Under the pieces are notes generated by a model. The model did no database searches, was not told the origin of the DNA, and was given only the letters and a program-made list of their open reading frames with translations. From Gongronella butleri (Eukaryota > Mucoromycota > Mucoromycetes > Mucorales > Cunninghamellaceae): DNA of 64,000 nucleotides. The translations under genes were made by a program, and so were the position numbers. Positions within the stretch are counted from its first letter, which is position 1. Each line of letters opens with the position of its first letter. Of the stretch, positions 1-64,000 are shown piece after piece. The stretch covers positions 372,001 through 436,000 of the forward strand of contig JAIWZP010000009.1 of assembly GCA_025201375.1 (NCBI GenBank). The letters are read 5' to 3'.

Positions 1-111
1 CGCCGACCCAGGCAAACCGCCCACATCAGCGCCGTCCAGCCTCCTAAGAAAAGAAAAAACAGATGGTCAGCCCCCAATTGGCCGTTAAACAACTCAATTC
101 TCCCCCCCCCC

Positions 112-149
<38 letters not shown>

Positions 150-863
150 TCTGTCTTGCTCATCCAATGGCGCGCCTTGGGCAATGAGCCAATGGGCGAT
201 TTGTGTGCGGTCAAAGCAGATGGCGATCATGAGTGCCGTTGTGAGCGAGTCATCCTCGGCAGCAAAAAGCAGATCGGGACACGTTTTGACCATTTTTTGG
301 ACGTTGTCGACATGACCATTGGACGTGGCTGCAAGGAAATCGCGTACGAGCTGCGCATCACTGATGATGATCCGTCTACTGCTGGGTGTCGTTGTCTGGT
401 ATGGCGATGGTGGCGGGGCCATGACGTGATGAGGAAGAGGTGGGGACATTGGCAAACATGTTGGATGATGCATGGACTGTGGTGATGAGACGATGGCGGC
501 TCGCATGGCGGTGGGGTATAACGGCGATTCTGGCGTGGCGGCGCGGATGCTGCCATTGGTCTTGGTTGGCCGAGTGCGCGTAAGCGACGCCGTGCGCGAC
601 ACGCGCCGCTGGTCCTTTTTCGTCGTGCGCTGCATTTGGTTCAACATGGACGAGAATTGCTCAAAACTGTCGGCTATCTTGGACGTCAGCTCATCTTGAG
701 GCATGCGCGGCGACCCACTATAGGCCGCGTGCTGGTGTGGTGCTGACAGAACACTCTTGTTGCGACGCACCGTGCTAAACGAACTTTGTGCAGCTGCCGC
801 GTCAATTGTCAGCGACGACCTCTGACCAGTGGACGCGTGTGAGGGTGTTTTGCCGGACGCCAT
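1..863 (-). CDS. Ankyrin-repeat protein, N-terminal part (runs off the window)
   Basis: Exons read as 149..863 and <1..43 on the minus strand, with a donor at 148/147 and an acceptor after a pyrimidine tract at 44-60. The intron contains a run of about 30 T/A. The start at 863 opens a Ser/Thr/Pro-rich disordered region of about 165 residues. It is followed by helical pairs of ankyrin type: LVRDFLAATSNGHVDNVQKM, then TTALMIAICFDRTQIAHWLI, and across the splice GWTALMWAVCLGR. Frame continuity across the splice (DEQD-R-GGWTALMWA) supports the model. Ankyrin repeats mediate protein-protein contacts, so no specific function can be given. The C-terminus lies outside the window. Confidence 0.75.
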
Positions 864-1326
864 AAAGAAAAAAAAAGGAGGGGGGAGGGGTCAACGACAA
901 AAAAACAAAGAAAAAAATGAGGAAAAAGAAGAAAAAAGTTCAAAAAAGGGGAAGCACAGGAGACAAAATTAAAAAAAAAAAAAGTGGTGCGTGATTTCAT
1001 CCCCCGCCCTCAGGTCGCACCAATGCCTTCATTAAGCTTTGCGTAGTGTCGAAGAGTGCATGCACATGAGATTTCCACCGATGGTGTGTACCCAGCTATC
1101 CTTGCCTAGTCCGTCAAATTGTCCGTCAAATCATCCAAAAGACACGAAAATACACATGGCAAATCCGCCCCCTTGATGAGCAATTGCTTAAAAAAAAAAG
1201 AGGCAACAAATGGGACGCGACGCGTCCAGTTGAGAATGTGCCTTTTTTTTTTTCAAAGCATCAGCACCCGACCACGTGAAGCCTTACCCCACCTTTTTTT
1301 TATTATTATTCTTTTATTAGCATCAG
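864..1326. other. Intergenic spacer, homopolymer-rich
   Basis: It separates the start of the ankyrin gene from the stop of the SUR7-like gene. It holds several A/T runs (863-985, 1191-1200, 1233-1252, 1293-1302) and no convincing coding frame. Confidence 0.5.
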
Positions 1327-2237
1327 CTAGTTGCTGTAGGGAAAGATGTCACCACGCTGGTAGGCCGCCGCTTCTTCCATTTGCCTGCGTTTCTGCTCTC
1401 TCCGCCGGCGTCGGCGCCGCAGGTACAATTGCTGCTGGCGCAAGTATTCGCGGTATTTCTCTTTGGCCTTGGGGTCGTTCCAGCATTGCACAGAGTAGCC
1501 AATGAAGCCAAAAAGGAACATCAGCGCGCTCACGCCATAAAGATAGATGGATGTGCCCCAATTGGTGCCTGTATTGTATGCAGTGTGATAGTCGCTGAAC
1601 ATGGTCATGAATGTAAAAATGACAAGCGCAAGGCCACAAGCGCTGATCACAAAGCCAACAAGCGCGAAAAGCCCACCAATGCATGGAATCTTGTCTGAGC
1701 GTCGCCCAGAGAACAGGCCCGCTATTTTTTTTTTTTTTTTAATTTTTAATGAGGGATGAGCCAATTGGCGGCCCGATTGAACGTGAGTGGAAAAAGCGAC
1801 TTACTGCAGGTGGCGAAAAAGGCAAACAGAGCACAAATGAATGGCAGCACAATGCACGCCTTGTGCATTTGCATTGGTCGCGACAGATCAATGCGAAATA
1901 AAAGCATCTCCACGCTCTCCTCGCCCGTCAGCGCGACCACTTGATCCAGGTCTATGGCAGGGCAAAGAAAAGTAGAGTGAGTGCCTGTTTTTTTTTTATC
2001 GGGTATCATACCAATGTTATAGCCCATGGCTGGTGTCGTACAATTCATCGAATTGGATTTTGTATTCTGCAGACACGAGCCGTACACACCATATTTTAAG
2101 CTGAGTGACCCGTTTGTCGCGGCAGCAAAGTAAATGTCTGGTAAAAATGTACTGTCAAAGACCAGCCCCAGGTTCACAATGATGAGCAGCGCGAGCGCAA
2201 TTGCAAGGAACACCGCCGAGCAATGGCCACCTTGCAT
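1327..2237 (-). CDS. SUR7/PalI-family four-span membrane protein
   Basis: Three exons (2012..2237, 1805..1951, 1327..1721) give a 255-residue protein. Four hydrophobic spans are visible: residues about 6-26, about 105-125 (CIVLPFICALFAFFATC), one at IGGLFALVGFVISACGLALV, and one at YLYGVSALMFLFGFIGYSV. The first extracellular loop carries the YGVYGSC...MNC pattern typical of SUR7/PalI (claudin-like) proteins. The cytoplasmic tail is very basic (a run of Arg after LYL) and then Gln/Ala-rich. Family members act at the plasma membrane, as eisosome SUR7 proteins or as Rim9/PalI in ambient-pH sensing. Which branch this belongs to cannot be told from the sequence alone. Intron 1 and intron 2 carry poly-A or poly-T tracts. 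The start is the first ATG at the beginning of the hydrophobic segment. Confidence 0.72.
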
Positions 2238-2545
2238 GATGATTTATAAAAAGACTGGGTGTGGAGCAAGTGGGGAGGAAAAAAAAAAGCCCAAACGAGG
2301 ATGAAAAAAAAAAAGGAAAAAGGAACACCGAGAAATAAGAAGCAACACCGCGTTTTGCTTTTTGGGATTGCATTTTCATGCCATGTTCCACAATCTCCAT
2401 GCGGTGGGTGCCTTTCCCCATCACGTGCGCGTGCCACGGTCGTCCTCTTTTTGCTCAGCAACACACACTACACGCGGTCCTTTGCTCCGTGACGCGCTTT
2501 TTCAAATGAAATTGATGTGTTTTATTTCTATAAAATAGGGTCAAT

Positions 2546-4339
2546 TCAACTGCTGGCCGCCGCCGCAGGCTTGGTTCTCCTTGTGGACCGCGGGACACTG
2601 CGTCCGTGGTTGGGTGTCCAAGCGCCGAGACTGTCATTGGCGTAAAAGTCCATGGGGTACACATCGCTCCACATTTGCGACTTGCCCAGCGCAATGGCCG
2701 CTTCGTACGGCGACAGCAGCGGCTTGGGGAACGCATAGCCCCAGTCAATCGAGAGGCGCGGGCACGCAATCTGGATCCACGCGTCCACATCCTCGAATTG
2801 AGCCAATTTGCTCGGAAAGATCTCAGAAAGCAGCACCAACACACATTCTTTGCCTTGCTCGCGGATGCAGGACTCGAGATACTCCATGACTTGCGGCTTA
2901 CCCTGGCGTCCGAGCGTGCCCAGGATCAAACCGTACTTTTTCGCCTGTTGGCCCACCTGAATCGCGTGCTTACGCAGCGATTGCATCTCCAAATGATCGT
3001 ACCGCTCGCGCGAGAACTTTTTGTCATACGGATTGTACCTAAACAAAGCATAAAAAAAGAGTCAATTTCCGTGGTTTCGTGTTTTTGCCTCCTTTTCGCC
3101 TGTTGTTCCGCATCTCCACCACGCGACGTACTGGAAGGCTGGTATATCAGGATTGTGGATCATGATGGACTCCAAGTGGAATCGCCCGTCGCCAATGTAG
3201 CTGCGAGAGAGAAAAAAAAGGAAAAAAAAAGAAAAAAAGAAAAAAAGAAAAACGCGTGAGCGCGCGCGATTCTCCACTTTCTGGCAAGTTTTACATGATG
3301 GCGTCGGTGTCAGCAAGCTTAGGGGATGTGCACCCGAGAAGTTCGCCCGGGGACAATGGCTTGGCCTGCGGGATTTGCACAATATAGTCGCCCTGAAGAG
3401 CATCGCGCGCAGCCTGGAGCGCGGCGGCGAATTGGATGACGCACACAAGCGCAAGGCGCTTGCCTGGCTCAAAATTCTTGCGGACGGTGTTGATAAAGTG
3501 TTGATTGTCGATGCCAATCTCAACAAACACGTACAGCGTGTTGATGGACGTGACATCCACGGGGATCAGGCAGCTGTGCCCGTAATGCACCAAGAAATCG
3601 CACCCAAGCGCCCGCGCCGTGTAGTCGTCAATACAGCACGCGCCATACGTCACGTCGCCCATGATCAGCGTCTCGGCCTGGCAAAACCTGCCACAAAAAG
3701 AAAACAAAGGAAAAAAATCAGCATGCGAGATCATTTCCATTAGTTGGGCCGCGGCACCTACAGCTCAATGATATCAGCAATCGTGCACGCAAACATCATC
3801 AGGCCCTCGGGCATCTGAATCGCCACTATGAAAAGAGAGATGCGCGTGTGAGCCTCTTTCTGACGCAATGTAGCGGATTTATCTTGGTTTCTCTCCTTAC
3901 CTCGCTTAGCCTTGGCCTTTTTAATGCGCCACACAGTCTTGTGGATCTCGAATTTGTAATTGGAGGGGAGCTGGGCCGCAGAAAATCAAAAGAAGAGCTG
4001 ATCAGCGTCGAAAACGACGAAAAAAAAGCGACATTACCTGTTCAATTGCCTTGTTCAGAATAGGATCGTTGAGGATCTCGTCCGGGATCTGGTTCGCGGT
4101 GCGTGCTGGGCGTGCTTGCGAGGGACCTAGTCGCAGAAGAGAGGGTGAGATCAGCGTCAAAAGGGGCTGTTCGTGGGAAAACAAGCGTCCTTACGGGCAA
4201 AACCGACGGCAGAATCTTCAATGGCACCGTCTGCATCGCCTTGCGTCTTGCGCGCACGGCCTACAAACCGCTTGCGAGGCTTCTCTTGCTTCTCAGACGG
4301 CGACACGGCCGCTACATTATCGGTGGACGGGTCGGCCAT
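2546..4339 (-). CDS. DPH1: Diphthamide biosynthesis protein 1 (DPH1/DPH2 family, Dph1 type)
   Basis: Seven exons: 4195..4339, 4038..4126, 3901..3970, 3762..3825, 3295..3687, 3132..3200, 2546..3038. The joined frame is continuous at 440 residues, the usual Dph1 length. Landmarks in order are [90 protein letters not shown], and [11 protein letters not shown]. Three cysteines lie where the family binds a 4Fe-4S cluster (GACC, LLGC, IAC). With Dph2 the enzyme uses radical chemistry on S-adenosylmethionine to transfer a 3-amino-3-carboxypropyl group to the target histidine of elongation factor 2, the first step of diphthamide synthesis in the cytosol. The N-terminal 50 residues are low complexity. 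Introns are 67-107 bp. Confidence 0.95.
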
Positions 4340-4720
4340 ATTGTAGGAAAAAAGGTTGGACAAGAAGAAAGAAGAAAAAAAAAAAGTCGGCCCCTCGATT
4401 TTTTTTTTTCATGTTCACCATGAAACAGGGAATCGCTCTTATTGGACGAAATGCCGCTGCCCAAAGTGCATGAATCCGCCATTTGGGCAATTTTGGGCGA
4501 CTTTTGTCCCTGAACTCTCACTCATGTCCAAGGGTGATGCGTGCTCTTGATTTTACACCAAGCTCCCAGACATGAATTTTACGCAACAGATGCGGCGAGA
4601 ATCTTTTTTACGAGAAAGGCACGATTTTACGCGTGCGTGGGCACAATCCCATCAAATTTGAGCAAATTGACGGACAAATATTTTTTTAATATTTAGTTTC
4701 AAAGGATCAAAGAGTAAATT
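4340..4720. other. Intergenic spacer between DPH1 and secreted paralogue 1
   Basis: This holds the upstream region of DPH1 and the 3' flank of the first secreted-protein gene. No coding frame was seen beyond short chance ORFs. Confidence 0.5.
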
Positions 4721-5464
4721 TCATTGCATACGAGCGGCTTGCATGGCCGAGGATGCAACCAGCTGCGTCACGGATTGAACAAGCGCCATTTTGTCCATTC
4801 CTTGCTTTGTGGCGCTTTGTTCCTGGCCGTGCTGATACAAAGTGTGCAATTGTGTAGTCAGCTTATCGACCGTGTCTTTGGGCACCATTGGGACATTGTC
4901 GCGCTTGTCATTGTTGAAATTAGGATCCAACTCGGAAGACTCAATAGGGGCATCCATAGGAAGGGGAGGAATCTCGGACACAGAATCACCAGAGGTGGGC
5001 TTCGTGGCCTCGGGCGCAGGTTTTTTGGTGTTGCCCTTGTGCGGCAAAAGGTCATTCAAAAACTTGGGAATATCAATTTTATCCACCATATCTTGGACAA
5101 GCGTCAAAATTGACTGAACAAGATCCTCGTCGACGTCACTCACGGTCTGCTTGACCAGATCAAGCACCTTGTGCACCAATTCATTCGGGTCCAGCTTCTC
5201 GATCGCACCCACCATCCCACCGAGCAAATCGTCGCTGAAAATGTCGTTCAGCAGGTCTTTGATGGACATTAACACGTCGCGACGCGTCAAGTCATGCGTG
5301 CCGTGCACCATCAGGCTGCGGAATTCCGCATTGGACGCTTGGTGGCGTGTCATTTCGCCGCCCGTGCCAAGCATCAAGTCCCCAACGTCACTTTGCACAG
5401 GCATGGCCCACACCGCTTGAAGCAGAGTAGCAACGACAGAGACAGAGAGCAACGACACTTTCAT
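4721..5464 (-). CDS. Secreted cysteine-free protein, paralogue 1 of a three-gene tandem cluster
   Basis: Single exon, 247 residues. The start at 5464 is preferred over the in-frame upstream start at 5521 because both paralogues begin at the equivalent MK codon and residues 1-20 form a clean signal peptide (MKVSLLSVSV, cut near AVWA-MP). The mature chain has no cysteine. Two dibasic sites are conserved with the paralogues: HDLT-RR-DV at residues 61-62 and NDKRDN at 187-188. Between them lies an amphipathic helical segment (about 65-140) followed by a Pro/Ser-rich linker. The C-terminus (LTTQLHTLYQHGQEQSATKQG, then ALVQSVTQLV) is the best conserved part of the family. No known domain is recognised. 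A TATA-like TATTTAAA lies about 65 bp upstream of the start. Confidence 0.85.
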   Translation of the reverse strand: MKVSLLSVSVVATLLQAVWAMPVQSDVGDLMLGTGGEMTRHQASNAEFRSLMVHGTHDLTRRDVLMSIKDLLNDIFSDDLLGGMVGAIEKLDPNELVHKVLDLVKQTVSDVDEDLVQSILTLVQDMVDKIDIPKFLNDLLPHKGNTKKPAPEATKPTSGDSVSEIPPLPMDAPIESSELDPNFNNDKRDNVPMVPKDTVDKLTTQLHTLYQHGQEQSATKQGMDKMALVQSVTQLVASSAMQAARMQ

Positions 5465-5525
5465 GATGAATGGCGATTTTGTGTTGGAAAAAGAATGAAA
5501 AAAAGAGTGACAAGAAAGCATCGGA

Positions 5526-5534
5526 CTTTAAATA
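5526..5534 (-). promoter_or_regulatory. TATA-like box of secreted paralogue 1
   Basis: TATTTAAA on the minus strand lies about 65 bp before the ATG. The two paralogues have TTATAAAAA at comparable distances. Confidence 0.45.
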
Positions 5535-5622
5535 GGCCTTTTTCGCCCGCGCATGAGCGATCGGCGCGTATAAAATTGGACACGGTTTGCGCCCAGCGCT
5601 CAATGCAACCACTGGGCACTAT

Positions 5623-5646
5623 CACAATTTCGGATGATGTTACGGA
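5623..5646 (-). promoter_or_regulatory. Conserved upstream element of the secreted-protein cluster, copy 1
   Basis: A 24-bp block with core CGGATGATGTTACGGA (plus-strand reading) starts 159 bp upstream of the ATG of paralogue 1. Near-identical blocks lie upstream of paralogues 2 and 3 and of the decayed copy, while surrounding DNA has diverged. It may be a transcription-factor site or promoter core. Confidence 0.55.
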
Positions 5647-6517
5647 GATATGCTTTTTTTAGAAGTATGACGCTTTTGAGGGTCCTCTTTTTTGCTATTT
5701 TGCATGGTTTTTTGCCATTTACTGGGAGTCGGAGCGAAACCGTGTATTTATCATGCACGCGGCCTTTGGGGATACACGTCAAGCGAGCACAGGAGGTGCA
5801 CCTCTTAAATTTTTACTCCACATTGCCCAAAAAACGTGCATATATGCGTACTTTTTGGTTACTCGGTCTGGATCGCAAGAATTGAGAGTCACCTGATGCT
5901 CTGCGCGCATGGTTAAATCGCGAAAAATCATGAACAAGTGATTTGCGAATCCCTGTATGACGACGTAGCCAGCAAAGCGTGTCGCGCAACAATCTTGATG
6001 CGTCTCATTACCGACACTTTTTAATAATGAGAACAATTGCTTTGCTAGGCCGCCCACAACACAGCAAGCCTCACAAAACGTCGCATAAATCAGAAATTGA
6101 GGCGCCAGCTCATTTTCCTCTAAAACAATAGATGGTTGGCGGGTCAGCCCATAAACGGCGTGCCAATTTTAAAAAAAAAAGCCATAATTCTCAAGTCATG
6201 CTTAATACAGATTCACGCAGCACTGCAATCAAAAGCCAACATTAGTCTCTACAACAGGACCTTGTTTGTACAGCACATCAAAATAAAATGAACGAAAAAA
6301 AATAAAAAATGACCATTTAAGACACTTATTCTCAACTTTGCGCACATTGATGGCAATGTAGCGCGACAACAAATGGCGTGTTAGTTGTAGTGCATTACTG
6401 GCTGCGTTATGAAGAATAGCAGAGGAGAAAGATGCAAGCTAAGACAAGGCAAATTCACTGAATCGCAAGTTTGAGCAAAATAAACGAGAAAGTTGCGTAT
6501 TTTATTCTACTTTTTTA
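5647..6517. other. Intergenic spacer within the secreted-protein cluster
   Basis: AT-rich, with no convincing gene. Only short chance ORFs are present. Confidence 0.4.
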
Positions 6518-6700
6518 AGGACCAGTGCTTCCTTGACGGACGCCATAGAGTCACGACGCGTCAAATCATGGGCACTATACACGTTTATGCTTTAAAGTTC
6601 GGCATTGGCCATCTATGATAAAGGCATATTATACTGGCACCCGTGCCGAGCATCCAGTCGGACTTGGTCAGCCCATCACTCATACTGTTTGAACCTAAGC
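6518..6700 (-). pseudogene. Decayed fourth copy of the secreted-protein family
   Basis: The segment retains the block around the first dibasic site, seen on the plus strand as TCACGACGCGTCAAATCATG and the following GGCATTGGCCATC, colinear with 5275-5420 and 10315-10440 of the intact genes. The reading frame is lost and the C-terminal region is missing. A run of about 40 A (6711-6750) lies where the signal peptide should be. The conserved upstream element survives at 6910-6933 at the expected distance. Confidence 0.65.
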
Positions 6701-6710
6701 AGCCGCGACG

Positions 6711-6750
<40 letters not shown>
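6711..6750. repeat. Poly-A tract of about 40 nt
   Basis: An uninterrupted A run on the plus strand at the 5' edge of the decayed gene copy. Confidence 0.9.
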
Positions 6751-6754
<4 letters not shown>

Positions 6755-6909
6755 AGAGGGATTCGGCTTACATGAACAAGATTTGTGATGCAAAAAATAA
6801 AAAAAGGAAAACAGGGTTATTTTCAAAGACATTTTTGCAAACGTGAGGCCGGCACCGAGCAAACCTGATTCTTTGCACTCAGATTACGCTGCATTCTGCT
6901 AGGCAGCAT

Positions 6910-6933
6910 CAAAATTTCGGATGTTGTTGCGGA
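6910..6933 (-). promoter_or_regulatory. Conserved upstream element, decayed-copy version
   Basis: The plus strand reads AATTTCGGATGTTGTTGCGGA, 19-20 matches over 24 positions with the other copies. It lies upstream of the pseudogene. Confidence 0.45.
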
Positions 6934-7489
6934 TCTGTCGTTTGTTTATGGCACCATGAGGATTCTCTGTACAAAGCGTGCTATTGCCTAGGAAATGAAC
7001 AGAATCGCATTTGCTAGCGTTGCTTATTATCTTGCGGCTGCATGTCAAAGCAAAATGGAAGAGGTACTTGTCTTGAATTACCGCTGGGCCTACATCATTC
7101 ATATTTCCGGCGCCCAAAGGGAGTGTCTGTGCACCCCTTTTTAATGCGTCTCGATCCATATTCTCCAGAATTCAGTGTCACTTGACACTTACAAGCACAG
7201 GCACACGGTCAGATTACAAAGTGACTTTTTCTGTACCCTTGCATTTCGGCATAATGGGCCTCATGTGGTAGCAAAACGCGCATATTGTCGGCAAAGACAC
7301 GTGTCAAAGGACTCCAAATCGACACAATGCATAAAGCGACACAAAAGTCACCAAGCCTGCCAGGGCAATTCGTGAGCGACGCGCTATTGCTGGGAAAGTT
7401 GCAAAATTTTGCAAATTTAGAACAAAATACGAAATTTTATTTTTCCTTGGCCAAGGTTTTCGAATAAATAAAAAAACACTGCATTGAAT

Positions 7490-8149
7490 TTAAGCAGCAT
7501 TCATGGCAGCAACCGCAATGAGTTGCGTGACAGCCTGGGCAAGGGCCATTTTGTCCTGGCCTTCCTGCGTGGCGCTTTCTTGCTGGCCATGGCGATACAG
7601 GGTGTGCAATTCCGTGGTCATCTCGTTGAGCATATCACGGGTCATCATGGCACCATTGTCGCGCTTGCCGACGACAGGCGGCTTCAGCCCCTTGAGCAAT
7701 TCCGTGATCTTGCTAATCACTTGAGGGATAAGCGCCTCGATCTTCTTGATCGTATCCGCATCCAAAGTGCCTGCGAGTTTCTTGGCCAAGTCAGTGATTG
7801 TCTTCACCAAATCAGCCGGATTGATGTCCTTGGTCAGCTCAGGCAGCTTTTTAAGCAAATCAGCTGGATTCAAGTCCTTGGTGACCTTGCCCAGCAGCCC
7901 GGAAAGCAGATCGTCGCGAGCCAGCACGTCCAGCACCTCGTTGCCGGTCATTTGCACATCACGACGCGTAAAATCATGGACACCGTGCGCCTCCATGCCA
8001 TGGAATCCAGTATTTTCCATTTGGTGACCCGTCATCTCGACACCTGCGCCTTGCATCATCACGTCACGAGTCTCACCTTGCAAAGGCATCGCACACACAG
8101 CTTGAATCAAGGCAGCAGCGAGAGTAACAGAGAGGAAACAGACTTTCAT
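7490..8149 (-). CDS. Secreted cysteine-poor protein, paralogue 2
   Basis: Single exon, 219 residues from the ATG at 8149, chosen by alignment with the other paralogues; an in-frame ATG seven codons upstream would lengthen the N-terminus. Residues 1-20 are a signal peptide. Conserved dibasic sites are HDF-TRR-DV (62-63) and VGKRDN (162-163). The middle contains two similar amphipathic units (NPADLLKKLPELTKD at about 94 and NPADLVKTITDLAKK at about 110), suggesting internal duplication. The C-terminal block TTELHTLYRHGQQESAT is shared with the neighbours. The only cysteines are in the signal peptide. Function is unknown; a precursor cleaved by a Kex2-type protease is an inference from the dibasic sites. 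Confidence 0.87.
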   Translation of the reverse strand: MKVCFLSVTLAAALIQAVCAMPLQGETRDVMMQGAGVEMTGHQMENTGFHGMEAHGVHDFTRRDVQMTGNEVLDVLARDDLLSGLLGKVTKDLNPADLLKKLPELTKDINPADLVKTITDLAKKLAGTLDADTIKKIEALIPQVISKITELLKGLKPPVVGKRDNGAMMTRDMLNEMTTELHTLYRHGQQESATQEGQDKMALAQAVTQLIAVAAMNAA

Positions 8150-8212
8150 AGTTGAGATTTTGGGTTGCAAAAAGATAAAAAAAAAAAAGAAAAAACAATG
8201 GTCTCATCTTGG

Positions 8213-8222
8213 TCTTTTTATA
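8213..8222 (-). promoter_or_regulatory. TATA box of secreted paralogue 2
   Basis: TTATAAAAA on the minus strand, 64-73 bp before the ATG. The equivalent in paralogue 3 lies at about 10566-10575. Confidence 0.5.
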
Positions 8223-8304
8223 AGCCATCTGGTTGTGTGAGACCGACGCGTATAAAATTAGCTGTTCTTCGAACCTCGCGGGCGATGCACTCGCTGGGCA
8301 ACTT

Positions 8305-8328
8305 CACAATTTCGGACGATGCCACGGA
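8305..8328 (-). promoter_or_regulatory. Conserved upstream element, copy 2
   Basis: Core CGGACGATGCCACGGA (plus strand), starting 156 bp upstream of the ATG of paralogue 2. Confidence 0.55.
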
Positions 8329-9785
8329 AAGAACTCTTATTTTTTTCAAGACGATGACGTTTCCCCTTTTCCAATTGCCTCGCTTTTGCCTTTAGCTTGG
8401 ATGCAAACAGAAACTTGTCTTATCATAATGCATTGCGCTCTTGTGACGGTAAGCCAAACAAGAAAAAAAAAAAAACGATGAACACTTTGCATGATTTTTG
8501 ACCACGACGTGATTTCTGCACATCCCAGAACAACGACACGCCCAGCATTGCGGGCCGCCCGAGATACCTAGACGCGCCATTTGCCGACACCTTATTTTAG
8601 TTTGGAAAATCAGAACACGACGGTTGCTCATGCGCCCTACGGCCGAAGAAACCTTACAAAACTATCGCAAACGAAGAATTGAGAGGCCAATTGGCATGTT
8701 TTGTTTTCCGTTTTGGTACCCAAGGCAACTCAAATAGTCGGCTTTTCGGTTTTTGAATTCCTTGAGCCCCAAAAGCTGTTGCTTGCTCTGATTTGTTGGA
8801 AAAATCTCAGGGGCAGGGCCAAAATGCATGAATTTGCCGTTTGAACAGAGTCGTGCCTGACACATCGACTCCTATGATGAATGTCCAAAGTGGATTCGGG
8901 CTTCGATTTTTTGCCTCACGCGTTTAAACAAAAGTTAAACACTAAACATGGCCACTAAAATCTGATTTAGAAAAAAATCTCGACTCTCACGATATTGTAG
9001 AGGAGCGCTTTTCATAGCCGCTTGCCTACAATGTGTGCACAATGTGGTGAAGGATGCGCATGGCTTTCATAGTGAGCTGCAGCATGAATTGTGGAATGCG
9101 TCATTTTCAAGAAATGCCCCGTTTCAAATGTTTTTTTTTTTTCGGCTAGTAATCAATTGGCATTAGATTTGAACTTTTTGCAATCTGACATTAGGACTCT
9201 AGAGATCCCAAGTTGCTTCGATAGAGCGACTAGCTAAGCCTTGGTATAATGCGTTTTGCATAAAACAGTACAAAATCAACAATTTGACGCCAGACAGCCG
9301 AGACATCAACACAAAATCTTCAAAAAAAACAGGCACTTTTAGCTGCTTTTTTTTCTTCTCTCTCAGAGTCATTTGATGTGTCGCAATGCGTTTGGGCTTC
9401 AATGGCTTCGCGTGTTCTCGGCAATCGGGCAGTGTAACATCTTTATTGGATATCCGCGCTATTTTTTCTCGACAAGGATGCGAGCCCACGACTTTTTTTT
9501 TTTAAATTTGCCACCGTGCGTCTAAGGACGCGAAACATGTCGAAGAAGACCAAGATTGGCTCATTCTAAATGGGCAAATTTATGAAAATAGAACTTTTAT
9601 GATTCTTTTTCACTTTGTCAAATGGTTCAAACGACACAAGATTGTGGAATTATTGGGCGCTTCAAAGTATTTAAAAGGTTAGATGAGTTGGATCCCCAAT
9701 AGTATGCAAGACTGAGCGACTTCAAATCAAAAAATAGGCATTTATTGCTATTTGTTTAACGTCAAAAACGACAGATGGCCGCATT
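8329..9785. other. Intergenic spacer between secreted paralogues 2 and 3
   Basis: About 1.4 kb of AT-rich DNA with no convincing ORF, RNA gene or further family remnant. Confidence 0.4.
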
Positions 9786-10511
9786 TTAGTTAGCGGCTTC
9801 TACAGCAGAGACCGCAACAAGCTGCGTCACGGCCTGGACAAGGGCCAGTTTATCCTGGCCTTCCTTTGTGGCGCTTTCTTGCTGGCCATGGCGGTACAAA
9901 GCGTGCAGCTCCGTGGTCAACTCGTCGAGAGCATCGCGAGAAAACGCGGCTTCATTGTCGCGCTTGTTGTGAGGCAAGAGAGGCAAGAGAATTTTAAACC
10001 AGTCAGGTTTCGCTGCCTTTGCGGGGACTTCATTTGCAGCGCCCACAGCAATGCCGGATCCGCTGCCCTTCCTGAGCAATTGCGAGATCAGCGTCGCGAT
10101 ATTTTTGACGGTACCTGCATCCTTGCCTTGCCCGAGAACTTTGATCAACGCAGAGATTTTCTTGGCCAATTGAATCGGGTCGACTTTTTTGATAAGCTCA
10201 GGTATCTTTTTTACCAAATCAATTGGATTCACTTTCTTGGCGACCGTACCCAGCAGCCCGGAAAGCACATTGTCGCGGGCCAACACGTTCAGCACGTCAT
10301 TGCCGGACATTTGCACATCACGACGCGTCAAATCATGAATATCATGTGCCATCATGCCATGAAATTCCACATTGGACACCCAGCCACGCGTCGTGTCAGC
10401 CCCCGCGGCGCCTTGCACCACTTCACCGGCTTCGTTCTGCAGCTCGGGCAAGGCCCAAATCGCTTGAAACAAAGCACCAAGAATAGACAGCGACAGGAAT
10501 TGGATTTTCAT
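9786..10511 (-). CDS. Secreted cysteine-free protein, paralogue 3
   Basis: Single exon, 241 residues, start at 10511. The signal peptide spans residues 1-20 (MKIQFLSLSILGALFQAIWA). Dibasic sites are HDLTRRDV (63-64) and HNKRDN (183-184). The central part has repeated amphipathic units (NPIDLVKKIPELIKKV and DPIQLAKKISALIKVL), then a Gly/Ala linker and WFKILLPLLPHN just before the KR site. The C-terminal block TTELHALYRHGQQESATKEG and the ALVQAVTQLVAVSA tail match paralogues 1 and 2. A TATA-like box and the conserved upstream element lie about 60 and 140 bp upstream. No known domain is recognised. Confidence 0.87.
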   Translation of the reverse strand: MKIQFLSLSILGALFQAIWALPELQNEAGEVVQGAAGADTTRGWVSNVEFHGMMAHDIHDLTRRDVQMSGNDVLNVLARDNVLSGLLGTVAKKVNPIDLVKKIPELIKKVDPIQLAKKISALIKVLGQGKDAGTVKNIATLISQLLRKGSGSGIAVGAANEVPAKAAKPDWFKILLPLLPHNKRDNEAAFSRDALDELTTELHALYRHGQQESATKEGQDKLALVQAVTQLVAVSAVEAAN

Positions 10512-10650
10512 GATTGAAATTTGGGTTACATGAAATAAAATAAAAAAAACTAAGCAGTCTCTTTCGTGTTTTTATAAACTCGTGAAAACGGCTCAAACAA
10601 TAAATTGCCTAGTTGGATGCACCTCGCATGCATTGCATTCCGACCAACAC

Positions 10651-10674
10651 CACAATCTCGGATGATGCCACGGA
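10651..10674 (-). promoter_or_regulatory. Conserved upstream element, copy 3
   Basis: Core CGGATGATGCCACGGA (plus strand), starting 140 bp upstream of the ATG of paralogue 3. Confidence 0.55.
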
Positions 10675-12697
10675 CATTGTCTTTTTTTCCAACAGTCTGG
10701 CATTTTTTTTTTTTTCGGTCCACTTTTTTTTCATTTTCGTGACTCTTGTATGATAATATTCTTCAGTAGACAAAAAAAAAAAAAAAAACAGAGGTACATC
10801 TATTCTTGAGGCAAATGAGACATTGCTGTTGCATGCCAATTAAATACATTAGGCAATACAGCCCTACTTTATTTCCATGCTCTTTCTGATGCTTGCAACA
10901 AGATTGACAAAGATATGCGGTGACGCATCTCTTTCATCCCTTGGCCTAGAATTGTTCAAATCAACAATCAAATGATGTGTCTCGTGCATGGTTGCATTGC
11001 GATCAGACCATGGAGCGTTTTCTGCATGACCCTGCGTCACGACGTTTCTAGCGCAGCGGCACTCCCCAAGTCACATTGGCACACCATTTGCCGGCGCACT
11101 TTTTTAGATGGACAATTAGAGCGCTTTGCCATGCAACCCACATTTTTAAATCGCGCAATTGAGACGATTGCGTGCCTGTTTTGCCTTTTTACGCACTTCC
11201 ACGTGAGCTAAAGGTAGAACAACCGCTTTCTCGGCTTGTGGGGAAGACTAAATTGGTGTGGCATACTTTGAGGGTCAAAGCAATCTCATTTGTACATTCA
11301 TGAAATACAATTTTTGATCATGAGTCATCCATAGATAGACATCGTTTTTCTCAAACCTTGCATGGTGTATTCAATGGCCATTGATAGTCATTGATGTTAG
11401 TTTGGGAACGGTCGATAATCTTGATCAATGAGAATATCACAAATGCATGAGTTTAGTGTTTCTTGATCGTTTGTCAGTCATACGCTCTTAAATTGGACGC
11501 ACATGCGTTGCTTTGAAAAGTATGATACACGTTTTCATGTGCAGAATGAGCCGACTCTTGGGCTGCTGCGATCATTAGATTGCGCGCAATCACTACTGTT
11601 GAAAATCACGGATTTTCCAAGGGGTTCGTCAGCTCGCCACGTCATTCAACCATATGGAAAGCATATATCATTCACCAATAAAAAAGCAATAAAAACCAGA
11701 GGTTGATGGACTGGTTGTCGCTTAAAACACGAAAAGTTGCGAAATTCCGTCACAAGGCAAACTCCACGAATACTGACTGCAGCGTCTTGAAAATTATATC
11801 AACAGAAAGATCATGACTCGATGCGTACGTAGACATTGGTGATCTATGAAAAAAATGGGTTTTGACATGTCTGGCACATTTTCAAAATCAATAATAATTT
11901 TCGACGCGTGATAAACCGCGCCAGTTGTCGAGTTAGACGCGCCTGTTCTTAATTAATCAAACCCATGCACCTGGTGTCCTTCTTGCTAGTGGATGCATCG
12001 GCGCAGTTCTATGAATGCGTTTTTCTCGTGCTATTTGCCTGTAAAGAAAAAGTGAAAATCTCGCAGTGCTCGTGAACCAGCAGATCGATCCTACTCTTTT
12101 TTGGTCTTTTTCGTGGTTTCTCCATTACGATCACTCTTTGTGCAAGTTTGGTCCAATTCTGTTGACCTGATTTTTCAATTTCTGATTTGGGCGTCTGGTA
12201 TCGCCAAATTTTGATTTGCGTGTGTCATTGCCCAATGGCCTGCAACAACTGCAGGTTGGGTTTTCCCTCGGATTTAATAGCTTGCTATTTCATGTTACGG
12301 CTCAAAAAGGAGCTTGGAGGCGCTGGGCGGGCGGAAAAACGTTGATTTTTTGGTTTTTTAAAGAAATTGCTGGCTAAAATTGATATATAGGCCGCATGTC
12401 CGGGAGAGTGGGGTCAATGGATGTTCTAAAGGATGAATGAGAAAATTTCAGAGGTCCACCACTATACATCTTATAACTGGAGTCTGCGAACAGCAGAAGA
12501 AATCACTGCAAAACCAAGAAATGCAAGTTTTCCAGGTGCATGAGCACTGCGGCGGCCAGGGGGTCTCACTTCAAACGCCGCATTTGGCAGGTCCAAATAA
12601 AGAATGTCAGGTCATTTTTTTTTTTTCGTTCCTTGCTTTCCTTTTCTTTGCCCTTTTTCTTTGATCTTACTTGATCGCCTCCCCCCTCTCTTTTTCC
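10675..12697. other. Intergenic region upstream of COX15
   Basis: About 2 kb, AT-rich, with A/T tracts. Only short unrelated ORFs occur. No repeat matching the islands elsewhere was recognised. Confidence 0.4.
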
Positions 12698-14283
12698 ATG
12701 TTCCTTCAACCACTACCTCGCGTGTGTGGGCCTCTGCTTCGTGTGCCCAAGATGATGTGCGCGCAGCCGCTGCGCCCATTCAGTGTGCAAAGCGTCGCCT
12801 CTCGATTTGTGCGCCCTGAGCCGATTTCGTCGTCTATTTCGCAGCCGTTTGTGCGTCGCCTGGTGCCCAAGCGCGCCTTTACGACGACGGTGGACGCCGT
12901 TCAGATGACGAAGCCTGTGGTGGGCCATTGGCTGTATTTTAATGCGGGCCTTGTGTTTTCGATTGTCATTGTGGGCGGTCTGACTCGCTTGACCGAGAGC
13001 GGCCTGTCCATTGTCGAGTGGAATGTGATCTCGGGCATGAAGCCACCACGATCCAACCAGGAATGGCACGACGAGTTTGAAAAGTACAAGCAGTATCCGG
13101 AATACAAGGTGTAAGTTGGCGAAAATGGGCGCGGAAACGGCGGAAAACGCGAAAGAACGGAACCCAGGCACCCGGCGCGGCTTTGCGGGGGAGGGGGGTG
13201 AAACTACGCTTTGGCCCGCCCCCTGGCACCGCCCCCGGCAAAATAGGTTGATTGGGCCTATTTCTCACCATTTTTTTTTAAAAAAAAAAATTCGACAGGC
13301 TCAATCGCCACATGACGCTGGATGAATTCAAAAACATCTTTTACTGGGAATGGTCGCACCGCATGATTGGCCGCTTCATTGGCGCCACATTCATCCTGCC
13401 AGGCTTGTTTTTCGCGTCGCGCGGCTACATGACGCGTCGCGTCGCCAAGCAGGTCTTTGGCATCTCGTGTGTGCTTGGTTTCCAGGTAAACAGCAAAGGC
13501 GCCCATCGCGTTTGCCACGCGTCATGCACGACTCGAAGCACGACTGACGCGTCTTTTTTTTGGCAGGGCTTCATGGGTTGGTACATGGTGAAATCTGGCT
13601 TGTCCGAGGCATTGATGAAGGAGGTGGGCGCGGTGCCGCGTGTGAGCCAATATCGTCTGACGGCGCACTTTGCGACGGCGCTTTTGATTTATGGATCGAC
13701 GATTTTCGTGGCTGCGGATATTTTGCGCCAGCACAAGCTTGCGACCGGCACGTATCCCAAGGAGGTGGCTTCCATGCTCAACAATCCAATGCTCAAGCGC
13801 TTCAGGCTGCTGACACACTCACTTGCGCTGCTTCTGACGGTGACGGCGCTGTCGGGTGGCCTTGTGGCGGGATTGGATGCCGGCATGATCTACAACGAGT
13901 GGCCCAAGATGGGCGAAGGGTTCATCCCGCCCACGCAGGAATTGTGGTCGGACCACTATGTCAAGCCCAACGACAAGGGCAAATGGCGCAATCTGCTTGA
14001 AAACCCTACAACCGTGCAATTCGACCACCGCACCTTAGCGGAGACCTCGGCCGTCGCCGTCACCGCCCTCTGGCTCTACTCGCGCCGCCTGCCCTTGCCA
14101 CAAAACGCACGAAACGCCGTCAATGCCCTCATGGCCGCTGCATCGCTCCAGGTCGCCCTCGGCATCTCCACTCTCATCTACATGGTCCCCATCGAGCTTG
14201 CCGCGGCCCACCAGGGCGGTGCCCTGTGCCTCCTCACATCGAGCTACTGGCTCATCCACGCCCTGCGCCGCGTCCCCATCTAA
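12698..14283 (+). CDS. COX15: Heme A synthase, mitochondrial inner membrane (COX15)
   Basis: Exons 12698..13110, 13299..13485 and 13567..14283 join to 438 residues. The first about 60 residues are Arg/Ser-rich without acidic residues until PE, fitting a mitochondrial transit peptide. Family landmarks are GGLTRLTESGLSIVEWNVISG, PEYKVLNRHMTLDEFK, IFYWEWSHRMIGR, GFMGWYMVKSGL, RLTAHFATALLIY, GLVAGLDAG-IYNEWPKMGE, FDHRTLAETSAV and LAAAHQGGALCLL, including the conserved heme-ligand histidines. The enzyme hydroxylates heme O to heme A for cytochrome c oxidase. The start at 12698 is the first ATG in this frame after a pyrimidine-rich leader. Intron 1 (188 bp) and intron 2 (81 bp) carry T/A runs. Confidence 0.96.
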
Positions 14284-16519
14284 TTGGAGACCCTTTTTTG
14301 TTTTTTGTTTTTTTTTCAAAAAAAAAAAAAGAACAGCCATTCATACCTCTACATTTGCCATTGATAGACAGCGGAATAAAAAAGTAAATTATTTAGCCAT
14401 CTCAAAAAAAGAGATAGAAAAAGATTAGCCTGGTAAAATTGGCCAATCTGGTCCATTGACAGCGTGGGCATGCTGTCATCTATCGCATTGACTCGATCAT
14501 ATGCTTCCTACACTTCTTTGTGCTCATTATACCCTTCACGCCTCATGCAAGATCAATGTTTCCAACAGTCGTTTGACTACGGATTGGTTCGCTTTTTCTC
14601 TCTTTTTTTCGATTTTTGGGTCTGAGACACATTTTTTATCCCATTTTCTTATTTTCTTATGCCATTGGGTCCTGGACCCCGCTGCCACGACGAACTCAGC
14701 AATGTACAAGAAAATGATTTAGCCAGGAGGAATGGCAAGATAAGCTTGATTTGCATGTTTGCGCCTTTGTCAAGATGAAAATGGTCCATTTTTGATCATT
14801 GACAGCGTGGGCGCCGATCCCGAGTGCATGGCCGTGTCCCCCGCAGCCAATGAGAGCGCGCCGACATTTTTCATGTGCTTGCCGCGCCATGCCAATCGGC
14901 GCCATTTGCCCCAAAAATTGCATGTGCTTACGACTTTTTGCCTTTTTCTTGGGGAAAGGCCATGACAAACACCTTGCAAGTCAAAAAGCGCGTCCGTTGT
15001 ATCATATAAATACAAGGCGCGTCAATGATGTCTGGGCCAGCGCTTTTTTCTTTTTTTTTCGATTTTCGCCATTTCCCCCCTTTTTTTTCTTTTTTCTTTT
15101 TTTTTTTTTTTTTTTTTTTTTTTTCTTGCGGACTCGTCATCCATTCTCTTTTTTAATTGACTTTTTGGGCGCTGTCATCTCACTCTCCCATGGCGCTTGT
15201 GAATTGAGCTATTTTAATCTAGTTCAACTCTTTTTTTTTTTGGATTCTTCCTTTGAATATCCTGACTTGAGGTAAGAAAATCCAGTGACACCTTTCATTT
15301 TAATGTTGCACGAAGACGAGGAATGAAATCGATCTCAACGAGCGACATCTTGGATTGCACGGATGAGCATCGATGTGCATCCGATGGATGATTTGGGCGC
15401 ATCCAGGCGTCATCTCAGCACAATCAACATACCATGACGACTCGTTTGCCATGTCATCGTCTTGTTCACATGCAGAGACGTCGCGCATCGCCCCTTGGCG
15501 CACAATAGATCACGACAGATTCACGACAGATCACTACCGATTCGCGATCAACGACACAAAACGCAACAAAACGAGGTTTACCGCTATTTTTGTGTGTCCT
15601 TGGTTCACACAATTCATTTGCAACCGCTTGCACTTGCGACAAAAATGGATAGTCTTCATTTTACACGTCTGCGCCCCCACGACCATGGGTGCGGGACCAT
15701 GAACTTGGGGGGAGTTGCACCAAACTTCCAAGGAGCTTGCCCAATTTATCCGCCGTGCCGCCGCCTTGGTCACGCTAGCTTCCTTTGGCATGGCCTCTTG
15801 ACGCTCAATGTTTGGCAAACAACTCGTGTGCCCCTGGCAGATCCGGTTACTGGCGCTCCATTTTTGATTTTTTGATTTTTTTTGAAAAGGACACGCCAGT
15901 GACGCGATCTGACGAGGCGGCACACGATGTTGATAGACAACGAGGGCCAATGACGGCCGTTGAAGCAAAGAAAGCGTAAGGGGAAAACAAAAAAAGGCAT
16001 CAGGCAAAAAAAAGCAAGGTTTAATGAAAAAAAAGAGTCACTAATACAACAAAATGAGTAAAGATTAAGAGAAGAAAAAATAGCCAAGTAACATAGTAGC
16101 ACGTAGAATGGGGGAGAAAGACGAAGAGAAAATGGAAAGAATACAACAAGAAGTAATGGAAATAAAGAGAAAAGAGTTTGAAAAAGGGGCAACAGGATGG
16201 CAAAAGAAGGCAAAGGGAAGGAAGGTGAAGGAATTGGATCAGATAGAATACAACAATGTAATCAAAAAAAAAAAATCAAGGATGATGCTTCATCAAGAAG
16301 GTGAAGAGAAGAAAAGTACAACAATGGGGGAAAGGGTGATCAGGAAATCTAACAAAAGGGATATATAATATGTAGATTGCAAAAAGGAAAAAGAAAAGAA
16401 AAAAGAATGGATTGGGAAGTGAACAAAACAAGAGAAGGGAAGGGGGAACATGACCGAAATGACAAAAAAAAAAGGGAATGGTGTCAATCAGTGTTCAAAA
16501 AGAAAGGAATCGAGGGCGT
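14284..16519. other. Intergenic region between COX15 and the first giant membrane-protein gene (convergent)
   Basis: About 2.2 kb between two converging genes. It has long T tracts (about 15091-15124) and a purine-rich stretch from 16020 to 16490. No gene was recognised. Confidence 0.4.
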
Positions 16520-19500
16520 TTATCGCACCAAGAGAGGACGAGGGGCGTCCGTTGGCAAGACGACGTAGCGCTTGAATGGCCAGAGGCCGTTCTTGGTGGT
16601 GGTAGTCGACGAGGAGCCATCGGCGGGCGAGGTGTCCTTGCTTTCAGCAGGGGCGGTGGTGGTGGGCTTGTTGTCCGAGGAGCCCGAGTCCGCCGAGGGC
16701 GTGGCCTTGACGTCCGAGGTGGCAGCAGGGGCGCTGCTGGAAGCAGTGGCAGGGTTCTTGCCGCCCATGGCCATGGTCAATGCCTTGGCCAAGCTGTCAG
16801 CAGAGCTGTCACTGGTGCTGTTGTAGTTGGTGCCGCCAAGAGGAAGGTCCAGGCCGCCGAGATCCAATTGCAATTCCATGGGCACGTCGTTCTGGTAATA
16901 GTAGAACGCCGCACCGTAGCCACTGGAGCCGCCGACCAACGTAGTGATGTTCTGCTGCACCTGGAGCACCTTCTTGGGCGCGACAAGCACTTCAGCCAAT
17001 TGAAGGATGCTGGCGTCAATGGCGACATCCCACTGGGAACAGGTATTTTGGCCACCGGCAGGAACAGAGCAGGAGCTAGGAATGCTGTCAATGTGACCAA
17101 CCTTGAATTGACCAGAAGCGCCATTAAAGAACACCTCGGCCTTGACCTATGAATCGCAAATAAAGAAAAAAAAAAGAAAACAATAGGATAAGAAACGCGT
17201 GAAAAAGCAAAAAAAATAAAAAATAAAAAGACGCGTCGCGTCGCGTCTCGGAAAAAAAGACTTACGCCAGTCAGGATATACTCGGTGGCAAAGGTGTTGC
17301 GGAGCGTGACCTTAGACGTGCTCTTCTTGCTGATGAGGCCGCTGAGCGTCATGGTGACTTCAATGCCGACAATCAGATTGGCCTGGATGCCGTTCATGGT
17401 CGTGGCCAATTGCACACTCGAGAAGGCAGGCTGCAGCGACGCGATCTTTGTCGAGTCTTGCGTGCCAACAATGGTCAAAGGCACCTGCGCATTGGTCAAA
17501 TAGTCGCTGAACAATTGGCCAATGACATTGGTCGCGCCAGCAAGATGGAAGATGGCGTCAAAGGTGTTGTTGCCGGGCTTGATCGATACGTCTGTACGTG
17601 AAAAAGAAAAAAAAAAAAAAAAAAAAAAAGGAAAAAAAATGAGATCTCGATGACTTCGAAGATTACGACCACCAATTCGCCCTTACTAGAGAGGAAGACC
17701 TGGCCAACTTGCGAGCCATCCTTGGTCTTGGCCGTAAAGTTGATGTCGCCGACAATAATGGTGATTTGAGACGGGTTGTTAAAGGCGACCTTGGTGTTGA
17801 CAAGGACATAATCCTTTGTACCGCCAGCAATGACGAGGCTCAAAATCTGCGTCTGGCCGCCAAAGTTGTTGAGGCCAGCCATGGTCGTGGTGACGTCAAA
17901 GGTGATGTTGTTCAGCTGCAGGTTACCAATGGCGGTCTGAGTCAGGGCATTGGACGAGCCAGCAAGCTCAAACGAGCCATTGGCGCTCTTGGTCAGCACC
18001 GTCAGGAAGCCAGCAAAGAGATCGTGAGCACCGCCATACACCTCAAAGGGAACATTGGAGAATTGCGTCGTGACAATGCCGGTTTGGTCGGTCGTGGCCT
18101 TTTGCGTGGGCACAGACAGGTGCGCCATCTTGTGGCTCTGAACCTCGGCATCAACCTCCATCGACAATTGAGTAACACCAAGAGGGAAGCCAAAGGGATT
18201 CTTGAGTTGTGCTTGCACCTATTGAGGAAAAAAAAAAAGAATTGGGAAGAAAAACGTGTCAATTTCGCGTATTTTTTCTTTTTTTTTTTTTTTTTTTTTT
18301 TTTTACCTTGGTCGAGCTGGCCGAGGGGCTCCAAGCATCCTTGGTAAAGTCGAGCTGCATGTCGAGCATGGTAATGGACGGGATAAGCGTGGGCTTCTCC
18401 TTGGGACCGGGCATAATGACATTTTGGATAGTCAAGGTCTTGAAGGCATTGGTGAGCCATTGAACCTGGCCCTGAGGACCGCTGGCAGACACACCCTTGA
18501 CATCGACGAGGGTGTCCTTGGCAGCCAAGTAGTTCTCAAACACCTGAGTGACAGCATCAAGGCCTTCTTGCGTCGTTTGGGGAATTAGGCGACCAGTCAT
18601 GTTGACATTGGACTTGGCGGCGGGCGCAAAGTTGCCGGGCGACGCACCAAGAGGACCCAATTCAGTGTCCTTGTAGTAGGCGGCAAAGTTCACCGATTGC
18701 AGGCTGAAACCGACTTGCGACGGGTTGTCAATCGTCGTGGACGCCGTCAAAGTGATGCCACCAGCAGGGTCATTGGAAGGCAAGTTGAACGAGTTGATCA
18801 CAACGTCGTCCTTGAAGCCATTGCAGCCCTTGATGGTCACAAACTGGATGGAGGAAAAAAAAAAAAAAGAGTGAGGTTTTTGTGTCAAAAATACGAATAT
18901 TTTTTTTATACCTTGTCCATCTTGATGCCGGTGAACGTGAAGCCAAGAGCAGTGACAGCGACATTGTCCGAGTAGATTTCCCATTCAAAGCCCGGGTTGT
19001 TGATCATGTAGGCGGCAAAGTTCTCCATGGCGGCGCCATCAGTGATGACAAAGTTGGAGGGGACGTCGAATTGCGCGCCCTGGCCTGCAACGGTGGTGAT
19101 GTCGGGCATCGTGGCGGTACCAATCTGCTTGCCTTGGAAGCGCACGGACAGAGGACCGGGGAAAGCAATGGTGGCCTTCATGGGACCGGCATTGGTGATG
19201 GAACCCTTGAAAAAAAAAAGAAAAAGAAAAGAGATGCGCGTTAATACCTGGCTTTTTCACGCGCCTGCTGCGTTATGATACGCTACGCGCGCTTTTTTTT
19301 CGCGTTTTTTGCAATTTTTGCAATTTTTTTTTTTGCATTTTCTTTCGATTTTGTTGGTTACCTTCATTTGGACCTTGGCGTTGTTCTCGGTGGGGTCAGA
19401 CAAGAGGAGGGTGTCAAAGCCAAGCTTGGCGCCATTGACAATGGCTTGGACAATGGGCTGGCCGACAATGGGGATGAGGCGCGTGATGGTCCAATCGGAC

Positions 19501-22499
19501 TTGACGGGGACGTTGTTTTGAGCAAAGGCGAGCTGCGTGACATAGTCACCGACTTGCAGACCCGTGTCCAGGTTGAGGTTGACAATGAGCTTGGTAGCCG
19601 CTTGCATGACAAACGACGAAATGTTGAAAGTCTCAAAGATGGCGGGATCGGGCGACACATCCTGTTGACCCTGGATGTGGAAGCCGCCCATGCCAAGCAG
19701 GGCATCGAGAGGACGCGTGTCAAGACCAGCATCAACGGCGAGATCGCGCATCAAGAGAGCCAAAGCGGCGGGTTCCATGTTCATCGACATGCTCAAGGCT
19801 TGCGACGTGGACACGGCCTTGCCGCGGGCGACAAACGGATTGCTGCTGATGTCTTGGTTGATGTTGCCGACGGGCATGCCCTTGTAGGTAGCCGCCGAGA
19901 TGATCTTGGTGACAGCCATGCCAGCAGTAAAGGGATTGTTCATATTGACGGCAACAGACACCGTGGACGTTTGGGCGGAATCAGGCAACACCTCGAGGTT
20001 GGCGCTCTGCACAAGCTGCGTGGTCAGACCAGGAAGCGTCGTCTGGATGTTGATGGCCTTGAATGCATTCACAAGCGAAGCAATGCTTGTCGACTTGTCA
20101 AAACCGGCAATAGACGTGGAAGAATTCTTGCCCTCGACAAACGACGCCAACATGTTCTTGCCGTCTTGCGACGAATTCGGGTCAAACGTGGCCACAGCCG
20201 TCACGCTGTTCTGGCCGCGCTGCAGCGTCAAGTTGTTCAAAGCCGCCGTGCCAACGTGCGAGGAGCCAGCAAACATGTTGAAAACAACATCACCGACAGA
20301 CATGCTGAAATCGGACGGATTGCCCATGCCAACGCCAATGTTGAGCAAAAGACCTTGCTGCGTGCCGCCCGTCATGTCAACAGCGCCAATGGTGGTGGGC
20401 GTGTTGTTCAAGAATTGCAGACCGTGCAAAGACGTGCCAACGTTGAACGTGACGCCGCCAAGCGTGATGTTGCCAATGGGCGTGGACGTCTTGGTCGTGG
20501 CCACACCAGAAACATTGAAGCTGTACACATTGGACGCCGTCAAGTCGTAAGTGTATTGATCAAACACAGGCTCCATGCCAGAAATGCCCTGAAGCGTGCC
20601 TTGATTGATGCCAAATTGGAGCTTGCCTGCCTTTTGGTCGCTCTGAGATGCGACCCAGGGGACAACCAATTGCGAGAAATTGCCGCCTTGCGACGCACCG
20701 CTGGCAGGAGCATCCAAGGTGATGTTTTGCGTCACCTAATGACAATGATTGAAAAAAATGAAAAAATGAGTCAGAATTAAAGAGATCGAGTTTTTTTTTT
20801 TCTTCTTTTTTCTTACCTCGTAGATGTCCAGGGAGAAACCAAAGGGAATGCTAAAGTTGGCAAGGACGTTGGGCGCCGTGAGCGAGGGAGCATAAGGGTT
20901 TTGCGCATTAAAGGCTAGGTCAAGGTAGCCCATGCTGACGCCATGGATGATGTTGAGCGGACCACCCTGGTTTTGCAGGCCAACGTTCAACGTGAGCGAC
21001 GTGAACGCGGACGAGAGCCAATTGACCGTGTTGACGCCATCAGGCGCGCACGAGAGACCAACAGCCGACGTTTGCGCAACGCCGCCAGAAACATAGGTCG
21101 AGAACATTTGGCCAACCTTGTCAAGATCAGCCGGGTTCGTCAGAGGCTGAATCACACCCTTGAGGTTGATAGGGTTGTCGCCGCCAGAAAGCGTGACATT
21201 GGTGCCCTGGACATTGCCCAAGTTGACACCCTATGAATTGCAAAAAAAAAAAAAAAAAAAAAAAAAGAGGGGAGGGATGAGAAAAGCCTGTCGCGACGCG
21301 TCGCGTTCGTGCTTTATTGTGTATTTTTCTTTTTTTTTCCTTACTTGGTAGCCAATGCGCAGGTTGATGGTGCCGAGCTGGACGCTGATGGGCGAGGGGC
21401 TGTTCATCAGCGTGCCAAGTTCGACGGCAATGCCCGTGTTGTTGGGGCCATTGGAGGGCAAATTGAAGGTTTGGATCTTGACGTTCTTAAAGCCGCCCAT
21501 GCCTGATGGAAAAAAAAAAAGTAAGAATTGGAGTGAGCAATCAAGCTGCAGGACGAATTCGCGCATTCTCGCGCGAGGCGCTGCGAATGGCAAAAGGGCG
21601 CGCGATTGCCAAATTTGGCATTTTTAGGCGTACCTGGGATGCTGATGGTCTTGTCCATGTTCACAGTAGCGGATCTAATAAACAATAAATAAATAAAATG
21701 CATCAGACCACATGATCATGGCCAATTGACAGATTTTTTGCGAGAGCTTGATCTACTAACCTTCCCCTGCATGACGAAAAAAAGAAAAAAAAAAGGAAAA
21801 AAAAAAACGCGACACGTGTGAGTGGCCATGACTTGCAATGGAACAAATTATTTCTTTTGTGTCTTACAGCGCGTGAACGTCAGCCTTGGTCGACAACTTC
21901 CAGTCAAAGCTGTCCAAGGCAAGCATGTCCTTGGAAAAGGCGGCAAAGAAGGTCTCGTCTTGGATGTTGAAGATGGTGTCAGCCTTGAGATTGCCAGAGC
22001 CGCCGGCAATGTTGGTGTCGGGCAAATTGACCTGGCCAAGCAGCGTGTCATTGTAGTAAACGTTGACGGGATTGTGGAAATTGATTGAGGCGCTAAAAGG
22101 ACCGGTGTTGGACAAACCAGAGTCCATTTGCATGAAGAATTGCTTTTGAATGTCGATGGTCTCACGCTTTTGCGCGCCGGACGCCGAGGCGGGCGGGCTG
22201 AACGTGATCACGGCCGCATTCAAGTTGATGTTTGCCTGATTGACAAGCGATTGACAAATCATGGGATAAAAGACAAAGACCATCAGACAGACAACGACAA
22301 TGACAACGATTGCACTGATCACACCGCAGGTGATCAGAAACTTCTTGTTCTTGTACAATGGCTTCTTGGGTGGTGGAGGGGGCTTTTCAGAGTATTCTTC
22401 CATCATGTCATCTTCGATGCTGCGTTCGCGCGCATTGTGATAATATTCATCCTGCGCATTGACAGCGAGCGCGTCGTGGTCGACGTGTTGCGTTGCCAT
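16520..22499 (-). CDS. Giant type II membrane protein with tandem LEA_2/DUF3712-like domains (Tag1-like), paralogue A
   Basis: Eleven exons: 21868..22499, 21761..21766, 21634..21674, 21345..21502, 20817..21230, 19362..20735, 18912..19205, 18307..18843, 17687..18218, 17266..17591, 16520..17146. They join in one frame to 1646 residues. The N-terminus is cytosolic (about 50 residues, acidic, then PPPPPKKP), followed by one membrane span at about 54-78 (FLITCGVISAIVVIVVVCLM). The rest is a large lumenal or extracellular part made of repeated beta-type modules marked by NPS/SPS followed by a G-V/I-x-F pattern (NPSQVGFSLQSVNF, NPSDFSMSVGDVVF, SPSPISVQLGTINL, NPSQITIIVGDINF). The C-terminus is Ser/Thr-rich and disordered. 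The architecture matches the fungal Tag1-type vacuolar membrane proteins, which is a family-level inference. A 6-nt exon is required for continuity with paralogue B. Confidence 0.85.
21761..21766 (-). other. Six-nucleotide microexon of the giant membrane-protein gene
   Basis: GGGAAG between a CATGCAG acceptor and a GTTAGT donor. It completes ...HA-LGR-SATVNMDK, which aligns with ...SA-IGR-TATVTVDK encoded without a microexon in the paralogue at 34983/35059. Confidence 0.7.
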
Positions 22500-25400
22500 T
22501 GATGCTAGGCTGGTGCTATAGAATGGTTAAAGAGCGGAGAAAGGGGGGCGAAATAAAGAGCGAATAGAGGATATATAATGAGCGGATTGAACGGCGCGCT
22601 TCTACAGGAAGACAGGCTGTTATGTCAAGGAGCAAATGTATATATTAAAAAAAAAAAGAGATAGGGTAAAAGAAAAAAAAAAGAAAAAAAGGATGCGCCC
22701 ATCCACGCTTGCCCTGACGCTTTTTTATACTTCAACTTTGCCATTTCACGCTCCGGTCGCCCCGTGTTACACACCCAATTGATCAAATTTGTGTGTGTGA
22801 AGCTTTCTTTTCCACTCCCCCCACCTCATTGCCTTAAAATGAAAAGAACAGAATGTGAAATACTCACAGTCTGCCAAAAAAATAAAATTGGAGAGCGTAT
22901 GCCAGCCAACGTGCTTTTTTGTTGACTTTAATTCTGGGCTCAAGAGGCTATTTTTTTCTTGCTTTGCAAGGCAAAATGGCAAAATGGGCCACGCAAAAGA
23001 AAAAAAAAAAAAGCTTCCTCTGTCGCGCTTCTTGCTCATCTGATCCCATAGGGTCATAGCGCTGCCCACTCCCCCCTCCCCTGGCAAGGCAAAGCATTGG
23101 CACAAGTGACAACAAATGTGCCCTGATTTGTTTGTTCTTTTCTTTTTACATGGCCATGCGCGCGCTCGTTTTCTGATTTTTCTGCCCAAAGGCGGACATT
23201 TGCTGGCGCTTTGCTTGGCAAGCCCGCTTTTTGCAAGCAGCCCAACTCCGGTTCATGCCGCCACCCCTTTCTCAATGGCTGCGCGTGTGGTTGTAATTTC
23301 GAACAAACAAGAAGAAAAAAAGATTTTGTACAAGAGGTCCAGCCCGCGTGTTCACGCGTGCCATGGGCGCGCAAGACGGGCAAGACGTGACAAGCCATGG
23401 ATCGATTAGGAACAAAAAAGATGAATTCAGCAAGTTTCCTTTCAGGTGCTGTTCGTGAGTAAAAAACGAAAAACGCAAAAAAAAACTAGTGTAACCTTAT
23501 TTTGTCAAACCACGACCCGCTTTGCAAATCACAAGGTCGCACGGCCGCCTTTGTCTTTTTGGGAGAGGTGTGTGCCTAAATTTATCGCAGGTGGCACGAA
23601 TTCAAACAACGACTTGGTGCCTGCACGCCCGAAAAAAAAAAAAAAAAAAAAAAGATGTCTCTCGCAATTTGGGTTTCCAACTCAGACTTTTACCCCATAT
23701 TCTAAAGACTGTCCATTCGCGGTGCCCTGTGCACGCACTTTTCTGAGGCTCGATGGGCAAAGTAATGGGAGTAAAAAAAAAAAAATCAGAGAAAAAGCAA
23801 AATCAAGAGCAAAACGCGCTTGACCTGTCAACGACGAGCGTGCTAATCATGCGTGAAAAGGACCACTGGGGTAAATGTCAATTTGCTTCATAAAACAGAG
23901 ACAAGGGGAAGCAACGTGGTAAGGGGTGATGGGAAGTTCAACGAAATCATAAAAAAGCAAATGTGGGCGTCAAAGGTGGGGGGAGTCAAAAGGCCACAAT
24001 CATTGGGTCGATCACCGCAGTTTCCATCATCAACGTCGTACGGTGCTTTCAATCACCGAGGACGCCCATTGATTGGTACACAAGCTGTGTTTCCAGCTGA
24101 ACATTGGTTTCCACCCGAAAACTCGTCTGTCTCTCTCTCTCTTTTTTTTTTTTTTTGTGGCATGGGCACGCCTCGTCGTCCATGTATGGCCAACATTTAG
24201 AGTTCGTACTCAGAGGCGTGGATGGGCTTTTTGGAAAATGCGAACATGCACTCTGATCCCACTCTAAAAGCACCTGTTGCCTATGATTCCATTTTTTTCC
24301 ACGGTGTGACATCAAGAAAAGAAATATCCAGCCAATTGAGAAAATACGCGCATGGAAAAAAAAAAAAAAAGTCAAAGAAGATGACTGACCCATAAAGAGG
24401 CTGATGTGCCCCCTTTTTTTTTTTTTTTTAGGGTGAATGGGCCAATTTCTTTTTGTTTTTCCGCATACGCACGCGCGTGAACCCAGCAAAATAGTCGTAC
24501 CACTTTCGTGAATCATGTCATGCAGGCCAAGTTTTACGTCGTCGCCTTGCATCCAGATAAAAAAAAAAAAAAAAAAGTGCCGTGCATGCCTTGCATCGGC
24601 ACACGTTTTTTTTTTTTTCTTTCCAGAATCTTTTTTCCCGCGCACAACCAGGTGCATTGCATATTCCAGGACGGGATTTTACCAAAGGGAGAGCCTTGGC
24701 CGCATGCGCGTTCAATGGCGCCCATCAGTCACCCCATGCACACTGACGCGCGTCGATCCCCGCAAAACGCACACTCATCATATTTTATCTTGGGGAAAGG
24801 GGGAGGCCACATCGTGAATTTCATTTTTCGGCCCAAGGATCCTCCATCCTGGCCAATTGACCTTCTCACAAACGCCGCCAGGGGCACTTGCCTTTCACAC
24901 TCTGGTTGAGGGTGACACAGATTAAAACATTTATCAATGGACGACTGTCACAAGCTTGACAGCAGGAAAATCGGCATATTAGCCCCTTCGCGTTAACACA
25001 AGCCAAGCAACCAAGGATTGGTGGGACAGCAAGACACGTCGTCAGGAAAAACAAAACAGAAAAAAATGACATGATGACGCCCTATCGCTCACTTTCTTTC
25101 CACTGGTGACTCTCAATGGGACAAGAAGCATCGAGAAATGGCATGTGCTTGTCCCAAAGCGATGGAAGCCCAGACCCGATGCCAGAAATACGACCAAAAG
25201 AAACTTTTTGCGTGTGTATCGTATCACCTGCATCTCGATTTTTATCGATGCAACGATTTGCCGCGCACAAGGAGATCGCAGAACCCATCTTTTGCCAAGC
25301 CCTTTTTTTTTGTTTGACTAATCTCGTGTTATCATAGATCCTATTAGCGTATTAAAATGGCCATTACGTTTTAGATTCACCACAGCAGCAAAAAAAGACT

Positions 25401-25900
25401 ACCAGTCGCCACCATCACACACGCTGGCCCGTGCGCGCCAGGTAAGACGTGCTAGATGCCGCACCCTCAAACATCTCGTGGACAAGAAAATTTTGATAAT
25501 AAAAATACAGCGAGAGCGCGACTCGTTTTTGAAAAACGAGAATCAACCTTTTTGCTGTATTTTGCACAAAATTCGACCATGGCGCATACACTGCACGTGA
25601 CATCTTGAAAGAGGGGAATTGTGGTCAGACCGATTCTCGGAAACAAGTAACAACTGGACGTCCATCAGGCTGTTGTCAAGCAAATGCAAATTTTGGCCAA
25701 AATTATTCAATTTGGTCGTAGCACGCCTGTATGATAGAATGTGGATAAACTTTGTACTGCAGCAAGTCACGCATTTCGGCGTCAATTGGCCGCTGCTTGG
25801 CTGTCTCGATGGTCGACATGCATACACTGCCGCCAAGCGCGAGAATATTTCTTTTCAAATTTGCTAGGCAACGGACAAGATACAATAAGACATGTCGCTA
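22500..25900. other. Gene-poor, homopolymer-rich intergenic region
   Basis: Upstream sequence of paralogue A followed by about 3 kb with many A/T tracts (for example 23633-23653, 24358-24371, 24414-24429, 24560-24577). Only chance ORFs containing Lys or Phe runs are present. Confidence 0.4.
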
Positions 25901-26089
25901 TGATAAAAGAAAGAAAACAAACCACAATTCGCTGTCGAGTGAACTAGGTAGGTTTCATAGTCTTGCGATTACAATTGATCGAGAAATTCAATTTTCGAAC
26001 ATCAGATTTTGATCGTCATTTTCTCGAAACCTATTCGATCAAGCCCAGATCCATTTTGACCTGGCCTACCGTTTTTTTCTAAATTTGAA

Positions 26090-27200
26090 AAAGAATTCGT
26101 CACCAACAAGGACGCATCGCAGCACCACAAAACTTTTGCATGTATGATACAACATAGTGGATATTACAGTACCCGTCTCTTCTTCTCAGAAAAAAAAAGA
26201 CTCAAAGTTCAATCATGTAGTTTGTCTAGAAGCACGACATTATTGCTGAAAATTTGGCTGTTGTAGTGCTTTTTTGTAAAATCATTTCGCGGTGAAATCA
26301 TGATTCGATCATCGCCAAACTTTGTCACTGGGCTATTTCAGTATCTCTATCATATTTGAAGGAAAAATTAAAGAACCAGAGGTTGGTCAGACTGTTTTTG
26401 CAGCATGCACCATTTTCAAGAATTGTCACAAATCCTATATTATTACAGTATTGACCAACACAACTCATGATGATTCGGTTGCCTCCAGCCTTTGAATGTT
26501 GGCCATTTCACTGCGCCTTGTTTCAGCATGATGTTGAAAACCAGAGGCTGTTGACTGGATCGTTGTGCAGATAAAATAGAAATCTCGACATTTTTACTGT
26601 ATATGTACTACTGTACAGTACTGTACAGTACTGTATTGCTGAATTACTGTAATTAAACATCACAAATCATGGTTGGATCTCCTACAGTACCAAAAGCTTC
26701 ACCACATTAGGTTTTATGGACGTGTCTTCTCTTCTTTTTGACATGACGTTTAAATCAGTGGTCGACTGAGTCGTTGGGCAGATGAAACCAAAATCTTGAT
26801 ATTTCCACAAATTTAACATGATCTCTCAAAATATTTTGTGAATCGTGGTGAAAATGGCGCCGATCGAAAGCGACGCACTCGGATGACATTTCCTGATTGT
26901 TTGCTTGCCCGATAGACAAACTTTGCATGCCTGCAAAAGTCAATCAAACATTGGATTAATTTTCAATACTGTATCATCAATTTTCTCGGCAACTGAAAAA
27001 GCAACCAATGTTACTTTTACAGTAACGTGTCGAAAGCGACCGTCGAGTCTCGGTCTAATGAAACCAGTTCCATCAGCGTTGCACAAAAACAGACCGAGAA
27101 AACTTCGTTTTTCATTAATTTCTTCAATCACCATTTTCTTGAGAACGGCCTAGTCAACCCCCGATTTTTATTGCAGATTTGCTTGAAAACAAGGTCCGGA
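26090..27200. repeat. Degenerate dispersed repeat (family F), copy 1
   Basis: It shares colinear stretches with 40470-42130, 60200-61020 and 61690-62900. Markers are TGATTCGATCATCG..CAAACTTTG, AAAACCAGAGGTTG, AAATATTTTGTGAATCG, GACGCACTCGG..GTCATTTCCTGATTGTTTGC, and CGATTTTTATTGCAGATTTGCTT. Identity is roughly 75-85 percent by eye. No intact coding frame is present. Confidence 0.7.
26611..26640. repeat. Short tandem repeat of ACTGTACAGT
   Basis: Overlapping palindromic ACTGTACAGT units occur inside the family F repeat. The same word recurs at 41338-41355, 46995-47035 and near the mobile elements. Confidence 0.7.
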
Positions 27201-27339
27201 GGCCTTGGCCTGGCCTGGCAAGATGTGGGGTCACTTCTTGACGTTGAAAGGTGCTGGGCCACGATAGCCATATTTTTTTGATTTCGTCTTCTCATGAGCA
27301 ATTATCAGAAAACCCGCATGTCGACCGGATCTGAAACCG

Positions 27340-29110
27340 CAGCACTCGCCCAACAGCCATTTTTGGAATGGAACGACGAATGACCCCCCAAGGTTTGCAT
27401 AAAAAGTGAATCGAGACAATCAAGCTCTCATTTCTCGTGATGTCCATCTGCCTTTTTTTTTTTTTTTTTGCTGCAATGAAACACAATACTCGCCCAACGG
27501 CCAACAGCCATTTTTGGGATGCATGATGCACACACCGACGAGCTATCGAGGGTTCCTGGACTAAAAAAAAGGACGAGCGGCCCACAACACTCTGACAACG
27601 GCAGCCATCTTGGAATCCATGACCAATTTTGCCAAAAAAAAAACACGACTCCAAGTCTGTCTCCTCGCGCCTTTTTTAGCTACTATATGCCGTTTTGTGT
27701 GTAATAGCAGCTTCTTTATTAAATTGAGTGAAGACAAAAGAGAGAGAGAGCTCTTACCTTGGCTGTAAATCATCTTTGGGGGCCTTGAAGCGCTGATGTC
27801 GTTGTTGCTGGTGCAAATCGCTGCTGGCCCCCTTGATTCATCGAGCAATAGCCATCAAAAAGACAAAGTACAGCGAATACCGATTGTTTTCATCGATTTC
27901 CGGTGCTTTCGCAGTGTGCTGCGTGGTGTCGAGCGCCCATATGCTCGAATGGCCTTGAGAAAAAAAAAAACAGGACAAAGGATGTCAGGCAACAACATGA
28001 TGCGTGCCCAAGGCTGCAAAAAAAAAAAAATGATTATCAGTTGTTTTCGTCCATTTCCAGTGCATTTGCAGTGTGTTGCGCGGTGTCATGCTTGCATGTG
28101 CTCGCATGGCCAGTAGAGAAATAAAAAAAGAGGACAAAGCCAGGCAACAGGACGCGCCAAGATACCAAAAAAAAAAAAAAAAAAAAAAAAAAACAGTGAA
28201 CACCAGCGGCTTTTGTCCTTTTCCAGTGCTTTTTCAGTCTGTTGAGTGGTGTCGTGCTTGCATGTTCTCGCATGCGCGCATGGCTATGAAAGGAAAAAAA
28301 AAAAAAAGAGAGAGAAAGAAGAGTAGCGTAGGAAAAGAACGCGGCTCCAGGGCGGGCTTTAAGCGGGGTGACGAATTCATGCTTTACTGTTATTGCGCGA
28401 AGTCCTTGGGTTTGTACGACGACATTTCCCCTTGGTATTGTGCTGTGTCCTACTTCACACCGAACAATTGGGAGTTGCTGGACTAAAAAAAAGAGCAGCG
28501 ACCCCCGAGGTTTGCACAAAAAGTGAATCGAGACACTCATGCTCTCATTTCTCGTGATGTCCATCCAATTGCTGCAATGAAACCACAACACTCACACAAC
28601 AGCCATTTTTGGATGCATGAATGATGCGCAGCACACGGACCTATCGAGGCCCTTTTTTTCTGCAATGGAACACAACCCTCGCTCAACGGCCATTTTTGAG
28701 ATGCATGATGCCCACACCGACCCATCGAGGGTTTTCTGGATAAAAAAAAAAAAAAAAAAGTTGGTGCGACTCCGCGCCGAGGTTTCCACAAAAAGTGTAT
28801 CGAGCCACTCATGCTCTCGTTTCTCGTGATCTCCACCTGCAATGGAGCCACCACACTCGCCCAACAGGCATTTTTGAGATGCATGATGCGCAGCACACGG
28901 ACCTATCGAGGGCTTGTGGACTAAAAAAAGCAGGAGCGACCTCCGAGGTTTGAGGAAAAAGTGAATTGAGACACTCAAGCTCTCATTTCTCGTGATGTCC
29001 ATCTGCAATGGAAGCACAACATTCGTCCAACAGCCAATTTGGAACGCATGGTGCGCACACCGAGCTATCGACGCCTTTTTTACTGCAATGAAACCACAAC
29101 ACTTTGCCCG
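27340..29110. repeat. Cluster of two interleaved ~150-bp repeat units
   Basis: Unit X contains AAGTGAATCGAGACACTCA, CTCATTTCTCGTGATGTCCA, CAACAGCCATTTTTGG and GATGCATGATGCGCACACCG, ending in an A run. It occurs about five times (near 27396-27566, 28515-28640, 28655-28745, 28785-28930, 28955-29075). Unit Y (TTTCCAGTGC..TTGCAGTGTGTTG..GGTGTC..TGCTCGCATGG, then an A run) occurs three times between 27887 and 28320. The cluster has no gene. Confidence 0.75.
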
Positions 29111-29457
29111 AAAGAAAAAAAGCTGCCCGGCATCCATTGCCTATTTTGATTAACCTCAATTTTTTTTGCGGACCGATGCGCAACAGCTTCCATGCCTTCA
29201 TTTTTTTCACCAGCCAAACGCTTCATTTTTTTCTATGAAATCAAGGATTGCTCGTCAACTAAGAATATTTTTCTTTTTTTTAAACGCTCCATGGGCATCC
29301 GACGTAAAAATACACCTCCAGTGAAAATATTAGCCAATTCCTATTAGTACAACAATCTAATCTCGGTAATTTTCTTGCCGATTGTACTATTTAGAGACAA
29401 GGGTCGGCGCGTCTAACTGGATGATGACTTTCAAGGCGCTGGCATGGGTTTGAAAAA

Positions 29458-30040
29458 TTTGCATCGGTCATTTCTGCTGCTGCTGCAGGCTGTTCATGAT
29501 GCAGCCCACCACCACCACAACAACAGGGCACAAAAAATCTAAAATACAGTAAAAACTAAAAATAAAAAAAATTCCATGCAATCCACGCACTTAATTTGGA
29601 GGTGTCAAACTTTAAATTTTTGCAAAAAAAAGTCCTGCCCAAAGTAGGCACTTTTCTCAGTACATCGCCGTTCATGCGTCACTCTTTTTTGGGCTTTGTC
29701 ATTTTGTCAGCCAATAGCAAATTGTCGGAGTTACCTATTTGGGATGCATGGATCATTCGGAGTTTGAAATTTCCCAAATTTGGTGTTTTCTGAGATTGAA
29801 AAGTGTGACCCCTGAATTTTTCAAAAGCGGTCGTAGCGCGTTGGTGTTTTAAGGTTTTTTGTTGCAAATTTTGCTCTGAACGCGATGCAGCTCTTTTTGA
29901 GCGGGCTCGGCCATGCAGATGACGAGATGAATACAAAGTACTACAAATATGGGTTTTTTAGGCATTTTCGAGTCCAAAAAAATATCGGGCGGGTCGGTCT
30001 TGAGCACTGGGCTACAGTTTATGCAGTGACATATTTTTCA
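29458..30040. repeat. Dispersed repeat D, copy 1
   Basis: Matches 42168-42715. Shared blocks are TTTGCATCGGTCATTTC, AATTCCATGCAAT, CGCCGTTCATGCGTCACTC, GACCCCTGAATTTT, GCGGTCGTAGCGC and AAAAAAATATCGGGCG. Copy 2 is interrupted at its end by the 3.8-kb mobile element. Confidence 0.75.
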
Positions 30041-30452
30041 TCGGCGGGCAGGTGGGCTGTAAAAAAATTTCTGGAGGCACAACAAGTCATCAAAGTCCCA
30101 AAACATGCTTTTTTGTCGTTTTATAAATGCAAGTGTGCCTTTTCTTCTTGTTCAGCGTAGCATGCTGCTGCAAGCATTGAAATACTGTAACAGAAGGCAT
30201 GCTCAGGTGGTTCAATCCAACGTGATTACAGTATGATAAAAAATAAAAATGCACGGATGATCAAGTACTTTTATTCTGAGTATTCAGTACAAAACAGTTG
30301 AATTTTTTTTCCTCGCCCCCCCTTTTTTGAGCTTTGTGTTGCTTCGACTCAAGTATTATTGGTGCATACAAATATGATATCATAATAATTTAATTTACAA
30401 TAGTTCAGTACATGACGGGTTGCTACGGTACAAATAAATGAGTGAAAGGGGT

Positions 30453-32803
30453 TCAGACAGCAGTTTTCAGGGGCAACGGCACCCATTTTTCGTCGCGCTT
30501 AAAGGGCCAAAGGTTAAATTTAGATGTGGTGGAGGAGGCGGACTTTGTTGGGAGAAGCGGGAATGGATTGCTCTTTGTTGTGGATGATGCGGGGGCCGAG
30601 GTGCCTGATCCTGAGATGAGGCTGTTGGTGTTTGGGTTTTCGCCGCCGAGGGGCAAATGGCCCAGGGCACCAACGTCGAGCTCGAGCTTGGCGGGGATCT
30701 TGTACTGAAAGTAATCAAAAGTGGTGCTGTAGCCGTCAGGCCCGCCAACGGTGGCTGAGATGGTCGCGGTCAGGTCAGCGTACTTTTCGGGCGCGAGAAC
30801 GACCTCGGCGAGCTGGATGAGATTTGCGTCGATCTTGACGGTCCACGCGTCACACACGGCAGTGCCCTGCGCAGGCACCGTACACGGCGTCGAGATGCTT
30901 TCGACGTGACCAACCAAAAAGCGCGACGTGCCGTTGAAATAGATCTTGGATACTGCATTCGTCACTGTGTATGGTGTCTGGAAAAAATTGGACACGGTCG
31001 CGATTGCCTTGCCCTCGCCTGCGAGGAGTTCCTATTGAGTAAAAAAAAAAAAAAAGAGATTAAATTGCAAAAACACGCTTAAATAGGCAATGATGTACCT
31101 CAAGACTCATGCTGACGGTCGCGCCAAGGAGAATGTTGGCTTCTACGCCCGGCAGAACGGTTGTTGCTCGAATGGCGGCAAGCCCCTGCTGCAGCGGCTT
31201 GAGTTTGGTCGAATCTGGCGTGCCAAGGACGGCCAGCGGCGACTGCTGGTTGGTAAAATAGCGCGTGAGCACGGGTCCAAAGATGTTTGTAGGACCACCC
31301 ATCTGCAGGGTGACGCCATTCAGCTGGTTGACACCTGGTTTGAGCGTGACATTGTCGGCCAGGACCGTCGCGATCTTGGTGCCCTGCGATTGGATCTCAA
31401 AGCTGATGCTGCCAAGCGAAATCGACACTTGTGACGGATTGGTCAGCTCGACGCTGCCCTTGGCAATCGCATAGTCCTTTGTTCCGCCCGTCACCGAAAA
31501 CGACAAGATCTTGGCCGTGCCTGTCAGATCATCCAATGCTAACTCACCAAAAAAAAAAAAAAAAAAAAAAAAATGAAGAGTCACTTTTCTGTCTTTTTTC
31601 CATTCCCCCCTTTTTTTTCTTACCGGCCATGCTCGTGGTCACGTCAAAGGCGACACCATTGAGCTGGATATTGCCAATGGCGGTGGTGGCGAGCGCGCCT
31701 GCGGTGCCAACAAGGCCAATGGATGTGTTTTTTGATGTGGCAAGCACCTTGACGAAGCTGGCAAAGGTATCTTGCGAGTCGCTGGGGATCACAAGTGGCA
31801 CGCCGCTGAATTGCGTGGTGACCACTTCGGTGGCGGTGTCGGTGGACGCCTTTTGCGTAGGCAAATTCAGCTCAGCGAGGGTGTTGCTGCCGCTCGTCAT
31901 GCGCGCGTCCATGGCAATGCTTGCGACACCCAATGGGAAGCCAAACGGATTCTTGATGGCGGCCTGGATGCTGGTGGAGCTTGCGTCGGGCTTCCACTGG
32001 TCGCTGCCGGTGAAATCGAGCCCCAAATTCCCAATGGTGATGGATTGGATCAGGTTTGGCTTGGTCTTTGGACCGGGCAGCGCCACATTGTCGACCTCAA
32101 GCGTCTTGAACGCATTTGTCAGCCATTGGATTGCGCCTTGCGTGCCTGCGACCGTGTTGCCCTTGACAGACACAATGGAATCCGTCGCGTTCAAATAATT
32201 TTCAAAGACCGGTGTCAATTTCTGCATATTAGCATCTGACTGTGGGATGAGGCGGCCTTTTAGCTGGACGCTCGACACGGCATTGGGCGCAATGACGGCC
32301 GGCGCGGCAAACATGGGGCCAATGTACAAGCCTTGGTAGTAGCCGTCGAATTGCACGCTTGCAATGTTGAATCCAACTTGTGACGGGTTGTTCATTGTCG
32401 CACTGGCCACGAGCGTGATGCCACCCGCAGGATCGTTGGCCGGCAGCGTGAAATTTTCAATGTTGACCGCATTTTTGAACCCATTGCATCCCTTGATCGA
32501 CACGGTCTTTGTCATGGAAATGTTGGTGAACGTGTAGTCGAGCGCCGTAGCATTCATCCCGGTGCCAATGACCGTCCAGTCAAACGAAGGGTTGTTGATC
32601 ATGTACGCCGCAAATGTCTCCATGGCTGCCGCATCCAAGATGGTCATGGTCGACGACACGTTGAATTTGGCGCCCACATTGCCCACGGTTTGGATGCTTG
32701 GCAGCGTCGCCGATGCAATGGGCTTGCCTTGGAATTGCACAGTGAGCGGCTGCGGAAATGCAATCAGCGCAGCGAGCGGGCCAGCATTCGTAATGGAACC
32801 CAC

Positions 32804-32874
<71 letters not shown>

Positions 32875-34474
32875 GAAATGAGCCTCCATTGCGTCATCCA
32901 TACTTTTTCACGTACAATCTGTGCCTGAGCATTGGCTTCGGTGGGATTGGAGAGGATGACGGATTCAAAAGCCATGTTGGCGCCATTGAGAATCTGTGTG
33001 AGCAAGGGGAGCGCGACAATCGAGAGCAAATTGAGGACTGAGGGTCCAGCGCCGACGGGAACACCTGTTTGTGTGAATGCAAGGGTGGTGACATAGTCGC
33101 CGACCTTTAGAGTGGCATTGAGGTTCATGTCGGCACGCAGGGCAGAGATGCAGGTCATGACGTACGAGGAAATGTTGAAATTGTTGAAAACGGCTGGATC
33201 CGGGGCGATTTGCTCCATGCCGGCGACGTGGAAGCCCGCGAGGCCAAGCAGGGCATCGAGCGGCTTGGTGTCAAGGTGGGCGTCGACGGCCAAATTGCGC
33301 ATCAGCAAGGCCAGGGCACTGGGCTCCAAATTCATGGACATGTTGTAGCCTGGGGACAAGGCGGTGGAATGGCCATTGACGACAAAGGGATTGGCGTGCA
33401 AATCCTGGTTGATGTTGCCCACGGGCATGCCTTTGTATGTGGCGGCCGCTTGGACAGACAATAGGGTGAGGCCGGCCGTGAATGGATTGGAAATGTTGAC
33501 GGCGACTTGGACGGTGCCTGTCTGCGGGGCATCGGACGGCACCGTGAGCGTGCCACCGTTGATTAGCGACTGATTCATGCCTGGAAGGGTCGTACTGATG
33601 GTCACAGCTTCGAATGCCTGCTGCAAAGACGGAATGTTGGTCGATCCAGGAAATCCAGAAATGGAGGCGGATGTGTTTTTGCCTTCGATGAAGCCAGAAA
33701 GCACCTGGCCGCCATTGGGCACGGCATTCGGGTTGAAATTGGCAATAGCGGTCACCGTGTTGGCGCCGCGAACAAGGGTCAAATTGGACAAGGTAGCTGT
33801 GCCGAGCTGCATGCCCATAGCAAACATGTTGAAAACAAGATCGCCGCCCACGGCAAGCGTGAAATCGGACGGATTGAACATGGACACGTCAATGGCCAAT
33901 TGCAGTGCGTCTTGAGTGCCGCCCACGAGATCCACCTTGCTAATCACGCTCGGCGTGCTGTTGAGGAATTGAAGCCCGTTCATTGTCGTGCTCACATTGA
34001 TGTTGATCCCATTCATGGTGATGTTTCCAATCGCCGTCGTCGCCATTGCCCCGCCGCTGCCGGCAATGCCTAATGTTGCCACTTTGGACGATGTGATGTC
34101 GTACACAAATGTGTTAAACACCTGCTCTTGGCCGGGGATCACGTTCAAAGCCGCCTGATTCACACCAAACGATAATTTTCCCGCCGCAGTGTCGCTCTGT
34201 GCAGGTGTCCAGGGCACAGACACGGTCGAAAAGTTGCCCACACCTGGTAAACCCATCGTCAGGTCCAAATTCACCGCATGAATCGCCACACTAATGCCAA
34301 AGGGGAAATGGAAGGACCCGCCGGCGCCAGGTGCAGAAAGACTAGGCGAATATGCCGTTGCTTGCGACACGGACATGTTGACGGCGCCCATGGCCACGCT
34401 CTGGATCAGCTGCATTGGGCCACTCGGGTTCTTGATCCCCACCGTCAGCTGTGTCGCCTGGAATGCATTGGATC

Positions 34475-34510
<36 letters not shown>

Positions 34511-35717
34511 AAAACGGGTTCATTAATTACATGAAAAAAAAAACATCTTTGGAAGCTCAATTGAGTCCTTACAGCCATGCAATGGGCGTGGTGCCGTCGG
34601 GCGCAACCTTGACACCCGTCGCAGATGCACTGGCGACACTGCCGGAAATGTAATGCGAGATCATGTCGCCGACCTTGGCAAGATCATCGGGATTGCTGAG
34701 AGGCTTGATTGTGCCCTTCATGACCACCGGGTTGTCGCCTTGCTTCATCGTCACATTTGTCGCCGTCACATTGCCCAGGTTCACGCCCTGGTACGTGATG
34801 TCAAGCACAATCGTGCCCAGCTGCACGCCAATTGGCGATGGGCTCACCATATTGGCGCTCACCGCCACAAATACGCCTCCAGATGGATCGTCACTAGGCA
34901 ATTGAAAGTCCTTGACCTCGATGTCCTTGAACCCGCCCATGCCGGCAATGTTCAATGTCTTGTCGACCGTGACCGTCGCGGTTCTAGGTACAAAGAACGG
35001 ACCAATTTCGATGTTTTTGTGATTTACGATGACTACGCTTATCCATTTTTTTTTTTACCTGCCAATGGCCGACACGTCGGCTTGCGCAAGGAGGCGCCAG
35101 TCAAACGAGTCCATGACAAGCATGTCCTCTGCAAATTTAGTGAAAAATTGGGTATTGTTGATTTGAAATACAGTGTCGGCGACGATGGAATTGTGATTGG
35201 GCCCGATTTGCGTGTCTGGTAACTCGAGCGTGCCGAGGACCGTGTCATTGTAAAAGACCTGAACGGGATTGTGAAAGTGGACGGAACCGCTGATTGGGCC
35301 CGTGTTGGACAACGATCCGTCGAGCGCCATGTAGCAGCTGGTCTGCATGTTGATCGCTTGTTGCTGTCGTTTGGCGAGCGTGCTCTGCGGCGAAGACGTC
35401 GGCGTGAACGTGATGTACGCGGAATTCACGCTCAGACCCGCATTGTTCACGAGCAATTGCGCAATTTTGCCGAAAAATACAAAAACAATGAGACACACGA
35501 CAACGACAACGACCACAGCAACAATGCCCAGGCAGATGGCCCAATTGCGCTTCTTTTTGTAAAACGGTCGCTTGCGCGGAGGTGGCGGCTTTTCAAAATA
35601 CACGTCTGAGAACGCGTCGCCGTCGTCTTCCAGCGACCGCTCGCGCGCATTGTGGTAATATTCATCCTGTGCACTGATCGCAAGCGCGTCTTCGTCCAGA
35701 TGCTCAGCTGTCGTCAT
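30453..35717 (-). CDS. Giant type II membrane protein with tandem LEA_2/DUF3712-like domains (Tag1-like), paralogue B
   Basis: Six exons: 35059..35717, 34573..34983, 32916..34473, 31624..32803, 31099..31538, 30453..31031. They join to 1608 residues. The protein is colinear with paralogue A throughout. It has an acidic cytosolic N-terminus ending PPPPRKRPFYKKKRNW, one membrane span at about 59-81, and then the same series of NPS-type modules (NPSQVGFNIASVQF, NPSDFTLAVGGDLVF, SPSPIGVQLGTIVL, NPSQVSISLGSISF). It ends with a Ser/Thr tail and FNLWPFKRD, close to the GLWPFKRY of paralogue A. It lacks five introns present in A. The intron at 32804-32915 holds a run of about 65 A/T. The two genes lie in the same orientation 8 kb apart, a segmental or tandem duplication. 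Role by family analogy: vacuolar or cell-surface membrane protein. Confidence 0.86.
32806..32871. repeat. Longest homopolymer: ~65-nt poly-A (plus strand) inside an intron
   Basis: It fills most of the 112-bp intron between exons 3 and 4 of paralogue B. Read on the coding strand it is a poly-T tract directly before the TAG acceptor. Confidence 0.9.
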
Positions 35718-37100
35718 CCTGGAGGGAGCTGGGGGGGGGCAAAAAAAACGAAATGAAATGAAAAGAAAAAAAAAGGAGACGCGGGGATCAACGATCAGAA
35801 AAGAAAAAGAATATGGATTGATTATTAAATAAATAGGCAAAAAGGAGAGCAAGACACAAAAAGTGGAGCTTGAAATAAAACGGTGGCCCATGCGAGACAA
35901 AAGCGCGTTTCAATGCAAATGATGCTGGTCACACAAAGATTTTGTGCGTGTGAAAGGTTTGCCTTACTTTCTCATCTCTTTGAAAACCCCAAGGGCAGAT
36001 CTCGCAAAGCAAACCATCGTGCTTTCTTGGCAGGTCGCGTGTCTTTCAAGACAAATAATAGGTGCCTGAGGCACTTTTTGAAAAAAAAAATTTTTTTTTT
36101 TGTTTACAAACGCCGTTTTGCGAGGTGTGTGTGACGCGCATGTTGCGTGCACCAAAGATCCGTGGATATGGGCATGACGTCGGAGGAAAGAAGGAAGGAA
36201 ACGAATTTAGCGCGGAGCATCAGGAAAAAGGCGCGATTTTCACCCCACTCTTTTTTTCTTTTTTTTTTTTTTTGACACGTTGGCCGTCATGCACATGTCG
36301 CAGTGCATCGTGTACGCCCTGGATCTTGTACGCGGTGTGGGGTTGCGTGCGGAGCTAGGACGCATAGGTCCGCCCTCCCCCCGCTGCTGAGCTAAAAAGC
36401 AAAATTCCAGGTCCCAGGGCCTGCCTTATCGTCATCTCAATCCCCCAGTGCAACAATGCCCTTGTCGCTTGGATGGCGTCCATGCATCCAACGACTCGCT
36501 TTTCTTCCTTCTGGTATGTGAAAAAGCCAGTAGAAACACAAGTTGGGGAGTCTGAAGCTTGATCCACGGCTAAATCATTCCTTTCCGTATTAAATATTAA
36601 TGTTTGCGCGGGTTGGCCGGGCGTCATGAGATCAATTGTTCTCACGTCGAATCCGTGCCATCACCCTTGAGCGCATAGTAGCGCTAAAACTAGAATTCTC
36701 GCACGGACAAAGCTTGATTTCGCTTGTGTGACTCGCGGCTGGATTCCTTTCCCTCTTTTTTTCTTGCTTCCGTTGAAAAAGACGAAAATTCACGCGCTGG
36801 GGATCCGTCGCGACGCGCTATGGATCAGATCGCAAAGCCATTGTGGCACGATGCGCAGGTGAGATGGGGATGTTGCTTAAAGTTTCACCCTCTTGATGGA
36901 TGTATTAAGGATCAGGGATGAGATGGGAGCCACCCCATCCTGTTCCATGCAGATACACACAATGCGTGCCTGAGTACGAAAAAAAGCGATTGCACGGCGA
37001 CTTGGTTGGGATCTGACGACCAACTTGCCCCAATACTTTGTATTTACGCACTTTTACTTGTTTTTTTTGTTGTTTTCAACTCAATAGAAAATCATTTGCT
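35718..37100. other. Intergenic region upstream of BDP1 and of paralogue B
   Basis: Head-to-head spacer. It includes an orphan frame on the minus strand at about 36358-36645 and an isolated exon-like ATG segment at 36820-36858 followed by GTGAGA. Neither could be tied to a gene. Confidence 0.35.
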
Positions 37101-37510
37101 GCTTGTTCAAGCTACTTTTTGTATGTTTTTCAGTATCATTCAGTGCAAAAAGGCACCACAAGCGCTGATCGGCGACCATTTGACGCCTTATTGCTATTTG
37201 TAGTGCTCTCAAACCCAATTGAGGGCCATATGCGATCTGCTTGGGCTGTCGCATGTTCCTCAGCATCTTACAGCGTAAATAAGCATAATCAACACCGATT
37301 GGCGGCATTTGTTGCCACATTGCCCCCAATACACTTGTTTTTGGTGCTTGCAACCCAACAAATGCTCATTGTGAGCAGGTTTAGGCTGCATTGGCATGCT
37401 GTCCTGAGCTTTCTCAGCTTCTGTCAGCGTAAAAAAGGCACACTAAGCGCTGATTGGCGGCATTTGAGGCGGCATTTGAACACTCTAAAGGATGGCTCAA
37501 TTGGCATCCT
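37100..37510. repeat. Direct repeats of ~130-155 bp upstream of BDP1
   Basis: Three units share CAGCGTAAAAAAGGCAC, AAGCGCTGATTGGCGGCATTTG and TGCTTG/CATGCTGTCCT-type blocks, beginning near 37135, 37268 and 37424. They lie directly upstream of the BDP1 start. Confidence 0.65.
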
Positions 37511-37565
37511 TCATTTTTTTTTTCTTCCTTTGTCCACTTTATCTTCATTTCCGCCCCCACCCCAA

Positions 37566-39685
37566 ATGTCGTCCCTTACGTCGCTTGGCGTTAGTAAGTA
37601 GTGAGGCAAGAGCAGAATAGGCATTAAAAGCGACACAAAGAGAGAAAGGGGCAAAATTTGGAAGAAATAGGCTTTGGAAAGGACTCACCGTTTTTTTTAT
37701 TGTTTGAATCTTTTGTTTAGACAAGAGCAACACTCGATTTGCGCCCAAAGTTAAGGCACGAGGAGGACGTCGTGCTGCAGGCGGCGAACAAGACAAAGCA
37801 CACAAAGAAGAGCATGTTTCCAAGGAGAAAGAGGAACATGTGATGTCAGAAAAATCCGAACAAGCGTCACAGGCTCCTCCAGTTCCTCAACACGCTCCTC
37901 ACCACGCTCCGCACGCTCCTCAGCATCGATTGCAGCCGTCCACGGCACCATCCGTCTCATCATCCTCATCTGCGCCCACGGTGCTCACAATTCCTGCGCC
38001 TGTGCGTGCGTCGGAAAGCAACAGAGGGCTACCCCACGTCACACCATCACCTGCCGATCTCGTCGTGTCCATTGAGCCTCCCAAAGTGCCTGCCGTAGCC
38101 GCCGCCGCGCCTGTCATGCGCAAACCTGCGGCCGCCACGGGGGTGTCCATCGTGCCAGGTGTTTCATCTTCATCTTCGTCATCATCAGCGCAGATCGTCA
38201 AGGAGGAAGTCATTGCCACGCCATCCGGCCGCAGATTGAGCATCCCGTCTCTCAAATCGGCGCCCACCGCGTCTCCAAAGGTCGCGTCGTCAAAAATACA
38301 GCAATTGAAGCAGCTCGTCCAGGATACCGCCACCATTCCTATGCCAACACCGCCGCCCCCGCGCTCACGCACAAAAGTCACACCCGTCCCATCACCCTCG
38401 CTGGCGGAAAAGGGCAGAACCGTCCCTGCCTTTGTCACCGCTACGCCCGCAAGAGCAAAGGCACGCGCAATCCCCGCCACCACATCCACACCCGCGGAAA
38501 AAATCGACAAGGGCAAGGGCCGCGCCGAACAAGTAGCCTCACGCATCTCCAATCGCAAACGACGCACTACAAAGGCAAACACCTTGTCCGACACGGCATT
38601 GGCAAAGGCCACCAGCCGACCCGCCAGAAAGAAACAGCAGGCCGAAAAAGTCGATAAAAACCACAAAGTTGACGAAAACGACGAACACGACGAACACGAC
38701 GAAATCGACGAAAGCGACGTAGAAGACGAGGTCGAAAAGCGTGCTGCACCAAAGAACAAGCTCCCCGTCAAGCGCGCGCGCGCTACAAGGCCCAAAAAGG
38801 CCAATGTCAAGACCGTGTCCGCCGCCGCTGCCGCCGAGGAAGCCGACACCGCGCCCAATGCACCGGCAAAGCCACGCGCAAAGGCCAAGATCGTGTATTA
38901 CGAAGATTTCGACGGGTTTGACGATGAAGACGATGAAGACATGATCGACGAGCTAGACGACAGCGACGACGAGGACTTTGCCCCCGGCAGGCGTCCCGTT
39001 CGTGGCGACGACAACGACGAAGAAATCCATGTTTTCGAACCCAATGGCGAGTCTTCCATCAATGCGCGCATGCGCAATCAACGCCGCCGCCGCGCCAAGC
39101 GTATGCACATCATGGCCAAGGATATGAAGACCCTCGACGACATCAACGCCGATCCCATGGCCCCAGGCAACTTGGAGCGCCCTATCTCGTATTTCTTGAT
39201 GGACAACCCAGATGGCATTGTGACAAAGACATTCCGCGACAAGAGCTTGGCACGCGACGAGCAGCGCCTGGCAAAGGGCACAGCAGCGCACAAGGAGACA
39301 CAGATCAAACTCGAGAAACTCGAAAAGGAGCGCCGCGAGCGCGAGCAACAACAGGCACTCAAGAACGAACAAGACAACAGGCAGCACCAAGACTCCGCCA
39401 TGGGCGCCAGCGGCAGCAGTGGCCTCGTCGAGTCGTCCCACGCCCTCCAGGTCCGCCTCGTCAATGGCCAAATCATGCTCGATACAGACTCCATGACCAT
39501 TGATCGCGAGCGCGAAAACGCGCAAATGTCCCACGAAGACATGGAGGTCGTCGAAGAAAATGCAATGTCAAGACGCATCAACAGCAATTCATACGGCAAA
39601 CGATCAAAAAGCGGGCCATGGACAAAGCTTGAAACCGAGGATTTCTACGAGGTAAGACCCCATAGAGAGAAACTGCTCTCTCTCT

Positions 39686-39721
<36 letters not shown>

Positions 39722-39998
39722 AATTCCCCCTTTTTTTTTTTAATTTCAGCTTTTATCCATGTTTGGCACCGACTTTGAGATGATGAGCAAGGTGATGCCT
39801 GGCCGCACGCGATCGCACCTGCGCCTAAAGTTCAATCGCGAGGAACGCAACAATCCCAAGCGCATCACCGAATACCTGATCTACAAAAAGAAACCCGTCG
39901 ATCTTGCAAAGTACAAGCAGATGCTCGGCATCGAGGAGGAACGCCTGCCCGACGATTTCCACACGCCAACACCGCCCATCAAAGAACAACCACTGTAA
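37566..39998 (+). CDS. BDP1: Transcription factor TFIIIB subunit B'' (BDP1)
   Basis: Exons 37566..37593, 37721..39651 and 39750..39998 join to 735 residues. The tiny first exon (28 nt) encodes MSSLTSLGV and splices to NKSNTRFAPKVKARGGRR, the typical Bdp1 N-terminal motif. A long disordered Ser/Pro/Ala-rich part follows, then a Lys/Asp/Glu-rich repeat (DENDEHDEHDEIDESD). The C-terminal extended SANT (Myb-like) domain starts at SGPWTKLETEDFYE and continues across the last splice as LLSMFGTDFEMMSKVMPGRTRSHLRLKFNREERNNP. Bdp1 joins Brf1 and TBP at RNA polymerase III promoters and opens the DNA. The exon 2 donor is followed by a (CT)n and poly-T intron. Confidence rests on the SANT domain and N-terminal motif. 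Confidence 0.92.
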
Positions 39999-40191
39999 TT
40001 TCCGCATCCATACTTATCCCCCTCTCCCTTTTCCTCCCTTTTCACCCTGATTTGATTCATCTCATGCCTCATTCCCCATATCATCCTGTATCGACTTGCC
40101 ATCCACCATTCGTATCCACCATTCGTATTAAAAACAATCGATGATTTTGTGTCTTGATGCTTGAATTACTGCAGCAAAAATCGAACACAGT

Positions 40192-40213
40192 ATCATATCA
40201 TATCATATCATAA
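40192..40213. repeat. ATATC microsatellite
   Basis: About four tandem TATCA units downstream of BDP1. Related TATCATA words recur in the repeat island. Confidence 0.8.
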
Positions 40214-40469
40214 AAAGCTGTACGTACATTATTGTAATTGACCCCCAAATTTTGCCCTTTGACTATCATATCATACGTACGTATCCATATGATCTGATAC
40301 AGTAAATGACCGCTCCATCGGCATGCCATCCATATATCGTTTTACGTACGCGTTATATCGGTTGAATTTGATTTTTTATTTTTTTTTTTTTTTTTGCCCA
40401 GCCAAATGCCAAAATTCGTGTTTTGTATACTGTATTGGCTATTGTCAGGGAATCTGCATACTGTATCGG

Positions 40470-42130
40470 CAGGCCTCGTCAAAAATCGTCGGATAAACCG
40501 ATGGGGTGGCAATCTACTCGTGTATGATATTTAGCCGCGCCTTGTTTCAATCCAATCGAGTGCTTGCAGCTCCATGAAATTTTGGCATATGATATGAGCA
40601 TTTCGGTCTCTCTCTTTTCAGAACAATAGTAAAAACCGGGGATTGATCTGACCGTTGGAAAGAAAATTGACAATGCTCCATAAATTCACAATTTTAACTC
40701 TAGCGCGTCAAGCTGCTACTGTATTATTCGAACAGGCTTAAATCTTACAAGCGGAAAGACACGCACAAGGGGGTCATTTTATCCCTGCCCGGCAACGCCG
40801 CGCCGATGCGCAACATTTGTACGCTTGCAACGCCCAATCAAACATTTCAGCTTCGTTTTTCTCGGCAATGGACAAGACAAAGGATACAGTAGTGGGTGCT
40901 GCTGTGACAATAAGGATACAGTAGTGGGTGCTGCTGTGACAATACTGTAAATGCAGAATTCGATTCTCTTCTGTCGGATGAACCCACCAGTTTCACCAGG
41001 GTACGACCAAGAAAAAGTGATGCAGAAATTCCATTTTCTACAATAATATTTGGCTTTGATTGCCCATTCCTCGAAAGCAACTTGATCGACCCCGATTTTT
41101 ATTGCAGATTCGCTTATCATAGAAAGAAGGGGCCAATGCACCTACTAATGCTATTATGACTCTGAGATGTCCAATGTGTAGGTTGCCAAACAGATTTGAG
41201 AGACCTGACCCTCTCAAAAAAGCGAGGGACCCTCCAGATGCATTTTAACCTGACCCACTCTTTTTTTTCTAAATTTGAAAAAAAAGATTTCGATACCATG
41301 AAGGAGTCATCGCAGCTCCACGAAAATTTTACATGTACAGTACTGTACAGTACTTTAGTGGATATTGCTCCAGTCTTTCAAAATATTTTGTGGATCGCTA
41401 GGGATGTTAAATCGAGAATCTCGCTCGAAAATCTCGAGGGTTCGAGACGAGATCGAGACGATCGAGACGACCTGAATCTCGCTCATCTCGATCGACAAGA
41501 AAGTAAAATCTCGCTCGTCTCGCTCGAATCTCGAACAAAAAAAATTAGGTTAGGTGTAATGTTTCATCATGTACAGTATTTTAGATTATGTAGTGGTGTA
41601 ATGCAATGGGAAAAAGCTTTGTCTTGGCACTCATCAGGATGTGAAAGAAGGTTCAACTCTTGTCTTTGTGTCGACTTTTTTTGGTGGATTTTTTCACCCC
41701 ACCAGACAAAGTTTTGAAGAAAAATGCTCGAGTTTTGTCATGTGACATTCTCGAATCTCGCTCGAATCTCGCTCGATCTCGACCAGGAGAATCTCGATCG
41801 AGATCGAGATGACCCAAAATTTTGTCGAGACGAGACGAGACAAGGTGAATCTCGTCTCGCTCGCTCGAATTAACAACCCTCCTATGGATCGCGGTGAAAT
41901 GACATCGATCAAAATTCAAAAGAGACGCACTCCTCGGGTGGTGTCATTTCCTGATTGTTTGCTTGCTTGCCCGAAGGATGAACAACAACTTTGCCCGCTT
42001 CTTGCAAAAGTCGATCAAACATTATTGGATCAATTTTCAAACTTGCTTTTCTCGACAACTGCAAAAATAACCAACGATGCTTCTAACAACATGTCAAATG
42101 CTGCTGCTGAATCTCCACCGAATCTAATGC
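40470..42130. repeat. Degenerate dispersed repeat (family F), copy 2, interrupted by a hAT-like element
   Basis: Colinear with 61690-62400 in its first part (GACGCACAAGGGGGTCATT, GATGCGCAACATTTG, GTCGGATGAACCCA) and with 26820-27020 and 60680-60840 in its last part. The unit AAGGATACAGTAGTGGGTGC is tandemly duplicated at 40877-40940. The 486-bp insertion at 41399-41884 splits the repeat. Confidence 0.7.
41399..41884. mobile_element. Non-autonomous hAT-like element (MITE), 486 bp
   Basis: It begins TAGGGATGTTAAATCGAG and ends with the complement of TAGGAGGGTTGTTAATTCGAG, which gives imperfect terminal inverted repeats. It is flanked by an 8-bp direct repeat TGGATCGC (41391-41398 and 41885-41892). 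Removing the element plus one copy restores the family F sequence TTTTGTGGATCGCGGTGAAA. Subterminal regions are dense in TCTCG/CGAGA words in both orientations. There is no transposase. Confidence 0.82.
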
Positions 42131-42167
42131 AATGGCTTGCAGGGCGCTAGTAGCTTGGGTTTTAACT

Positions 42168-42732
42168 TTTTGCATCGGTCATTTCACCAGCTTGCAGCAG
42201 CCCATTCTACAGCACACAAAAAAACCAGCAAAAAAAATACAGTACGTAAAAAAAAATTCCATGCAATTTACGCGCGCACCTAAATTTGGAAGTGTCAAAA
42301 CCTTAAATTTTTGCAAAAAAAATCTTGGCCAAAGTAGGCGCTTTTCTCAGTCGATCGCCGTTCATGCGTCACTCTTTGGACATTTTTCCTACGTTGGAGC
42401 AACAAGGCATTTTGTCTACCAATAGCAAATGGGCGGAGTTACCTACTTGGGATGCATTGATCTCTCGGAGTTCAAAATTTCCCGAGTTAGGCATTTTCTG
42501 AGATTGAAATTCGTGACCCCTGAGTGACCCCTGAATTTTCAAAAGTGGTCGTAGCGCTTTGGGGGTTTAAGCTTTTTTGTTCCAAAATTTGCGCTGAATG
42601 CGATGCGGCTACTTTTGAGCGGGGCTGACCATGCAGATGGCGAGATAAATGCGAAATGGGCCAAATTTGGTGCTTTTGGAAGTTGTGGTGGGCTCAAAAA
42701 AATCGGGCGAGTACAGTATGATACTGTACATA
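42168..42732. repeat. Dispersed repeat D, copy 2 (insertion host of the 3.8-kb element)
   Basis: Colinear with 29458-30010. After the mobile element the sequence GATGAGCACTGGCTA (about 46541) resumes the match to TTGAGCACTGGGCTA at about 29999. Confidence 0.65.
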
Positions 42733-42978
42733 GGAGGTCGGTCATAATTGGTTGCCTGTGCTTAGTATGATAGATCAACATTTATTTTATAGGACATCTA
42801 TGCCTTTAAAGTCTTTTTAATTGCACCACTGAACATTGTCTCCCGGGAAGACACTGTGGCCTTATACCCGTGTCTTTGCTTCGGTCCCGATTACGTAATC
42901 AATTGGTTTGCAAATGATTATCTAGACGCGTTTTAAACAATTAGACAAATTTTGAACAAAAAGACTTGCCCGATCGCC
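42733..42978. repeat. Left 246-bp direct terminal repeat
   Basis: Identical base for base with 46264-46509 by eye. It has inverted-repeat-like ends and an internal imperfect hairpin at 42844-42889. Confidence 0.92.
42844..42889. other. Imperfect hairpin in the left terminal repeat
   Basis: CGGGAAGACAC at 42844-42854 can pair with GTGTCTT at 42870-42876 and, past an 8-nt bulge, with TCCCG at 42885-42889. The loop is about 15 nt. The same structure recurs at 46375-46420. Biological role unknown. Confidence 0.5.
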
Positions 42979-43107
42979 TACAGCATCAGATGATATTAAC
43001 GTAAACGGTTCTTTTTACCTTGCGAGTAACAATAAAGCTAAAGACTACATTTCCAGCGATATTTTCTTCGATTACTCCTTGCAATTCATCACTGCTGCAG
43101 CGTGCTT

Positions 43108-44676
43108 TCACAATGCCATTATTGATATGAGGACCAGATGTAGATACGTTTTATTTCTGAACGACGCGTATCCATACTTATTTACAGTGTAAGTTTCACC
43201 AATGGCAAGACATGAATAATCAGCTCTGTATGATGATACCTGAGGGCTGTTTATGACGATCAATGACTCTGGGAGCGCATTGGTCAAGGATAACATGCTA
43301 AAGGAATCTTCTATCTTGACCAACGGCGCCAAACTGCGATTGATAGAATTTTCCAGGCGATGGTTAGGCCACTCGATGTAGATGTTCTTATAGATATCAA
43401 GGCCAACGTCGGCAAACATGCTGATATTTTCTATTTGAAGACGACTACGGGAAGGAAACAAGGAATTGGTGGACAGACCAGGTACCAACGTCATGGCGTT
43501 ACATCCTTCAGCTCTTTGGTAACGCTCGTGTTTAATAACGTCATACGAGTGATTGTTACCGGTGGTGTCAGCAGTGATTTGCTCAATAAAGAAGCAGTGG
43601 ATAATTCTGTCGTTGAAGCTGAAGTTGGCTAACAAGCACTCAAGTTTATCTCTGCTAATTTTATCTTTACAAATACCCTGCATTCGCCTTGTAAGTGAGT
43701 TCCACCAATGACAGTAAGCAAAAGTACCTGTACTCTCGATGTACACTGCAGTAACTTGGGAAAGCTTATCGACAATCTTGTGCCATTGCTCGTACAAGGG
43801 AACATTGAAAGTGGGGCATTCTGCAAGATCATCCAGCAAGTTGTTCATTGCATGTTCGTATGAGGTGGGAGCAAAGAGCGTGCTGCCGTAGATGGTTAAT
43901 TCGATACGAGTATATCCAGCACCTAGAAAACGCTTTAGTCTTTCCATGGATGAGGTATCTGGACTGGCAACAAGATGGCTGAGACGTGATCCTAGGAGCT
44001 GAAGAACTTGCGTGCTTTCCAAGGCCTGAATGAACTTGTTATAGATTTTCGTACGAGTATTTGCGTTGTTCAATTGGGGACACTTGCCTAGGTAAGAGAT
44101 GCAGTTATCACCAGTTTTTCGTCGGTCATTCACAATATCAAATATGGTGGCAAGATTGCGTGACAGGAGGTATTTTTCGATGATTTTACGCGTCGAAATG
44201 CGTGCGCAATCAACTGTCACATCGATACTTCGAATTAAGACCCTATTTTCATGCAATCTCGCGAGAGCCTCTTGTTGCAAGGAATGAAGTACGTCATTCA
44301 AGCTAATATTATGAAACGTGACATTAATACCAAGGTAACCTACTTCATTCCATGATTGACGCATTTCCATTTCCTCAGATGCGAGATCAAAGCTCTGCCA
44401 TATGCCTTTTCTGATATATTTTATGCGAAACTGATGATTTTCAAAGGCAGATAACAAGCAGCTCTTGATGATACCCATGAAGAACTTGATCTTTTGGGTA
44501 ACGTCACAATTCGTGTCAAAGGCGCACCATAGCATAATGCTGTCAACGAAAATGCTCGTAAAATCTGTCCATCCATAAAGTTTGTCATAATTTTCTGTGT
44601 AGTCAATACCATAAAGGTCGTTTAGGTATTGGGAATGTTCATAAAGGAAAGAGTTTACAATAGTGTTGGTCATCAT
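43108..44676 (-). CDS. Mobile-element protein of 522 residues, motif order like Rep_trans replication initiators
   Basis: Intronless frame from MMTNT at 44676 to a TGA at 43108. It is not a Myb/SANT protein, the usual partner gene in Harbinger elements. Its middle has, in order, IRSIDVTVDCA (149-158), CISYLGK (192-198), NTRTKIYNKFIQALE (206-220) and YTRIELTIYGS (255-265). Rolling-circle replication initiators of the Rep_trans type show the same order of an acidic beta-strand, Y-x-G, R-x-x-x-Y-x-K and R-x-E. This is pattern resemblance only: no HUH motif is seen and no catalytic tyrosine can be assigned. It is transcribed away from the transposase gene. A coherent alternative frame continues past the stop to 42986, so the C-terminus may be frameshifted. 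It could instead be a novel DNA-binding accessory protein. Confidence 0.7.
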   Translation of the reverse strand: MMTNTIVNSFLYEHSQYLNDLYGIDYTENYDKLYGWTDFTSIFVDSIMLWCAFDTNCDVTQKIKFFMGIIKSCLLSAFENHQFRIKYIRKGIWQSFDLASEEMEMRQSWNEVGYLGINVTFHNISLNDVLHSLQQEALARLHENRVLIRSIDVTVDCARISTRKIIEKYLLSRNLATIFDIVNDRRKTGDNCISYLGKCPQLNNANTRTKIYNKFIQALESTQVLQLLGSRLSHLVASPDTSSMERLKRFLGAGYTRIELTIYGSTLFAPTSYEHAMNNLLDDLAECPTFNVPLYEQWHKIVDKLSQVTAVYIESTGTFAYCHWWNSLTRRMQGICKDKISRDKLECLLANFSFNDRIIHCFFIEQITADTTGNNHSYDVIKHERYQRAEGCNAMTLVPGLSTNSLFPSRSRLQIENISMFADVGLDIYKNIYIEWPNHRLENSINRSLAPLVKIEDSFSMLSLTNALPESLIVINSPQVSSYRADYSCLAIGETYTVNKYGYASFRNKTYLHLVLISIMAL

Positions 44677-44811
44677 ATTGCACAGACTTTACAAATCTTG
44701 CTTGGTCGTCAGCGTTTGATTATAAATAGCTCTTCACATAAATGATTAATCATGTGACCATTTTAAAACGGGGCTTTATTTGAATGCACTATACATGAGA
44801 TCAAAGGCAAG
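44677..44811. promoter_or_regulatory. Divergent promoter of the two-gene mobile element
   Basis: A 135-bp AT-rich spacer between the two start codons, with TATAAATA near 44731-44738. A 6-codon uORF (44795-44815) overlaps the transposase start through ATGA. Confidence 0.5.
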
Positions 44812-46251
44812 ATGAACGATGATCTTAGACAGTTATTTCAATATTTGGTTAGAATATATTGGTCATTTCTGAATGATGACTGGCCCATTGTTGAAAGAGA
44901 GAACCATCGATCTGAAATAAAGGGAATACTTGGTATAGAGATGGTAAAAAATTACGTGCTTGAACGTTTGGGCTATATACCTGTATATTTCTTTTTGACA
45001 GTATTATTTAGCAATAGAGATTATCCTGGACCATATCGTGGAGTGGAGAAAGGCCTTTTGATATTGTATCATCTATTGACCGGTGCGTCCATGGATCAAA
45101 TGGGGCAATTTATACCCAAAAGCACCTTCAATACCATTTACAAAGCCTTTTATTCAAAGCAAGTGGACTGGCTAAATAAAAAATTAGATGAATGCCTAGC
45201 TGTGATGTTTTCGAATGTAAAGATTAGAGTAATGTATGCAAGAGAAATGAATCCTAACGAGTTTAAACATGTAACGATGATGATTGATGGTCACGATTCA
45301 CGAGCAACCTATATAAATGCATCATCGAGAGCTGATTATTATTCTTACAAATTAAAGAAATCTGGCTTTCGCACCCAGGTAGGCATGGATATCAATAGCA
45401 TGATTTTGTTTGTTTCAGAGGCTGCACCATGTGCTGCAAATAATGATGGTTCGATGCTTGTTTCGATGGATTTATCTGATAAAATAAGTCGCTTTGATGT
45501 CGTTTGTGTGGATGGAGGATATACCCTATTTATAAATCGTATATTGCACATGAACCCCCATCTTCAGATTGAGAGCTTTGTAACTCCTGTGAGAAGATCA
45601 AGAGGTGTAAATCTTAGTGCAGAAGAGATAGCTTATAACCAGCTGCTTGGCGGGTTTAGGTCATCTATAGAATCTCGTTTTGGAGAGCTTGGTCACCTTT
45701 TTCATCGATTTAATGGCAAATCTGTGATCCGCGTATCTGAAACTGCTGTCTTTACGGCACAATTCAAGTTGGCATGCGTTTTAAGCAACATGAAAAAGTT
45801 TGTTGCCATGGGACAACTTCAACAAACAGATCATCATACATTTTGGATGCATAAAGACTTTGATTATTACGGTGGTACTGCTTCTACTAGTTCTATTTAT
45901 GATGTCGTCGACATTTTGAGCATATCTGACAGACGTGCGCATAAAGAGAAAATAGAGACAATACAACAAGAGCTTTTTAATCTTACTATTGAAGATGCTT
46001 TTGCACAAGGGAGGAATTGTATTGTTAGCACTAATGTTGAAGAAGAGATGGTAATGCAAGATGCCGATCAGAGTACCGGTAATTACGAGGTTGAGAGGAT
46101 TATTAATCATCGTCATACCCCTAATGGCATCCAATACAGAGTAAAATGGATTGGATATGACAACAGACATAATAGGTGGCTATCAATGGACGAATTTAAC
46201 GACGATGGGAACATGGTACAAGAATATATGCTTACCATTACTGAGGGTTAA
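44812..46251 (+). CDS. Chromodomain-bearing DDE transposase, Harbinger/DDE_Tnp_4 type
   Basis: Intronless, 479 residues. The catalytic triad is visible as MMIDGHDSR (D159), DVVCVDGGY (D234) and SSIESRFGELG (E287), the spacing and context of DDE_Tnp_4/HARBI1-like nucleases. Residues about 1-140 form a helical N-terminal region. Residues 425-472 are a chromodomain (YEVERIINHR, then YRVKWIGYDNRHNRWLSMDEF) with aromatic-cage candidates Y425, W446 and Y449. A chromodomain would bind methylated histone tails and could steer insertion, as proposed for chromoviral integrases; here that is an inference. The frame is intact and its flanking repeats are identical, suggesting recent activity. Codon use is AT-rich, unlike the host genes. 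Confidence 0.9.
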   Translation: MNDDLRQLFQYLVRIYWSFLNDDWPIVERENHRSEIKGILGIEMVKNYVLERLGYIPVYFFLTVLFSNRDYPGPYRGVEKGLLILYHLLTGASMDQMGQFIPKSTFNTIYKAFYSKQVDWLNKKLDECLAVMFSNVKIRVMYAREMNPNEFKHVTMMIDGHDSRATYINASSRADYYSYKLKKSGFRTQVGMDINSMILFVSEAAPCAANNDGSMLVSMDLSDKISRFDVVCVDGGYTLFINRILHMNPHLQIESFVTPVRRSRGVNLSAEEIAYNQLLGGFRSSIESRFGELGHLFHRFNGKSVIRVSETAVFTAQFKLACVLSNMKKFVAMGQLQQTDHHTFWMHKDFDYYGGTASTSSIYDVVDILSISDRRAHKEKIETIQQELFNLTIEDAFAQGRNCIVSTNVEEEMVMQDADQSTGNYEVERIINHRHTPNGIQYRVKWIGYDNRHNRWLSMDEFNDDGNMVQEYMLTITEG

Positions 46252-46263
46252 TATTTAAAACAA

Positions 46264-46509
46264 GGAGGTCGGTCATAATTGGTTGCCTGTGCTTAGTATG
46301 ATAGATCAACATTTATTTTATAGGACATCTATGCCTTTAAAGTCTTTTTAATTGCACCACTGAACATTGTCTCCCGGGAAGACACTGTGGCCTTATACCC
46401 GTGTCTTTGCTTCGGTCCCGATTACGTAATCAATTGGTTTGCAAATGATTATCTAGACGCGTTTTAAACAATTAGACAAATTTTGAACAAAAAGACTTGC
46501 CCGATCGCC
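46264..46509. repeat. Right 246-bp direct terminal repeat
   Basis: Identical to 42733-42978. The hairpin lies at 46375-46420. Confidence 0.92.
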
Positions 46510-46621
46510 ATACGTAGTTCTTTCGTCTTGCTTGCTTGTTGATGAGCACTGGCTAGTGGGCCGTTCTATCGTACAGTAGTAGTATTGTAGTTCATGATGC
46601 ATGCAGTAGTGACGCATTACG

Positions 46622-47222
46622 TAGGGATGATGTACTGTATTTCAAACAAATTCAAGCTCACTCTATGATGATAAGCTCGTGTTTGAGCTTGTTTGAAAAA
46701 AAAGCTGTTTGAGCTGCACTCGTTTGAAATCGGATTTTTAGAGCTTTGATTGAAAAGCTTGAATAAGTTTATTTGAAAATATTTTTGTACATGATCACGC
46801 ATGCTGAACATCTGTGACCTCCCTGTGAAATTCATTCATTCCTCATTCATACAGTAAAGGACAAATCAAGCTTCAAGCTTCAAGCTTCAAGCCGAGTTGA
46901 TTGAAAAAGCTTGTCCGAAAGCTTGAAAATGCAAAAAGTCTCAAGAAAAAATTGAACAACACGCCACCAAAATGATGAAAATTCAGAGCATACGTACAGT
47001 ATCATACTGTATGATACAGTACGTAAGTATGATATGCATGATACCTTTTTCATTATTTTTTCAAGCTTTCAAGCTTTTTCAAACACCAAAAAAAAAGCTT
47101 GAGCTTGATTGAAATAAAATTTTGCATGTTTGAGCTTGAGTCAAACCAAGCTTTTTCAAACAAGCTTTTTTCAAACACATGTTTGAAATATGATATACGA
47201 TACTGTATACAGTACATCCCTA
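46622..47222. mobile_element. Short inverted-repeat element with AAGCTTGA subterminal repeats (601 bp)
   Basis: Left end TAGGGATGATGTACTGTA followed by TTTCAAACA. The complement of the right end is TAGGGATGTACTGTA, later TTTCAAACA. The interior is packed with AAGCTTGA/TCAAGCTT and TTTGAGCTTG words in both orientations. No 8-bp target duplication is evident (GCATTACG versus CTCTAGTT). A TA duplication of Tc1/mariner type is possible if the ends are GGGATG. No coding capacity. Confidence 0.65.
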
Positions 47223-47409
47223 CTCTAGTTGTATTTTTTAATATCATATTGTAATGCCAGCCACGTACTTGATGTACTGTATCATATCATACTGTAGAAG
47301 GCACTGGCACGCGAGCGTTGCATGAATCGTCATTTGCACGCGTCGCGACACGCCAGCAACGCAGGTTTATTCGATTTTAAAACGAGAAATAGGGGGTATC
47401 TATAAGAAA

Positions 47410-48610
47410 TCATGCGTCTTCGAGCGGGTCGGTCACTGGATGAAAAGAAAATAAGCGTCAGATTGCACCACAAGCCTATTTTAAAACGCACCTTGCTGCT
47501 CGTATGGCTTTCGGTAGCCCTGGATGTACGGCGAGTACAGGATGAATTGACCGACAATCAGCGTGTCGATGCTGAGCTGGATGGATCCGCAAATCACGAA
47601 TTGCGCGGGCGACTGTGTATACAAAAAGTAAAACAGCTTGAAGCTGTCACCCAAGAACTAGCAAAAAAAGGGGGGGGGGAGGAGGGCGTCAATGGCGCGA
47701 GTTGATCGTTTTTGACGCACTTGTCGTCATTTTTTTTTTTTTACCCATGTGGCAAGCACGAGGAGGCTGAATCCCTTTGTAGATTTGCGCTTAAAGTTCG
47801 CGATGCATTGTGGGATAGGCAATGTGGACTCGATGCCAAGGCTGATGATGCCGAGGATCTCGATAAAGGCGCTGACACGGTTGAGCAGCAGGTACAGCAG
47901 GGCAAGTACCGTGGTGAAGATGAGCAGGCAGTTGAGGTAGTCGAGGTACGAGTCCCATGCCCAGAACTGCTTGCACCAGCGCAGTGCACGCGCCGGCAGT
48001 GGCGCACGCGCGCCGTGCGACCCGTCGCTGTCGTCCGATAGCAATTGCGGCGGCAGACCGTCCTGCTGCTGAAGCTCCGCTTCCAATTGTTCGTCCAGAC
48101 TCATCGATGATGGCGACACATCGCCGAGATTCGTATACACACCGCACTGGCGATATCGGAACACAATATAAAGCAAAACAAGCTGTGCAACAATCATCAC
48201 AATCGATTGCAGCAGCAAGGTCACGTCAAAGCGCTTGCCCAGCCAGAAGAAAATGCGCAGAATGCTGAAAGCAAACAACAAAACGACAAAAAAACAAAGC
48301 GGATTAAGTCGCGCTGATGCATTGAAACCTCGTTATGGCGCGTTGCGGTGCGCGCCCAATGGCAGGCTTACTTTGCAAACAGCAGAATGGCGCACGTCTT
48401 GGCATTGAAGCCGGCACTGGACTTGCTTTGGATAATAAGGCGAGCCTAGGGGGAAAAGCCAAAAGAACGAGTGGGCGAAAAATAAAATAAAAAAATAAAA
48501 AAAAAAGAACATAGCATTGTCCTTTTTCTTTTTTTACCTACCTGGTCAAAGTAGCCAAGAATTGGCCCCACGACCATGCCTATGGATAGTAATACATTGC
48601 CAGCGTCCAT
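47410..48610 (-). CDS. PQ-loop membrane protein, SLC66A2/ANY1 type
   Basis: Exons 48542..48610, 48372..48445, 47745..48264, 47492..47657 and probably 47410..47435 give about 284 residues. If the last intron is not spliced, translation ends QQGAF at 47481 (279 residues). The N-terminus MDAGNVLLSIGMVVGPILGYFDQ carries the GPxxGYxxQ PQ-loop signature. SKSSAGFNAKTCAILLFANILRIFFWLGKRF forms the next spans, and a second PQ-type loop sits at ESTLPIPQCIANFKRKSTKGFS. The ending GDSFKLFYFLYTQSPAQFVICGSIQLSIDTLIVGQ is typical of PQLC1/ANY1. A hydrophilic insert (about residues 90-140) separates the two halves. Yeast Any1 affects phospholipid asymmetry in the Golgi/endosome system; that role is by family analogy. 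Confidence 0.88.
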
Positions 48611-49019
48611 ACAAAAGAAACTAAAAGAGTGTTAAAAAGGGAGGGAAAAAGGAGCTGCAGAGCGAAAAAAAAAGGCGTCTCATCTTTTATCGCGGGCGTG
48701 CGCCATTTGAAATGCCGGCCCGATTTGTCCGACAATCCATAAAAATGGGCCACCAGGTTGCTTTTTTATTTTTTTTTCTTCTTCACTAGTCCTTCTCTAG
48801 GGGGGTTGACTTGTTCAAGTGAAGTGTTTACTGATGAGCAACTGCCAAACCCCAAAACAAATATTACGCGTATCAGGCGGTGCTCTGGTGCTGCCTGATC
48901 AATTTTTGGCATCCACTTTTGGGTGGACTTTTTTTAAAGCGCAAGATCTGGAGGAAAAAAAAAAACGAAAAATGAGAGAGAAAGTGATATTTATTGGGTG
49001 GTGTGGGATGCTTTTTTTT
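48611..49019. other. Intergenic spacer
   Basis: Upstream region of the PQ-loop gene and 3' flank of the proline-rich gene. It contains A/T tracts and no gene. Confidence 0.4.
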
Positions 49020-49934
49020 TCAGGGGCGATTGAGGAGCGGCATAGAAAGTTTATGCAGCAGTGAGCGCGGTCGCGCGTGTGGGGAGGTGTGATCTGGTGG
49101 TGGTGATGGTGGCGGTAATGGGGGCAGTGTTGGCAAGGCTGTGTTTTGTGGTGGCGCGTCAATCATGACGACCGGCGAGTATTGCAATGGCTTTGGCGGG
49201 AATTGCGAGATGATGGGTGGCTGCAGCAGGTGCGCATTAAATGCTGGGTGCGATGGTTTGCGATGGACGGGCATCGTGATGGTCGTGTTGATGGCGACGG
49301 TGATGGGTGTGCGTAAAGTGGTCGATGTTGGCGCGTCCAATGCCAAGTCCAAGGTGCTTGGCACAAGCGACGCGGCATCATCGTCCGTTGCACTGGCACG
49401 CGAGCCTGGAGGTTGCACCGACCAGCGCCAATGCGCCCATTTTGTCTTTAGGAACGCCGACGACCGTCGAAGCAGGTCGCTCGGCAGCGATTGCCGTTTT
49501 TTCAGCTGGTTTTTCGCCACGGTCGTGCGCGTAGGCGGTATGGTCATACGTGTATTCGTTGTTGCCGGCGCCGTGATCGAATCGTCGCGCGACGCGATAC
49601 TCGTCGCGGCTAATGGCGGCGTCGGCGCTGCAACAAGCGCGGCGGCTGGCTACACAAACACAAGGAGCAACCAGAACCAAAAAAAAGAAGGGGGAGGGGG
49701 GTGAGATGGGGGAGGGGTCGCCACCCTTGCGGTTGCCAATGGCACCTTACATGGCCCTGCTTTTTTTTTTGTTTTTTCTCTTCCCTGCCGATTTTCTCAC
49801 TTTTTTTTTTTTTTTACCCTGACAAGTTCTGCATAGCTCTTGTCCCACTGAGCAAGCAGATCCTCGGAGAACGAATCAATTGTGGGCAATTCGACGCTGA
49901 GGGGGGCCCATGGCTGGCGTGGCACGGCGAGCAT
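49020..49934 (-). CDS. Proline-rich protein of unknown function
   Basis: Two exons (49818..49934 and 49020..49649) give 248 residues. Exon 1 encodes MLAVPRQPWAPLSVELPTID, then SFSEDLLAQWDKSYAELVR. Its frame continues across an intron with a GTAAAA donor and a GTGTAG acceptor into PAAALVAAPTPPLAATS. The rest is basic and Pro/Ser/Thr-rich with PTLPPLPPPSPPPDHTS near the end. The protein is probably disordered. No domain is recognised. Support is the long open frame and clean splice, not homology. Confidence 0.55.
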
Positions 49935-50473
49935 ATGAGAAAATTTAAAAAAAAGATAAAAAAAAAAGTCGAGAACAAGAAGAAAAGGAAAAGGGATCAA
50001 CAAAAACCGATTTTTTCCCCTTGAGTGAACAATTACGGTCCATGTCGTGCTTTTTTTGGAGTGCTGCTGCACCTCCATTTTTGGCCAACTCACACTCCAC
50101 GACGCAATTGCTTGGACAAAAATCACGCTGCAAGCGCACGCGACGCGTCTAATCAATAGCAAAAGGTTCAATATTTCGATGGGGTTTATTTGTTTTCTAG
50201 CGTGATGCACAGCACATAAAAAAAAAGATGAACAAGGAGGGGGAAGGGAATGAGGGGTTGCGAGGAGGATGGATGATGGGCAATATGGCGCGCAATCAAG
50301 GAGGAGGAGAAGCCAGAGAGGGAAATTCGGCGGGTGAATGGGATGAGATTGGGATGTAATTTGAAAAAAAAGGGAGGTGGACCAAAGCAATGACAATCTG
50401 TCAAATTGGGGCAGCGCAGTTGAATAAAAAAAAGGGGAGGGGAGGGGGAGGGGAATCAAAAAAGTATTATTTG
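49935..50473. other. Intergenic spacer
   Basis: Between the proline-rich gene start and the Sds3/Dep1-like stop. Purine-rich tracts (50220-50460); no gene. Confidence 0.4.
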
Positions 50474-51819
50474 CTACGGATGGGACGCTGCGGGCAGGCC
50501 AAGCGCCATGAGATCATCGTGGACGTCCTGTGTAGAGAGCCCAGGCACGCGCGGGGCGCGCGGGAAGCCCATCCATTCCTTGATATCCTGTAGATCCATG
50601 CTTTCTTCCTGGCGATGTTGCTTTTGCGAGCGCAAATGGTGTAAATCCGGCATCAATGAGCCTGCTGGCCGCTGCATCGAGTCATTGAGCTCATAGTGCT
50701 CATCCTCGATCTTCCAACGCTTGTCGTTGACGGTCATTAGCAGGTCGCGTCGCATCGCATTCTTCCGTGACTATATAAAAAAAAAGGTGTGAGCACGACG
50801 TGTGTTTTTTCTTTTTTTCTTTTTTTTTTCTTTCTCGTCGTCCTTACAATAAAGTGCACATTGGCTTGGTATTCAAAGCCTTCGTACTGCCTTTTGAAGT
50901 TGGCGTGCTGGTATTTCCTCCAAGCCTCTGCGGTGTCGATGCGGCGACGTTTCTTTTCCTCAATCTCCGTCATGAGTGTCAGCAGTTCCGGGTGCGTGCC
51001 ATTGGCAATCATGAGTGCCTCCTCGTTCAGCTCGGCCATTTTCTCCTGGTACATCCTGGAAAAATAAAGTGGTACAGTGTCAGTCTCCATTCCTTTCATC
51101 ACCTTTTCCTTCTTTTTCTTCATTTTTTTCCATTTCTTACTTGTCTCTCAAGCGGGCAAATTCCTCTTCAATGTGAGTCAATGCCTCAAGGGCCTCCTTA
51201 TGTCGCTGCTGGTGGTCGCGGTCGTGTTCTGTCAAAAAATGTAAAAAAAGACGCGTTTCAGCCATTTTTCACTAAAAGGCGCGATGAATGGGTTACCTAG
51301 TCGCTTTTCTTCATCCTGCTCGTCTTGTTGCTGCTGTTGGGACTGAACAGTGAGCGGCTGTGATGATGGTAGGTCTGGAGACGCGCTCTTTTTGATGGTT
51401 TGGTCATTGTCATCCTTTTCGGTGGTGTCACCTGCGAGATTGGTGGTGGCAGACGTGTTTGACGCGTCGAGGGCATCGTCTTCCGTTTTCAAGGGCTGTG
51501 GCGCGGTGTCGGGGGCGTGCATGGCGTCGCTTTCGCTCTTTTCCTCGTCTTTTGGCTTGTCCTGGGAAGGTGACGCGTCTTGATCGTTATTTGAGCACGG
51601 GGGCGAGGCCGAGGAGGGATTGGTATCTTGGTCATCATCGTCGTCGTCATCAGCATCGTTGCCGTCGGCAGGTACGTCCAATGGCTTTTCGTTGCCCTCG
51701 TCTGTTTTATCGCTTTTCAACTTTTCGTCGTCGTCGGACTTCCATTGTCGCTTTTGGCTGAGTTGCCTGCGTGTGGCCGGCGCTTTGTCCTTTTGAGATT
51801 GTGGCTGCTGCAATTGCTG

Positions 51820-51850
<31 letters not shown>

Positions 51851-52485
51851 TTTTTACCATTGACCTTGACGGCGTCTCTGGACAGACGGCGAGTTTTGCG
51901 TTGCTGATCGTCCTTGTCGGCACCCAGGATGCTTTGTTTGCGCTTGCGGCTTGCAATGGCGGCGGCTGTGGCGGCTGACGACGAAGAAGACGCCGTTGTG
52001 TCGATGGTTGGCGGTGACCCAGGTGCATCGGGCGACATGGACCGCGACAAGGGGAAATCGTCAGGCACAGATGATAACGACGATGCTGAATCTTGATCCA
52101 TTTCATCATCTTCATCGTCCTCTTCTTCCTCCTCGTCATCGTCGTCGTCGTCGTCGTCTTGTTCGTCTTCTTCCTCCGGGTTATGCGATGACATCGTAGA
52201 TGCCGATGTCTTTCGCGTACGCCTTAGTCGACCAGCACCAACATCTTGCTCTTCAAAAATATGCCCTTCATCTTCATCGTCGTCGTCGTCTTCTTCTTCC
52301 AAAAGGTTCTCCGTGGGCGTCAACGGGCCCTCGTCTTCGTCTTCCTCGTCCATGCGGGTATCTTCCTCATCACCGCTCAAAACAGACGGCGATGACCCCA
52401 ACGACAACTTGGAGCTATGACGCGTGGGTGTGTCGTCGCCCGCCATGTCCGCTGCACTTTCAGAGCCACTGGTCTCCGTAGACAT
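50474..52485 (-). CDS. Sds3/Dep1-like subunit of the Sin3-Rpd3 histone deacetylase complex
   Basis: Four exons (51297..52485, 51141..51228, 50848..51055, 50474..50770) join to 593 residues. The first about 400 residues are disordered: long Asp/Glu runs, Ser/Pro-rich parts and a Gln run after NGKK (encoded by CTG/TTG repeats, 51805-51850). The conserved part is a helical, charged Sds3-like domain: RDHQQRHKEALEALTHIEEE, FARLRDKMYQEKMAELNEEA, LMIANGTHPELLTLMTEIEE, KKRRRIDTAEAWRKYQHANF, then SRKNAMRRDLLMTVNDKRWK. Proteins with this domain (Sds3, Dep1, BRMS1) scaffold the large Rpd3 deacetylase complex in the nucleus. The acidic N-terminus favours Dep1 over Sds3, but this is not certain. The start at 52485 follows a possible 5' UTR splice acceptor. 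Confidence 0.83.
51805..51850. repeat. CTG/CAG-type repeat encoding polyglutamine
   Basis: In-frame CAG/CAA codons on the minus strand within the Sds3/Dep1-like gene give about 13 consecutive glutamines. Length variation between isolates is likely. Confidence 0.85.
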
Positions 52486-52793
52486 TGCTGCAACAATACA
52501 AAAAACAAAAAAAAAGGTGGGAAGAGAAAAAGGGTGGGAAGAATGGGAAACAAAGAAAGGGAGAGTGAAAAAGAAAAAAAAAAAACAAGCGGGCCTGATT
52601 TTCCCTTCACTTTTGCGATTTTGGGCGCGACATGCCCAAAAAGGCAAGCGCTGCCCAAAACTCGAACAAATTCGTTTGGCGCACCGGACTTGCACCGGAC
52701 CCGCCCGGGCCTCTTTTCGTAAAGATGGCCTTGCCCTTGCCCCTCTTGCACTTTTTTCTTCTTCTTCCTCTTTTTTTATCTACATCCTCCAGC
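52486..52793. promoter_or_regulatory. Divergent promoter between the Sds3/Dep1-like gene and RPS28
   Basis: A 308-bp spacer between two start codons on opposite strands. It holds A-rich tracts and no further gene. Confidence 0.45.
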
Positions 52794-53237
52794 ATGGTAG
52801 GTGACCTCCCCACGCCCCCCCCCCCTTTTGACCCAATTTCATTCTTTTTCGCGCATGCACACGCTCATTGATTCACGTCATCGATGCATCCAACCGATGG
52901 ATGGATGGAACGACCACGAAACACGTTGGATGCATTGATGACAACGAGTGGATGAGCGATGGATTCCCTCATATTGCATAAAAAAGCAGGCCATTGTCTG
53001 ACCAGTTGTCCTTTATCGTTTTCTTCTTCTTAGGACGCTCAAAAGACTCCTGTCAAGCTTGCCCGTGTTATCAAGGTGCTCGGCCGCACCGGCTCCCGTG
53101 GTGGTGTCACCCAAGTCCGCGTTGAATTCATGGACGACTCCAACCGCAGCATCATCCGCAACGTCAAGGGCCCCGTCCGTGAGAACGACATCCTCTGCCT
53201 CTTGGAATCCGAACGCGAAGCTCGCCGCCTTCGCTAA
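52794..53237 (+). CDS. RPS28: 40S ribosomal protein S28 (eS28)
   Basis: Exon 1 carries only the ATG (52794..52796), directly followed by a GTAGGT donor. Exon 2 is 53034..53237. The 68-residue product begins [20 protein letters not shown], continues [20 protein letters not shown] and [20 protein letters not shown], and ends EREARRLR, nearly identical to eS28 across eukaryotes. It is a component of the small ribosomal subunit near the mRNA exit region. The 237-bp intron 1 follows the initiator codon, a common arrangement for ribosomal protein genes in fungi. Confidence 0.97.
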
Positions 53238-53602
53238 AAAAACAGTGGGCGATTCGAAAAGAAAGGAAAAAAAAATCGCAATGGCGCAATTTTTCTTGTA
53301 TATCTCCCTTTTTTCTCTTCTCTCTTTTGCTCCCCACAACCACCACCTTGTTGAACGCTTGTCGTCAGCGCCCAAATAAAAAACAATGATAAATCAAAAA
53401 AAAAAAAAATGCATCACTTCGTGTCAATGCGTAAAAAGGCTGAATTTGGGGCGATTTTGTGTCATGTCGATTGTAGTCGAGAGATGGCGGACGACGAATT
53501 GAACGTAAATTGGGCAGCGACAATCGTTGTTTTTCTTTTTTCCCTTTTTCACTCTTGTCTTGTTACCCTCATCGCTAGACAAGTTTCTTTTTTTGTGGAA
53601 AA
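53238..53602. other. Intergenic spacer between RPS28 and LSM2
   Basis: 3' UTR of RPS28 and LSM2 promoter. No gene. Confidence 0.4.
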
Positions 53603-54078
53603 ATGGTATGCACACGCGTTTCGCGATGGAAAAAGACGTAAAAGACACGCGCGTCTTGGTGCAAGAGTCGACTCACACGTGTCCTTTTGTTCCCAACTCT
53701 AGTTGTTTTATTCTTTCTTCAAGACGCTGGTGGATCAGCGCGTGACGGTGGAGCTGAAGAACGACCTTGCTATCACGGGCGTGCTAAAGTCTGTGGACCA
53801 GTATTTGAATATCAAGCTCGATGATATTAGCGTCGTTGACCAAGAGCGGTACCCACACATGGTAAAAAAAAAACAGGCCTCAATGGCGGCAAAACCGGCA
53901 AAAATTCATATTTTTTTTTTTTTCGCAGATTGCCGTGAAGAATTGCTTTATTCGTGGCTCGGTTGTGCGCTACGTGCAATTGCCGTCGCAGGCTGTCGAT
54001 ACCGCGCTCCTGCAGGACGCCGCGCGTCGCGAAGCTCAGACACCCAACCCTCAACAAGCCAATGTTCGCGTCAAATAG
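53603..54078 (+). CDS. LSM2: U6 snRNA-associated Sm-like protein LSm2
   Basis: Exon 1 is inferred to be only the ATG at 53603..53605, followed by a GTATGC donor. Exons 2 and 3 are 53703..53861 and 53929..54078. The 103-residue protein starts MLFYSFFKTLVDQRVTVELK, continues NDLAITGVLKSVDQYLNIKL and DDISVVDQERYPHM, then splices to IAVKNCFIRGSVVRYVQLPS, with a short C-terminal tail. Sm1 and Sm2 motifs are intact. LSm2 belongs to the LSm1-7 ring (mRNA decay in the cytoplasm) and the LSm2-8 ring (U6 snRNA in the nucleus). Without the ATG-only exon no in-frame methionine precedes LFYSFF. Confidence 0.93.
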
Positions 54079-54765
54079 ACAATTTTGTTCCCCCCCCCCG
54101 CTCTCCACGCTTCCATTCGTCTCTTTTTCAATCTCTTTGCATACCACGCCCGCGCCTCTTTTTTTGAGTGCTGCATTGGGCTGCTGTGCGTCCCTTTTGC
54201 TTTGCAATGGACGCTCGCATCCACCCAATTGCCAAATAAAGAATCGCCTCGCACTACACGAAATTTCAAGTTCCCGCCCCCCTCCCTCTCACGTCATCAC
54301 AGCGCCCATTCTGGCATCGGATGATGCGACTCACTCGTAAAAAAAAAAAAAAAAAAGGGAGCCCCCCGTCCCAGACGTGCATCAAGGTGCATGAACCCAT
54401 GCTCAGATGCCAAGACGTGCTACATGAATGCTTGGCTTTTTTTTATTTAATTTCTCTGTCATTGAAGGAAAGGGGAAAAACCAATGTCGCGAGAGCAGAA
54501 GCGCGCCATTGCCTTGCACTCACAGGGAGGGGCACCTGAGCCTTAAAAAAAAACGGGAGAACAAAGGAGATCCGTGGAAGAAATTGATCAAATTGCCCAA
54601 AAAAGACTGGGTCATCAAAGCAACCCAAACAAAAGGAGAGGGAGTGCACAACTCACAGATGATCACGTGGGATACCCTTGGACGGCTATATCAAGTGGGG
54701 TAAAAAAAAAATAAAAGGGTAAAACACGTTTCTTTCGTTTTTCCTTTACTTTCTTATTTGTCTAT
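54079..54765. other. Intergenic spacer between LSM2 and the CAP-Gly gene
   Basis: About 690 bp, with an A tract at 54340-54356. No gene recognised. Confidence 0.4.
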
Positions 54766-55982
54766 ATGCGGATACTAAATTTTATTGTCAAAAAGAAGAA
54801 CAAGGACGACAAGAGTCTTGATTTACGCAAGACGAAATCCCTGGGTGACATCCAATACCCACCGCCAGGGTCGATTCTCGTGCATTCGGCGTCGCATATG
54901 GACACCGCGCTAAAGCCGATCTTGACCAATGCCTCTGCCATCCACCCGTCCACGACACCAGCGACCAACTTGGACAATCAAAGCGACCACTCGTCCAAAT
55001 CATCCAATTCGTCGAGTTCGCCGCCGCCAGCCATCCTTGCGGGACCATCGCCGCCCACACCGCCATTGCAGCGCGACGAGGAACCAAAAGAGAAAAAGCG
55101 GCCCTTGGGCAACCCCGACACCAAGCTGGCGGCTCAATTGCAATCGTTGACGGCGGACAATATGGAGGTGCTCTTGTCCATGGAGACGCAGGCGCGCATG
55201 GACCGCATCGAGGAGCAGCGCGTGATTGACGAGGAAGAACAGCGACTCGCGCACCTGGCCGACAAGAATACCAACAATAGCAGGATACAAGGCAATCGCA
55301 AGCTGAAATTCGCGCTTCCCGACCCGCCGGCAAGGCCTGACGACATGACCCTGATGCGCACCGCCACCACGCCGGTGCCAAGCTCATCCTCCAGCCACAG
55401 CCAAGAGGCTGCACAAGCAAAGCTAGAAAAGCGGTTCTCACTGCCCGAGGACGTCATCCGCCATCAGCAGCATCAGCTTCAAAACAATAACCAATCGAAA
55501 AAACGCAAAATGTGGACGAAGCTCTTCCAAAAATCAACCGACAGCCATGCCTCGCCGTTCCCCTCCCACACACCACTCACCACCATCGAATTGACAAGGC
55601 GTACAGAGCTCTCTTATGGATGCAAAGTCAAACTGATCCGCAGCCCGCTAAAGACCATCGCCTATGTGCGCTACATTGGCCCCGTCGACTGGGCTGACGG
55701 CGAATGGATTGGTGTCGAATTGGAACGCGCAGGTAATAAACGTCGTCCCACACCGCGGAAAAGAATCGAAAAAAAAGAAAAAAAAAAAGGGCAGGGGTGC
55801 CAGTTTTACCCACCGCGTCCGACATTTATGCAAAACCGACAAAAAAGCGCGTCTCACTCTTCTTTTTTTTTTTTTCCATGACAGTGGGCAAGAACGACGG
55901 CTCCGTGGATGGTCATCGCTACTTTTACACTGGTGCCAACCGAGGGATCTTCTTGACAAAGGATGAGCTGATGGTCGTGTGA
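54766..55982 (+). CDS. CAP-Gly domain protein (microtubule plus-end type)
   Basis: Exons 54766..55732 and 55885..55982 give 354 residues. The N-terminal two thirds are low complexity (Ser, Pro, Asn) with a charged helical stretch (NMEVLLSMETQARMDRIEEQ, RVIDEEEQRLAHLADKN). The C-terminal CAP-Gly domain spans roughly residues 285-354: LSYGCKVKLI, YVRYIGPVDWADGEWIGVEL, then after the intron GKNDGSVDGHRYFYTGANRG and IFLTKDELM. The GKNDG motif that grips EEY/F tails is complete. CAP-Gly proteins bind tubulin and EB-protein tails. A C-terminal CAP-Gly is unlike CLIP-170 or dynactin p150, so it may be a tubulin-cofactor-like or septation-linked adaptor; the sequence does not decide. Confidence 0.88.
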
Positions 55983-56699
55983 CAAAATCGGCAACGCCAC
56001 TCACGCTTTGATTGTTTGTGTGATTACAATTCACACACGCTTTTTTTTCCCACTTGCTAACAAGCCTCTTGTTTCCTCCTTCATTGTCGCATTGTGTGGA
56101 TCACAAATTTGAGCACGTTGTCCCTCCCTTGCCCCAAAAAGAAACGAAAAAAACCAGACTTTTCCCCAGCACTCTAGTTCATTGTTCATCGCATCAGGCA
56201 AGCGCAATCCCTCTTTTTTTTTTTCCACCCCGCCCCGTCCCGTTTCTTAACCTATTCCAGCATTCATGATATCTATTTTTTTTTACTTTTTACCTTTTCG
56301 ACAAAATCAAAACACAAGGGATCGACGTGATCCCCACACTTCACCTCCCTTCTCATTCTCTCACCCTTTTTTTTTTTTCCAGTCTTATTTGCGCTCACAT
56401 GACGGCATTAGCAAATAAAAAAAAAAGGCTTTTTTTATTCTTGTACACACGCAATTCTTGACAAGAGGCGAAAAAAAAAAGTTTCGGTTAATTGTTGCAG
56501 AATCAGCCAAAATCGGCAAAGGCTACACTGACGATCCTGGTTGAACAAAAGCCGGGTAAATGAAGCAATCGGCGCGTGGGGGGGGGTGAAAATCGAGGAT
56601 GAAAAGGGGGGGCCCAGAAGCCGTGTTTTATTGTTTTCTTCCTTTGGCGTTTGAGCTTTTTTTTTTTGTTTACAATGCGATGACGTCGGAAGCAACTGT
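55983..56699. other. Intergenic spacer between convergent CAP-Gly and CAF-1 genes
   Basis: 3' flanks of two convergent genes, rich in T and A tracts. No gene. Confidence 0.4.
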
Positions 56700-59600
56700 T
56701 CATGAGTTGCTATTGGTGTTGTTAGAGACAAAGATGGGTGTGATGCGGCGCTTTTTGTTGGGATCGGAGGCGGGTGCGGCCATGGAAGTGTTGGACGAGC
56801 CATTGGATGATGCCGATGACGCGGAGAAGTGGTCTTGCAGGAAGGTCGGCTGCACACGCTTCTTGCTGCCGGTCGCGCCGGGGCTGCTGCTCGCACTGCC
56901 TGGCGCTGGCAGCGGCCGCGACAATGGCAATGGCAATGGCGTGGCATTGTCTTTTTCTAAATCGTCTATTTCATCGTCCAATTCCTCGTCATCCTCGAGA
57001 TCATCTTCGTCGTCGTCTTCATCGTCGTCTTCGTCATCATCCTCATCTTCCTCGTCGTCCTCCAGGTCAATGTCCTCTTCGTCATCATCATCGTCAATAA
57101 CAATGGGATTTTGGCGTGTGGCGGATGGGGAATGGGTTTGGGAAGCAGACGTTGTGGCTGCCACTGCGGCGGCACGCGCGTGGTACGTGTTGCTATCGGA
57201 GATGAGGGTCGGCGCGATGCGTTTCTTGGCTGGAGGATTGGATGTGCCATTTAAGGAGCCATTGGCGGACCCATTAGAGATGGCATTGGAGGAGGAGCCA
57301 TTACTGCTGTTATTTTGCTTTTGCTGTGCAAGCATTTCGGGCAGTGTCATGACGGGCTTGGCGGCGGGTAAAAACGAGGACAATGGTTCCTGATGCAAGC
57401 CAGTGGGTGGATTCGCGCCTTGAGGCGTGGATTGGAACACGCCCACGGGCGCGCTCGGGGCCGTACTTGTCGCAAATGGCTTGAATTTTGTCTGCATGGA
57501 CGCCATGGACGCCGGAGGTGACATTTGTGGTGGTGTTTGTGTGGTGCGCAGCGGTGGTGGCAATGGATACGACGACATCATGTCAAAAGTAGACATTGGC
57601 GCATAATACGGCTGCTGTGTAGCTGCAGGAGGCGGTGGCTGAGGATAGTCATGGTGTTGATGATTTGATGGCAATTGTGTCTGCTGCTGGGGTTGAGAGG
57701 GCGATTGTTGTGGCTGGAACGACAGCTGCGGCTGCTGAAGATGAGAAGAAGAAGATGGAGGAGGAGGCGCCGGCTTCTTTTTCGGTTGCTGCTGGGCACG
57801 CTCGACCTCGTCTTCCTCCATTTCCATGGGCACATCCGGCTTTTCTTGTAAAACCACGCCCAATTCGTCCTTGTCAAACACAGCCGCCGAGCAGTAGCCG
57901 TCGGCAGATGCAAATGTCAACACGGTGCCGTCGCTCGACCTTGCAAAATAAATAAATAAATTCATCAGAAAAAGCAAAAAAGAAAAAAAAAACGCAAAAT
58001 TTACCAGGAGAGATCGGTGATGGGGGCATAGTGGAAGCCTGAGAGTGCGCAGAGTGGTGCTGCTTGTTGGGTATCATAGATGTAGACGGCGTCTTGCGTG
58101 GCAATGGCGTAGACCATGCGGTACGGCAAATCAAAGATGGGCTGGACATCTGGGTGCGTGGCAAAGTAGCGTGGATTCCAGCGCACGGCGATGGATGGCT
58201 TGTTATGCATGCCCATGTACGCGACTGGGTGCTCGTCCAGCGATCCGCGTGCAAATACATACGAGCAGTGCTCAGAATCATCGAAATATTCGTGCGCGTC
58301 CTTGCACAGACCCGCGGGCGTCACCAACAACGCACCATCCGGACTAAATGCCAATCGCCGGAAAAACGACACTAAATTCTCATCGTGGTACATACGCATC
58401 ATCGTGGTCGTCGAAGCGCGTCGCGCGGCCGCAGTAGCAGACGTCGAAGCAGCGGCACCCGCCGACGACATGGGCATTGACACGGGCGATGCCGCCGACG
58501 ACACGGTCGTTGCGGGTGTGGGCGTCGTCACGTGGCCTTCGTCCATGTCCATCATCATTGGCGTGCTGCTGCTCTGGTCGTGCGCAGATGAAGGCGTTGG
58601 CGTGCTCGCCGCCGTCGTCGTGGGACTCGTCATGGACGACACGTCACGCTCGCGCTCAATATGCACATGCTGCCGCAAACACGGTCGAAATTCAAGCTGA
58701 CCATTGCTGCGCGTCACGTACCGGTAAATATTCATTGATCTGACCACAAAAAAAAAAATGAGATTTTGCTCCTCCTTTTTTTTTTTTTTCAGCCAATTCT
58801 CACCTGTCGCTGCTCTGCGTCGCTACATAGGTGCCCAATGGGTCCCAAGTCACGCCTTGCACGTAGTGTGAGTGATCGCGGATGACATGGATCGTCGTTT
58901 CTATGGATGGATCGTAAACATAAAAAATAAACATAAAAAAGATCAGATCGGCGTGGATGGGTCTTGCAACGTGCTTTTTTTACTCTCTTCCACGTTCCAG
59001 ATGCGCGCCGTGTTGTCAATTGACGCGGTGATCATGTATTTGCCGCATGGCGACCACGCCAAATCGTAAATTTCCTGCAAATGGCCACTATGAGAGAGTG
59101 TGAATAGGGGCCGGGAGCAAGTGGAGCATTTTGCTGCGCGCCAATTCAGCCAACTTACTATAGAATGTGGACCGGTCGCCACGTCTCCTTTTCAAATTCG
59201 CTTTGGTCAGCGCCAAACGCGGGCTCGGCATTAGTGGACAGGCGCCAGAGAATGATGCTGGTGTCGTCGCCGGCCGTCGCCAGCGTGTCACCCTGCGGTG
59301 AGAATCGCACCACGTTGACAGGCGACGTGTGCCGCTTGAGCTCAGATAAAAACTCAATTTGCACAGGCAATTGCGCTTGCCCCGCGCTCGCATTAGCCGT
59401 CGTCGTCGTTGTCGCCGTTGCTTTCCTCTCAGGCGACCGCTGCAGGGACCAAATCTATCATGAAACATAAAAAAAAAACAAAGCGTGTCAGTGGGCATCC
59501 CGTCTCCATCGCAACACATAGAAACCTAGATCCCGCGCAAAACACGATTTTGGTTTGCATTTTCTACTTACTCGCACCGAAGTATCGGCACCCGCGGTGG

Positions 59601-59788
59601 CTAGACGCTGGCCATCAGGCGAATAGTCAAGCGAGTACACAGCCGTCGACTCGTGCCAATTGATTTCAATCGTCTATTCGCAAAAGCAAAAGAAAAAAAA
59701 AACACGGCTCTGTCAGCAAAACGACACGAGTTGGGCAATTGTCGCGCGACACACACACACACACACACACACTCACCTTGGCAATCAT
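56700..59788 (-). CDS. CAC2: Chromatin assembly factor 1 p60 subunit (Cac2/CHAF1B), WD40
   Basis: Seven exons: 59777..59788, 59572..59673, 59159..59454, 58984..59087, 58804..58900, 58005..58739, 56700..57939. They join to 861 residues. The 12-nt first exon encodes MIAK and splices to [20 protein letters not shown], the typical Cac2 start. WD40 repeats follow: [108 protein letters not shown] and [20 protein letters not shown]. The C-terminal about 400 residues are Pro/Gln/Ser/Asn-rich with an Asp/Glu run of about 45 residues and KKR-rich motifs, longer than usual for the family. CAF-1 deposits H3-H4 on newly replicated DNA. Intron 1 contains an (AC)n microsatellite (59749-59772). Confidence 0.93.
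59749..59772. repeat. AC dinucleotide microsatellite
   Basis: About 11 AC units in the first intron of the CAF-1 p60 gene. Confidence 0.9.
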
Positions 59789-60199
59789 GAGAGAACGCGA
59801 AAAAGAGCGAAGAAAAGGGAAAGGGGGAAGGGCGTGCTGCGAGAAAAAAAAAAAATGAAAGAAAGGGGAAAAAAGTCAAGGTCGCCAACCGAATTGTTTT
59901 TTTTTTAGGCAGCGCGCCTGAGCGGCAAGCGCGAACGTGACACAAACCTAGTTTGGGGCGTGCCCCGCCCAACCAGAGCGCGACTTGCCGCCACCGCGCT
60001 CAATTGGCCAACATCCAACGCGTCGCTGCCTTGCAAATGAATGTCACGCGCCCCCATCCTTCCTTTTCACTCTACCCAATACAATATCATAGTCCATTGA
60101 TGCCACACACATGGCTAACAAGCATATAGTAAGAATCCCAACCCCCACGTCCCAAGCCAGGGGGGAACACCAGCGGATGCACGTCACTTTTTAAAAGAA

Positions 60200-61020
60200 A
60201 AAGCCATTTCGAAGCAAAATCAAGATTCGATTGTCATCAAACTTTACCATTTGGCTAGTTTTCTACGTCTCTCTTTCAAGAAATAAGTTAAAAACTAGAG
60301 GTTGATTGAGCCGTTTTCGAGACATGCACCGTTTTCAAAAATTGTCACAACAAGTTCAATGATGGTCAAACTCATGGTTCAATTGCCTCCCAACCCATTC
60401 CCTCTGACTATTTTTCCGCGCCTTGTTGTAATAAGACGTTGAAAACCAAAAGTTGCCAGGGTAGATGTGAAGATGAATTCGAATTCTTGATATTTTTACC
60501 AATACAGAATGAAGCATCACTAATCATGGTTGCATCGCCCACCAAAAGTATCACATTAAGTCACGCCGACGCGTCACTTTTTGACAAGATGTTCAAACCA
60601 AAAGTCGACTGCACTGCTGTCCAGATGAATCCAAAATCTCAATATTGCCACAAATTCAGCATGGTCGCTCGAAATATTTTGTGAATCGCCGTTAAAATGG
60701 CACTGATCGGAAGAGACGCACTCGGGTGTCATTTTCTGATTGTTTGTTCGCCCGATGGGCAATTTTTGCACGCTTGCAAAAGTCGATCAAACATTGGATT
60801 AATTTTCAAACTTCATTTTGTCGACAACTGCAAAGACAAACCAAGAGTACCTTAAAAGTGTCGAAAACAGCCATTGAGTTTTTGTCGAATGATATCAGGT
60901 TGATCAGTGTCGCGGTAAAACTGACCGAGAAAACGTCGTTTTTCAACAAAATCTTTAATGGAGATCTGCTCGACAATGGCCTATTCAACCTGTAATTTTA
61001 TTCCAGATTTACTAACGAAC
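60200..61020. repeat. Degenerate dispersed repeat (family F), copy 3
   Basis: Colinear with 26280-27200 over its length (AAGATTCGATTGTCATCAAA, AAATATTTTGTGAATCGCCG, GACGCACTCGGGTGTCATTT, TCGATCAAACATTGGATTAA). It contains repeated AAAACYARAGGTTG submotifs. No gene. Confidence 0.7.
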
Positions 61021-61689
61021 AGCGAGGCAAAACATCTAATGGGATGACTTTTAGAGCGCTGGAGGCGCGCCAAGCGCAAATCAAAAAATGGCCATCTCAG
61101 AGCTCCAGAATCAAAATCGAAAAAATGGGTCTCCAGAACCCCGCCAAACTTGGACACAAGAGGAAGCGCAGGAAGAAACCACGAAACATCCCAAAAAAGA
61201 GTGAGATTGACCTGATGGTTGGCAAGCAATTCGTGATTTTAGAGTAAACTTTGCCGACGAATGGCACGCAAAAGTGCTCCTTGGAGCCGCGCCGACGCGT
61301 CCACTTGCAAGAGAGGCCCTAGATGCATAGATTTGACTTGAATCAGGCGCGTGTAAGTCAAAGTCTGACGCGGGTTTTCACGCGTCCAAGTTGCCCCGCA
61401 AACGAACCGTTCGCATCGATTCTGTCTGGAGCTCGTATTTTGAAGTGATCATCAATGGTCACGTACGCAACGAATCGCGCTCTTTCTAATGAGCCGCGTT
61501 TTGAGGATCTGTGGTCATTCTTTGTCGAGATAACCTTGTGGCGAAAATACGAAGCAAATTGCATTTTACGCGAAAACCAATAAATGTAGCTTTGTGATTT
61601 ATTGCATTTTCATTGGTAAATGGATGCATTTTAACATGTGGTTGAATGTAGCGGTAATCCAAGGACCTGAATTTCATCGGTTTAAAATT
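61021..61689. other. Spacer between family F copies
   Basis: A short plus-strand frame (61044-61247, Lys/Arg-rich) is present but has no start context or homology. No gene called. Confidence 0.35.
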
Positions 61690-62900
61690 CGTGACTGTAC
61701 CCCTTGGAAAATCGGTAGAAAATCGTGCTTTTTTCAATTCGACTTAAGGCACCATCGAGTGCACTCAGCTGCACGAAACTTCGGCATATGGGCATTTTGG
61801 CCTCTCTCATTTCAGAACCAAAGTAAAAACTGGGGGTTGATCTGGCCGTTGACGAGAAAATCGACATTTCCCTATAAATTCACAATTTTGTCTTTGGCAC
61901 GTCAAGTTGCTATTCGACCTTGCTTAAACCTTACAAGTGAGAAAGAGACGCACAAGGGGGTCATTCTGTTCCTGCACGACAACGTCGATGCGCAACATTT
62001 GCACACTTCCAATGCCCAATCAAACATTTCGGCTTCATTTTTATCGGCAATGGATGAGACAAAGGACGGCGTGCTGCTGAGATCGTAGATGCAAAATTCG
62101 AATCTCTGTCGGATGAACCCAGTTTCACCAGCATACGACCAAAACTGTCTCAGAAAATCCATTTTCTAAAATCTGGCTTTATCCGCGCTTTCCTCGAGAA
62201 CGGCTTGATCGACCCCCGATTTTTATTGCGGATTTGCTTCGAAAGAGGGGTCAATGCATCTGATGATATGACTCTTAGGTCACCAGTGTGTAGGTTGCCA
62301 AACGGATTTTACATATCTGGCTTGGCCTGAACCTCTCAAAGCGGAGGACCCTCCAGATGCATTTTGACATTACCCACTTTTTTTTTTCTAAATTTGAAAA
62401 AACAACATTTCGTCATCAAAAACTCATTGCAGCGCAACAAAACTTTTACATGTAGTGGATGTTGCCCGTCTCTTCTCAGAAAAAAAATAAAAAACCAAAG
62501 GTCAACCATGTGGTTTGCAGGGAAGCACGACATTGCTGAAAATTTGGCTGTGGCGCGTTTTTGTAAAAATCATTTCGTGGTAAAATCATGATTCGATCAT
62601 CGTCAAACTTTGCCACTTGGCTATTTTAGCGTCTCTCTTTGAAGGAAAAATTAGAAAACCAGAGGTTGATCATGCCGTTTTCGAGGCATGCACCGCTTTC
62701 ATGAATTATCACAAATTCAATAATGACGACCAACACAAATCATGATTCGATTGCTTCCCATCCTTTGCGCTCGGACAATTTCGCCGCGCCTTGTTCATCA
62801 ACAACTTGCTAGACATTGAAAACCAGAGGTTGACAGGATGGTTGTGCAGATGAACTCGAAATCTCAACATTTTTACAAAAAATGTAAACACCACTCAAAC
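61690..62900. repeat. Degenerate dispersed repeat (family F), copy 4
   Basis: Colinear first with 40540-41270 (GACGCACAAGGGGGTCATTC, GATGCGCAACATTTGCACAC) and then with 26095-26420 (AGCACGACATTGCTGAAAAT, GATTCGATCATCGTCAAACT). Confidence 0.7.
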
Positions 62901-63503
62901 CATGGATATGATAGCAAAGAGAGAGAACAAAGGTGGAAAAATCGAGTCAGAAAAAAAAAGAATGCATCATACGTACAGGGTAAAAAGGGGCTACATGAGA
63001 AAAAGAGAGCGAAGCATTTAAATTCATATCTGTTATGATATGATATGATGCAGGCACTGTATGATAGATACAGCAGCCATCTGAGACTCGTTTCGGTGCA
63101 TTACAAGGTGCTGCATCCCTGCTTGGGCATCATTCGAGTGAGTGACATCTCTATTTTCACGTTTTTTTACCCCCCCCCCGCAAATTCAGGCATTTTGATA
63201 GGAAAAAAGGTAACTTTTTTTTATTGGGAAATGGGAGGAGAGGTGCAAAAAATAGTATGGGGGATGAAAAGAGGGAGGGATGAGCTGGCAGCAGCTAGCA
63301 GGAATGGGGGGGGACATGGGGTAAGAAAAAGTGTGTGGGACATGGGGAAAGGGCAAGTGTACTTCATGGGGGGTTGTGCTGTGTGGGAAAGGTGGGGGGG
63401 GAGAGGAAATGTTTAATTTGGGGAGGGGAAGAGAAAGGGAGGGGGGAGGAGGAGGGTGCAATAAAATAATAATAAAGAAACACGTAGAGAGATCATCTAG
63501 CCT
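62901..63503. other. Intergenic region downstream of the exportin-like gene
   Basis: G-rich low-complexity DNA from about 63210 to 63460 (runs of GGGG and GGAGG). No gene. Confidence 0.4.
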
Positions 63504-64000
63504 CTAGAACTGGTCAATGGGCAAGCCGGCCTCTGCAAAGTACTTTGGCAAGAACTCATTGGCGCGTTCCACGACACCAAGGGCTTGCTTGGCCTAGCGC
63601 GTAAAAAAAAAAAAAAAAAAAAAAAAAAACGGATTAGACTTTTTTTTTTGCTATTTTTTCTTTTAGAGGGCGTGCGAGGCTTACAATGTTGCGTCTTTCG
63701 ACGGGCATGGCCATCAATTGCTGGGCAAGGAAGACCTTAGCGGGCGGGAAGGCGGAAGTCGGGTCGTCGCGCAACGGTGCCGTGGTGCTCAGGCGCGAGA
63801 AGGTGTTTTGGTACATGCTGCTCTCCTCGTCGACCTCCAGACGGTCCAATTCGTCATCGTTGTCATTCTTAAAGTCGGGCGGCAGCTCCAGCTGGCTGAG
63901 CAGTGCGCTGAAAGTGCGCGGCCACACGGATTCCACGTACGACTGCGTCTGGAACAGCAGGTTGCTGGCCGTCAAGAGGCGCACCACACCGTACGAGCAA
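63504..64000 (-). CDS. C-terminal end of a probable exportin-2/CSE1 (importin-alpha re-exporter)
   Basis: Two exons are visible (63685..>64000 and 63504..63593); the 5' part lies beyond the window. The frame reads VVRLLTASNLLFQTQSYVES and VWPRTFSALLSQLELPPDFK, then ESSMYQNTFSRLSTTA, PPAKVFLAQQLMAMPVERRN, and after the splice AKQALGVVERANEFLPKYFA to a stop. The arrangement of a W-x-x-L/F helical repeat, an acidic linker, then a Y-Q-x-x-F-S-x-L element and a KxFLAxxL helix resembles the C-terminal HEAT repeats of Cse1/XPO2, which returns importin-alpha to the cytoplasm. The match is from memory of the family pattern; other karyopherins remain possible. The intron carries a 28-nt A/T run. Confidence 0.55.

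Follow-up and report, generated by a model that had tools for sequence, protein, structure and literature searches.

KolobokP, a DDE transposon of animals, is bounded by long terminal direct repeats (TDRs), each with short inverted ends of its own, and, according to the paper describing it, has repeats about 450 or 660 bp in length, 3–5-bp target duplications, solo repeats, multimers and a His-Me finger nuclease as a second gene beside its Kolobok transposase, while its molecular pathway is called unknown by the authors (Kojima and Bao, 2022; PMC9587614). The PIF/Harbinger group offers a second point of reference: its target duplication is given as canonically 3 bp, with 0, 2 or 3 bp in relatives (PMC12730594). 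In the open-access literature, with subscription papers and Repbase outside its scope, KolobokP was the sole DDE transposon with long TDRs that we recognized, and no report of a Rep_trans protein in a eukaryotic transposon was found there.

The element analyzed here lies in a 64,000-nucleotide stretch of Gongronella butleri DNA (the window), and its features are collected in Table 1. The first-pass annotation of this DNA had described identical 246-bp direct repeats ending in imperfect inverted 12-mers, with an ATA on both outer sides, and all of this held: the two TDRs are 100% identical over 246 bp (247 with the preceding A), and each opens with GGAGGTCGGTCA and has the complement of GGCGATCGGGCA at its other end, two 12-mers that are identical at 9 of 12 positions. 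Of bounding TIRs in the PIF/Harbinger style, the window copy has these 9/12 inverted 12-mers only, together with the direct repeats. Beside the element, window positions 46600-47300 are A+T-rich, and short repeats resembling CAAGCTTTTTCAAACA and TATCATACTGTA occur there several times.

Table 1. Features of the element and of its target site, in window coordinates.
Feature	Positions	Strand	Basis or remark
Whole element, family A, copy C100	42733..46509	+	Recurs in full at C45 and C59 and, interrupted, at C20
Left target-site duplication, ATA	42730..42732	.	Sequence
Right target-site duplication, ATA	46510..46512	.	Sequence
Left TDR	42733..42978	+	Identical to right TDR; putative origin of replication and transposon end
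Right TDR	46264..46509	+	Identical to left TDR
Outer left TIR-like 12-mer, GGAGGTCGGTCA	42733..42744	+	Sequence; similar ends on TDRs of other families
Outer right TIR-like 12-mer, GGCGATCGGGCA	46498..46509	-	Sequence; 9/12 to the left one
Left TDR centre, hairpin-prone, G+C-richer; candidate nick region (weak)	42835..42890	.	Local fold, not significant in family A
Right TDR centre, equivalent segment (weak)	46366..46421	.	Sequence identical to left
Gene 1, 522 aa, candidate nickase, Rep_trans-like with predicted TBP fold	43108..44676	-	Predicted
Gene 1 predicted catalytic domain, aa 37-290	43807..44568	-	D45, D152, D156, K210, Y212, K214, Q217, R257, E259
Intergenic region between divergent genes	44677..44811	.	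Putative shared promoter region
Gene 2, 479-aa DDE transposase (probable triad D159, D234, E287)	44812..46251	+	Pfam, alignment
DDE_Tnp_4 match, aa 171-326	45322..45789	+	Pfam
Chromodomain, aa 425-472	46084..46227	+	Pfam

We searched the 33-Mb genome (110 contigs) for copies and found that the 3.8-kb unit recurs at 99% identity, intact at C45 and C59 and interrupted by an insert at C20, with a separate 3-bp duplication for each of the three. Because the whole unit recurs at this identity with its own duplications, its arrangement in the window copy (C100) is not due to chance, and the mobile two-gene DDE element proposed by the annotation is borne out. Full copies, solo repeats and 3-bp duplications, which that annotation had named as things to look for, were all found, and sister families with them. 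These families are more diverged and bear genes and TDR pairs of their own: B (C100:354k, C50, C25, C17 and C61; TDRs of ~220 bp), E (C52, C29) and F (C2); the copy at C105 has a pair that is partly preserved. The C20 copy (C20:409025-420415, family A, outer duplication TAG) is split by ~7.6 kb of inserted DNA, in which a 524-aa open frame has a chromodomain match, and at C34:680116 we observed a decayed pair of 244-bp direct repeats, 94% alike and 1.2 kb apart.

Identical 3-bp outer flanks are present in 11 of the 12 paired copies with readable ends, C20 included, a count that leaves out C105 (second TDR alike over 154 bp only) and the decayed C78:927k and C34. The same is true of 15 of the 16 solo TDRs that could be read at both ends, the ends being set by motif (family A, 7/7; C, 5/5; D, 3/4), leaving out L029, which has one end eroded, and L026 and L033, which are TDRs of broken gene-bearing copies. 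Since the duplications vary in sequence (ATA, TAT, CTA, CAA, GAA, TTG and ACG among others), only their length is fixed. Empty sites were recovered in related host sequence both for a complete family-B element, with 43 of 46 bases matching round the junction and one TTT, and for a solo TDR, with 46 of 46 and one AAT; the alignments of further candidates are less clean, and in several of them gaps or mismatches lie close to the junction. The sole paired copy without matching flanks is the one at C50 (234-237k, L006; ATT/AAT), whose two TDRs differ in allele at a position that is uniform within each of the other four family-B copies; judging from this mismatch and these alleles, it is probably a recombinant of two elements. 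A match to window positions 62119-62587 is present in the insertion flanks of C59 and in those of two solos, L027 and L030, and C25B, C100B and other insertions have flanks that match each other; the matching sequence is a repeat or gene family of the host into which the element has often inserted.

These sites bear on a suggestion of the first-pass annotation, that two solo elements had trapped two genes. Each TDR has TIR-like ends of its own and solo TDRs have 3-bp duplications, so TDRs may move alone, and two solo repeats (MITEs) could have been inserted by chance on either side of a gene pair. We regard this as highly improbable: taken singly, the window TDRs lack duplications of their own, their flanks being ATA/TAC and CAA/ATA; the full unit is found repeatedly with a single outer duplication; and a matched TDR pair of its own is present in each of four families. 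The two signs that speak against trapping, shared outer duplications and an empty site of a full copy, were both found, and the full unit inserts as one.

The paired TDRs are 0 or 1 event apart within each of the 12 copies, the difference at C29 being one 3-bp insertion (displayed as 6 columns due to a length cut). Between families, by contrast, the TDRs of A share 45–56% identity with those of B, E and F, against 39–48% for shuffled A versus B; the interiors of A and B are 77% identical at the DNA level over much of their length, and the solo-only families C and D are nearer to A, with TDRs at about 69–77%. Moreover, a CAC insertion is present in both TDRs of the window copy and in an older solo (90%), and absent from 12 other young family-A TDRs. 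Given the within-copy match, the between-family contrast and the shared CAC, both TDRs of a copy seem to derive, like LTRs, from a single source and to be renewed at transposition, the claim of concerted evolution resting on the between-family contrast as measured for A versus B, E and F. A test in which left and right TDRs were re-paired had low power, with re-pairings as good in 6 of 24 cases for family A and 36 of 120 for family B. The LTR-like layout and the solo repeats might also bring to mind direct repeats that arose from a retroelement by reverse transcription, but neither open reading frame of the window copy has a reverse transcriptase domain in Pfam, and we consider such an origin exceedingly improbable. 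Because the five scorable solos of family C are only 1–8 bases apart and no intact gene-bearing copy of this family was among those found, the data suggest that TDRs can also spread alone, recombination being an alternative source of solos. Finally, six of the seven families have their best local fold at the centre of the TDR, although in family A 41 of 200 shuffles were as good. Hairpin z-scores range from 0.35 to -2.02 for single families and combine to -3.1 with whole-TDR shuffles and -2.6 with local shuffles, in a set of seven of which A, C and D are not independent, so the hairpin-like centre gives weak support for an origin. An Rfam search of the window returned no match.

The annotation had also raised the question of whether the two genes co-occur elsewhere, and they do: 14 of the 17 gene-2 loci in the genome have gene 1 as a neighbour, and 14 of the 17 gene-1 loci have gene 2 (eight chromodomain-only matches were left out of the gene-2 count, and pieces of one copy were taken as one locus, as at C54). 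The order is divergent in families A and B and in the C78:927k copy, and tandem at C29, C52, C2 and C105, with gene 2 ahead of gene 1. Gene-2 relatives with no gene-1 neighbour were observed at C18:525714, C54:9137-12740 and C34:680116. Synonymous sites are saturated in 11 of 15 gene-1 and 3 of 6 gene-2 comparisons; in the remaining comparisons with measurable divergence, several of them with dS >2, dN/dS is 0.08–0.20. Between families A and B (L003, L008), gene 1 is saturated at synonymous sites and gene 2 has a synonymous divergence of 0.60, which suggests that gene 1 may have been exchanged between them as a module. Public databases hold relatives of gene 1 (59 in a profile search, 57 in the first search), with named sources in Actinomortierella, Rhizomucor, Benjaminiella, Linnemannia and Rhizopus, and of gene 2 (188 matches, 120 of them listed); the gene-1 sources are in keeping with a host among the Mucoromycota in the broad sense. 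When these 120 of the 188 gene-2 matches were used, at least 10 of the 59 gene-1 proteins, and at least 9 of 33 on contigs of at least 3,300 bases, could be tied to gene-2 relatives through contigs of equal size. Length-shifted controls gave 1.6 on average and 5 at most; the linkage in public relatives is suggestive only. A scan of viral_contigs with both proteins gave no relative.

Gene 2 matches DDE_Tnp_4 (PF13359; E = 5.7e-9, 36.2 bits versus a cut-off of 24.8), a Pfam family that we take to be Harbinger-type, and, at its C-terminus, Chromo (E = 3e-10), a feature absent from the first-pass annotation. These are its only Pfam matches, and the comparison with the Kolobok-superfamily transposase was made at the level of Pfam matches. 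D159, D234 and E287 are invariant across 30 aligned sequences and likely form the catalytic triad.

Gene 1 is harder to place. The window protein has no Pfam match at an E limit of 10, and searches of Pfam, PHROGs, NCBIfam and PDB sequences with it and with its 48-member alignment gave no credible family among the matches listed, which for two of the searches were the best 25 of 31 and the best 25 of 38 families. It is unlike Myb, as the annotation had stated: no Myb match was found for it in Pfam, and a single SANT-like match (E = 0.11) came from 1 of 48 homologues. The Rep_trans profile PF02486 was not matched either, and hhalign of the gene 1 profile versus 14 Rep_trans proteins was not significant (probability 0.2%). 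However, when the catalytic segments alone were compared profile to profile, D152/D156, K210, Y212, K214, Q217, R257 and E259 were paired with their counterparts unprompted, with a score of 18.3 versus 8.7–15.6 in nine control segments and an E of 0.014 versus 0.046 for the best control, at a probability of only 3%. Using reference residues from PMC4797284 and from sequence alignment, gene 1 has the Rep_trans catalytic Tyr and Lys and the metal-binding D, D and E in order, with R140 and R189 not kept as R. We therefore infer from these residues and from predicted structures that it is a candidate eukaryotic Rep_trans-like endonuclease with a putative TBP fold, although the structure searches leave room for folds beyond those that they listed. 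The protein has 522 aa in C100, where its C-terminus is altered, versus 560 aa in C59 and C20. A TGATA at window positions 43123-43127, present in C100 and absent from C45 and C59, alters the last part of the gene, and the C45 gene has a different one-base change that gives a 484-aa ORF.

Two other readings of gene 1 have to be weighed. TBP itself is the best PDB match in Foldseek for both predicted models (E = 2.9e-4 and 2.5e-4), so the protein might be a TBP-like binder of the transposon end or of a promoter with no nuclease activity, the TDRs being identical through youth and gene conversion; we find this rather doubtful. Possible but still unlikely is a KolobokP-like composite, that is, a cut-and-paste DDE element with TDRs and no rolling circle, in which gene 1 would be a DNA-binding protein or a site-specific nuclease that breaks the TDRs, and unequal crossover and gene conversion would keep them identical and restore lost units. 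KolobokP has the same layout of direct repeats with short TIRs, 3–5-bp duplications, solos and a nuclease second gene (PMC9587614), and solo TDRs are frequent in this genome. Against it, gene 1 has the Rep_trans tyrosine set, no His-Me finger nuclease was found for it in Pfam or in sequence searches of solved structures among the matches listed (structure searches leave room for one), and no tandem multimer was found, for family A genome-wide by TDR and for the other families within the flanks of their loci.

An element that inserts as a TDR-gene 1-gene 2-TDR unit with a 3-bp duplication, that also occurs as solos, and whose TDRs are matched and genes paired is, in the explanation toward which we lean, a replicative DDE transposon whose TDRs double as transposase ends and rolling-circle origins. 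Gene 1 would nick one strand within a TDR via Tyr212, and replication from one TDR to the other, with helicase and polymerase supplied by the host, would release a circle with one TDR. Tandem prophages of filamentous phages release circles by replication between repeats. Rolling replication of the one-TDR circle would then yield head-to-tail concatemers with identical TDRs, from which the gene 2 transposase would cut at outer TDR ends and insert TDR-INT-TDR, its chromodomain perhaps steering insertion to marked chromatin; a lone TDR could be moved by the transposase or left behind by host recombination. A circular or concatemeric intermediate, as envisaged by the annotation, would fit the data. 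We are evenly divided on a more specific claim, that this would be the first eukaryotic transposon in which a DDE transposase is joined by a rolling-circle initiator of the TBP-fold, Rep_trans type, with TDRs as paired origins and an integrated form resembling a tandem filamentous prophage, whose circles or concatemers are reinserted by the transposase. If true, this is a jumping gene that, before it inserts, is copied in the manner of a plasmid or a filamentous phage, and paired origins provide a testable reason for the direct repeats. Rep_trans-type enzymes have been reported from bacteria and, distantly, from archaea, so their known reach would be widened to eukaryotes; replitrons are eukaryotic HUH elements.

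With the Rep_trans initiators (pT181/RepDE, pSTK1 and inovirus RstA-like proteins), gene 1 shares the order D, D-x3-D, K/R-x-Y-x-K-x2-E/Q, R-x-E and, in its predicted structure, a TBP-like fold. Unlike them, it lacks a PF02486 match and R140, has a longer stretch between Y and R, contains a conserved YCHWWNS in its C-terminal half, and is found in a fungal host, linked to a DDE transposase. It is likened by description only to Rep-Arvir, a distant TBP-fold Rep_trans relative also recognized by structure and catalytic residues and not by sequence, but one that comes from archaeal viruses and plasmids and has a winged-helix domain (PMC13107129). The element shares with PIF/Harbinger (PHIS) a DDE_Tnp_4 transposase with D, D and E, two genes and a 3-bp duplication, and differs in its TDRs, the chromodomain on its transposase, a varied duplication sequence and a partner for which no Myb/SANT match was found beyond the single SANT-like one of a homologue noted above. 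The annotation had seen in it an undescribed transposon group. This stands for the pairing of a DDE_Tnp_4/chromodomain transposase with a Rep-like gene, a combination of which we found no report in the open-access literature, but for direct repeats on a DDE transposon there is a precedent, because KolobokP has a parallel architecture. Compared with KolobokP (PMC9587614), the present element has a DDE_Tnp_4+Chromo transposase, a TBP-fold gene 1, repeats of 220–250 bp and no multimers at the loci examined; both have long TDRs with short inverted ends of their own, solos, target duplications within 3–5 bp and a nuclease as second gene (a candidate one here), and a second TDR lineage with another transposase and partner would make this layout a recurring strategy.
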